A DNA stretch of 39,506 bases from Candidatus Nomurabacteria bacterium RIFCSPHIGHO2_01_FULL_36_23 (GTDB lineage Bacteria > Patescibacteriota > Minisyncoccia > Phycocordibacterales > UBA9973): NCBI GenBank assembly GCA_001786745.1, contig MFTF01000012.1:1-39506 (forward strand), written 5' to 3'. The translations under genes were made by a program, and so were the position numbers. Each line of letters opens with the position of its first letter. Within the stretch, counting starts at the first letter, position 1. Below the pieces are notes generated by a model. That model was not told the origin of the DNA and made no database searches. It saw only the letters and a list, made by a program, of their open reading frames with translations. Shown here piece by piece: positions 1 through 39,506 of the stretch.

Positions 1-2
1 GT

Positions 3-278
3 AGAGTTTCTTTAGATAAAATAAACGGAAGCCTTGCTTCCGTTTTGCCCTCAGATGTAAAGCTTTTTTCTGAAAGCCAGGGAAGGATTTTAGTTTCTGT
101 AACTCCCAAAAACATGGTTTCGTTTGAAAAAATAATAAAAAAAATTTCTTATGTTAAAATGGGAAAAGTGGGAAAGAACGGAAAAGTTGTAATTAAAGAT
201 GGAAAAAATAAAATAGTAGAAACAGATGTTAAAAAATTGTATAAAATTTATCATAGTTTTTCAGAAAAAATGAAATGA
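3..278 (+). CDS. purL: Phosphoribosylformylglycinamidine synthase subunit PurL, C-terminal end (truncated by window edge)
   Basis: Frame open from base 3 (RVSLDKINGSLASVLPSDVKLFSESQGRILVSVTPKN...), PurL C-terminal motif; followed by purQ. Confidence 0.8.
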   Translation, partial: RVSLDKINGSLASVLPSDVKLFSESQGRILVSVTPKNMVSFEKIIKKISYVKMGKVGKNGKVVIKDGKNKIVETDVKKLYKIYHSFSEKMK

Positions 279-1936
279 AATTAGAAACAAAAAACTGCCA
301 AAACTGCAAAAATAACTTTGTCATTGAGCCGGATGATTTTGGATTTTATGAAAAAATGGATGTGCCAGTTCCAGAAAAATGCCCACAGTGTCGTCAACAA
401 TTACGTATGCTTTTTAGAAATTTTAAAACTCTCTATAAAAGGCCCTCAGATAAAAGTAAGAAAATGATTATTTCGATGTATAGTCCAGAGACAAGACTTC
501 CAGTTTATGACAGTGAAGAATGGTGGGGAGATGAATGGGACCCAATGGATTATGGAAAGGGGTTTGATTTTAAAAAACCGTTTTTTGAGCAATGGAAAGA
601 ACTTTTCAATACTGTTCCTCATCCCGCTCTTATGAACACGCGGAGTATTAGTTGTGAATATTCAAACATGACTATTGATGCAAAAAATTGTTATCTCGTT
701 TTTGGTTGTGTGGAAGATGAGGATTGTGATTATGGACACATTGTATGGAATTGTCGAGATTCCATAGACAATTTATACCTATTTAAATGTGAATCTTGTT
801 ATGAATGTATTGATTGTCTGGGGTCTGCTAAACTTTTTTATGCGCAAGAATGCGAAAGTTGTGTAGATAGTGTAGGTCTTTTTGACTGCAGAAATTGTTT
901 AAATTGTATTGGTTGTGTCGGACAGATAAATAAATCTTATTGTATTTTTAATAAACCAGTTACCAAAGAAGAATACAAGGAGTTTTTATCAAATTACCCA
1001 TTGAATGAAAAATCAAGTATTGATTATATTTTGAAAGAGAGAGATGCTTTACGTAAAAAACATCCCCAGCGCTCTTTTTTTGGCTCTCACAATAATAATG
1101 TTTCTGGCAACCATATATATAATGCACATAATATACACCATTCTTTTGATATTAAAAATGGAGAAAATTCAAAATTTTGTTTTACTATACGAAAAACTAT
1201 TGATACACAGGATGCATCTTTTTCTACTGAACTTTCAGAATGTTATCAAGCCCTAACTATGTTAGACAGTAATAAAGTAATTGGGTCTCAACAAATAGTT
1301 GATTCACATAATATTTATTATTCCGAACTTTGTTATAGCTCAAATGAATTGTTTGGATGTTGTGGCTTACGTAAAAAATCTTATTGTATTTTAAATAAGC
1401 AATACACAAAAGAAAAGTATATGGAACTTAAAGAAAAAATTGTTAATTATATGAAAAAAACTGGCGAATGGGGAAACTTTTTTCCAAGTTTTCTAAGTCC
1501 ATTTTCTTATAATGAATCTATCGCTAATGAATATATGCCACTAAATAAAGAAGAAGCTTTAGATCAAGGTTTTTTATGGAAAGATAATATTCCAAGTACT
1601 AAGGGGCAAGGAACCATTAAATATGATAATTTACCAAACACTCCTGAAGAATATAGTAGAGAACTTTTAAAAGAAGTATTAACATGTAAAAATTGTAATA
1701 AAAATTATAAATTAATTAACAGAGAAATAAACTTTTATAAGAAAAATAAGTTATTGATACCATCCCAATGCTTTAATTGCAGACATGAAACTAGAATGAA
1801 TAAGAGGAACAGACGAAAACTCTGGGATGCAAATTGTGCTAAATGTAACACAGTTATAAAAACATCCTATAAACCTGAAGATCAGAAAATTTACAAAATT
1901 TACTGCGAAAAATGTTATCAACAAGAAATTTATTAG
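275..1936 (+). CDS. Cys-rich multi-zinc-ribbon protein of unknown function (paralog 1)
   Basis: CxxC pairs at N- and C-terminus, Cys-rich centre with two repeats (GCVGQINKSYCIFNKPVTKEEY / GCCGLRKKSYCILNKQYTKEKY); ATGA overlap with purL stop. Confidence 0.85.
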   Translation: MKLETKNCQNCKNNFVIEPDDFGFYEKMDVPVPEKCPQCRQQLRMLFRNFKTLYKRPSDKSKKMIISMYSPETRLPVYDSEEWWGDEWDPMDYGKGFDFKKPFFEQWKELFNTVPHPALMNTRSISCEYSNMTIDAKNCYLVFGCVEDEDCDYGHIVWNCRDSIDNLYLFKCESCYECIDCLGSAKLFYAQECESCVDSVGLFDCRNCLNCIGCVGQINKSYCIFNKPVTKEEYKEFLSNYPLNEKSSIDYILKERDALRKKHPQRSFFGSHNNNVSGNHIYNAHNIHHSFDIKNGENSKFCFTIRKTIDTQDASFSTELSECYQALTMLDSNKVIGSQQIVDSHNIYYSELCYSSNELFGCCGLRKKSYCILNKQYTKEKYMELKEKIVNYMKKTGEWGNFFPSFLSPFSYNESIANEYMPLNKEEALDQGFLWKDNIPSTKGQGTIKYDNLPNTPEEYSRELLKEVLTCKNCNKNYKLINREINFYKKNKLLIPSQCFNCRHETRMNKRNRRKLWDANCAKCNTVIKTSYKPEDQKIYKIYCEKCYQQEIY

Positions 1937-1966
1937 TATTCTACAATTCGTTAGAATTATAGAATA
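1937..1966. repeat. 30-bp palindrome TATTCTACAATTC-GTTA-GAATTATAGAATA directly after stop codon of paralog 1
   Basis: 12/13 arm match, 4-nt loop; similar 30-mer at 31613..31642. Confidence 0.8.
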
Positions 1967-1974
1967 GATAAATT

Positions 1975-2787
1975 ATGAAAAAGAAACCGAAAATAATAAT
2001 AATGTCTGGCTATGGGCTCAATTGCGAAGAAGAAACAAAATTCGCTTTTGAGACTGCTGGGGGAAGTGCGGACATTGTGCATATCAATGACCTAATAGCT
2101 AAACCGAAAATACTATTTCAATATCAGATTTTGGCTTTCCCGGGAGGATTTTCTTATGGAGATGACACTGGTAGCGGAAAAGCCTACGCCAATAAATTTA
2201 AAAATCACTTGACGAAAGAACTAGAGGAATTTTTATCTCGTAATACTTTGGTCATAGGTATTTGTAATGGTTTTCAAATTATGACTAATTTAGGAATTCT
2301 GCCCGGCGCGTTGACATACAATAAAAACGGTAAATATCTTGACCGCTGGGTTGATTTAAAAATTCTCTCTCCTGTTGGGGGAGGGAAAGGGAGGAGGTTA
2401 AGTCCATGGCTGAAGGGAATTAAAAAAATATCTCTCCCGATAGCCCATGGTGAAGGACATTATGTTATTAATTCTAAAAAATACCCCGAAGGAAAGAGTA
2501 TTTCCGACGGAGCAGGCAGAAAAATGAAAAAAAGTGGAGAGATAGCTTTCAAATATATAAAAGGGGAAATTTGTAAATTTCAGAATCTTGAAAAAAATCC
2601 AAATGGTTCGGATTATGATATTGCCGGAGTTTTAGCTTATAATAGCAGAGTGCTCGGTATGATGCCCCATCCAGAGCGCGCGATATTTTCTCATCAGAGT
2701 CCGATATGGTATCAAAATAAGAAAGTGTCTAAAGAGGGAAAAGGACTGCAAATTTTTAAAAACGCAATTAATTATTTTAGACAATGA
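1975..2787 (+). CDS. purQ: Phosphoribosylformylglycinamidine synthase subunit PurQ (glutamine amidotransferase)
   Basis: GICNGFQIM nucleophile region, PHPERA motif. Confidence 0.93.
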   Translation: MKKKPKIIIMSGYGLNCEEETKFAFETAGGSADIVHINDLIAKPKILFQYQILAFPGGFSYGDDTGSGKAYANKFKNHLTKELEEFLSRNTLVIGICNGFQIMTNLGILPGALTYNKNGKYLDRWVDLKILSPVGGGKGRRLSPWLKGIKKISLPIAHGEGHYVINSKKYPEGKSISDGAGRKMKKSGEIAFKYIKGEICKFQNLEKNPNGSDYDIAGVLAYNSRVLGMMPHPERAIFSHQSPIWYQNKKVSKEGKGLQIFKNAINYFRQ

Positions 2788-2898
2788 GAAACGAAATTAT
2801 ATTTTTACTGCCGTCGCATAATTTTCTGCTGAAAATTTGCTCATTCTCGAACCGTCGTTCTGCGAAAGACGGCATTAAAAGCATAATTCCGTTTCTCA
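2785..2898. repeat. ~114-bp nested palindrome between purQ and purF
   Basis: Outer arms TGAGAAACGAAATTAT (2785-2800) / ATAATTCCGTTTCTCA (2883-2898), 15/16; inner TGCCGTC/GACGGCA and AATTTTC-TGCT-GAAAATT. Confidence 0.8.
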
Positions 2899-2904
2899 AA
2901 ATAT

Positions 2905-4335
2905 ATGCATAATGACCTGAATGAAAAATGCGCAGTTTTTGGAATTTTCGGAAATAAATCTTCTAAAACAGAAATAGCCAGAAAAACATATTTCGGATTA
3001 TTTGCTCTGCAACATCGCGGACAAGAACATTCGGGGATTGCCACCACTGACGGTAAAAAAATTCATCTTTATAAAGATGGCGGACTTGTAAGTCAAATTT
3101 ACACCGAAGAACTTCTTGCCAAGCTTCCGGGTTTTGCGGCTATCGGACACAATCGCTATTCTACATCTTCCGGACTTGAAGTTGAATATGCGCAACCCTT
3201 TCTTTACGATAATCTTTTTGCCTTGGGGCATAATGGTAACCTTCCAAGCACAAAAGTATTAATAGATTTTTTAAAAAGCAACAATGAAATAACAGAAAAT
3301 TATTCTGATTCGCGACTAATGACGGAAACTATCGGTGTCTATATGAAAAAGGGCGACTCATTACCAGATGCTGTCGAAAAAGCTTATCCGCTTTTTACCG
3401 GCGCATTTTCTTGCGTGGCTCTTGGGCTTGACACTATGGTTGCTTTTCGCGATCCTTGCGGTATTCGACCATTGGTCTTAGGAAAAAAAGAAAATCAAAT
3501 CATAGTATCTTCTGAAACTTGCGCGCTGGAAACCATCGGGGCAAAATTTATCCGCGAAATTAAACCAGGAGAAATGATTATTGTCACAAAAAATGGTAAA
3601 AAAAATAAAGTGCAAAGCAGGCAACTGGCAAAAGCAAAACCGCGGCTTGATATTTTTGAATTTGTTTATTTTGCGCGTTATGACAGTGTTCTCGCCGGCA
3701 AATCTGTATATGAAGTAAGAAAAAATTTAGGCAAGATGCTTGCTCGCCAGAATAAAAAGGAGAATAAAGTAAATGTTGATATGATTATACCAATTCCAGA
3801 AACGGCTATTTCAGCGGCTATCGGTTACGCCGAAGAATCCGATATACCGTTTGAAATGGGAATTTCTAAGAACCGCTACATCAATCGAACATTTATCGAA
3901 CCAACCCAAGATGTGCGTGAAGAAAAAGTAAAATTAAAATTAACTCCGCTTTCCAATGTTATCCGAGGTAAAAAAATCGCAGTGATGGACGATTCAATTG
4001 TTCGCGGAACAACAAGCAAGCAAATCGTAAAAATGCTTTTTGACGCCGGAGCGAAAGAAGTGCATTTTTTGGTAAGTTCAGCTCCGATACGATTTCCAGA
4101 TTTTTATGGTATTGACACTCCCAATCAAACTGAGCTTATTGCTTCAAAAAAAACAATAAAAGAAATTTGTAAATTTTTAGGAGCAACTTCTCTTTCTTAT
4201 TTATCAATTGATAGTATGGTAGCCGCTACGGGACTGCCCAAAAAACATTTGTCGCTTTCTTCTTTTGATGGAGTTTATCCAATTGACATACACGAACGAA
4301 AAAAAGAGATAAATTATGATGTTCCCAAAGACTAA
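2905..4335 (+). CDS. purF: Amidophosphoribosyltransferase PurF
   Basis: CAVFGIFG N-terminus, HRGQEHSGIA, PRPP loop VMDDSIVRGTTSKQIV. Confidence 0.95.
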   Translation: MHNDLNEKCAVFGIFGNKSSKTEIARKTYFGLFALQHRGQEHSGIATTDGKKIHLYKDGGLVSQIYTEELLAKLPGFAAIGHNRYSTSSGLEVEYAQPFLYDNLFALGHNGNLPSTKVLIDFLKSNNEITENYSDSRLMTETIGVYMKKGDSLPDAVEKAYPLFTGAFSCVALGLDTMVAFRDPCGIRPLVLGKKENQIIVSSETCALETIGAKFIREIKPGEMIIVTKNGKKNKVQSRQLAKAKPRLDIFEFVYFARYDSVLAGKSVYEVRKNLGKMLARQNKKENKVNVDMIIPIPETAISAAIGYAEESDIPFEMGISKNRYINRTFIEPTQDVREEKVKLKLTPLSNVIRGKKIAVMDDSIVRGTTSKQIVKMLFDAGAKEVHFLVSSAPIRFPDFYGIDTPNQTELIASKKTIKEICKFLGATSLSYLSIDSMVAATGLPKKHLSLSSFDGVYPIDIHERKKEINYDVPKD

Positions 4336-4870
4336 AAAAAAATTAGTACTTATGGTTCATGAAGGAAGTAGCCAAACGAACCTCAAAGCAATACAAAAGG
4401 CAATTAATGATGGTAAAATAAATGCTGAAATTTCCGCAGTAATTTCTGACAGTGAAGATGCGATACCGATAATAAAAAAGATGCCACCAGACTATATATG
4501 TCTCGCTGGATGGAAGAAAATTATTTCTAATGAACTTATTCAAAAATATGAGAATAGAATCTTGAATATACATCCAGGCTTAATTCCAGATACAACAGAT
4601 GGAAATGTATTAAATCCCGACAACACAGAAACCATATGGAATAAAGGTATGTATGGAAACAAAGCCATTCAAAATTTTTTAGACCAAAAAGCAACCTTTG
4701 CCGGCTCTTCCATCCATTTTTTAACTTTAAACTTTGATTTTGGACCAGTTTTGGGTAGAACTTTTGAAAAAATTGAAACTGGTGACACTATTGAATCTCT
4801 GTACTTAAGATTAAAGAAAAAAGAAAACCAGCTATATGTGGAAGTTTTAGAAAAATTATGTCAAAAATAA
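4316..4870 (+). CDS. purN: PurN-like phosphoribosylglycinamide formyltransferase (divergent)
   Basis: NIHPGLIP and DFGPVLGRTF motifs; position between purF and purD. Confidence 0.75.
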   Translation: MMFPKTKKKLVLMVHEGSSQTNLKAIQKAINDGKINAEISAVISDSEDAIPIIKKMPPDYICLAGWKKIISNELIQKYENRILNIHPGLIPDTTDGNVLNPDNTETIWNKGMYGNKAIQNFLDQKATFAGSSIHFLTLNFDFGPVLGRTFEKIETGDTIESLYLRLKKKENQLYVEVLEKLCQK

Positions 4871-6174
4871 TGCAAGTTAACAAACAAAAAATTTTAATAA
4901 TTGGCGGAGGGGGAAGAGAACATGCGATAGGATGGAAGGTCACGCAATCGCCACGGGTTGGACAGATTTTTTTCGCGCCGGGAAATGCAGGTACAGCAGA
5001 TATTGGAACGAATGTTCCCATTTCTGCTACTGATATTTCTAAACTTGTAGAATTTGCAAAAAAAGAAAAAATCGATTTAACTTTAGCAATACCCGATGAC
5101 CCGCTTGCGCTCGGCATAGTGGATGAATTCCAAAAAGCGAAACTGCGAATTTGGGGCCCGACCAAAGTAGCCGCGCAACTTGAATGGTCAAAAGTATTTT
5201 CTAAAGATTTTATGCGCCGGCATAATTTGCCGACCGCAGAGTTTGAGATTTTTGATAATTTTAAAAAAGCAAAAGAATATGTCGCAAAACAATCTCTCCC
5301 GATTGTTATTAAAGCAAGCGGACTCGCTTTAGGTAAGGGCGTAATTATTTGCCCAACACAGGAAGAAGCAAACGAAGCGCTTGAAAATATATTGGTGAAA
5401 AAAGTTTTTGGAAATTCTGGCAACCAAGTTGTGATAGAAGAATTCATGACTGGACCAGAAATTTCCATACACGCATTTTCTGATGGCAAAAATTATAAAA
5501 TGTTTCCGCCATCGCAAGATCATAAAAAAATTGGCGAGAATGATACGGGTCTTAATACTGGCGGTATGGGCACGATTGCCCCATTGCCATTTGTGAGCGA
5601 AGTTATGATGAATAAAATAGAAAAGGAAATAGTTGCTCCAACATTAAAAACAATGAGAAATGATGGGATACCATTTGAAGGTCTTTTATATCCCGGTTTA
5701 ATGCTTACAAAAGATGGTCCTAAAATTTTAGAATACAATGCCCGTTTTGGCGATCCGGAAACACAAACTTATATGAGGTTACTAGACACCGATTTATTAG
5801 ATATTGTCGATAGCTGCATTGATGGCACATTGGAAAAATTGGAGATAAAATGGAAATCCCTTTCGGCTTGCACGATAGTATTGGCTTCCGATGGTTATCC
5901 AGAAAATTATAAAAAGGGGGAAATAATTTTGGGAATTGAAGAAGCAGAAGCACAATCTGACATTATTGTATTTCATGCTGGCACGAAATTGGATGATAAA
6001 AGCAATCTTGCGACAAATGGCGGACGAGTGTTGGGAGTTTCAGCTACAGGCAATACACTAAAAGAAGCACTCACAAAAGCTTATAAAGCCATAGAAAAAA
6101 TTTCATTTGAGGGTATGCAATTCAGGAGAGATATAGGCAAAAAAAACGCTTGCCCAGCAGTAGAGATTTTATAA
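4858..6174 (+). CDS. purD: Phosphoribosylamine-glycine ligase PurD
   Basis: IIGGGGREHAIGWK, ATP-grasp domain, NTGGMGTIAP, EYNARFGDPETQ. Confidence 0.95.
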   Translation: MSKIMQVNKQKILIIGGGGREHAIGWKVTQSPRVGQIFFAPGNAGTADIGTNVPISATDISKLVEFAKKEKIDLTLAIPDDPLALGIVDEFQKAKLRIWGPTKVAAQLEWSKVFSKDFMRRHNLPTAEFEIFDNFKKAKEYVAKQSLPIVIKASGLALGKGVIICPTQEEANEALENILVKKVFGNSGNQVVIEEFMTGPEISIHAFSDGKNYKMFPPSQDHKKIGENDTGLNTGGMGTIAPLPFVSEVMMNKIEKEIVAPTLKTMRNDGIPFEGLLYPGLMLTKDGPKILEYNARFGDPETQTYMRLLDTDLLDIVDSCIDGTLEKLEIKWKSLSACTIVLASDGYPENYKKGEIILGIEEAEAQSDIIVFHAGTKLDDKSNLATNGGRVLGVSATGNTLKEALTKAYKAIEKISFEGMQFRRDIGKKNACPAVEIL

Positions 6175-6191
6175 AAGTCTCACTGCTGGGC
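6152..6191. repeat. Palindrome spanning the purD C-terminus and stop codon
   Basis: GCCCAGCAGT(A)GAGA / TCTCACTGCTGGGC; purD TAA lies in the loop; no U-tract. Confidence 0.8.
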
Positions 6192-6227
6192 TTGCATTGT
6201 AAGCATAAATTAAAGTAATATAAATAT

Positions 6228-6746
6228 ATGAAAAAAAATGCAAAAATTGGCATAATTATGGGTTCCGATTCTGATCTTGCGGTGATGGCTGAAGCGGGAA
6301 CAATTCTCGAGGAATTTAGCGTGTCTTATGAAATTACCGTCATCTCAGCGCACAGAAGTCCTGAATTAGCGCATAAATACGTTAAAAATGCTAAAAATCT
6401 AGGACTAAAAGTTATCATCGCTGGAGCGGGCGGAGCGGCGCATTTAGCTGGAGTAGCGGCATCTTTAACCACCCTGCCCGTTATTGGTATTCCAATTAAA
6501 ACAAAAAGTTTGGATGGGCTTGATTCGCTCCTTTCTACCGCGGGAATGCCTCCGGGAGTGCCAGTAGCAACTGTTGGAATAAACGCTGGCAAAAATGCAG
6601 GATTGTTAGCTATTCAAATACTTGCAATAAACAATAAAAATTTAGAAAATAAATTAATTGTTTATAAAGAAAAAATGAGTAAAGAAATAGAAATAAAAGG
6701 TGAAAAACTTTCAAAAATTGGTTATAAAAAATACTTAGATAAATAA
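6228..6746 (+). CDS. purE: N5-carboxyaminoimidazole ribonucleotide mutase PurE (class I type)
   Basis: [27 protein letters not shown]. Confidence 0.95.
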
Positions 6747-6754
6747 AATAAAAT

Positions 6755-7915
6755 ATGAGTGAATTAACCAAGAAAAAGATTTATTCTCGAGATGGAGTTG
6801 ATGTAGAAGAAGAATCTTTGTTTAGTAGTTTTGCCGGATCTATCTGTAAAACCAGTTATAAAAATTCCCCATTCGTAAAAATTCACGATTTTTCTGAAGG
6901 AAATTTCCGCGGTCCACGGCCTTTTACTTTTAAAAATCTACCAAAGGGATATTTTATTGAAGCATCTACTGACGGTATTGGCACTAAGGGTATAATTATA
7001 GATGCGGCCAAAACACATCATTTAGCAGCCTATGACATTATTGCTATGACGGCGAGCGATGTCACGCGCTTTGGCGGTATTCCTTTAGTTTTTGTGAATG
7101 TTTTTGATACAACTTCAATAGGGAATAAGGGTGATAAAATCAGTAAAATTTATAAAAGTGTAATTTCCGGTTTAGGAAATGTGGTAAAAAAAGAAAAAAT
7201 TGTAATCCTAAAAGGAGAAACAGCGCAAATGGGAGACGCAATAGGGTCGGAAATAAAAGATTCTAAAACTAAATTAAATTGGTCGGGTACAATGATCGGC
7301 GCTTATCATAAAAATAAAATGATTACCGGAAAAAAATTAGCGCCGGGACAAATAATCATCGCTCTAAAAGAAAACGGATTTCGTTGTAATGGAATAAGTT
7401 CGGTACGCAAAGCTCTGAGAATAAAATTCGGTAAAAAATGGTGGAAAAATTTAAAAGCCAAAGAAAGCGTAAAACAGGCCGCTACTCCGTCTGTGCTTTA
7501 TGATAGTTTTATTAACACGATTCATGGCTGGTTTAATAAAGATTTTAAGCCAGAAATTCCTATTCACTCTATAATTCATTTGTCCGGCGGAGCTTTCAGG
7601 GAAAAATTGGCAAAAGATATTCTTTTCCCAAGAAAACTTTCAGCGGAACTTTTTGCTTTATGGGAACCACCCAAAATTATGAAAAAATGCGCCGAGTGGC
7701 GTAAAATAGAAGATGAAGAGTTTTATGAAGTTTGGCATGGAGGACAAGGTATGTTATTAATAGTAGATGAAAAAAATGCTCTCTATTGCATTAAAAGAGC
7801 GAAGGATTTTGGCATCAAAGCGAAAATTGCAGGTAAAATTATTAAAATAAAAAATCCGCAAGTTTCTATAATTTCCAAATTAACAGTCGGTAAAAAAATT
7901 ATTTATAATTATTAG
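6755..7915 (+). CDS. purM: Phosphoribosylformylglycinamidine cyclo-ligase (AIR synthase) PurM
   Basis: STDGIGTKG, ILKGETAQMGD, AIR synthase fold motifs. Confidence 0.85.
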   Translation: MSELTKKKIYSRDGVDVEEESLFSSFAGSICKTSYKNSPFVKIHDFSEGNFRGPRPFTFKNLPKGYFIEASTDGIGTKGIIIDAAKTHHLAAYDIIAMTASDVTRFGGIPLVFVNVFDTTSIGNKGDKISKIYKSVISGLGNVVKKEKIVILKGETAQMGDAIGSEIKDSKTKLNWSGTMIGAYHKNKMITGKKLAPGQIIIALKENGFRCNGISSVRKALRIKFGKKWWKNLKAKESVKQAATPSVLYDSFINTIHGWFNKDFKPEIPIHSIIHLSGGAFREKLAKDILFPRKLSAELFALWEPPKIMKKCAEWRKIEDEEFYEVWHGGQGMLLIVDEKNALYCIKRAKDFGIKAKIAGKIIKIKNPQVSIISKLTVGKKIIYNY

Positions 7916-7921
7916 AATAAA

Positions 7922-8881
7922 ATGAATATAGAAAAAATAAAAGAACATATCGATGATGTTTTAATAGAAACAAATTTTCTGGAACTCGGCGAAAAAAGGG
8001 TCGGAAAAGTCCGGGATATTTATGTTAAACCCGACCATATTACGCTTATTTCTACCGACAGGCACTCTTCTTTTGACAGAATTATCGCCTATGTGCCTTT
8101 TAAGGGCGAAGTATTAAATCAAATTAGTTTGTTTTGGTTTGAGAAAACAAAAGACATAATCCAAAATCATGTTTTAAGCAGTCCCGACCCAAATGTGGTT
8201 AAGGTGAAAAAATGCAAACCGCTCCCGATTGAATGCGTAATGCGCGGGTATATCACTGGCGTGACTTCCACCTCCCTTTGGATGCATTACAAAAACGGCA
8301 AACGGGATTTTGGCGATTTTACTTTGCCCGAGGGACTTAAAAAAAATCAAAAATTAGCCGAATCTGTTTTCACTCCGACCACAAAATCAGATGAACATGA
8401 CAGGTCAGTAACTCTTAAAGAAATTGTATCTGAAAAATTGCTTTCGCAAGAAATGACAGAAAAAATAGAACGAACAGCCAAGGCATTATTTAAAAGGGGA
8501 CAGGAGATAGCGCTCTCTTGTGGACTTATATTGGTGGACACAAAATATGAATTCGGATTAGATAAAGATGAAAAACTTACCCTCATTGATGAAATTCATA
8601 CGCCAGATTCATCGCGTTATTGGAAAATGGCAAGCTATGATGAACGTTTCAATAAAAATGAAGAACCGGAATATTTTGATAAAGAATTCCTGCGCTTGTG
8701 GTTTAAGGATAATTGCGACCCCTATAAAGACAAAACGCTTCCAAAAGCTCCGCCGCATCTTGTGGCTGAACTTTCTCGCCGATATATTGAGATATATGAA
8801 ACAATAACAGGTAAAAAATTTGATCATGATTTTTCACAGCTAATAATAGAAAGAATTAAAAATAATTTGTCTAAAAATTAA
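7922..8881 (+). CDS. purC: SAICAR synthetase PurC
   Basis: GKVRDIY, STDRHSSFDRI, ECVMRGYITG, DEIHTPDSSRYW. Confidence 0.95.
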   Translation: MNIEKIKEHIDDVLIETNFLELGEKRVGKVRDIYVKPDHITLISTDRHSSFDRIIAYVPFKGEVLNQISLFWFEKTKDIIQNHVLSSPDPNVVKVKKCKPLPIECVMRGYITGVTSTSLWMHYKNGKRDFGDFTLPEGLKKNQKLAESVFTPTTKSDEHDRSVTLKEIVSEKLLSQEMTEKIERTAKALFKRGQEIALSCGLILVDTKYEFGLDKDEKLTLIDEIHTPDSSRYWKMASYDERFNKNEEPEYFDKEFLRLWFKDNCDPYKDKTLPKAPPHLVAELSRRYIEIYETITGKKFDHDFSQLIIERIKNNLSKN

Positions 8882-10287
8882 TGCCTAGCATGATTTTGCT
8901 AAATCAAATGACAAAAGAGACGGTGGGAGGCGCCATAAATCCGCTAGATGGAAGATATTTTAAGAAAACCCGCGCGCTGGCGCCGTATTTTTCAGAAGAA
9001 GCGTTGATGAAATACAGATTAATGATGGAAGGGGAATACTTAATTGCTTTGTCGTTTTCTCGCAGGGTGGCTTTGCGTAAATTTACCTCCAAAGAAATAA
9101 AAATAATAAGGAATATTTATGAAAAATTTGACAATATTTCTTATAAAAAAATAAAAAATATAGAAGCAGTCACAAATCATGATGTCAAGGCGGTAGAATA
9201 CTTTATAAAAGAAAAATTGTCAAAGACATCTCTGGGAGACAGTATTGAATGGGTTCATTTTGCTCTCACCTCAGAAGACACAAATAATATCGCTTATGCG
9301 TTAATGCTCTCAGATTCTCTAGAATATGTTCTTGTACCTAGAATTAAAAAAATAGTTTTAGAATTGGATGTTTTGGCAAAAAAATACAAAAATTCGCCAA
9401 TGCTGGCGCGGACTCACGGACAAAGCGCTTCACCCACTACTTTTGGCAAAGAAATGAAAGTTTTTGCCGCTCGCCTTGAAAAAAAATTAAAGGAACTGGC
9501 AAAAATAAAAATACAAGCAAAATTAAATGGGGCTACCGGTAACTATAATGCTCATGTTATAGCTTATCCACAAGTAAATTGGTTGGAATTCAGTAAAAAA
9601 TTTATAAAAAGTTTTAATAAAAACCGTTCACAAAAACTTGAAACTAATTTAATCACTACTCAAATAGAAAGCCATGACAGTTATGTGGCAGTTTTTGATG
9701 CAATCAGAAGAATCAATACTATTTTAATTGATTTTAATCAAGATATATGGAGATACATTTCTGATAATTGGGTAACTCAAAAACCGAAAGCGGGAGAGAC
9801 GGGCTCATCAACAATGCCGCATAAAATAAATCCGATTGATTTTGAAAATAGCGAAGGAAATCTGGGGCTCGCTAATGCTTTATTTGAATTTTTTGCCCGC
9901 AAACTTCCAATTTCGCGACTACAACGCGATCTTTCGGATTCTACCGTAGAACGCGCTTTCGGCACGGCGCTGGGACATTCGCTTCTAGCTTATTTAATGT
10001 TGGAAAAAGGATTGGAAAAAATTAACGTAAATGAAATCAAAATAAAAGAGGATTTATTGGCGCATCCAGAAGTTATCGCCGAAGCGATCCAAACAATCTT
10101 GCGCCGAGAAAATTATCCTGTTCCCTATGAAATGCTTAAAGATTTAACTCGCGACAAACAAGTAACGATGCAAGATTTTGCTCAATTCATAGATACACTT
10201 AAAATTTCTCCAAAAGTAAAATTAGAACTTAAAAAAATAACACCCTTAAATTACACCGGGCTAGCTTCCAAACTTGCTTTAGGGTAG
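8881..10287 (+). CDS. purB: Adenylosuccinate lyase PurB
   Basis: NPLDGRY, TSEDTNN, GSSTMPHKINPIDFENSEGN signature. Confidence 0.95.
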   Translation: MPSMILLNQMTKETVGGAINPLDGRYFKKTRALAPYFSEEALMKYRLMMEGEYLIALSFSRRVALRKFTSKEIKIIRNIYEKFDNISYKKIKNIEAVTNHDVKAVEYFIKEKLSKTSLGDSIEWVHFALTSEDTNNIAYALMLSDSLEYVLVPRIKKIVLELDVLAKKYKNSPMLARTHGQSASPTTFGKEMKVFAARLEKKLKELAKIKIQAKLNGATGNYNAHVIAYPQVNWLEFSKKFIKSFNKNRSQKLETNLITTQIESHDSYVAVFDAIRRINTILIDFNQDIWRYISDNWVTQKPKAGETGSSTMPHKINPIDFENSEGNLGLANALFEFFARKLPISRLQRDLSDSTVERAFGTALGHSLLAYLMLEKGLEKINVNEIKIKEDLLAHPEVIAEAIQTILRRENYPVPYEMLKDLTRDKQVTMQDFAQFIDTLKISPKVKLELKKITPLNYTGLASKLALG

Positions 10288-10308
10288 TCTGAGATATATT
10301 ATATTGGT

Positions 10309-10350
10309 ATGGATTCTGAGACAAAAAACTGCCATCCCGAAGGAAAGTAA
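10309..10350 (+). pseudogene. Disrupted 5' end of a zinc-ribbon family gene (MDSETKNC...), interrupted by a palindrome
   Basis: ATGGATTCTGAGACAAAAAACTGCCA matches paralog 1 start (ATGAAATTAGAAACAAAAAACTGCCA); TATTAT-N6-ATG upstream; stop inside the palindrome. Confidence 0.6.
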
Positions 10351-10368
10351 AGCTTCCTGCGGGACAGG
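10334..10368. repeat. Palindromic element inserted between the two Cys codons of a CxxC motif in the gene remnant
   Basis: TCCCG-A-AGGAA ... TTCCT-G-CGGGA; removing it restores AAAAACTGCCAAATTGCAAAAA-like sequence. Confidence 0.65.
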
Positions 10369-10380
10369 AAATTGCAAAAA

Positions 10381-11829
10381 ATGGAAACTAAAACATGTCA
10401 AAATTGCAAAAAAAATTTTATAATAGAATCTGAAGATTTTAATTTTTATGAAAAAATAAAAGTTCCTACACCTACTTTTTGCCCAGATTGTCGTGCACAA
10501 AGAAGATTCATTTGGCGTAACGAACGAAGTTTACATAAACGACCATGTAGTTATTGTAAAAAAGATTTTATTTCTATATATAATAATGGTGTCCCATTTC
10601 CTGTCTATTGTCATACTTGTTATTACAGTGATTCTTGGGATCCGCTTTCATATGGAAAACAATATAACCAATCAAAAACTTTTTTCTCCCAAATAAAAGA
10701 AGAAGGAGAAGGAATTGTAGATAGCCATTATTTGGTCTCTAGTCGAAATGTTACCAATTTAATTGGAAGCGTAAATCTTCGTTCATTAAGTAATTATTTT
10801 TTTGGTAGAAAACTTTCCCAGGAAGAATATAAAAGAGAAATAAATGAAATAGATTTTGGTTCAAGAAAAGTGCGTGATGAATTGTTGAAAAAATTTGAGG
10901 AGATAAAACAAAATTCTATAGTAAGAAGCACGAAACAAATCAATTGCGTTAATTGTGTGGGTGATCATTTAGAAAATGCAAAAGATTGTTATTATGTTTT
11001 TGATGGTTTTGACTTGGAAAAAGCGAGATATAGTTCTTGGGTTTTTGGAAGTAAAGACATTTCAGATTGCTTTGGTATGGGTAGTAGTGAACTTATCTAT
11101 GAAGCAATAAGTCCAGAGGAAGTTAATAATTGCAAATTTTTAATGGCTATCGATTCTTCTCACGATGTTGAATACGGACTATTTTGCCAATCATCGGGTT
11201 TTTTATTTGGATGTGTGGGCTTACGTTCAAAAGAATATTGTATTTTAAATAAAAAATATTCCAAAGAAGAATATAGTGAATTGGTTTCAAAAATAAAACA
11301 AGAAATGGAAAATAATCCATATGTTGATAAGCAAGGACTTTCTTATAGTTACGGGGAATTTTTTCCAAGTGAACTTTCTTCTTTTCTTTATAATGAAAGC
11401 ACTGCTCAAGAATATTATCCGTTAAATAAAAAAGGAGCTAAAAATATTGGTTTTGAATGGAGGGATGAAGAAATTCGTTCTTATAATATAACTATTGAAA
11501 ATGATAAAATTCCTGACAACATAAATGATGTTGATGATTCAATAATCGAAGAAGTAATAGCTTGCATGCATAAGCAAAACTGTATACATCAATGCACACA
11601 GGCTTTTAAAATAATTCCTAATGAATTACAATTCTATCACAAAATGCAAATACCATTACCAAACCTTTGCCCTAATTGTAGACATTTTGAACGTTTAGCT
11701 AGACGTAATCCAATGAAACTTTGGTTAAGAAATTGTGCTAAATGTAAAAAAGAAATTATGTCTTCATATTCCCCCGACCGACCGGAAATTGTTTACTGTG
11801 AAAAATGTTATCAGCAGGAAGTATATTGA
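10381..11829 (+). CDS. Cys-rich multi-zinc-ribbon protein of unknown function (paralog 2)
   Basis: METKTCQNCKKNF..., same N-terminal and C-terminal ribbons (YCEKCYQQEVY); ATG preferred over track TTG at 10372. Confidence 0.85.
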   Translation: METKTCQNCKKNFIIESEDFNFYEKIKVPTPTFCPDCRAQRRFIWRNERSLHKRPCSYCKKDFISIYNNGVPFPVYCHTCYYSDSWDPLSYGKQYNQSKTFFSQIKEEGEGIVDSHYLVSSRNVTNLIGSVNLRSLSNYFFGRKLSQEEYKREINEIDFGSRKVRDELLKKFEEIKQNSIVRSTKQINCVNCVGDHLENAKDCYYVFDGFDLEKARYSSWVFGSKDISDCFGMGSSELIYEAISPEEVNNCKFLMAIDSSHDVEYGLFCQSSGFLFGCVGLRSKEYCILNKKYSKEEYSELVSKIKQEMENNPYVDKQGLSYSYGEFFPSELSSFLYNESTAQEYYPLNKKGAKNIGFEWRDEEIRSYNITIENDKIPDNINDVDDSIIEEVIACMHKQNCIHQCTQAFKIIPNELQFYHKMQIPLPNLCPNCRHFERLARRNPMKLWLRNCAKCKKEIMSSYSPDRPEIVYCEKCYQQEVY

Positions 11830-11833
11830 TTAT

Positions 11834-11942
11834 GTATAAAATTTCTGCATATGCTGAAATCTTATACACTGATACCTGTTGTGAATTTAAGCATATGCGT
11901 AAATTAACAACATGAATTCTACATCTACGCTATAGCGTAGAT
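11834..11942. repeat. Cluster of three palindromes downstream of paralog 2
   Basis: 11834-11867 (34 bp, 2 mismatched pairs, GCATATGC core), 11884-11905 (22 bp, 1 mismatched pair, same core), 11923-11942 perfect ATCTACGCTATAGCGTAGAT. Confidence 0.8.
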
Positions 11943-12070
11943 TGATGTTTAAGTATTTTTTTTATTTTTTATATATTTTCTACTATCTTTTACATATGTT
12001 AAACATCGTAGATAATTTATTTCTAGATTAAAGAATTGGAATTTTTAAGAAAAATGTGTAATATAAGGTT

Positions 12071-12352
12071 ATGATGTTACGAATTTTAGCTTCTGTCGTG
12101 CTTTTATTTTCAATTCTTTTTCTGCCTTTTTGGGTATCGATTATTTTGGCGCTGGCGGGTATGATTTATTTTCGTTTCTTTCTAGAGGCCGTTTTTATGT
12201 TTTTATTATCGGACCTGCTTTACGGAGTAAAAGAAGCCAAATTTTTTAATATAGTTTTTATTTCTTTAATTGTTTCCGCTCTGGTTTTAACTGGCGTAGA
12301 ATTTGTAAAAAGAAGACTTAAATTTTATCCTTATGATAGTAAGAATATTTAA
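12071..12352 (+). CDS. Small membrane protein, possibly MreD-like, upstream of PBP2
   Basis: Hydrophobic multi-TM ORF overlapping the PBP2 ORF; TAATAT-N6-ATG. Confidence 0.55.
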   Translation: MMLRILASVVLLFSILFLPFWVSIILALAGMIYFRFFLEAVFMFLLSDLLYGVKEAKFFNIVFISLIVSALVLTGVEFVKRRLKFYPYDSKNI

Positions 12353-14015
12353 AAAAAATAAACAAAAGAAAAATTTTTTTGTGGAACCGGATGAAATTTT
12401 TCTTGATTCAAAAAATCTGCAAAACTTTGATAACCAACAATTTGAAGGCCGGATAGAAAAACCGATTTCCAAAAAAAATATCTGGTTCCTTGGAATTTTA
12501 TTCTTTATCTTGATGGGATTGTTTGGAGTCCGTCTTATATATCTTCAAATACAAAAAGGGGGAGCTTATTTAGAGAGAAGTGAAAATAATGTTTTAGAAA
12601 AAATAATTATTTTCACTGAAAGAGGAATAATTTACGATAGAAATAAAAAAGAGCTGGCTTGGAACGGAGAATCCGAAAGCGCCTTCTCCGCCCGCGCTTA
12701 TTTATCGCCTGGATTTTCACACCTATTGGGATATGTAAGTTATCCCGCGCAGGATAAAACAGGTAATTATTGGCAAGGTGAATTTATAGGCAAAGATGGA
12801 CTTGAAAAACAATACAATGACAAAATTAAAGGTGAGAATGGATCAAAAATAATAGAAATAAATGCTTTAGGAGAAATTTACTCGGAAAATATTGTAAATA
12901 TTCCAATACGGGGAGTCGATTTAATAACAACAATTGATTCACGAATCCAGATGAAGTTGTTTGCTTTGATTAAAAATTTATCAGAGAGTAATTCTTTCCC
13001 GGGTGGAGCAGGCATATTAATGGATATAAATAATGGAGAAATAATCGCTTCCACCAGTTTTCCAGAATATAATTCTGAAATTCTTTCACAAGGAAAAGAC
13101 ACGGTTAAAATCAATGATTATATGATGGATAAAAGAAAATTTTTTATGGACAGGGTTGTTTCAGGACTTTATACTCCGGGTTCAATTGTAAAACCTTTTT
13201 TAGCAATAGGCGCTTTGACTGAAGGTATAATCGATCAATATAAAAAAATTCTTTCAACAGGTTCCATTTCAATCCCGAATCCTTATTTTCCGGACCAAAA
13301 GAGCGTTTTTAAGGACTGGAGAGTAAATGGCTGGACAGATATGGCGCAAGCTTTAGCTGTTTCTTCTGATATTTATTTTTATATAATTGGAGGGGGATTT
13401 GAAAATCAAAAAGGTCTTGGTATTGCTAATATTGAAAAATACACCAAACTTTTCGGCATTGGAGAAAAAACGGGGATTGACTTGCCGGATGAAAAAGCGG
13501 GCATTATTCCAAATCCAGAATGGAAAATAGAAAATTTCAAAGGCGACCCGTGGCGTATTGGGAATACTTATCACACCGCTATTGGCCAGTATGGATTTCA
13601 AGTTACTCCAATCCAAATAGCGCGGGCTGTTTCAGCTATTGGCAACTATGGCAAACTTGTAACTCCGCATTTTATATTAGATGATACTGAAAAACCTAAT
13701 ACCGTAATAAATTTAAAAAAAGATTATTTTGATGTTGTGCATGATGGAATGAGACAAGCGGTTTCTTACGGCACCGCGATAGCGTTAAATGTGCCTTATG
13801 CGCAAATTGCCGCCAAGACTGGCACCGCGCAGCTTGGTGTGAAAAAAAATAAAGTTAATTCTTGGGTAGTTGGTTTTTTCCCGTATGAAAATCCCAAATA
13901 CGCTTTTACCATAATGATGGAATCCGGCCCTTCAACAAATAGTAGCGGCGCATCTTCCGTCATGCGCCAACTTCTAGACTGGATGTCTATCAATACGCCG
14001 GAGTATTTCAAATAG
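12333..14015 (+). CDS. mrdA: Penicillin-binding protein 2 (peptidoglycan transpeptidase)
   Basis: N-terminal TM, transpeptidase motifs TPGSIVKP (SxxK), SSD, KTGTAQ. Confidence 0.88.
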   Translation: MIVRIFKKNKQKKNFFVEPDEIFLDSKNLQNFDNQQFEGRIEKPISKKNIWFLGILFFILMGLFGVRLIYLQIQKGGAYLERSENNVLEKIIIFTERGIIYDRNKKELAWNGESESAFSARAYLSPGFSHLLGYVSYPAQDKTGNYWQGEFIGKDGLEKQYNDKIKGENGSKIIEINALGEIYSENIVNIPIRGVDLITTIDSRIQMKLFALIKNLSESNSFPGGAGILMDINNGEIIASTSFPEYNSEILSQGKDTVKINDYMMDKRKFFMDRVVSGLYTPGSIVKPFLAIGALTEGIIDQYKKILSTGSISIPNPYFPDQKSVFKDWRVNGWTDMAQALAVSSDIYFYIIGGGFENQKGLGIANIEKYTKLFGIGEKTGIDLPDEKAGIIPNPEWKIENFKGDPWRIGNTYHTAIGQYGFQVTPIQIARAVSAIGNYGKLVTPHFILDDTEKPNTVINLKKDYFDVVHDGMRQAVSYGTAIALNVPYAQIAAKTGTAQLGVKKNKVNSWVVGFFPYENPKYAFTIMMESGPSTNSSGASSVMRQLLDWMSINTPEYFK

Positions 14016-14051
14016 TTTGTATTTTGTTTGCATTATTGATATAATATATTT

Positions 14052-14315
14052 ATGCGAAAAATGCGGACACTTATGATTTTGGGCATTTGGGTGGCGGTAT
14101 TGCCATATTTGGGTTTTCCGACTTCTTGGAAAACCGTTTTTTTCACTCTTTCTGGATTCGGACTTATGTATTTCAGCTACATGATGTATAAAGAATCTAA
14201 AATGAAAGAAACTGAAGAAATAAAAACTTTTGATAATTTTTCAGAAAATCATAATTTTAGTGAAAATAAAGCAACAACAGAGGAGTGTATAAAACCAAAG
14301 GAAGAAAAAATATAA
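14052..14315 (+). CDS. Hypothetical small membrane protein
   Basis: Two hydrophobic segments; TATAAT-N6-ATG start. Confidence 0.5.
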   Translation: MRKMRTLMILGIWVAVLPYLGFPTSWKTVFFTLSGFGLMYFSYMMYKESKMKETEEIKTFDNFSENHNFSENKATTEECIKPKEEKI

Positions 14316-14322
14316 ATATAAA

Positions 14323-15558
14323 ATGCGAGAATTTTTAAAAACAAGATATGCTTCTGGCGTTATTTTGCTCACAGCTCTAGTTTTTGTTTTGGGTATTTAT
14401 GTAGGATACAATCAGCGTCCCGAGATAGAAAAAGTTTTTAATCTTTCTGGAAAAGAAACTACAGTTATTACCCAAACTGATTTTTCTCCTTTTTGGAAAG
14501 TCTGGAATACTATTAATGAAAAATATCCCGATGCGAATGAAATAACTGACCAAAATAAAGTTTATGGAGCAATTTCGGGCCTTGTGGATTCATTAAATGA
14601 TCCTTATAGTGTATTTTTTAGTCCGGATGAAACAAAATTATTTGAAGACGAAATAGCTGGTAGTTTCGGTGGGATTGGCATGGAAGTTGATATAAAAGAT
14701 AAAGTGCTCACAGTTGTTGCTCCGCTTAAAAATACTCCCGCTTATCGGGCTGGCATAAAACCGGGAGATAAAATTTTAAAAATTGATAAAATTACCACCC
14801 CTGATTTAAGGATTGAAGAAGCGCTTAAATTAATAAGAGGGGAGAAGGGTACAATTGTCACACTCACTATTCTCCATGATGGAGAAAAAGAATCGAGAGA
14901 AATAAAAATTATTAGAGATATTATAAATGTCCCAACTCTGGATACGGAATTGCGTCCTGATGGAATTTTCGTAATAAAATTTTATAGTTTTTCGGCCAGC
15001 TCCAACTCTTTATTCCGTGATGCCTTAAAGAAATTTGCTCTGGCAAAAACTGACAAATTTCTACTTGATTTAAGGGGTAATCCGGGAGGATATTTAGATA
15101 TAGCTGTTGATATATCAAGCTGGTTTTTACCGGGAGGAAAAATTATTGTAACTGAAGATTATGGAAATAATAAAGAACCGGAGATATTTAGAAGCAAAGA
15201 TTATAATTTATTCAATGATAAATTAAAATTTATAATTTTAATAGACGGCGGGTCCGCTTCGGCATCGGAAATTGTCGCTGGCGCAATGCAGGATTATAAA
15301 CGAGCAATTATAGTGGGTGGCAAAAGCTACGGCAAGGGTTCTGTGCAAGAAGTTGTAAATGTGACTCCAGATACTATTTTAAAAATTACAGTCGCTAAGT
15401 GGTTTACGCCTAATGGAAATTTGATTACTGAAAAAGGATTGACCCCGGATTACATAGTAGAAAATAAAAAACCTGCCCGCAATGCTTTGCCTAGCGATGC
15501 AGGCGGGGATCCACAAATGGATAAAGCCGTAGAATTATTAAATAATTGGCCTCGTTAA
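14323..15558 (+). CDS. ctpA: Carboxyl-terminal processing protease (S41, PDZ domain)
   Basis: GGIGMEVD PDZ, LDLRGNPGGYL, DGGSASASEIVAGAMQD catalytic region, GKSYGKGSVQ. Confidence 0.92.
   Translation: MREFLKTRYASGVILLTALVFVLGIYVGYNQRPEIEKVFNLSGKETTVITQTDFSPFWKVWNTINEKYPDANEITDQNKVYGAISGLVDSLNDPYSVFFSPDETKLFEDEIAGSFGGIGMEVDIKDKVLTVVAPLKNTPAYRAGIKPGDKILKIDKITTPDLRIEEALKLIRGEKGTIVTLTILHDGEKESREIKIIRDIINVPTLDTELRPDGIFVIKFYSFSASSNSLFRDALKKFALAKTDKFLLDLRGNPGGYLDIAVDISSWFLPGGKIIVTEDYGNNKEPEIFRSKDYNLFNDKLKFIILIDGGSASASEIVAGAMQDYKRAIIVGGKSYGKGSVQEVVNVTPDTILKITVAKWFTPNGNLITEKGLTPDYIVENKKPARNALPSDAGGDPQMDKAVELLNNWPR
15472..15508 (+). repeat. 37-bp in-frame palindromic element, copy in ctpA
   Basis: CCTGCCCGCAATGCTTTGCCTAGCGATGCAGGCGGGG, encodes PARNALPSDAGG. 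Confidence 0.9.
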
Positions 15559-15567
15559 AAAATACAT

Positions 15568-16032
15568 ATGAAAATAATATTTTTACATGATGTGCCAAGA
15601 GTAGGAAAAAAATATGACGTGAAAGAAGTAAATGGCGGTTATGCCATGAACTTTTTATTACCCAGAAAACTGGCCGAACCAGCAACAACGAAGTCCCTAG
15701 CCATGCTTGAAAGACGCAAAAAAGAAATTGCGATTGAAAGGGAAGTGCAGGAAGATCTTTTAATGAAAAATTTGGAAGAAATCAAGGATAAAGTTGTGAC
15801 AATAAAAGTAAAAGCAGATGAAAGGGGTCATTTATTCGCTCAAGTCCATAAAAAAGAAATAATCGATGGCATGAAAAATGAACATCGCGCCGATATCAGT
15901 GAAGAATTTATTATTTTAGAAAAACCAATTAAAACAATAGGGGAGTTTGAAATACCGATTAAGGTGAAAATCGCCGCCGAAGGCGGGGCAAGCAAAAAAT
16001 CTTCTTTTAAACTTGTGGTGGAAAAAATCTAA
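15568..16032 (+). CDS. rplI: 50S ribosomal protein L9
   Basis: [36 protein letters not shown]. Confidence 0.93.
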
Positions 16033-16301
16033 AATACATTAACTACTTTTTTGATTACCGTCACGCCGTTGAAAGAAATTTTGCGTTTGGAGCCAAATTT
16101 GACTATACCGGGTTTAAGGGCGAAAAGAGTATGATCTCTCGCTGTAGATACGTTGTTTCCCGCCATAATGACTGTACCGCGTTGACGAACGATAATAGAG
16201 CCAGATTGGGCTTTTTGACCGTCAGCTAGCTTAATACCGAGGTATTTTGGGTTTGAATCTCTTAAGTTTCTGGCGGTTCCGCCGGCCTTTCTATGCGCCA
16301 T
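16029..16301 (-). CDS. rpmA: 50S ribosomal protein L27
   Basis: [24 protein letters not shown]...IIVRQRGT...DHTLFAL. Confidence 0.95.
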
Positions 16302-16347
16302 ATTGTTTTATATTATATTTATAGGTAGAATCAGTATAATCAATTAT

Positions 16348-16713
16348 ATGGAAAAAATCAAGCAATTTTTGGAAAGCGAAAAGAGAAAGGATATTTTGAC
16401 CGTTTTAATCGTCATTTTAGTTGGTTTGGGTTCATTTGAGCTGGGCAGACTATCTAAGGGTAATGACGGTTCAGGTATAAAAATAGAATATTCGAATCAA
16501 AAGGCGAATACAGTTTCATCTATAGAACCCATTCAAATTAGAATTTCCAAAACCAATTCCGCAAAATCTTTTTTTGCTTCCAATAGAGGAAGTAAGTATT
16601 ATTCTCTAGGGTGTTCCGGCGGTCAAACTATCAAACAAGAAAATAGAATTTATTTTGCGACAAAGGAAGAGGCCGAAAAAGCGGGATATGCATTATCAGC
16701 ATCATGTAATTAA
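16348..16713 (+). CDS. Single-TM protein with a C-terminal GSKYY...C...FATKEEAEKAGY...C (Ada-type metal-binding-like) domain
   Basis: Start moved to ATG 16348 (TATAAT-N7-ATG); motif recognised by eye. Confidence 0.6.
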   Translation: MEKIKQFLESEKRKDILTVLIVILVGLGSFELGRLSKGNDGSGIKIEYSNQKANTVSSIEPIQIRISKTNSAKSFFASNRGSKYYSLGCSGGQTIKQENRIYFATKEEAEKAGYALSASCN

Positions 16714-17010
16714 GACAGCTTATAGTGTCCCAAACATATATTGTGCGACATATTCATATCAATAAAAATAACGGAAAAAACACTTCCCTGTTCTACTGCC
16801 TAATTTAAAAATTATTACCAACTTTATCTAAATCCCACGACATATTATTTTCTTTCATGACTTAATTTCTAATTAAGATTTAATTTAGAAAAAATAGTGC
16901 GAAAGAGACTTACAAACCAGTAAAAAATATCAGATATGGAAATATGGAAATAGTTTATTAAAAAAAAGAGAATCACTAAAAGAATTATTAATTTTAAAAA
17001 CCCTGCCTGC

Positions 17011-17039
17011 GCGGGTAGACCGCCTTTTTTGTTTTTTTT
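17011..17039 (+). terminator. Intrinsic terminator candidate
   Basis: GCGG-GTAGA-CCGC followed by T-rich run. Confidence 0.55.
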
Positions 17040-17080
17040 ACTCATGCTTATATTTTACCACAAGATATTCGTCAAACCAA

Positions 17081-18403
17081 CTATTCCGTTGTCTTGTTGT
17101 TTAATATGGACGGATTAATTGTGTAAGAAGGCAAATAATACATTACATCTAAATAAGCATTTATCGGGGCAACAGGTAATCTATAAATACGCCCACCGCA
17201 AGCTATACTCGGCTTAGAGGCCATTTTAACAGCTTCTGATGCGTATAGAGAGACATGCAAATGAGGCCCCGTAACATGCCCCGTAGCCCCGCTATAAGCT
17301 ATTACTTCTCCTCTTTTAATTCGATCTCCTTCACGTACTTTTATAAGTGAAAGATGACCAAAGGTGCTGGAAAGGCCATTACTATATTCAATAAAAACAA
17401 ATTTTCCAAAAGATGCTCCGGTGCAAGTTAAATCCGTATCGCCTATGCCTAAAACTACGCCATCCGACATAGCCATAACGGAAGTACCAATGGATGCGCG
17501 AAAATCTACTCCATTGTGAGTTCCAGAGGCATAAAGACGTTTAGAGTCAACAGTTTTACCAAAAAGTTGAGTTACATATATTTTTTCGAGCGGCCAACTC
17601 AAAACTCCAGCCTTGGGCAACTTGGACGGATCGAGAATAAATTGCAGTTGCGCTTCATAATCGCGCAATTCTTTTTCAAACGCATCTCTCTGGGCAATTC
17701 TATCTTTTAAGAGTTTTTGATAATTAGCTTCATTGTTCTTTGTTTGTTTTAAAAGTTTGTTTTTTTCATTGGTATTTTGCGCCACTATTTTTTGCTGATC
17801 GGAAAGCTTAGACTTAAGGGTATTTAGTTCGTTTTTCACACTGATAGTTTCTTTTTTAGTATCTTCTAGTTCGCCTTTTATTTGCTTTAACTCAAGTATT
17901 TTTTCTCTAATTTTATTGCGAACAGTAACTATGTTATCTATATCATTCCATATGATGGTAAAATCATTTTCTGATAATATAGTTTCCAAAATGCTATTTT
18001 GTTCAAATTCATTGGTCTTTTTAATGCCAAGAGAAATAGAATCTATGTTGTTGGAAATGGAATTTTCTTTACTGCCTATATCAGAACTTAAACTCTGTAT
18101 TTTGATATTTGTTTTATCAATTTTTTTTTGAGTTACATTTATATCAGCAATTAATTTTTTTCTAGTTAAATCAAGTTCTTTCAATGCGCCGCTTAAAGAA
18201 CTTTTTTGTTTTTCTAAATTATTAAGCTCTATTTGATAAGACGCTATTTCCTGTTCTAGTTTGACAATATCAGAATCTTTTTGATCAATTTTATTTTGAA
18301 GCTCTTGGGCCGTTTGCGCAGAAGAAAAAGCAAGTGGAATTGCCAAAACTGCCAAAATAATTAACGCGCTAAATTGCTTTTTTAAGTCTGTATATTGTTT
18401 CAT
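17081..18403 (-). CDS. Murein hydrolase activator-type protein, coiled coil plus M23 peptidase domain
   Basis: Signal peptide, long coiled coil, HNGVDFRASIGTSV...GHVTGPHLHVSLY. Confidence 0.88.
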   Translation of the reverse strand: MKQYTDLKKQFSALIILAVLAIPLAFSSAQTAQELQNKIDQKDSDIVKLEQEIASYQIELNNLEKQKSSLSGALKELDLTRKKLIADINVTQKKIDKTNIKIQSLSSDIGSKENSISNNIDSISLGIKKTNEFEQNSILETILSENDFTIIWNDIDNIVTVRNKIREKILELKQIKGELEDTKKETISVKNELNTLKSKLSDQQKIVAQNTNEKNKLLKQTKNNEANYQKLLKDRIAQRDAFEKELRDYEAQLQFILDPSKLPKAGVLSWPLEKIYVTQLFGKTVDSKRLYASGTHNGVDFRASIGTSVMAMSDGVVLGIGDTDLTCTGASFGKFVFIEYSNGLSSTFGHLSLIKVREGDRIKRGEVIAYSGATGHVTGPHLHVSLYASEAVKMASKPSIACGGRIYRLPVAPINAYLDVMYYLPSYTINPSILNNKTTE

Positions 18404-19673
18404 CTTTTCCTAAAATTTCAGCGATTACAAAAGGGTCGGGGGATGTGTCCATGCCGGATAGCGCGTAACGGATTGGATGAAGCACTTCTCCCCTACTGCC
18501 CACGCTGTCAGCTGTTTTCACTAAGATAACGTTAATATTTTCTTTCGTAAATTTTTCTTTGGGTAAATTTTCCAAATTTCGTATTGCTAATTTTAAATTT
18601 TTCGCAATCCGTTCCGGGGAAATATTTTTATAAATAAGTTTTTCTTTTGCGTATTTTGGCTGTTTGAAAAAAAAATCTAACTCCCCTCTTGCGACCATAT
18701 CTTTAATATCGCCCCATTTTGAAATCCGCTCAAGGATAATGAAGACAAGCTTTGGATTGCGCATATTTTCTGGCAACCATTTTAAAATATTTTTTTCTAT
18801 TTCTTCTGGAGAAAGTAATTTTATATGCTCTTTATTTATCCAGTCTAGTTTTTTTATATTAAATATTCCCCCGCTTTTTTGTATTTTTTTAAAACTGAAT
18901 TCTTTCAATAATTCTTCCAGGGTAAATATTTCTTGATTATTGCCGGGATTCCAGCCAATAAGTGCTAGAAAATTCAATATAGCTTCGGGTAAATAACTCA
19001 TTTCTTTGTATTCTAAAACAGAAAGAGCTCCATGTCTTTTTGAAAGCTTAGATTTATCGGGAGAAAGTATAAGTGGAATATGAGCATATTGAGGTCTTGC
19101 GGCTCCCAGCGCTTCTAAAATTAAAATCTGCCTTGGGGTATTGGAAATATGGTCTTGTCCTCGAATGATATGAGTGACAGCCATTTCTATATCATCCACC
19201 ACCACGGCAAAATGATAAAGTGGCGTATCTAAATCTTTCGCGATAACAAAATCTTGAAGATCAGTCGTATCAAATTCTATCTCTCCTAAAACCAAGTCAT
19301 TAAATTTAATTTTTTTATTTGGGTTCTTAAATCTTATAACCTCTCCTCTATCCCCTTCTTTTTTGGGTTCTTCTTGAGAAACATAAGCTATTTTTTGGTT
19401 GATTAATTTTTTCAAATGTTTTTTATAAATCTCAGTTCTTTCAGATTGTCTATAAAATTCTTCATAGGGCATTTTTAACCACTTAAGAGATTCAATAATA
19501 TTGTCTTCAAATTCTTTTTTTGATCTTTCTTTGTCCGTATCCTCAATTCTTAATATAAATTTTCCACCATTTTGTTTAGCATATAAATAGTTAAAAAGAG
19601 CGGTTCGAGCAGACCCTATATGAAATAACCCTGTCGGAGACGGTGGCATTCTTGTAACGACTTTTTGAGACAT
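18369..19673 (-). CDS. gltX: Glutamyl-tRNA synthetase
   Basis: RMPPSPTGLFHIGSARTALFNYLYAK, KLSKRHGA. Confidence 0.95.
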   Translation of the reverse strand: MSQKVVTRMPPSPTGLFHIGSARTALFNYLYAKQNGGKFILRIEDTDKERSKKEFEDNIIESLKWLKMPYEEFYRQSERTEIYKKHLKKLINQKIAYVSQEEPKKEGDRGEVIRFKNPNKKIKFNDLVLGEIEFDTTDLQDFVIAKDLDTPLYHFAVVVDDIEMAVTHIIRGQDHISNTPRQILILEALGAARPQYAHIPLILSPDKSKLSKRHGALSVLEYKEMSYLPEAILNFLALIGWNPGNNQEIFTLEELLKEFSFKKIQKSGGIFNIKKLDWINKEHIKLLSPEEIEKNILKWLPENMRNPKLVFIILERISKWGDIKDMVARGELDFFFKQPKYAKEKLIYKNISPERIAKNLKLAIRNLENLPKEKFTKENINVILVKTADSVGSRGEVLHPIRYALSGMDTSPDPFVIAEILGKDETIYRLKKAI

Positions 19674-19710
19674 AATGCTATTTTAGCATTTAATTTAATT
19701 TATTTCTATT

Positions 19711-20841
19711 TTATTTCTCGTGGCTCAAGGCGATATCCACCAGTTCGCGAGCGATTTTCATCGCGGCGCCGGGCTTATTGAAAGTCTTTGCATTTTGCGC
19801 CATAATTTCATGACTTGCCTTATCCCCTATTATTCTTTCAATCTCTGAACTTAAAATGTTCGCAGTCATATTCATTTCTTCTATCACATTACAAGCTCCG
19901 GCGCGCGCATAATTGAAAGCATTTTTCTTGGCATGATTAGCATTTGATTCGGTGAATGGAACTAAGATTGATGGCACACCCCAAGACGCTATTTCAAATA
20001 AAGTTGACCCCGCTCGAGAAATGACAATAGTGGCTACACCAGCGGCCATTTTTATTTGTAAAGAATTTAAATAAGCAATTGATAAATATCTTAATTTGTA
20101 TTGATTATCAGTCAGCACAACTTCTGCTCTGCCTGTAACCATTTTAAAATTATTGACGCCAGTCTGATGAATGATTTGATAATTTTTTATTAATCTTGGC
20201 AACGCGTCTAAGATAGTATTATTTATAAGCTCCGCGCCCTGAGAACCTCCGATAATTAAAATAACCGGTAAATTTGATTCTAGTTTAAAATATTCAAGCG
20301 CTTCTCTCCGCGGAGCAGGATGTTCTATCTCAGCCCTTATCGGTTGTCCCGTCCAGGCAACTTTTTGGGATGGAAAATAATCTGCCGCTTCTAAAAAAGA
20401 AACAGCGATTTTTTTCGCAAAATACCCAGCCCATTTATTTACTCGTCCGGGCGCAGAATCTGATTCATGAATTAAAATAGGAATACGTAAAAATCTGGCG
20501 GCAAAAATGGTTGGAAATGACGCATATCCTCCCTTGCCAAAAACAACATCCGGATAAATTGAAAACATTTTAAAAACCGCATTTATTATGCCGAAAAATA
20601 TTTTAAAAACATCAAAAAAATTTCTAAAAGAAAAATAAGTACGCATTTTTCCAGTACTTATTTCTTCATATAAAAACCCATTTTCAAACAATATTTCTTT
20701 ATCATAGGGACTATCGGAAATATAATAGAGCTTGGCTCCTATTATATTTTCATGATCTATTATTTCATTAACTTTTTGGGCAACAGCGATAATCGGATAA
20801 AAATGCCCGCCTGTCCCACCGCCTGTAAAAACTATTTTCAT
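19711..20841 (-). CDS. murG: UDP-GlcNAc:lipid II N-acetylglucosaminyltransferase MurG
   Basis: FTGGGTGGHFYP, GGYASFP, HESDSAPGR, GGSQGA. Confidence 0.93.
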   Translation of the reverse strand: MKIVFTGGGTGGHFYPIIAVAQKVNEIIDHENIIGAKLYYISDSPYDKEILFENGFLYEEISTGKMRTYFSFRNFFDVFKIFFGIINAVFKMFSIYPDVVFGKGGYASFPTIFAARFLRIPILIHESDSAPGRVNKWAGYFAKKIAVSFLEAADYFPSQKVAWTGQPIRAEIEHPAPRREALEYFKLESNLPVILIIGGSQGAELINNTILDALPRLIKNYQIIHQTGVNNFKMVTGRAEVVLTDNQYKLRYLSIAYLNSLQIKMAAGVATIVISRAGSTLFEIASWGVPSILVPFTESNANHAKKNAFNYARAGACNVIEEMNMTANILSSEIERIIGDKASHEIMAQNAKTFNKPGAAMKIARELVDIALSHEK

Positions 20842-20844
20842 ATG

Positions 20845-21942
20845 TTAATTTTTATTATATTTTGATACCTGAAACACAATGCCCATCGTCATTAGATATA
20901 CCATCAACGCAGTACCCCCATGACTCATGAAAACCAATGGTACTCCAGTCAACGGAAAAACTCCGGCAACAGAAGCAATGTGCATAAATGATTGCGCTGT
21001 AATCATTATAACAATCCCAGAAACCAAAAGTCCACTAAATAAATCGGGGGAATTATTGGCAATACGAAACCCGCGTAAAATAAAAAGAATAAAAAGAAAT
21101 ATTACCGCAAATGCTCCAACAAAACCCAGTTCTTCACCCAAAACAGCAAAAATAGAATCTCCTTGCGGTTCTGGAAGATAACTGAATTTTTGAATGCTTT
21201 GACCAAATCCTCTGCCGAAAATCCCGCCACTGCCCAACGCAATCAATGATTGTTGAATTTGGTAAGAAGACCCTCTGGGATCAGAGGACGGATCAATAAA
21301 AGTTTTTACTCGCTCTCGTAAATAGGGAGTAAAATAAATAAAAGACCCCAGAACTAATGTTATTCCCACACCAATGCCTAAAATATATTTCACAGGAACA
21401 CCTGAAATAAAAAGCATCAATATTCCAGTCACCGTAATTAAAATAAAACTCTTAGTATCTGGCTGTTTGAGTAAAACTAAAGCGATTATTGTCAGCATTA
21501 TAAAAAGCGGCAAAATCCTAAATTTAAAATCCTTGACTCTGTTTTTAGCCCAAGATAACCAGGCCGCAAAATAAATCACGAATCCAAATTTTAAAAACTC
21601 CACTGGCTGAAAAGAAAAACCTCCAAATTGTATCCATCTTTCTGCTCCGCCATGGCTCCATCCCAAAGAAGGAATAAAAACTGAAGTCGTGAGGAGTATT
21701 GAGCCCAAAAAAATTAAAAAGGAGTATTTGCGCCAAAATTTGTAATTTATTTTTAAGCAAAAATACATACCAACTAATCCCAAACCAAGACCTAGAATTA
21801 ATTGATTAAAAAGAACTGAATAAAAAATTTTTCCATTCTTAACCAAAATTCCCAAGGATGCGGAAATAAACATGCTAACGCCAATGACAACCAGCAGAAA
21901 TACAATTATTAGAAAAAATCTGTCTATTTTTTTTTCTCGCAT
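20845..21942 (-). CDS. ftsW: Peptidoglycan polymerase FtsW (SEDS family)
   Basis: QPVEFLKFG, QPDTKSFIL, EELGFVGA, GGTALM; start placed at Met-22 of track ORF. Confidence 0.9.
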   Translation of the reverse strand: MREKKIDRFFLIIVFLLVVIGVSMFISASLGILVKNGKIFYSVLFNQLILGLGLGLVGMYFCLKINYKFWRKYSFLIFLGSILLTTSVFIPSLGWSHGGAERWIQFGGFSFQPVEFLKFGFVIYFAAWLSWAKNRVKDFKFRILPLFIMLTIIALVLLKQPDTKSFILITVTGILMLFISGVPVKYILGIGVGITLVLGSFIYFTPYLRERVKTFIDPSSDPRGSSYQIQQSLIALGSGGIFGRGFGQSIQKFSYLPEPQGDSIFAVLGEELGFVGAFAVIFLFILFILRGFRIANNSPDLFSGLLVSGIVIMITAQSFMHIASVAGVFPLTGVPLVFMSHGGTALMVYLMTMGIVFQVSKYNKN

Positions 21943-21944
21943 AT

Positions 21945-23000
21945 TTATCGGCTTATGATTGCTAAAATTATTCCAATAATGGCAAAGACAATTGAAAGAA
22001 CCCAATAACGCATTGTGATTTTATAACGTGACCAACCGATAACTTCAAAATGATGGTGTAGGGGCGCTACCCGAAAGACTCTTTTGCCATTTCTTAATTT
22101 TTTTGAAATCATTTGAATAATATCAGAGAATGAAGTGATAACAAGAGGCAAAGCCACAATAGGCAAGATTAAAACCGAATCAGTCAAGAATGCCAGTGCC
22201 GCCAAAGTTATCGTAAGTCCCATAATACCGGTTTCGCCCATATAAAATCTAGCCGGCGGAATATTAAACCAGAGAAAGGCCAAGGTAACTCCAGTGATAA
22301 CTCCCGAAAAAGTGGCAATATCTATTTGATTATTGGCAAAAGCTATCGCCGAATAGGCGGCAAAAATAGACGCAAAAACTCCGCCGGAAAGCCCGTCTAT
22401 TCCGTCAATTACTCCGCCGGAAAAAGTCGCGAGCGCAACTATTATGAAAAATGGAATTATCAAAACACCCAAATATATTTCCCCGCCAAAGGGAATATGC
22501 ATTGAAGTCATTTCTAATTTATAAAAAAACCAAAACCCGATTAAAAGAGAAATGGATGTTACTAGAAAAATTTTCCATATACGCCAAGATTTATCGTCGC
22601 GAGCAAAACGTCCGTTGCCATAAATTTGAATAAGGTCATCCCAAAGTCCGATCAGCGACCCCAAAAGAAGCGTAAAAAGAGGTATTAGAGTCTGATTGCG
22701 ACTTAAAAAATTCATTTTTTCTGTAGCGATAGAAGGAAAAAAAATTGACACCAAATAAAAAATAAGTGTCGTGAAAAGGGCGGAAATCCAGATTATTATT
22801 CCACCCACGCGCGGCGTATTAAGTTCTTCTTTGTGATTATGTATTTTAGAAAAGTCTGGGGCAATTGTATTTATGTTTCTAGAATATTTTTTCCACATTT
22901 TGTATTTATAGAAAAAATATGTGGCGACTGGCGTCAAAAAAAGTCCTAAAAAAAAGGCAAAAGCCGTTGGCAGGAAGATTTTAACTAAATTCAAATACAT
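21945..23000 (-). CDS. mraY: Phospho-MurNAc-pentapeptide transferase MraY
   Basis: TPRVGGIIIW, DGIDGLSGG, PARFYMGETG, APLHHHFE. Confidence 0.94.
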   Translation of the reverse strand: MYLNLVKIFLPTAFAFFLGLFLTPVATYFFYKYKMWKKYSRNINTIAPDFSKIHNHKEELNTPRVGGIIIWISALFTTLIFYLVSIFFPSIATEKMNFLSRNQTLIPLFTLLLGSLIGLWDDLIQIYGNGRFARDDKSWRIWKIFLVTSISLLIGFWFFYKLEMTSMHIPFGGEIYLGVLIIPFFIIVALATFSGGVIDGIDGLSGGVFASIFAAYSAIAFANNQIDIATFSGVITGVTLAFLWFNIPPARFYMGETGIMGLTITLAALAFLTDSVLILPIVALPLVITSFSDIIQMISKKLRNGKRVFRVAPLHHHFEVIGWSRYKITMRYWVLSIVFAIIGIILAIISR

Positions 23001-23054
23001 AGTTAAATTATAGCATTTTTTGATTAAAATACATCAATATGTTATTGTTTTCAA

Positions 23055-23909
23055 GTGGAAAAAACGCAAAAAATCATTTGGAAATTCATATTGTCTTTAA
23101 TAATGCTTGTTTTAGTGTTTTTTGTTTTCGTACCCTATTTCACTTCAGATTTTTTAGATTTAAGGCAAAAACGAGAGAATGAAGAGAATTATCAAAAATT
23201 TCTAAAAGAAGAATTGGTAAAAAAAGAAGCGGAGATAAAAGAAGAGCAAAAAATTTTTTTAATGGGCAAGTTTGACCCGGCTATAAGAGAAAATTTTATC
23301 TTAATACCACCGGAATATACGGTAGGTGAAAACAAAATGTATTTAAGAAAAGAAACGTATGAGGCATATTTACAAATGCGGAATGCGGCGATTGTTGATG
23401 GTATAAATTTAAAAATCGCTTCAGCCACTAGAAATTTTGATTATCAAAAAAATCTTTGGAATAATAAATGGACTGGAATTACGATTGTTGATGGGCAAGA
23501 TTTGTCAAAAAGCATTCCCGGGGAGCAAGAGAGATTTAAAAAAATATTAGAATACAGCGCCGTGCCCGGAACATCCAGGCATCACTGGGGCACAGACATA
23601 GACATAAATGATGCAAATCCTTCATATTTTGACAAAGAAAAAGGTGAAAAAGAATATGATTGGTTGATAAAAAACGCTTCTTTCTTCGGATTTTGCCAAA
23701 CTTATAATTTAAAAAATACGGGAAGAGTTATAGGCTATAATGAAGAAAAATGGCATTGGTCCTATTTACCTCTCGCTAGAACTCTAACGCAAGAATATAA
23801 AAATTTAATTAAAGATGAAAATATAAATGGATTTTTAGGAGATGAATACGTAGCTGGACAAGATTTGATTAATAATTACGTACTTAGTATTAATCCGAAT
23901 TGTATTTAG
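23055..23909 (+). CDS. D-alanyl-D-alanine carboxypeptidase, VanY/M15 family
   Basis: N-terminal TM, SRHHWGTDIDI, EEKWHWSY; GTG start. Confidence 0.85.
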   Translation: MEKTQKIIWKFILSLIMLVLVFFVFVPYFTSDFLDLRQKRENEENYQKFLKEELVKKEAEIKEEQKIFLMGKFDPAIRENFILIPPEYTVGENKMYLRKETYEAYLQMRNAAIVDGINLKIASATRNFDYQKNLWNNKWTGITIVDGQDLSKSIPGEQERFKKILEYSAVPGTSRHHWGTDIDINDANPSYFDKEKGEKEYDWLIKNASFFGFCQTYNLKNTGRVIGYNEEKWHWSYLPLARTLTQEYKNLIKDENINGFLGDEYVAGQDLINNYVLSINPNCI

Positions 23910-23941
23910 CATTAGTGCGCGACCGCTTCTTATTGCTAAAT
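23904..23941. repeat. Inverted repeat ATTTAGCA ... TGCTAAAT between convergent genes
   Basis: 8-bp arms, lies 7 bp past the stop of the zinc-ribbon mini gene. Confidence 0.5.
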
Positions 23942-23947
23942 TAGTAA

Positions 23948-24328
23948 TCAATATACTTCCTGCTGATAACATTTTTCGCAATACACTGTCTCCGGTCTCT
24001 CTGGAGAATATGAGGTTTCAAATTCCACTTTACACTTCCCTGCTCCATGAAAATGATTTATTTTGCTTTGCCCGTCGTAGCTTTGCGAAGTCGGGTCGCA
24101 CATGCACTTTCGATGCCAAAGTTTAAATGGATTTCTTCGCGCAACTCTTGCCGTATGACGACAATAGAAACAACGTTTGGGAATTGGAATCTGCATTTTT
24201 CTGTAAAAAATCAATTCATTGGGAACGATTTTGTAATTTCTTTTACATTCAATACAGGCAAAAACTTCTTTCGGCTCAATGGTAAAGTCTTGCTTGCAAT
24301 TTTGACATATTTTCGTTTCGCTTCGCAT
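23948..24328 (-). CDS. Miniature zinc-ribbon protein (paralog 3, central Cys-rich region absent)
   Basis: MRSETKICQNCKQDFTIEPKEVFACIECKRNYKI...YCEKCYQQEVY: N-terminal ribbon start joined to C-terminal ribbons. Confidence 0.8.
   Translation of the reverse strand: MRSETKICQNCKQDFTIEPKEVFACIECKRNYKIVPNELIFYRKMQIPIPKRCFYCRHTARVARRNPFKLWHRKCMCDPTSQSYDGQSKINHFHGAGKCKVEFETSYSPERPETVYCEKCYQQEVY
24038..24103 (-). repeat. In-frame insertion with palindromic core inside the C-terminal zinc ribbon of paralog 3
   Basis: Encodes MCDPTSQSYDGQSKINHFHGAG absent from paralogs 1 and 2; core TGCGACCCGACTTCGCAAAGCTACGACGGGCA. Confidence 0.75.
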
Positions 24329-24339
24329 AATTTTACTTT

Positions 24340-24371
24340 ACTTATAAATCTGCGATAGCAGAGTTATAAGT
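24340..24371. repeat. 32-bp palindrome between scpB and paralog 3
   Basis: ACTTATAAATCTGC-GATA-GCAGAGTTATAAGT, 13/14 arm match. Confidence 0.85.
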
Positions 24372-24377
24372 ATTTAG

Positions 24378-24974
24378 TTAAATACTATTTTCTTTTTTCA
24401 TTTCTTCCATCAAATTTTGGGCTACGATTTCGATCTCTTTACGAACTTTTCCATAATCGGGTAACTCTTCAATGGATTTTATACCCATATAAGACATTAA
24501 TTCAAAACTTGGTTTATAGATATAACGTCTGCTATCTTTGCTGTCGGTTTCTCTCTCTATCAATCCACGAACGGACAAAGCGCGCAGAGTAAAACTTGAA
24601 TTTACACCCCTGATATAATCAATCTCCGCTCTACTCACTCCGTTTTTATAAAGAACAATAGACAATGTTTCCAAGCTGGCTTTGGAAAGTTCTTTATTTA
24701 ATTCTTCTTTTTGCAAAGCTTCAAAAAGTTTAGAGAGTTCAGGCGGAGTTCCTAAAGTAATCTCCCCGCCTGCATCGCTATGCGAAGCATTGCGGGCAGG
24801 ATTGTTTTTCTCTAATAACACTATTCCTCTATTCTCTAAATTATTTTTTAAATTAAAAACAGCATCTTTTATTTCCTTTGTTGAAACTTTCAAAATATCT
24901 TCTAGTTTTTTAAAAGACACTGGCTCCCCTTTCCAAAATAGTATCGCCTCAATTTTTGACTCCAAATTAATCAT
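24378..24974 (-). CDS. scpB: Segregation and condensation protein B
   Basis: LESKIEAILFWKGEPVSFKKL, winged-helix ScpB layout; overlaps scpA. Confidence 0.88.
   Translation of the reverse strand: MINLESKIEAILFWKGEPVSFKKLEDILKVSTKEIKDAVFNLKNNLENRGIVLLEKNNPARNASHSDAGGEITLGTPPELSKLFEALQKEELNKELSKASLETLSIVLYKNGVSRAEIDYIRGVNSSFTLRALSVRGLIERETDSKDSRRYIYKPSFELMSYMGIKSIEELPDYGKVRKEIEIVAQNLMEEMKKENSI
24764..24800 (-). repeat. 37-bp in-frame palindromic element, copy in scpB
   Basis: Coding strand CCTGCCCGCAATGCTTCGCATAGCGATGCAGGCGGGG, encodes PARNASHSDAGG; 35/37 identical to ctpA copy. Confidence 0.92.
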
Positions 24975-25719
24975 GATTTTCAGTCATTTTTTCAATAATA
25001 ATATCAGAAAAATCACTTTCTTGCATAACATGAATTATTCCCTGTCGAACAAGTTCTAATATAGCAAGAAAACCCACAATTGCAGTCACCCTTTCTTCGC
25101 GAGTTTTGATTTTGCCGCTAAAATTTTTAAAACTCGTTTGCAAAGAATTTTTTATTCTCTCGGTTAATTTTTCAATCATTTCTTCAATACTGACGACTTT
25201 TTTCACTTCCACTTCAGGTAAAAATACTTTTTTGGGCATTGAGCCCAAAACACCCCGAGCGAAACTCATCATATTTTTTTTGGTAATCTGATCATCCGGC
25301 AAAAACATCAAAGTTGTGTGGCCCCAAGCTCGTAGTTCATTTCTTCGTTCAAGTGGCGTAAAAATTATTTTCTTGCCAAAATTATTTTTAATATTAACTC
25401 CAAGTTTAGTGAAGAGCTCATACAATCTTAATCTTTCTTCCAAATTATGTATATCCCCCTCTTCTTCGTCGGTTAAATTTAAATTCGGCAGAAGTGATTT
25501 TGATTTAATTAGAATAAGAGTTGATGCCACCAAAATAAAACTGGAAATTTTGTCTGGGTGAAGACTGCCCAACTTATTCATGTAATTAAGATAATCTTCC
25601 GTTACGGCTACAAGCGAGACATCATTTATAAAAAGCTTGCGTTTTTCTATTAAACCCAAAAGCAGTCCAAACGGCCCTTCAAAACCCGTCATTTTTATTT
25701 GGTAAGTGTCTCCTTCCAC
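24967..25719 (-). CDS. scpA: Segregation and condensation protein A
   Basis: MTGFEGPFGLLLGLIEKRKLFINDVSL. Confidence 0.9.
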   Translation of the reverse strand: MEGDTYQIKMTGFEGPFGLLLGLIEKRKLFINDVSLVAVTEDYLNYMNKLGSLHPDKISSFILVASTLILIKSKSLLPNLNLTDEEEGDIHNLEERLRLYELFTKLGVNIKNNFGKKIIFTPLERRNELRAWGHTTLMFLPDDQITKKNMMSFARGVLGSMPKKVFLPEVEVKKVVSIEEMIEKLTERIKNSLQTSFKNFSGKIKTREERVTAIVGFLAILELVRQGIIHVMQESDFSDIIIEKMTENHD

Positions 25720-25763
25720 TTTTCTATATTAGCATTTTTTACAGAAAAAGATATACTGAAAAA

Positions 25764-28250
25764 ATGAAATCTAAAAGTGTTCGCCTGTCTAAAAACGCTA
25801 TTCCAATAAAATATGACATTCAGCTTCAACCAGATTTGGAAAATTTTACTTTTGAGGGCATCGAAACAATAACGCTTTCTGTCCTTGAAAAAACAAAAAT
25901 ATTAACTCTTCACTCTAAAGAGTTAGAAATAGAAACAGCCCACATGTCTGACATGTGGGGAAAAATCTCTTACAATGAAAAGTTAGAAACTGCGAGTTTT
26001 TTATTTCCTAAAATTATCAGGGCTGGCAAAACAAAATTGACTCTTGTGTTTAAGGGAATTTTGAACGATAAAATGCGCGGATTTTATCGTAGTCGATATA
26101 CTGTTGGAGAAAAAGAGTATCATCTAGCCACAACACAGTTTGAAGCCACCGATGCGCGACGAGCCTTTCCCTGTTTTGACGAACCAGCGCAAAAAGCGAT
26201 TTTTCATGTTTCGCTCATTGTGCCGAAAGGCAAAATCGCTATTTCAAATACATTGCCAATTTCTGTTGCAGAACATAGCGCGGGCTTTGAAATTATAAAG
26301 TTTTTGCCAACGCCCAAAATGTCCACCTATCTGCTCGCGTTTATTATTGGTGATTTTGAATATATTGAATCCTATACAAAAAATAAAACAAAAAACGGCA
26401 TACGAGTCCGTGTCTTCACCACTCCCGGCAAAAAACATCAGGCAAAATTTGCCCTTAATTGCGCGGTAAAAACTTTAGAATTCTACGAAAAATATTTTGA
26501 TATTGCCTACCCATTGCCAGTATTGGATATGATAGCCATACCGGATTTCACATCCGGAGCAATGGAAAACTGGGGCGCTATCACTTATCGTGAGAGTGCG
26601 CTTTTGGTTGACAAAAATCATTCTTCCGCCTCCAATAAGCAATGGGTGACGCTGGTCGTCGCGCATGAAATAGCCCATCAGTGGTTCGGCAATTTAGTGA
26701 CGATGGAATGGTGGACACATTTATGGCTTAATGAAGGCTTTGCTTCTTATATAGAATATCTCGCTATAGATAAACTTTTTCCCAAGTGGGATATTTGGAC
26801 GCAATTCTCCATCAAAGAACTTGGGGTTGCGTTGCAACTGGACTCGCTTTTTCATACGCATCCTATTGAAATACCGGTGCATCATCCGGATGAAATCGGC
26901 GAGATATTTGACGAAGTGTCATATTCCAAGGGCGCTTCCATCATCCGCATGCTGGCAGATTATTTAGGTGAGAAAGATTTTAGAAATGGCTTGCGATATT
27001 ATTTGAAAAAACATAGTTATAAAAATACTGAGACATTGCATCTCTGGCAAGCTTTTGAAAAAGTTTCTGGAAAACCTGTCGCTAAAATAATGCATAATTG
27101 GACGAGCAAGCCCGGTTATCCGGTCGTGAAAGTTGAAATAAAAAATAATCAATTGTCATTGTCGCAGGAAAGATTTTTCACGAGCCCAATATCAGCTAAA
27201 AAAGTTAAAAATAAAACCAAATGGGAAATTCCGATAACTTTTAAGAAAAACAAGGTAAATTTTGGTGAAACTGGATTCTTTAGAACGGCTTATTCAAAAG
27301 AATTATTAGAAAAACTTCGTGAACCCATAAAGAACAAGAAATTAAGTGCCCGAGACCGACTGGGCATTATTAGAGATCTTTTTGCGCTTGCTGAATCGGG
27401 CGATATACCGACGACGGATGCTTTAGAATTTTTATCGGCTTATAAGAAAGAAGATAATTACACCGTCTGGGTTGAAATTGCTACCGGTTTGGCCCGGCTT
27501 GAACAATTGCTTATAAAAAGTAATGTTCAAAATAATCTTAATGCACTTATTGTTGATTTATTCTCCCCTACTTTTAAACGTCTCGGCTGGACGACAAAAA
27601 AGGGAGAATTGCATACGGATACCCTTTTGCGTTCGCTTACAATTTCGCGCGCCGGACATTCAGGTGATGAAAAAATAATAGATCAAGCTAGGAAAAAATT
27701 TATATTATTACAGAAAAACAAACACATAAATCCGGATATTCGCGGAGCAATATATTCTGTCGTTGCAACTTGGGGTGAGGTGGAGGAATATAAAACTTTG
27801 ATAAAAAAATATAAAAAAGAAACTTTGCATGAAGAGAAGAACAGAATTGGGAACGCCCTAGGTGACTTTTTCAATACTAAAATTCTTAAGAACACTTGTA
27901 AATTCGCAATGTCTCAAAATGTTCGCGCACAAGACGCTGTCGGCATCATTTCATCCGTAGGGGCAAATCCGTTCGGCCGAGATATTTGGTGGAATTTTGT
28001 TCAAAAAAATTGGAAAACTCTTGTCTCGCGCTATGGCGATGGTGGGCACACTTTGGCACAACTGGTCAACGCCATATCAGGTAGCGCGGAAGAAAAACAT
28101 TTAAAATCTTTCAAAAAATTCTTCGCAAACCACGACGCCCCCGGCGCCCAGCGCGCCATTGAACAAGTTCTAGAACGACTAGAGGGCAACATCGCCTGGC
28201 TTAAAAGAGATGGGAAAAAGATAGAGGGGTTTTTGAAAGATCTGGTTTAA
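25764..28250 (+). CDS. M1 family zinc aminopeptidase
   Basis: GAMENWGAITYRE, HEIAHQWFGNLVTM...WLNEGFASY. Confidence 0.95.
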   Translation: MKSKSVRLSKNAIPIKYDIQLQPDLENFTFEGIETITLSVLEKTKILTLHSKELEIETAHMSDMWGKISYNEKLETASFLFPKIIRAGKTKLTLVFKGILNDKMRGFYRSRYTVGEKEYHLATTQFEATDARRAFPCFDEPAQKAIFHVSLIVPKGKIAISNTLPISVAEHSAGFEIIKFLPTPKMSTYLLAFIIGDFEYIESYTKNKTKNGIRVRVFTTPGKKHQAKFALNCAVKTLEFYEKYFDIAYPLPVLDMIAIPDFTSGAMENWGAITYRESALLVDKNHSSASNKQWVTLVVAHEIAHQWFGNLVTMEWWTHLWLNEGFASYIEYLAIDKLFPKWDIWTQFSIKELGVALQLDSLFHTHPIEIPVHHPDEIGEIFDEVSYSKGASIIRMLADYLGEKDFRNGLRYYLKKHSYKNTETLHLWQAFEKVSGKPVAKIMHNWTSKPGYPVVKVEIKNNQLSLSQERFFTSPISAKKVKNKTKWEIPITFKKNKVNFGETGFFRTAYSKELLEKLREPIKNKKLSARDRLGIIRDLFALAESGDIPTTDALEFLSAYKKEDNYTVWVEIATGLARLEQLLIKSNVQNNLNALIVDLFSPTFKRLGWTTKKGELHTDTLLRSLTISRAGHSGDEKIIDQARKKFILLQKNKHINPDIRGAIYSVVATWGEVEEYKTLIKKYKKETLHEEKNRIGNALGDFFNTKILKNTCKFAMSQNVRAQDAVGIISSVGANPFGRDIWWNFVQKNWKTLVSRYGDGGHTLAQLVNAISGSAEEKHLKSFKKFFANHDAPGAQRAIEQVLERLEGNIAWLKRDGKKIEGFLKDLV

Positions 28251-28252
28251 AA

Positions 28253-28870
28253 TTAAAATCCAAGATCTTCATTTACCAATATCATTCTTACTTTTCTCTT
28301 CATTATCGGATTCTCGCCATTAAAGATGACAATCTTTTTTGGCTCAGTGCCAACGCCATATTTTTCTTTCATATGTTTATCTTCAAGCGGTATTACATGC
28401 TCCATTAGACGCGCCATAGCATCTGACAGAGTTGGAACAATTTTTTTTGTGCTAACTACAAAAATAAGATTGGGGGAAGTAAAGACAATGTGAGGCAATT
28501 GACTGCCAGTATTGGAGGCAACAATGAACTCACTTGTCTCCGCCAGGGCGTGCACACTACCTAAATAATAATCAGATAGTACGGCTTGTTTCCTAAGCAA
28601 CGTCTGTTTAGCAGAATCTTTTTCCGCAATTATTGCTTCGTGCAGATTGTTCCAGTCGTGCCCTCCTCCATTAAGATAATCAATGAAACCTATCTGCTCG
28701 AGCGTAACCGAGGCGCCGTTCATTATCGATGCGCCTTTGGGAATGAGCTCTTTTATCTTTATAAGCGCCTCAGAGCCATTTTCTACCATAAACGCTTCAA
28801 CACTCCTCGCGCCGAGAGTTTCAATAACTTTTTGAATAACTTCTTTTGTTGCTAATTCTTCGTACTTCAT
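28253..28870 (-). CDS. LUD (LutC/YkgG-like) domain protein
   Basis: ATKEVIQKVIETLGARSVEAFMVENGSEAL...ASNTGSQLPHIVFTSPNLIFVV. Confidence 0.8.
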   Translation of the reverse strand: MKYEELATKEVIQKVIETLGARSVEAFMVENGSEALIKIKELIPKGASIMNGASVTLEQIGFIDYLNGGGHDWNNLHEAIIAEKDSAKQTLLRKQAVLSDYYLGSVHALAETSEFIVASNTGSQLPHIVFTSPNLIFVVSTKKIVPTLSDAMARLMEHVIPLEDKHMKEKYGVGTEPKKIVIFNGENPIMKRKVRMILVNEDLGF

Positions 28871-28889
28871 AATAATTTAATTATATCAT

Positions 28890-28999
28890 GCTTTTGAAAT
28901 ACTGCTTTTTGTAGGGGTTTTGAAGCTGACGAGCTGAAAATTTCAGAATTTTTTAAGCTTCAAAAAATTCGTATCGAAGAAAAGCAGTATTTCAAAAGC
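28890..28999. repeat. 110-bp nested palindrome between metK and the LUD gene
   Basis: Perfect 20-bp arms GCTTTTGAAATACTGCTTTT / AAAAGCAGTATTTCAAAAGC; inner TTTTGAAGCT/AGCTTCAAAA and CTGAAA-T-TTTCAG type arms. Confidence 0.92.
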
Positions 29000-29934
29000 T
29001 ACTTCCACTCAAATTCTCTTCCAAAATGTCCCCATAGAGAAGTATCGGCAAATTTTACTTTATCTAATTTTAAATATTCACGAATTCCTTTTGGACTCAA
29101 ATCGTAACCCGTAATTTGTTCTTCTTTGCCATCTATTATGGCCACAGCCATTACCGGATCCGACTTCCCTATGGCATAAGCGAGCTTGGTATATACTTCT
29201 TTGGCTTTTCGTTTTTCCAGTAGTTCCACAGCAATTCTACGGGCCATATAGGCCCCAGACCGATCAACTTTCGTATAATCTTTTCCAGAAAATGAACCTC
29301 CGCCGACAGGTATTTCCGGCCCATAGTTGTCTATGATTAATTTCCTGCCAGAAAGCCCAGTATCCACGTCAAATCCACCTTGATGCCACTCACCGGCCGG
29401 ATTTATTAAATATTCCTTAGCTGTAATTATGCTCTGCACAAGTTTTAAAAGTTCACCATTTTTAGTATTTTGAAAACTGGCGACAATGGTTTCTATTTTT
29501 CCATTTTTTGTTGTAACCTGCACCTTACCGTCAAACGGATACACTTTATAAATTTTTTTACAAAGATCCCGCGCTAGAATATATTCAAGCGGTAAAAATT
29601 CTTCCGTTTCGGCTGTGGCATATCCCTTCATAATTCCTTGATCTCCTGCCCCGCCAATATCCACCCCTTGAGCAATTTCTCTGCTTTGCAAAACTATATT
29701 TATAATAACTTTATAATCTTGACCTACAATACTTTTTACTAAATTTTCTACATCAGGTTTGGTCTGTGACGTTACTTCGCCATTTACAGTTATTAAATTA
29801 TGCCCGCCCATGACTTCAATCGCTACCCGGCTTTCTTTATCATCTTCCAGATAAGCGTCCAAAATACTATCCGCGATGAAGTCGCAAATTTTGTCGGGAT
29901 GTTTGGGGCTCACAAATTCGGCAGTTTTGGTCAT
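28999..29934 (-). CDS. metK: S-adenosylmethionine synthetase, compact form (311 aa)
   Basis: FVSPKHPDKICDFIADSILDA, GAGDQGIMKGYATAET, GGGSFSGKDYTKVDRSGAYMAR. Confidence 0.92.
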   Translation of the reverse strand: MTKTAEFVSPKHPDKICDFIADSILDAYLEDDKESRVAIEVMGGHNLITVNGEVTSQTKPDVENLVKSIVGQDYKVIINIVLQSREIAQGVDIGGAGDQGIMKGYATAETEEFLPLEYILARDLCKKIYKVYPFDGKVQVTTKNGKIETIVASFQNTKNGELLKLVQSIITAKEYLINPAGEWHQGGFDVDTGLSGRKLIIDNYGPEIPVGGGSFSGKDYTKVDRSGAYMARRIAVELLEKRKAKEVYTKLAYAIGKSDPVMAVAIIDGKEEQITGYDLSPKGIREYLKLDKVKFADTSLWGHFGREFEWK

Positions 29935-30012
29935 ATGATTTATAATTATAGATATATCATAGCAGGTGAAATGTAAAAAACAATATAGTTTTTTGACTCG
30001 TCCCCTTTTTTA

Positions 30013-30050
30013 ATTTACATAACTGACGCTATAGCGTGATTGTAGTAAAT
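30013..30050. repeat. Imperfect palindrome with ACGCTATAGCGT core between metK and PCD
   Basis: ATTTAC ... ACGCTATAGCGT ... GTAAAT symmetric about one centre; core shared with 11923..11942. Confidence 0.65.
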
Positions 30051-30060
30051 AATAAAAAAT

Positions 30061-30405
30061 TTAATAAGCGCACTGCGCATCGATTTTTGCCGCAAGAATA
30101 AAATCGTTTTCGGAGAGACCGCCGATGGCGTGCGTGGAAAGTTTTAGCAAAACTTTGTTGTAGTGTATGTGAATATCCGGATGATGACCTTCTCTTTCTG
30201 CAATCTCTGCCACATTATTTACAAAATTAATCGCTCCGATAAAATCTTTGAACTTATATTCTTTGGAGATTTGTTTAACATCTTCGCTCAAAGTCCACTC
30301 GGAAACCTGTGCTATGTATTCCATGGCACTCGCACGGTCAAGTAGCTTGATTCCCCTCCCTTCGCAAGCAACACACATTTTCTTAAGTAAATTGTTTTTA
30401 CTCAT
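30061..30405 (-). CDS. Pterin-4a-carbinolamine dehydratase-like protein (PCD)
   Basis: EREGHHPDIHIHYNKVLLKLSTHAIGGLSENDFILAAKID. Confidence 0.9.
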   Translation of the reverse strand: MSKNNLLKKMCVACEGRGIKLLDRASAMEYIAQVSEWTLSEDVKQISKEYKFKDFIGAINFVNNVAEIAEREGHHPDIHIHYNKVLLKLSTHAIGGLSENDFILAAKIDAQCAY

Positions 30406-30502
30406 TTTTATATTTTAACATTAATTTTAATTAAACCCAATTATTTACTAATGTAAGAAAATTTAATTAAAAAGTTTTCCACACCCCTATTATCTACTTT
30501 AC

Positions 30503-30537
30503 TTGACTAAAGTACTTTAGTTTGCTAAAGTAGCAGT
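30503..30537 (+). promoter_or_regulatory. Promoter/operator of TrpR-like gene
   Basis: TTGACT-N17-TAAAGT-N6-ATG overlaid by CTAAAGT/ACTTTAG/CTAAAGT half-sites (30507-30531). Confidence 0.7.
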
Positions 30538-30933
30538 ATGAGTAAAGGAATGAATAAAAATACATCAATTAGAGTTGTTAAACTGATTGAAGGAATAGGC
30601 CCAAAAATCGACTGGAATACAAAGACAAATAAACAACTCGTGGACGCTGTGTTAGCTATTAAAAATGCTGATGAAGCAAAGCGCTTCTTGCGTGACCTGA
30701 TGACTGAAAGTGAGATTGAAGAATTCGCCAATCGTCTTGAGACTGCTCGCCTACTCGTGGGGGATGTACAATATAATACCATTATTCAAAATACTGGCCT
30801 TTCTTCCACAACTATCGCCCGAATATCAAAATGGCTTAAGGGCTCGCTCGGTGGCTATCGTCTTATCCTCGCTCGTCTTTCGAACCATCATCACAACCGT
30901 CCTAAACTTGGGAAAGGGTTGTCTTTGAGTTGA
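30538..30933 (+). CDS. TrpR/YerC-YecD family regulator
   Basis: FLRDLMTESEIEEFANRLETARLLVGDVQYNTIIQNTGLSSTTIARISKWL. Confidence 0.88.
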   Translation: MSKGMNKNTSIRVVKLIEGIGPKIDWNTKTNKQLVDAVLAIKNADEAKRFLRDLMTESEIEEFANRLETARLLVGDVQYNTIIQNTGLSSTTIARISKWLKGSLGGYRLILARLSNHHHNRPKLGKGLSLS

Positions 30934-30962
30934 TATTTATTTTATAATTATTTTTCGAAACC

Positions 30963-30990
30963 AACCCCTTCTCAAGTTTGAGAAGGGGTT
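30963..30990 (+). terminator. 13-bp perfect hairpin between TrpR-like gene and hisI (terminator or 5' UTR stem-loop)
   Basis: AACCCCTTCTCAA-GT-TTGAGAAGGGGTT followed by TAAATTTGTT. Confidence 0.65.
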
Positions 30991-31021
30991 TAAATTTGTT
31001 CTTTGAAAGGAAGGAAAACCA

Positions 31022-31399
31022 ATGATCGTCAAAGTAAATTGCATTCAACCTGACTTTACAAAACAGGGCGGGTTGATACCAGTGATCATCCAAAAACACA
31101 ACCAAGAGCAGAGAGGCGAAGTTTTGATGCTTGCCTATTCTAATAGTGAGGCCTATAATCTGACCAAAAAAACTGGATTAGTTCACTTCTGGTCACGTTC
31201 CAGAAAAAAACTCTGGAAGAAAGGAGAAACGTCTGGCAATCTATTGGTAGTAAGACAGATTTGGATGGATTGTGATCAAGACACTCTACTCTACGTAGTT
31301 ACTCCAAGGGGAACAGTATGTCATTTAGAAAAAAGTAGCTGTTTTTCCCAAGTTACTTATGTGGCGGGGGAAGAAATCGGGACAGTCTATACCACCTAA
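31022..31399 (+). CDS. hisI: Phosphoribosyl-AMP cyclohydrolase HisI
   Basis: VLMLAYSNSEA, FWSRSRKKLWKKGETSGN, DCDQDTLLY, SSCF; SD-like AAAGGAAGG upstream. Confidence 0.9.
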   Translation: MIVKVNCIQPDFTKQGGLIPVIIQKHNQEQRGEVLMLAYSNSEAYNLTKKTGLVHFWSRSRKKLWKKGETSGNLLVVRQIWMDCDQDTLLYVVTPRGTVCHLEKSSCFSQVTYVAGEEIGTVYTT

Positions 31400-31605
31400 A
31401 CTGGAATGAGAATTGCAGACCCGTATGAGCAATCATGCGGGTGGAAGCAGATATCGGCAACAGAGAGGGTTGAAGTGAGATCAATAAGTATGGCAACCCA
31501 TGACCGTTTTATGGTGTGGTCTCAGCACCCCACCAGATAGAGGTAGTGAAAAGTTGCTCGGAGTAACAAGGGGTAGAATTGTCTGAACAACAATCTGCCC
31601 CTTCA
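31400..31605 (+). ncRNA. Candidate structured RNA or structured 3' UTR downstream of hisI
   Basis: 10-bp stem with GCAA tetraloop (31419-31442), competing internal stems, terminal hairpin GGGGTAGAATTGT/ACAATCTGCCCC (31570-31601). Confidence 0.45.
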
Positions 31606-31612
31606 ATATTTC

Positions 31613-31642
31613 TATTCTATAATTCTATAGAATATTAGAATA
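31613..31642. repeat. 30-bp palindrome, second copy of the 1937..1966 type
   Basis: TATTCTATAATTCTATAGAATATTAGAATA; 25/30 identical to 1937..1966. Confidence 0.75.
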
Positions 31643-31647
31643 CTATT

Positions 31648-31701
31648 TTAAGTATGCGCGTCGATTTTGGCCGCAAGAATGAAATCATTTACGGCACGCA
31701 T
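31648..31701 (-). pseudogene. Remnant of a second PCD gene (C-terminal end)
   Basis: Minus-strand MRAVNDFILAAKIDAHT* vs SENDFILAAKIDAQCAY* of the intact gene at 30061. Confidence 0.65.
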
Positions 31702-31731
31702 CTTTTCCTCAATAAATTACTCATTAATTTT

Positions 31732-32202
31732 TTATTTAATTAAACCAAGTTCAAGCGCGGCTAAAGTCGCCTGGCCTCCGACATGAATTCTCTCTTTGGC
31801 TTGTTTTAAATTATTAACGGTCAGAATCCCAAAACCGACAGGGATATTATCTTCAATCATAACTTTTAAAACTCCCCCTTGCGCCATCTTACAGATATAA
31901 TCAAAATGCGGAGTATCTCCGCGAATAATGCATCCAAGCGCGACCAAAAAGTCATATTTTTTACTGAGCGCCATTTTGTGCAGAGCGAAAGGAATCTCAA
32001 ATGCCCCAGAGACATGGATAATTCTGATATTCTTTATCTTTACTTTACATTTTTTAAGATCAACCAGAGCATCGCTTAAAAGCTTTTCCGTGATTTCACC
32101 ATTCCACCGAGCCACGACAATGCCAGCTTTTAATTTGCTTCCGTCAAAATATTTTTTATTTTTATTTTTTGTTTGCATATGCATATTTAGCAAGTATGTC
32201 AA
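31732..32202 (-). CDS. ribH: 6,7-dimethyl-8-ribityllumazine synthase
   Basis: VVARWNGEITEKLL, VSGAFEIPFAL, GCIIRGDTPHFDYI. Confidence 0.93.
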   Translation of the reverse strand: MTYLLNMHMQTKNKNKKYFDGSKLKAGIVVARWNGEITEKLLSDALVDLKKCKVKIKNIRIIHVSGAFEIPFALHKMALSKKYDFLVALGCIIRGDTPHFDYICKMAQGGVLKVMIEDNIPVGFGILTVNNLKQAKERIHVGGQATLAALELGLIK

Positions 32203-32776
32203 ATTCTAAATTTACCATATCTCCTTTTTTTTTATATTTTAAATTCGTATGTTTCAGAGTGTACGGAATAATTTTCACAATAAAAGAATTATGTAAAACT
32301 TTAACGACTGTCAGACTAATCCCCTCTACCGCAACCGACCCTTTGTAAATTAAAAATTTCTTTAAATTTTTGGCCGGCCCGCCTGCAACGCTATGCGTAG
32401 CATTGCGGGCAGGTATTTTTATTTCAAACACTTGCGAATTTTCTTCCTTTTTTATACTAATAATTTTGCCTTTTCCGTCAATATGTCCAAGCACCATGTG
32501 ACCATTTAGTCTATCGTCGAAACGTATTGAACGTTCAATATTTACTGTATCATCTTTTTTCAAAAAATTTAAATTGGAAAGTTTGAGAGTTTCCGGCATA
32601 TATTCAAAAAAGATATTTTTACCTGTTTTATTTACCGTAGAACAAATACCGTTGATACTTATGCTTTCTCCTAATTTTATTTTTCCTAAATTATTTAAAA
32701 TTGTTAAAGAAATACCGCTTTTATGAGATGTTATGTTTTTTACTTTTGCAGTTTTAGAAATTATGCCTGTGAACAT
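32162..32776 (-). CDS. ribE: Riboflavin synthase alpha subunit
   Basis: MFTGIISKTAKV, SISINGICSTV, GHMVLGHIDG, KGSVAVEGISLTV. Confidence 0.93.
   Translation of the reverse strand: MFTGIISKTAKVKNITSHKSGISLTILNNLGKIKLGESISINGICSTVNKTGKNIFFEYMPETLKLSNLNFLKKDDTVNIERSIRFDDRLNGHMVLGHIDGKGKIISIKKEENSQVFEIKIPARNATHSVAGGPAKNLKKFLIYKGSVAVEGISLTVVKVLHNSFIVKIIPYTLKHTNLKYKKKGDMVNLEFDILAKYAYANKK
32377..32413 (-). repeat. 37-bp in-frame palindromic element, copy in ribE
   Basis: Coding strand CCTGCCCGCAATGCTACGCATAGCGTTGCAGGCGGGC, encodes PARNATHSVAGG. Confidence 0.92.
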
Positions 32777-33099
32777 TTTTTTATATCTTTTTTAATCTGC
32801 GCGATAAGTTTTTTCTCTGTTTTAAATTTTTTGAATTTTCTCAAAAATTCTTTTATTTCAAGAATTACTTTTTTCCTATATGCATCTCCGTTATATCTTA
32901 TTAGGTGAGCTTCGATCTTTCTATTGGGACCAACGACAATCCCCGCCCGATATTTTATATCATCCAAAACTGCTATTCCGACATAAATTCCGTCCGGAGG
33001 AAATTCTTTCGTTTCTGCATCTAAGTTTACAGTGGGAAATCCTAATTTTTTACCATATCCATCGCCCTTTATAACCTTACCGGAAATTATGTAATGCAT
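32761..33099 (-). CDS. Stand-alone riboflavin kinase domain
   Basis: GKVIKGDGYGKKLGFPTVNLD, PPDGIYVG; no FAD synthetase domain. Confidence 0.85.
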   Translation of the reverse strand: MHYIISGKVIKGDGYGKKLGFPTVNLDAETKEFPPDGIYVGIAVLDDIKYRAGIVVGPNRKIEAHLIRYNGDAYRKKVILEIKEFLRKFKKFKTEKKLIAQIKKDIKKCSQA

Positions 33100-33106
33100 T
33101 AAAAAA

Positions 33107-34501
33107 TTATTTTACTAATTTTATTCCCAATTCTTTCAATTGCTTTTCCTCTAAAGGTTTTGGCGCGTTCATCACAGCCGTTTTTCCACCTCTCGTCATT
33201 GGAAAAGCTACAACTTCGCGGAGATATGATTCACCTGTAAAATTCATTAGATTGCGCTCCACTCCAAGACCAATGCCCCCGTGAGGAGGCACACCATATG
33301 TAAATGCCTTAAGCATATGACCAATTCTATCTTCTATTTCTTTTTCAGAATATCCCATAACTTTATATGTAGCTTTTAAAATTTCTGGTTTGTGGGCGCG
33401 AATCGAACCCCCGCCGGATTCATAACCATTACACACTAAATCATATTGAGTGGTTAAAATATTTTTTATATTCTCACCCTTTATAAGCCACTCTACATGC
33501 TCTGGTATTGGCATAGAAAAGGGATTGTGGGTAAAAGTCCATTTTCCATTGTCTATTTTTTCAAAAAATGGAAAATTCACTACCCATGCATACGCGAGTA
33601 TATTTTTATTCTTTTTTTCTTCTTCGGTACGCATATCAAATTTATCGGCTCCGTATTTTTCTATTGATTCCTTGTGGGTAATTCTCGGGAATGGTTTTTG
33701 CTTTATGGTAAAACCCATGGATTCTACTACCGTAGTCATCATCTCTTCTATAAGATTCATAACGTCTTCCATCTCCACAAAAGACATTTCTACATCTACT
33801 TGAGTATGTTCAAATCCTCTGTCGGCTCGAAGATCTTCGTCCCTTAAAGCGCGCGCAATCTGAAAATATTTTTCAAAACCGCCTGTCATCAATAATTGTT
33901 TATACTGCTGTGGAGATTGAGGCAAGGCATAAAAATTTCCAGGATTAAGACGAGACGGCACAACAAAATCCCTTGAACCCTCCGGAGTAGATTCCGTCAA
34001 AAGCGGAGTTTCTATTTCTGTAAACATTTTAGAAAATAAAAATTCTCTAACCTTTTTTACAAACTCGCTTCTCATTCTTATGTTTTTTTGCATTCGTTCT
34101 GAACGCAAATCAAGATAACGATAAGCCAAGCGTGTTTCTTCATTTATTCCACTGGTATCATTTGTAATATCAAATGGAAGTGTTTCTGATTTATTTAAGA
34201 TTTCAATATTTGTCACTTCTAGCTCTACTTCCCCATTCAGTATCCCCGCTTTTACATTTTTATCTGGACGCTTATTCACAATGCCGATAATTTTTAAAAC
34301 CCACTCCGGCCTAATTTCTTTCGCAACCTCCATTACCTCCTTTCTGTTTGGTATGACAATAGCCTGCGCCTTGCCCGTCATATCGCGCATATCAAAAAAC
34401 ACCATTTTCCCCTGATCTCTTCTCACATCCACCCATCCGGCGATAGTCACTTCTTTCCCCACGTGATCTTTTAAATCTTTAATATAAATACGATTTTTCA
34501 T
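33107..34501 (-). CDS. aspS: Aspartyl-tRNA synthetase, compact (reduced insertion domain)
   Basis: GWVDVRRDQGKMVFFDMRD, TPEGSRDFVVPSR, FRDEDLRADR-like, GIGLGVERNLM. Confidence 0.93.
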   Translation of the reverse strand: MKNRIYIKDLKDHVGKEVTIAGWVDVRRDQGKMVFFDMRDMTGKAQAIVIPNRKEVMEVAKEIRPEWVLKIIGIVNKRPDKNVKAGILNGEVELEVTNIEILNKSETLPFDITNDTSGINEETRLAYRYLDLRSERMQKNIRMRSEFVKKVREFLFSKMFTEIETPLLTESTPEGSRDFVVPSRLNPGNFYALPQSPQQYKQLLMTGGFEKYFQIARALRDEDLRADRGFEHTQVDVEMSFVEMEDVMNLIEEMMTTVVESMGFTIKQKPFPRITHKESIEKYGADKFDMRTEEEKKNKNILAYAWVVNFPFFEKIDNGKWTFTHNPFSMPIPEHVEWLIKGENIKNILTTQYDLVCNGYESGGGSIRAHKPEILKATYKVMGYSEKEIEDRIGHMLKAFTYGVPPHGGIGLGVERNLMNFTGESYLREVVAFPMTRGGKTAVMNAPKPLEEKQLKELGIKLVK

Positions 34502-34561
34502 CTCAAGTATTTTATCATAAATTAAAAAAGAAAAATAGCTAACTCATCAATCCCAATTTCA

Positions 34562-34618
34562 TCAACCTAGAACGTATGCCCCAGTTTTTAAAATATTTAA
34601 CGCCTGTTCTTGAGTCAT
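34562..34618 (-). pseudogene. Possible remnant of an ATPase/helicase gene start (MTQEQALNILKTGAYVLG*)
   Basis: Resembles the N-terminus of PIF1-like helicases (MTQ..AL.ILKTG.NVF.TG..GSGKT), truncated before the P-loop. Confidence 0.35.
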
Positions 34619-34620
34619 AG

Positions 34621-34899
34621 TTAAAATATTCTTCCATTGATAATTTCGTATACTATCCGACGATGAGCAATTGCAAAAATTTTTATTTTATTGTCTTCTA
34701 TACGAAAAATTATCCTATAATCACCAACTCGCAACTTAAAATAATTCTTGAGCGATTTTCGTAGCGGTTTTCCATATAAGTCTGGTTCACTTGCCAATTT
34801 TGTCTCAAAAGCTTGTTTTATGCGAACTTTGTACGAACCTGATATCTTGGGAATATCAATTTTTACAACCTTATCTACATATATGATTTCATAGGTCAT
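34621..34899 (-). CDS. RelE/ParE-family toxin
   Basis: PLRKSLKNYFKLRVGDYRIIFRIEDNKIKIFAIAHRRIVYE. Confidence 0.88.
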   Translation of the reverse strand: MTYEIIYVDKVVKIDIPKISGSYKVRIKQAFETKLASEPDLYGKPLRKSLKNYFKLRVGDYRIIFRIEDNKIKIFAIAHRRIVYEIINGRIF

Positions 34900-34906
34900 G
34901 CAATAT

Positions 34907-35128
34907 CTATGCCCATGTTTGTTTGTGAGTTAAAAAACGAGCATTTTTTGTGTCACGCTCACTCGCCATTTTATCAAAAGCAATATCTTCTTCAATTTCA
35001 AGAGCAAGCCCCAAAAGATACACCGCTTTCGTAGCCTGTGGCATATTGTCACGCTTAGCAATACGAGAAAGCATTGTATCCAAACTCGATGATAAAGAAA
35101 TATTTATCCTTTTTTTTATTGTTGTCAT
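34907..35128 (-). CDS. Ribbon-helix-helix antitoxin (RelB/CopG type)
   Basis: TTIKKRINISLSSSLDTMLSRIAKRDNMP, directly upstream of toxin. Confidence 0.8.
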   Translation of the reverse strand: MTTIKKRINISLSSSLDTMLSRIAKRDNMPQATKAVYLLGLALEIEEDIAFDKMASERDTKNARFLTHKQTWA

Positions 35129-35134
35129 GTAAAT

Positions 35135-35154
35135 AGTGTATCAAAAGTGTATCA
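35135..35154 (-). promoter_or_regulatory. Direct-repeat operator candidate of the toxin-antitoxin module
   Basis: TGATACACT twice with 11-bp spacing, overlapping TACACT-N6-ATG. Confidence 0.6.
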
Positions 35155-35185
35155 CCTTTGTCAAATAGTTTATGTGGATAAATAA

Positions 35186-35230
35186 AAACAACGAGCAACA
35201 TTTCCTCCTTTCGGATGTTGCTCGTTGTTT
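35186..35230 (-). terminator. Strong intrinsic terminator of the 35288..35629 gene
   Basis: Perfect 16-bp stem AAACAACGAGCAACAT/ATGTTGCTCGTTGTTT with T-rich tail on the minus strand. Confidence 0.75.
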
Positions 35231-35287
35231 GAGAGTTAATCAGGACTCTCATCCTGTTGCTCGGGTAGCGCCGAATCGACAATTTTC

Positions 35288-35629
35288 TTAGAAATGTGCA
35301 AAATTGTAAAAACGGCCGGCACCAAAAACCTCTTTGCAAATAACATCTACCACAACCGGCGCTTTGTCGGGGTTCTCCCTTGTCCAGTCGTTGGAAGATA
35401 GCGCTCTAGCCAATCGTTCTCCAAACTTTTCTAGAGTATCTGCTTCTCTAAAAAACATTGCGCTTGCAGAGGCAATAACAGTTGCCTCTTTTACTTCTCC
35501 CGAGGACCTGTTAGTTTCTGTGACCTCCATCCTAAATAAGAGGATACATTTCTCATCGGTATACCAATCAAGTAATCCTGATTTGTATTCTTCTGTCTGA
35601 TGCGATTCGTATTTCTCGGTTTGTCCCAT
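35288..35629 (-). CDS. Hypothetical protein (113 aa)
   Basis: Continuous ORF with SD-like GGAAGGGAG and dedicated terminator; family not recognised. Confidence 0.65.
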   Translation of the reverse strand: MGQTEKYESHQTEEYKSGLLDWYTDEKCILLFRMEVTETNRSSGEVKEATVIASASAMFFREADTLEKFGERLARALSSNDWTRENPDKAPVVVDVICKEVFGAGRFYNFAHF

Positions 35630-35810
35630 TTCTTTTTCTCCCTTCCAAAGAACTAAATTCTGACCTCTATAAGAGACCAGTTGGAGGAGTCAAAATGTTA
35701 TAAAAATTACTTCGGCACCTTGAAACAAGTCTCTTTTGAAAAGTTGCAATAGCCGTGATAATAAAAATTGATTTTTTGAAAAGTTTTGATATTCATAAAT
35801 TTAAATGAAA

Positions 35811-35834
35811 CAAAAAAACCGCTCTGTGGGCGGT
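35811..35834 (-). terminator. Intrinsic terminator between leader ORF and the 113-aa gene
   Basis: ACCGC-CCACAGA-GCGGT then TTTTTTT on minus strand. Confidence 0.7.
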
Positions 35835-35861
35835 CTTTTGTGCTTGGTTTTAGTAAATTAA

Positions 35862-35930
35862 TTAGCAAAAAGAAGACCGTCCTATTGGGCAGGTGTAATA
35901 GTTCACAGAAAATTTAACTAATAAATTCAT
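35862..35930 (-). CDS. Candidate 22-aa leader peptide MNLLVKFSVNYYTCPIGRSSFC
   Basis: TTGACA-N18-TATTAT-N6-ATG promoter/start; ends just before terminator. Confidence 0.5.
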   Translation of the reverse strand: MNLLVKFSVNYYTCPIGRSSFC

Positions 35931-35987
35931 GCTTTTATAATAGCATAATGCTTCCCATAGTGTCAACTTTTATGCGATGGTTCTTTT

Positions 35988-36938
35988 TCAATATACCTGT
36001 ACCCCAATTTTTTCTCGCACTTCGTTCATTTTAGCTGAAGCGACTTTTTTTGCTTTTTCACTACCGGCTTTTAGGATTGCCAACACTTTAGGAATATCTT
36101 TGGCAAATTCTTTTCTTCGCTCGCGCAACGGCGCAATGAATTTTTCTAAATCATCTATTAACATCTCTTTAAGTTCTTTATATTTACCAGCTTTCTCTTC
36201 GTAAATTTTCTTTAATTCATCTTCGCTACGAAAAAGTTTATGAATAGCATAGACATTTTTAGGAATTCCTCCACTGGAATCAGTTACAATACTCATCACA
36301 CATTTTTTAATTTCTTCATATTCGGCAAAAAGTGGAATAGTATTATTGTAACTTTTAGACATTTTTCTGCCATCAGTCCCTGGTATAATCGCCACATCTT
36401 TTATAATCATCGCCTCTGGCAGTTTGAAAGTTTCGCCAAAAGTATTATTAAATTTTTCCGCTGTATCACGCGCAATTTCAACGTGTTGTTTTTGATCAGC
36501 GCCGACTGGCACAACATCAGGACTATAAAGTAAAATGTCCGCCGCCATAAGCATCGGATAATTAAAAGTGCCAACATCAATTTCTTTATTTCTCGCTTGC
36601 GCGTCTTTAAAAGCATGCGCTCGCATCAGATACGGCATTGTGGTAATAGTTTCAAAAATCCAAGCAAGTTCAGTGTGTTCGGAAATGTCGCTTTGTTTAA
36701 AAAAAGTTACTTTTTGCGGATCAAGACCTAATGCTAAATAATCAAGTACAACATTTTTTATGTTCTCACTCATTTCTTTTGGATTTCGAAGGGAATGCAA
36801 AGCATGATAATCAGCGATAAAGACATAACCATCGTGCTCATTTTGCAAATCAACAAATTGTTTCATTGCCCCAAAATAGTTGCCAATATGCGGTTTTCCT
36901 GAGGGTTGGACACCTGATAAAAATATCTTTTTAGACAT
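35988..36938 (-). CDS. trpS: Tryptophanyl-tRNA synthetase
   Basis: LSGVQPSGKPHIGNYFGA, GRKMSKSYNN. Confidence 0.95.
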   Translation of the reverse strand: MSKKIFLSGVQPSGKPHIGNYFGAMKQFVDLQNEHDGYVFIADYHALHSLRNPKEMSENIKNVVLDYLALGLDPQKVTFFKQSDISEHTELAWIFETITTMPYLMRAHAFKDAQARNKEIDVGTFNYPMLMAADILLYSPDVVPVGADQKQHVEIARDTAEKFNNTFGETFKLPEAMIIKDVAIIPGTDGRKMSKSYNNTIPLFAEYEEIKKCVMSIVTDSSGGIPKNVYAIHKLFRSEDELKKIYEEKAGKYKELKEMLIDDLEKFIAPLRERRKEFAKDIPKVLAILKAGSEKAKKVASAKMNEVREKIGVQVY

Positions 36939-37052
36939 GTTTGCATTTTAACATATAATCTTGAATTATGAAATTTTGTAATTAACATCTTAGTAACAGT
37001 TTTACGCACCTTGTCACTTTGACAATTTTTCTACTGTGTTAGAATGGCTTTA

Positions 37053-38453
37053 ATGGCAAAGATAACAAAAAGCAATAAAACTAATCTCCGCATTCCCCCT
37101 CAAAGCATTGAATCCGAACAAGCAGTATTGGGTTCCATAATGCTCCGCAAAGATGCAATGCACGAAGTAGAGGACATGGTTAGTCCGGAATCTTTTTACG
37201 TTGAAAAACACAAAAAGATTTTTCAAGCGATGCTTGATTTATCTCTTAAGAATGAACCGATAGACATGCTTTCACTCTCAACAAAACTAGGTGAAAAAAA
37301 ATTGCTGGATCAAGTGGGGGGCAATAAGTATCTCGCAGAAATAGTAAATGTTGTGCCTTCTTCCACGAACATTAAACACTACGCTGATATTGTTCAAAAA
37401 AAATATGTTTTAAGAAGTTTAATAGAAGCGGCCGACTACGTGTCTGAACTTGCCTTTGAAGAAGGCGATGACCATATGGATGATATATTAGACATGGCGG
37501 AAAAGAAAATTTTCGGCGTAGTTTCATCTCCGAAAAATCAAAAATTCATAAATTTAAAAGACGCGTTGCCCGAAGCTTATGAACGTTTGGAAAGATTGCA
37601 CGAAAATAAGGGAATGTTGCGTGGACTTCCGACTGGCTTCAAAGATTTGGATTTGATACTTTCGGGCTTGCAAAAATCTGATTTGGTAATTCTCGCAGCC
37701 CGACCCTCAATGGGTAAAACTACTCTTGCGCTTGATATTGCTCGCATGTCTTCTGTCGTTCACGAGAAATCAGTATTGGTATTTTCTCTCGAAATGTCTT
37801 CTCAGCAATTAGTAGATAGGATGCTCTCGGCGCAATCTAGGGTCAACGCTTGGAATTTGCGTACTGGTCGTCTTTCTTCTGATCGTGAATTCTCTCAGCT
37901 TCGAGATTCGTTGGATAAGTTAGCTAAAGCAAAAATTTATATTGATGATCAGCCGGGAAACTCTATAGTTAGAATGAAAGCTCTATCGCGAAGATTAAAA
38001 GCAGAAAAAGGGCTTGACCTTATAGTGGTTGATTACCTGCAACTTATGACCACTTCAAAAAATTACGATTCAATGGTCAATCAAGTAACAGAAATTTCCA
38101 GATCATTGAAAAGCTTGGCCAAGGAGTTAAATGTGCCAGTGCTAGCGCTTTCTCAGCTTTCCCGCGCGGTAGAATCAAGGGGTGGCAAGCCAAGATTATC
38201 CGACCTCCGCGATTCCGGCTCTATTGAACAAGACGCGGATGTTGTAATGTTTATTCATAGAGAGGACAAAGGAAAAGACGAATCGGAAAAAACAAACATC
38301 GCCGAAATTTTAATTGAGAAACATCGCAATGGCCCGACTGGAAAAATTGAACTTTATTTTGATGAAAAAACAACAACATTCTTGAACCTTGAAAAAAGCA
38401 ATATTAGCGAATTCGCGACCAAAAAAGTAAATGAGGATTTAGATGAATTTTAA
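37053..38453 (+). CDS. dnaB: Replicative DNA helicase DnaB
   Basis: PPQSIESEQAVLGSIM, ARPSMGKTTLALDIAR, DYLQLM, LSQLSRAVE; start set at ATG 37053 because 37044 overlaps the -10. Confidence 0.94.
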   Translation: MAKITKSNKTNLRIPPQSIESEQAVLGSIMLRKDAMHEVEDMVSPESFYVEKHKKIFQAMLDLSLKNEPIDMLSLSTKLGEKKLLDQVGGNKYLAEIVNVVPSSTNIKHYADIVQKKYVLRSLIEAADYVSELAFEEGDDHMDDILDMAEKKIFGVVSSPKNQKFINLKDALPEAYERLERLHENKGMLRGLPTGFKDLDLILSGLQKSDLVILAARPSMGKTTLALDIARMSSVVHEKSVLVFSLEMSSQQLVDRMLSAQSRVNAWNLRTGRLSSDREFSQLRDSLDKLAKAKIYIDDQPGNSIVRMKALSRRLKAEKGLDLIVVDYLQLMTTSKNYDSMVNQVTEISRSLKSLAKELNVPVLALSQLSRAVESRGGKPRLSDLRDSGSIEQDADVVMFIHREDKGKDESEKTNIAEILIEKHRNGPTGKIELYFDEKTTTFLNLEKSNISEFATKKVNEDLDEF

Positions 38454-38462
38454 TACAGACAG

Positions 38463-39089
38463 ATGGATATTATCGATAAATTAACTGAAATTTTTAAAGA
38501 ATTTCCCGGAATTGGAGAACGACAAGCAAGACGTTTTGTCTATTTTTTAATGTCTAGAACTCCTGCCTATAATGAAAATTTAACGGGACTTGTTTCAGAA
38601 TTGAAAAAAGAAATAGCGCAGTGCGGAGAATGTTTTAGATTTTTTATTGTTGGAAAAAACCCCACCAAAGACAGGGCAAGTAAAATCTGTGATATCTGCT
38701 CTAATATCCATACTGATTCTTCTATTTTAATGATCGTTGAAAAAGATTCTGATTTAGAAAGTGTAAAGAAAAGCCGAGTTTATAATGGCAAATATTTTAT
38801 TTTAGGCGGACTCGTGCCGATTGTTGAAAAAAATACTAAAAAAAGAATTCGCATTGAAGAATTAAAAGGAAAAATTAAAAATGATAAGAAGTTAAAAGAA
38901 ATAATTCTAGCTTTTTCCATCAGCCCTCAGGGTGATCATACTGATTCTTATGTTCGAGAACAGATTAAGGACATTGTAGAAAAATTAAAAATAAAAATAT
39001 CTTCTCTTGGTAAAGGTCTCTCCACCGGCACGGAGCTAGAATACTCTGACAACGACACTCTCAAAAATGCGTTAAAAAACAGGCAATAA
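38463..39089 (+). CDS. recR: Recombination protein RecR
   Basis: LTEIFKEFPGIGERQARRFVYFL, zinc CxxC...CxxC, Toprim, GKGLSTGTELEYSD. Confidence 0.93.
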   Translation: MDIIDKLTEIFKEFPGIGERQARRFVYFLMSRTPAYNENLTGLVSELKKEIAQCGECFRFFIVGKNPTKDRASKICDICSNIHTDSSILMIVEKDSDLESVKKSRVYNGKYFILGGLVPIVEKNTKKRIRIEELKGKIKNDKKLKEIILAFSISPQGDHTDSYVREQIKDIVEKLKIKISSLGKGLSTGTELEYSDNDTLKNALKNRQ

Positions 39090-39109
39090 GAACCTGTCTT
39101 TTCGGTAGA

Positions 39110-39466
39110 TTATTTTATCGCAGTAATTTTTACCTTGAAAAATGGCTGACGGTGACCGTTGCGACGGAGGTAGCGGGATTTTTGTTTATATTTCACAACT
39201 AAAATTTTTCTAGCACGACCGATTTCCATAATTTCAGCAACAACTTTTGCGCCGGTAATGTAGGGTGTGCCAATAGTGGTATTTTTGCCATTATCAATAA
39301 GCAGAACTTGGTCAAAAGAAAGTTTGTCTCCCTTTTTATACTCCCCCCCGCCTGCACCAGCTGTACTGGAAGCATTGCGGACAGGCTTTATTTTTTCAAT
39401 AGAAAGAAAGCCTCCTTCGGAGACCTTGTATTGTTTTCCACCTGTCTGGATAACTGCAAATTCCAT
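39110..39466 (-). CDS. rplU: 50S ribosomal protein L21
   Basis: MEFAVIQTGGKQYKVSEG...RKILVVKYKQKSRYLRRNGHRQPFFKVKI. Confidence 0.93.
   Translation of the reverse strand: MEFAVIQTGGKQYKVSEGGFLSIEKIKPVRNASSTAGAGGGEYKKGDKLSFDQVLLIDNGKNTTIGTPYITGAKVVAEIMEIGRARKILVVKYKQKSRYLRRNGHRQPFFKVKITAIK
39346..39385 (-). repeat. 40-bp in-frame palindromic element, variant copy in rplU
   Basis: Coding strand CCTGTCCGCAATGCTTCCAGTACAGCTGGTGCAGGCGGGG, encodes PVRNASSTAGAGGG; centre replaced and 3 bp longer. Confidence 0.85.
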
Positions 39467-39506
39467 AAAATTCATACTATCTGAAATTTTACAAAAAAGC
39501 AAGTAT

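Follow-up and report, generated by a model that had tools for sequence, protein, structure and literature searches.

A 30-bp in-frame apparent copy of a dispersed palindrome in the zinc loop of a Nomurabacteria gene family, probably moved between paralogs

In the 39,506-nt stretch of a Candidatus Nomurabacteria draft genome analysed here (the window), a small zinc-ribbon gene carries a 30-bp in-frame insertion inside the loop of its C-terminal zinc domain. Our preferred reading, to which we assign a probability of roughly 0.77, is that a small palindromic repeat dispersed in CPR genomes left a copy inside this gene family, landing once in the existing zinc loop and then being moved between paralogs. 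The features concerned are the following.

23948-24328, minus strand: ORF, paralog 3, a 126-aa zinc-ribbon protein containing KLWHRKCMCDPTSQSYDGQSKINHFHGAGKC
24032-24106, minus strand: loop C1-x-C2...H-x-H...C3 of the C-terminal zinc domain, CMCDPTSQSYDGQSKINHFHGAGKC, with ligands conserved in the family
24066-24095, minus strand: 30-bp in-frame insertion, CCCGACTTCGCAAAGCTACGACGGGCAAAG, a copy of the dispersed class CCGNCTTCGCTAAAGCTNCGNCGG minus one T
24044-24106, minus strand: 63-nt tract identical (63/63 nt) to the paralog on contig C13 of the same genome (G000:C13)
275-1936, plus strand: paralog 1 (553 aa), a CAKC-type short form, reading KLWDANCAKC
10372-11829, plus strand: paralog 2 (485 aa), a CAKC-type short form, reading KLWLRNCAKC

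The cysteine spacing is 2 residues in paralogs 1 and 2 and 23 residues in paralog 3, a difference of 21 aa or 63 nt; this arithmetic and the coordinates, as given in the earlier note, hold. The earlier note had concluded that a palindromic element of 63 bp split the CxxC pair of paralog 3, and that comparison within the window shows this insertion directly. Both in-window paralogs indeed lack the whole 63 bp, but the comparison misleads, as the short loop of paralogs 1 and 2 is the minority form in the family and paralog 3 is internally deleted. A CxC...H-x(1,2)-H...C loop lies between the two cysteines in 104 of the 124 C-terminal units collected across the genus, regardless of the element, and the short CxxC-type form (e.g. 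CAKC) in just 20, which may be somewhat under-sampled given that the query was the loop-bearing window protein. The family alignment likewise refutes a 63-bp insertion, unless each loop arose separately, and the empty site described below leaves the element just 30 bp within the existing loop. A palindrome-derived insert is real, but the loop already separates the cysteines, and the splitting of a CxxC pair by a 63-bp element is hardly credible.

In comparison with its nearest relative (G029, 592 aa; L057:2212-3987), paralog 3 retains the first 19 and the last 107 residues, while about 460 internal residues are gone and the reading frame is intact. Paralog 3 thus appears to be an internal-deletion derivative of a ~590-aa family member, and would therefore serve as a poor internal control. 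Its neighbourhood (mraY, a carboxypeptidase-like gene, scpB and scpA) is common to the relative, with local rearrangement. A purQ-like gene comes after paralog 1, and one is likewise found beside the insert-carrying gene of G072.

Among the sampled genomes, the family is confined to the genus, with matches in 34 of 36 genus genomes (3-46 per genome) and in 0 of 24 genomes from the order's other genera. Among named records, Candidatus Nomurabacteria RIFCSPLOWO2_01_FULL_39_18 comes nearest. Its members are zinc-ribbon proteins of about 590 aa, occurring in many copies per genome and often in tandem clusters. Judged from the harvested units, most members clearly possess the loop. The earlier note had named a loop which is present in most members and ancestral as the outcome that would speak against it; the majority is largely borne out by the counts above, while the C-terminal tree, on which loop and short states change at least 12 times, is unrooted, and no ancestral state is claimed. 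CxC is conserved in 103 of the 104 loop-bearing members, and H-x(1,2)-H and the last cysteine, C3, in all 104. All of these putative zinc ligands are retained in the insert-bearing loop, and the extra Cys and His of paralog 3 stem from this old loop, not from the palindrome insert.

An AlphaFold2 model based on a 5-row alignment is weak in the loop, a possible second zinc site (pLDDT<50 for residues 80-97; pTM 0.38), and a fold search with this model of the window protein gave no usable match. A profile search of PDB sequences returned a weak LIM-domain likeness alone (best E 6e-4). The treble-clef zinc fingers zf_Tbcl_2 (PF23477) and TIGR04272 (CxxC-x17-CxxC) likewise comprise a C-terminal Cys-rich unit ending in CxxC and show a weak match to paralog 1, but the extra CxC...HxH loop sets the window family apart from them. 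The zf_Tbcl_2 score of 13.6 bits lies below the curated cut-off of 27; for TIGR04272, the 126-aa protein has no match and paralog 1 reaches 17.2 against a curated cut-off of 36.

The extent of the insertion is defined by an empty site. A relative in G026 reads TGTATGTGCGA followed directly by TAAGACAAATCATTTTCATGG, while the gene of G072 reads TGTATGTGCAA, then CCCGACTTCGCAAAGCTTCAACGGGCGCGG, then TAAGACAAATCATTTTCATGG, so that the filled site contains exactly 30 bp extra, in frame. The insert encodes PTSQSYDGQS, located between CxC and HxH, and no target-site duplication is evident at the insertion. Its 25-base core CCCGACTTCGCAAAGCTACGACGGG (24071-24095, minus strand) has one other exact copy in the genome, at G000:C13:8141-8165, in the same position of another family paralog. 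The genome search and family alignment proposed in the earlier note thus yielded a second copy and confirmed a real insert, although a smaller one with an existing loop as its target. The partial palindrome described for the core is present, but the insert folds no better than shuffled sequence (-6.1 kcal/mol, equalled by 21% of shuffles). What sets the insert beyond chance is its likeness to a dispersed class together with the exact empty site, rather than its palindromicity.

That likeness became apparent when one T was restored (TTCGCTAAAGC instead of TTCGCAAAGC), which uncovers the dispersed palindrome CCGNCTTCGCTAAAGCTNCGNCGG; a looser first pattern lacking the extra T had found mostly unrelated sites. 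Of 146 phylum genomes, 45 contain the class, with all reversed-pattern controls at zero. The window's genome has it at 4-5 other places, where several copies lie inside ORFs of 170-650 codons and encode, for example, PAFAKASAGK or, on the opposite strand, LPAEALAKAG. The insert has an edit distance of 5 to the 30-base consensus, about CCCGCCTTCGCTAAAGCTTCGGCGGGCAAG, a value that none of 5000 dinucleotide shuffles reached; against the class over 30 bp, the distance is 5-7 and again 0 of 5000 shuffles are as good. One class copy, CCGACTTCGCTAAAGCTACGACGG in G127, differs from the insert by one base.

A segment of this kind could in principle be an ordinary, divergent long natural loop such as CMCNGVESYNKEYKNTIKHSHG, with a merely coincidental repeat likeness, as 26 of the 124 units have natural loops of a length similar to that of paralog 3. 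We consider this very unlikely, since none of the shuffles matched the edit distance to the class, the insert has a GC content of 60% and the whole paralog 3 gene one of 39%, and genes with divergent flanks share the 25 bases without a difference.

The class consensus forms a hairpin of -12.9 kcal/mol, better than all but 2% of shuffles, whereas the insert does not fold better than shuffles and lacks intact palindromic arms. The insert is therefore a decayed copy of the CCGNCTTCGCTAAAGCTNCGNCGG class, with membership assigned by sequence and not by structure. In 80 genomes of the genus, the shortened core has 4 copies, all of them in this loop, and no direct donor copy was found. The exact core is not supported as a dispersed element in its own right, with its genus copies restricted to the loop, one weak match in 384 phylum genomes and one contig in a wider contig search. 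In one distant genome (L058), a deletion variant of the core lies where no gene was recognised; therefore, the one-base deletion may predate the insertion instead of having restored the frame.

The earlier note had also kept the core apart from the 37-bp class CTGCCCGCAATGCTTCGCATAGCGATGCAGGCGGG of the same genome, and rightly so: the G000 copy is no closer to it in edit distance than shuffled sequence, and its membership in that class was rejected. In this genome, both classes are dispersed and occur in frame within genes, but they differ in sequence. The 37-bp class (35-37 bp) has 10 copies in the genome at up to 3 mismatches, including 15473-15507, 24765-24799 and 32378-32412, of which the latter two are in-frame inserts of scpB and the riboflavin synthase gene, respectively.

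The insert is carried at the same site by four genes in three genomes, namely those on contigs C12 (window) and C13 of the present genome, a single gene in G029 and another in G072. When the loop is excluded from tree building, the four carriers fall into separate paralog groups. AU tests reject monophyly of all four carriers (p=6e-5), of full-length C13+G029+G072 (p=2e-41) and of C-terminal C12+C13 (p=8e-4); monophyly of C12+G029 is not rejected (p=0.23). Between C12 and C13, which are two contigs of one draft assembly with one of the genes near a contig end, the identity of the 63-nt tract is complete, as opposed to 96/201 (48%) to its left and 114/183 (62%) to its right. Where both genes encode the same residue, the codons agree in 20 of 20 cases in the loop versus 26 of 45 in the flanks (about 2e-5 if sites are independent). 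An identical tract between divergent flanks argues for one insertion followed by gene-conversion-like transfer.

Alternatively, a site-preferring element might have inserted repeatedly and independently at the same loop position, with no recombination between paralogs, and the second and third short repeats found in this loop (see below) make a receptive site plausible. However, all four copies share the one-base deletion, an A substitution and the junction, and the C12/C13 identity takes in 33 nt outside the element, which renders repeated insertion rather unlikely. In a scan of pairs among the 124 units, loops at least 86% identical were confined to the insert carriers, and family-wide shuffling of loop cassettes was not seen beyond these carriers at that threshold.

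In the preferred reading of a single landing with later transfer, the element would have inserted once, in frame, at the apex of the pre-existing zinc-binding loop, between CxC and HxH. The one-base deletion would yield a 30-bp copy that is in frame and free of the TAA read in one frame of the full repeat. The loop cassette would then have reached other paralogs by gene-conversion-like, short-patch recombination. The element may once have been mobile, perhaps by means of a Y1/RAYT-type transposase. The window's genome contains four matches to Y1-transposase (PF01797), and Y1_Tnp is present in 30 of 45 genomes with the repeat class versus 35 of 101 genomes without it (Fisher p=5e-4, kinship ignored). 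The ten added residues probably provide no new function and are simply tolerated as a flexible loop.

Other short repeats were observed in the same loop. A second one, GTTCGNCAGGCTCACCANNNGCGAC (peptide GSAGSPxAT), sits at the same position of the loop in nine or more genes of the family, and is also present in two msrA-like genes and one repeat-rich gene, while it is rare elsewhere (4 of 146 phylum genomes). Its status as a dispersed element is moderately supported, with a search pattern derived from the family. In the msrA-like genes L194 (G069:C2:43544) and L201 (G090:C7:102953), a GSTSSPQA-type repeat lies near a GG...PTYE loop. A third, CCCACGCCARGGCGGGGCAAG (peptide PRQGGA), follows HxH in G065 (L193, G065:C3:11415) and G026 (L112, G026:C29); in L193, it occurs together with a GSTGSPST insert. 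These repeats, though few in number, suggest that the zinc loop is a tolerant or preferred landing site. A broader proposal, that the loop is a hotspot which repeatedly captures unrelated dispersed palindromic repeats, passed between paralogs by short-patch recombination, is possible but in our view doubtful; if true, selfish repeats would be a source of loop variation in an expanded multigene family, with all zinc ligands retained.

Similar inserts were noted in other genes. In two species, an apparent DNA topoisomerase I zinc-finger region (CPEC...) is interrupted at the same place by a palindromic-repeat insert, CPECGLPVEASAKAGG in L184 (G000:C20:12748) and CPECAAPAVALALAGG in L188 (G018:C2:44827), another zinc-ribbon loop serving as a landing site. 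In two genomes, a uvrC-like gene (L131, G069:C5:162020; L140, G103:C10:7812) has a GC-rich palindrome-like insert (peptide GPPKRSEGGKK) within its N-terminal part, which is GIY-YIG-like.

Among known systems, Rickettsia palindromic elements (RPEs) of 100-150 bp occur in Rickettsia and Wolbachia, according to PMC3767692 (citing Ogata et al. 2000). As described there, RPEs are short palindromic repeats within pre-existing ORFs whose frame is preserved, a property that the comparison of empty and filled sites also reveals here. In contrast, the present element measures only 30 bp, is unrelated in sequence, belongs to CPR bacteria and has a copy common to paralogs. Bacterial REP elements of the GTAG/CGTC superfamilies are dispersed palindromes of 20-40 bp which are sometimes intragenic (PMC3733652). 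The class resembles them as a small dispersed palindrome in a genome encoding Y1/RAYT-type transposases, known here from presence alone, but its consensus lacks the terminal GTAG and its ends are CCCGCC... and ...GGCAAG. In the literature on CPR intragenic palindromes, of which subscription papers were partially covered, nothing specific was found. By analogy, the feature may be viewed as a Nomurabacteria counterpart of the intragenic palindromes of Rickettsia.

Palindromic repeats surviving in protein genes are best known from Rickettsia, while the present case comes from a CPR draft genome of about 0.56 Mb and combines an element of 30 bp with an exact empty site, a defined position in the protein and a copy that has apparently moved between paralogs. 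It may thereby offer a testable route by which small repeats turn into protein sequence, adding diversity to a large family of putative zinc-ribbon proteins.
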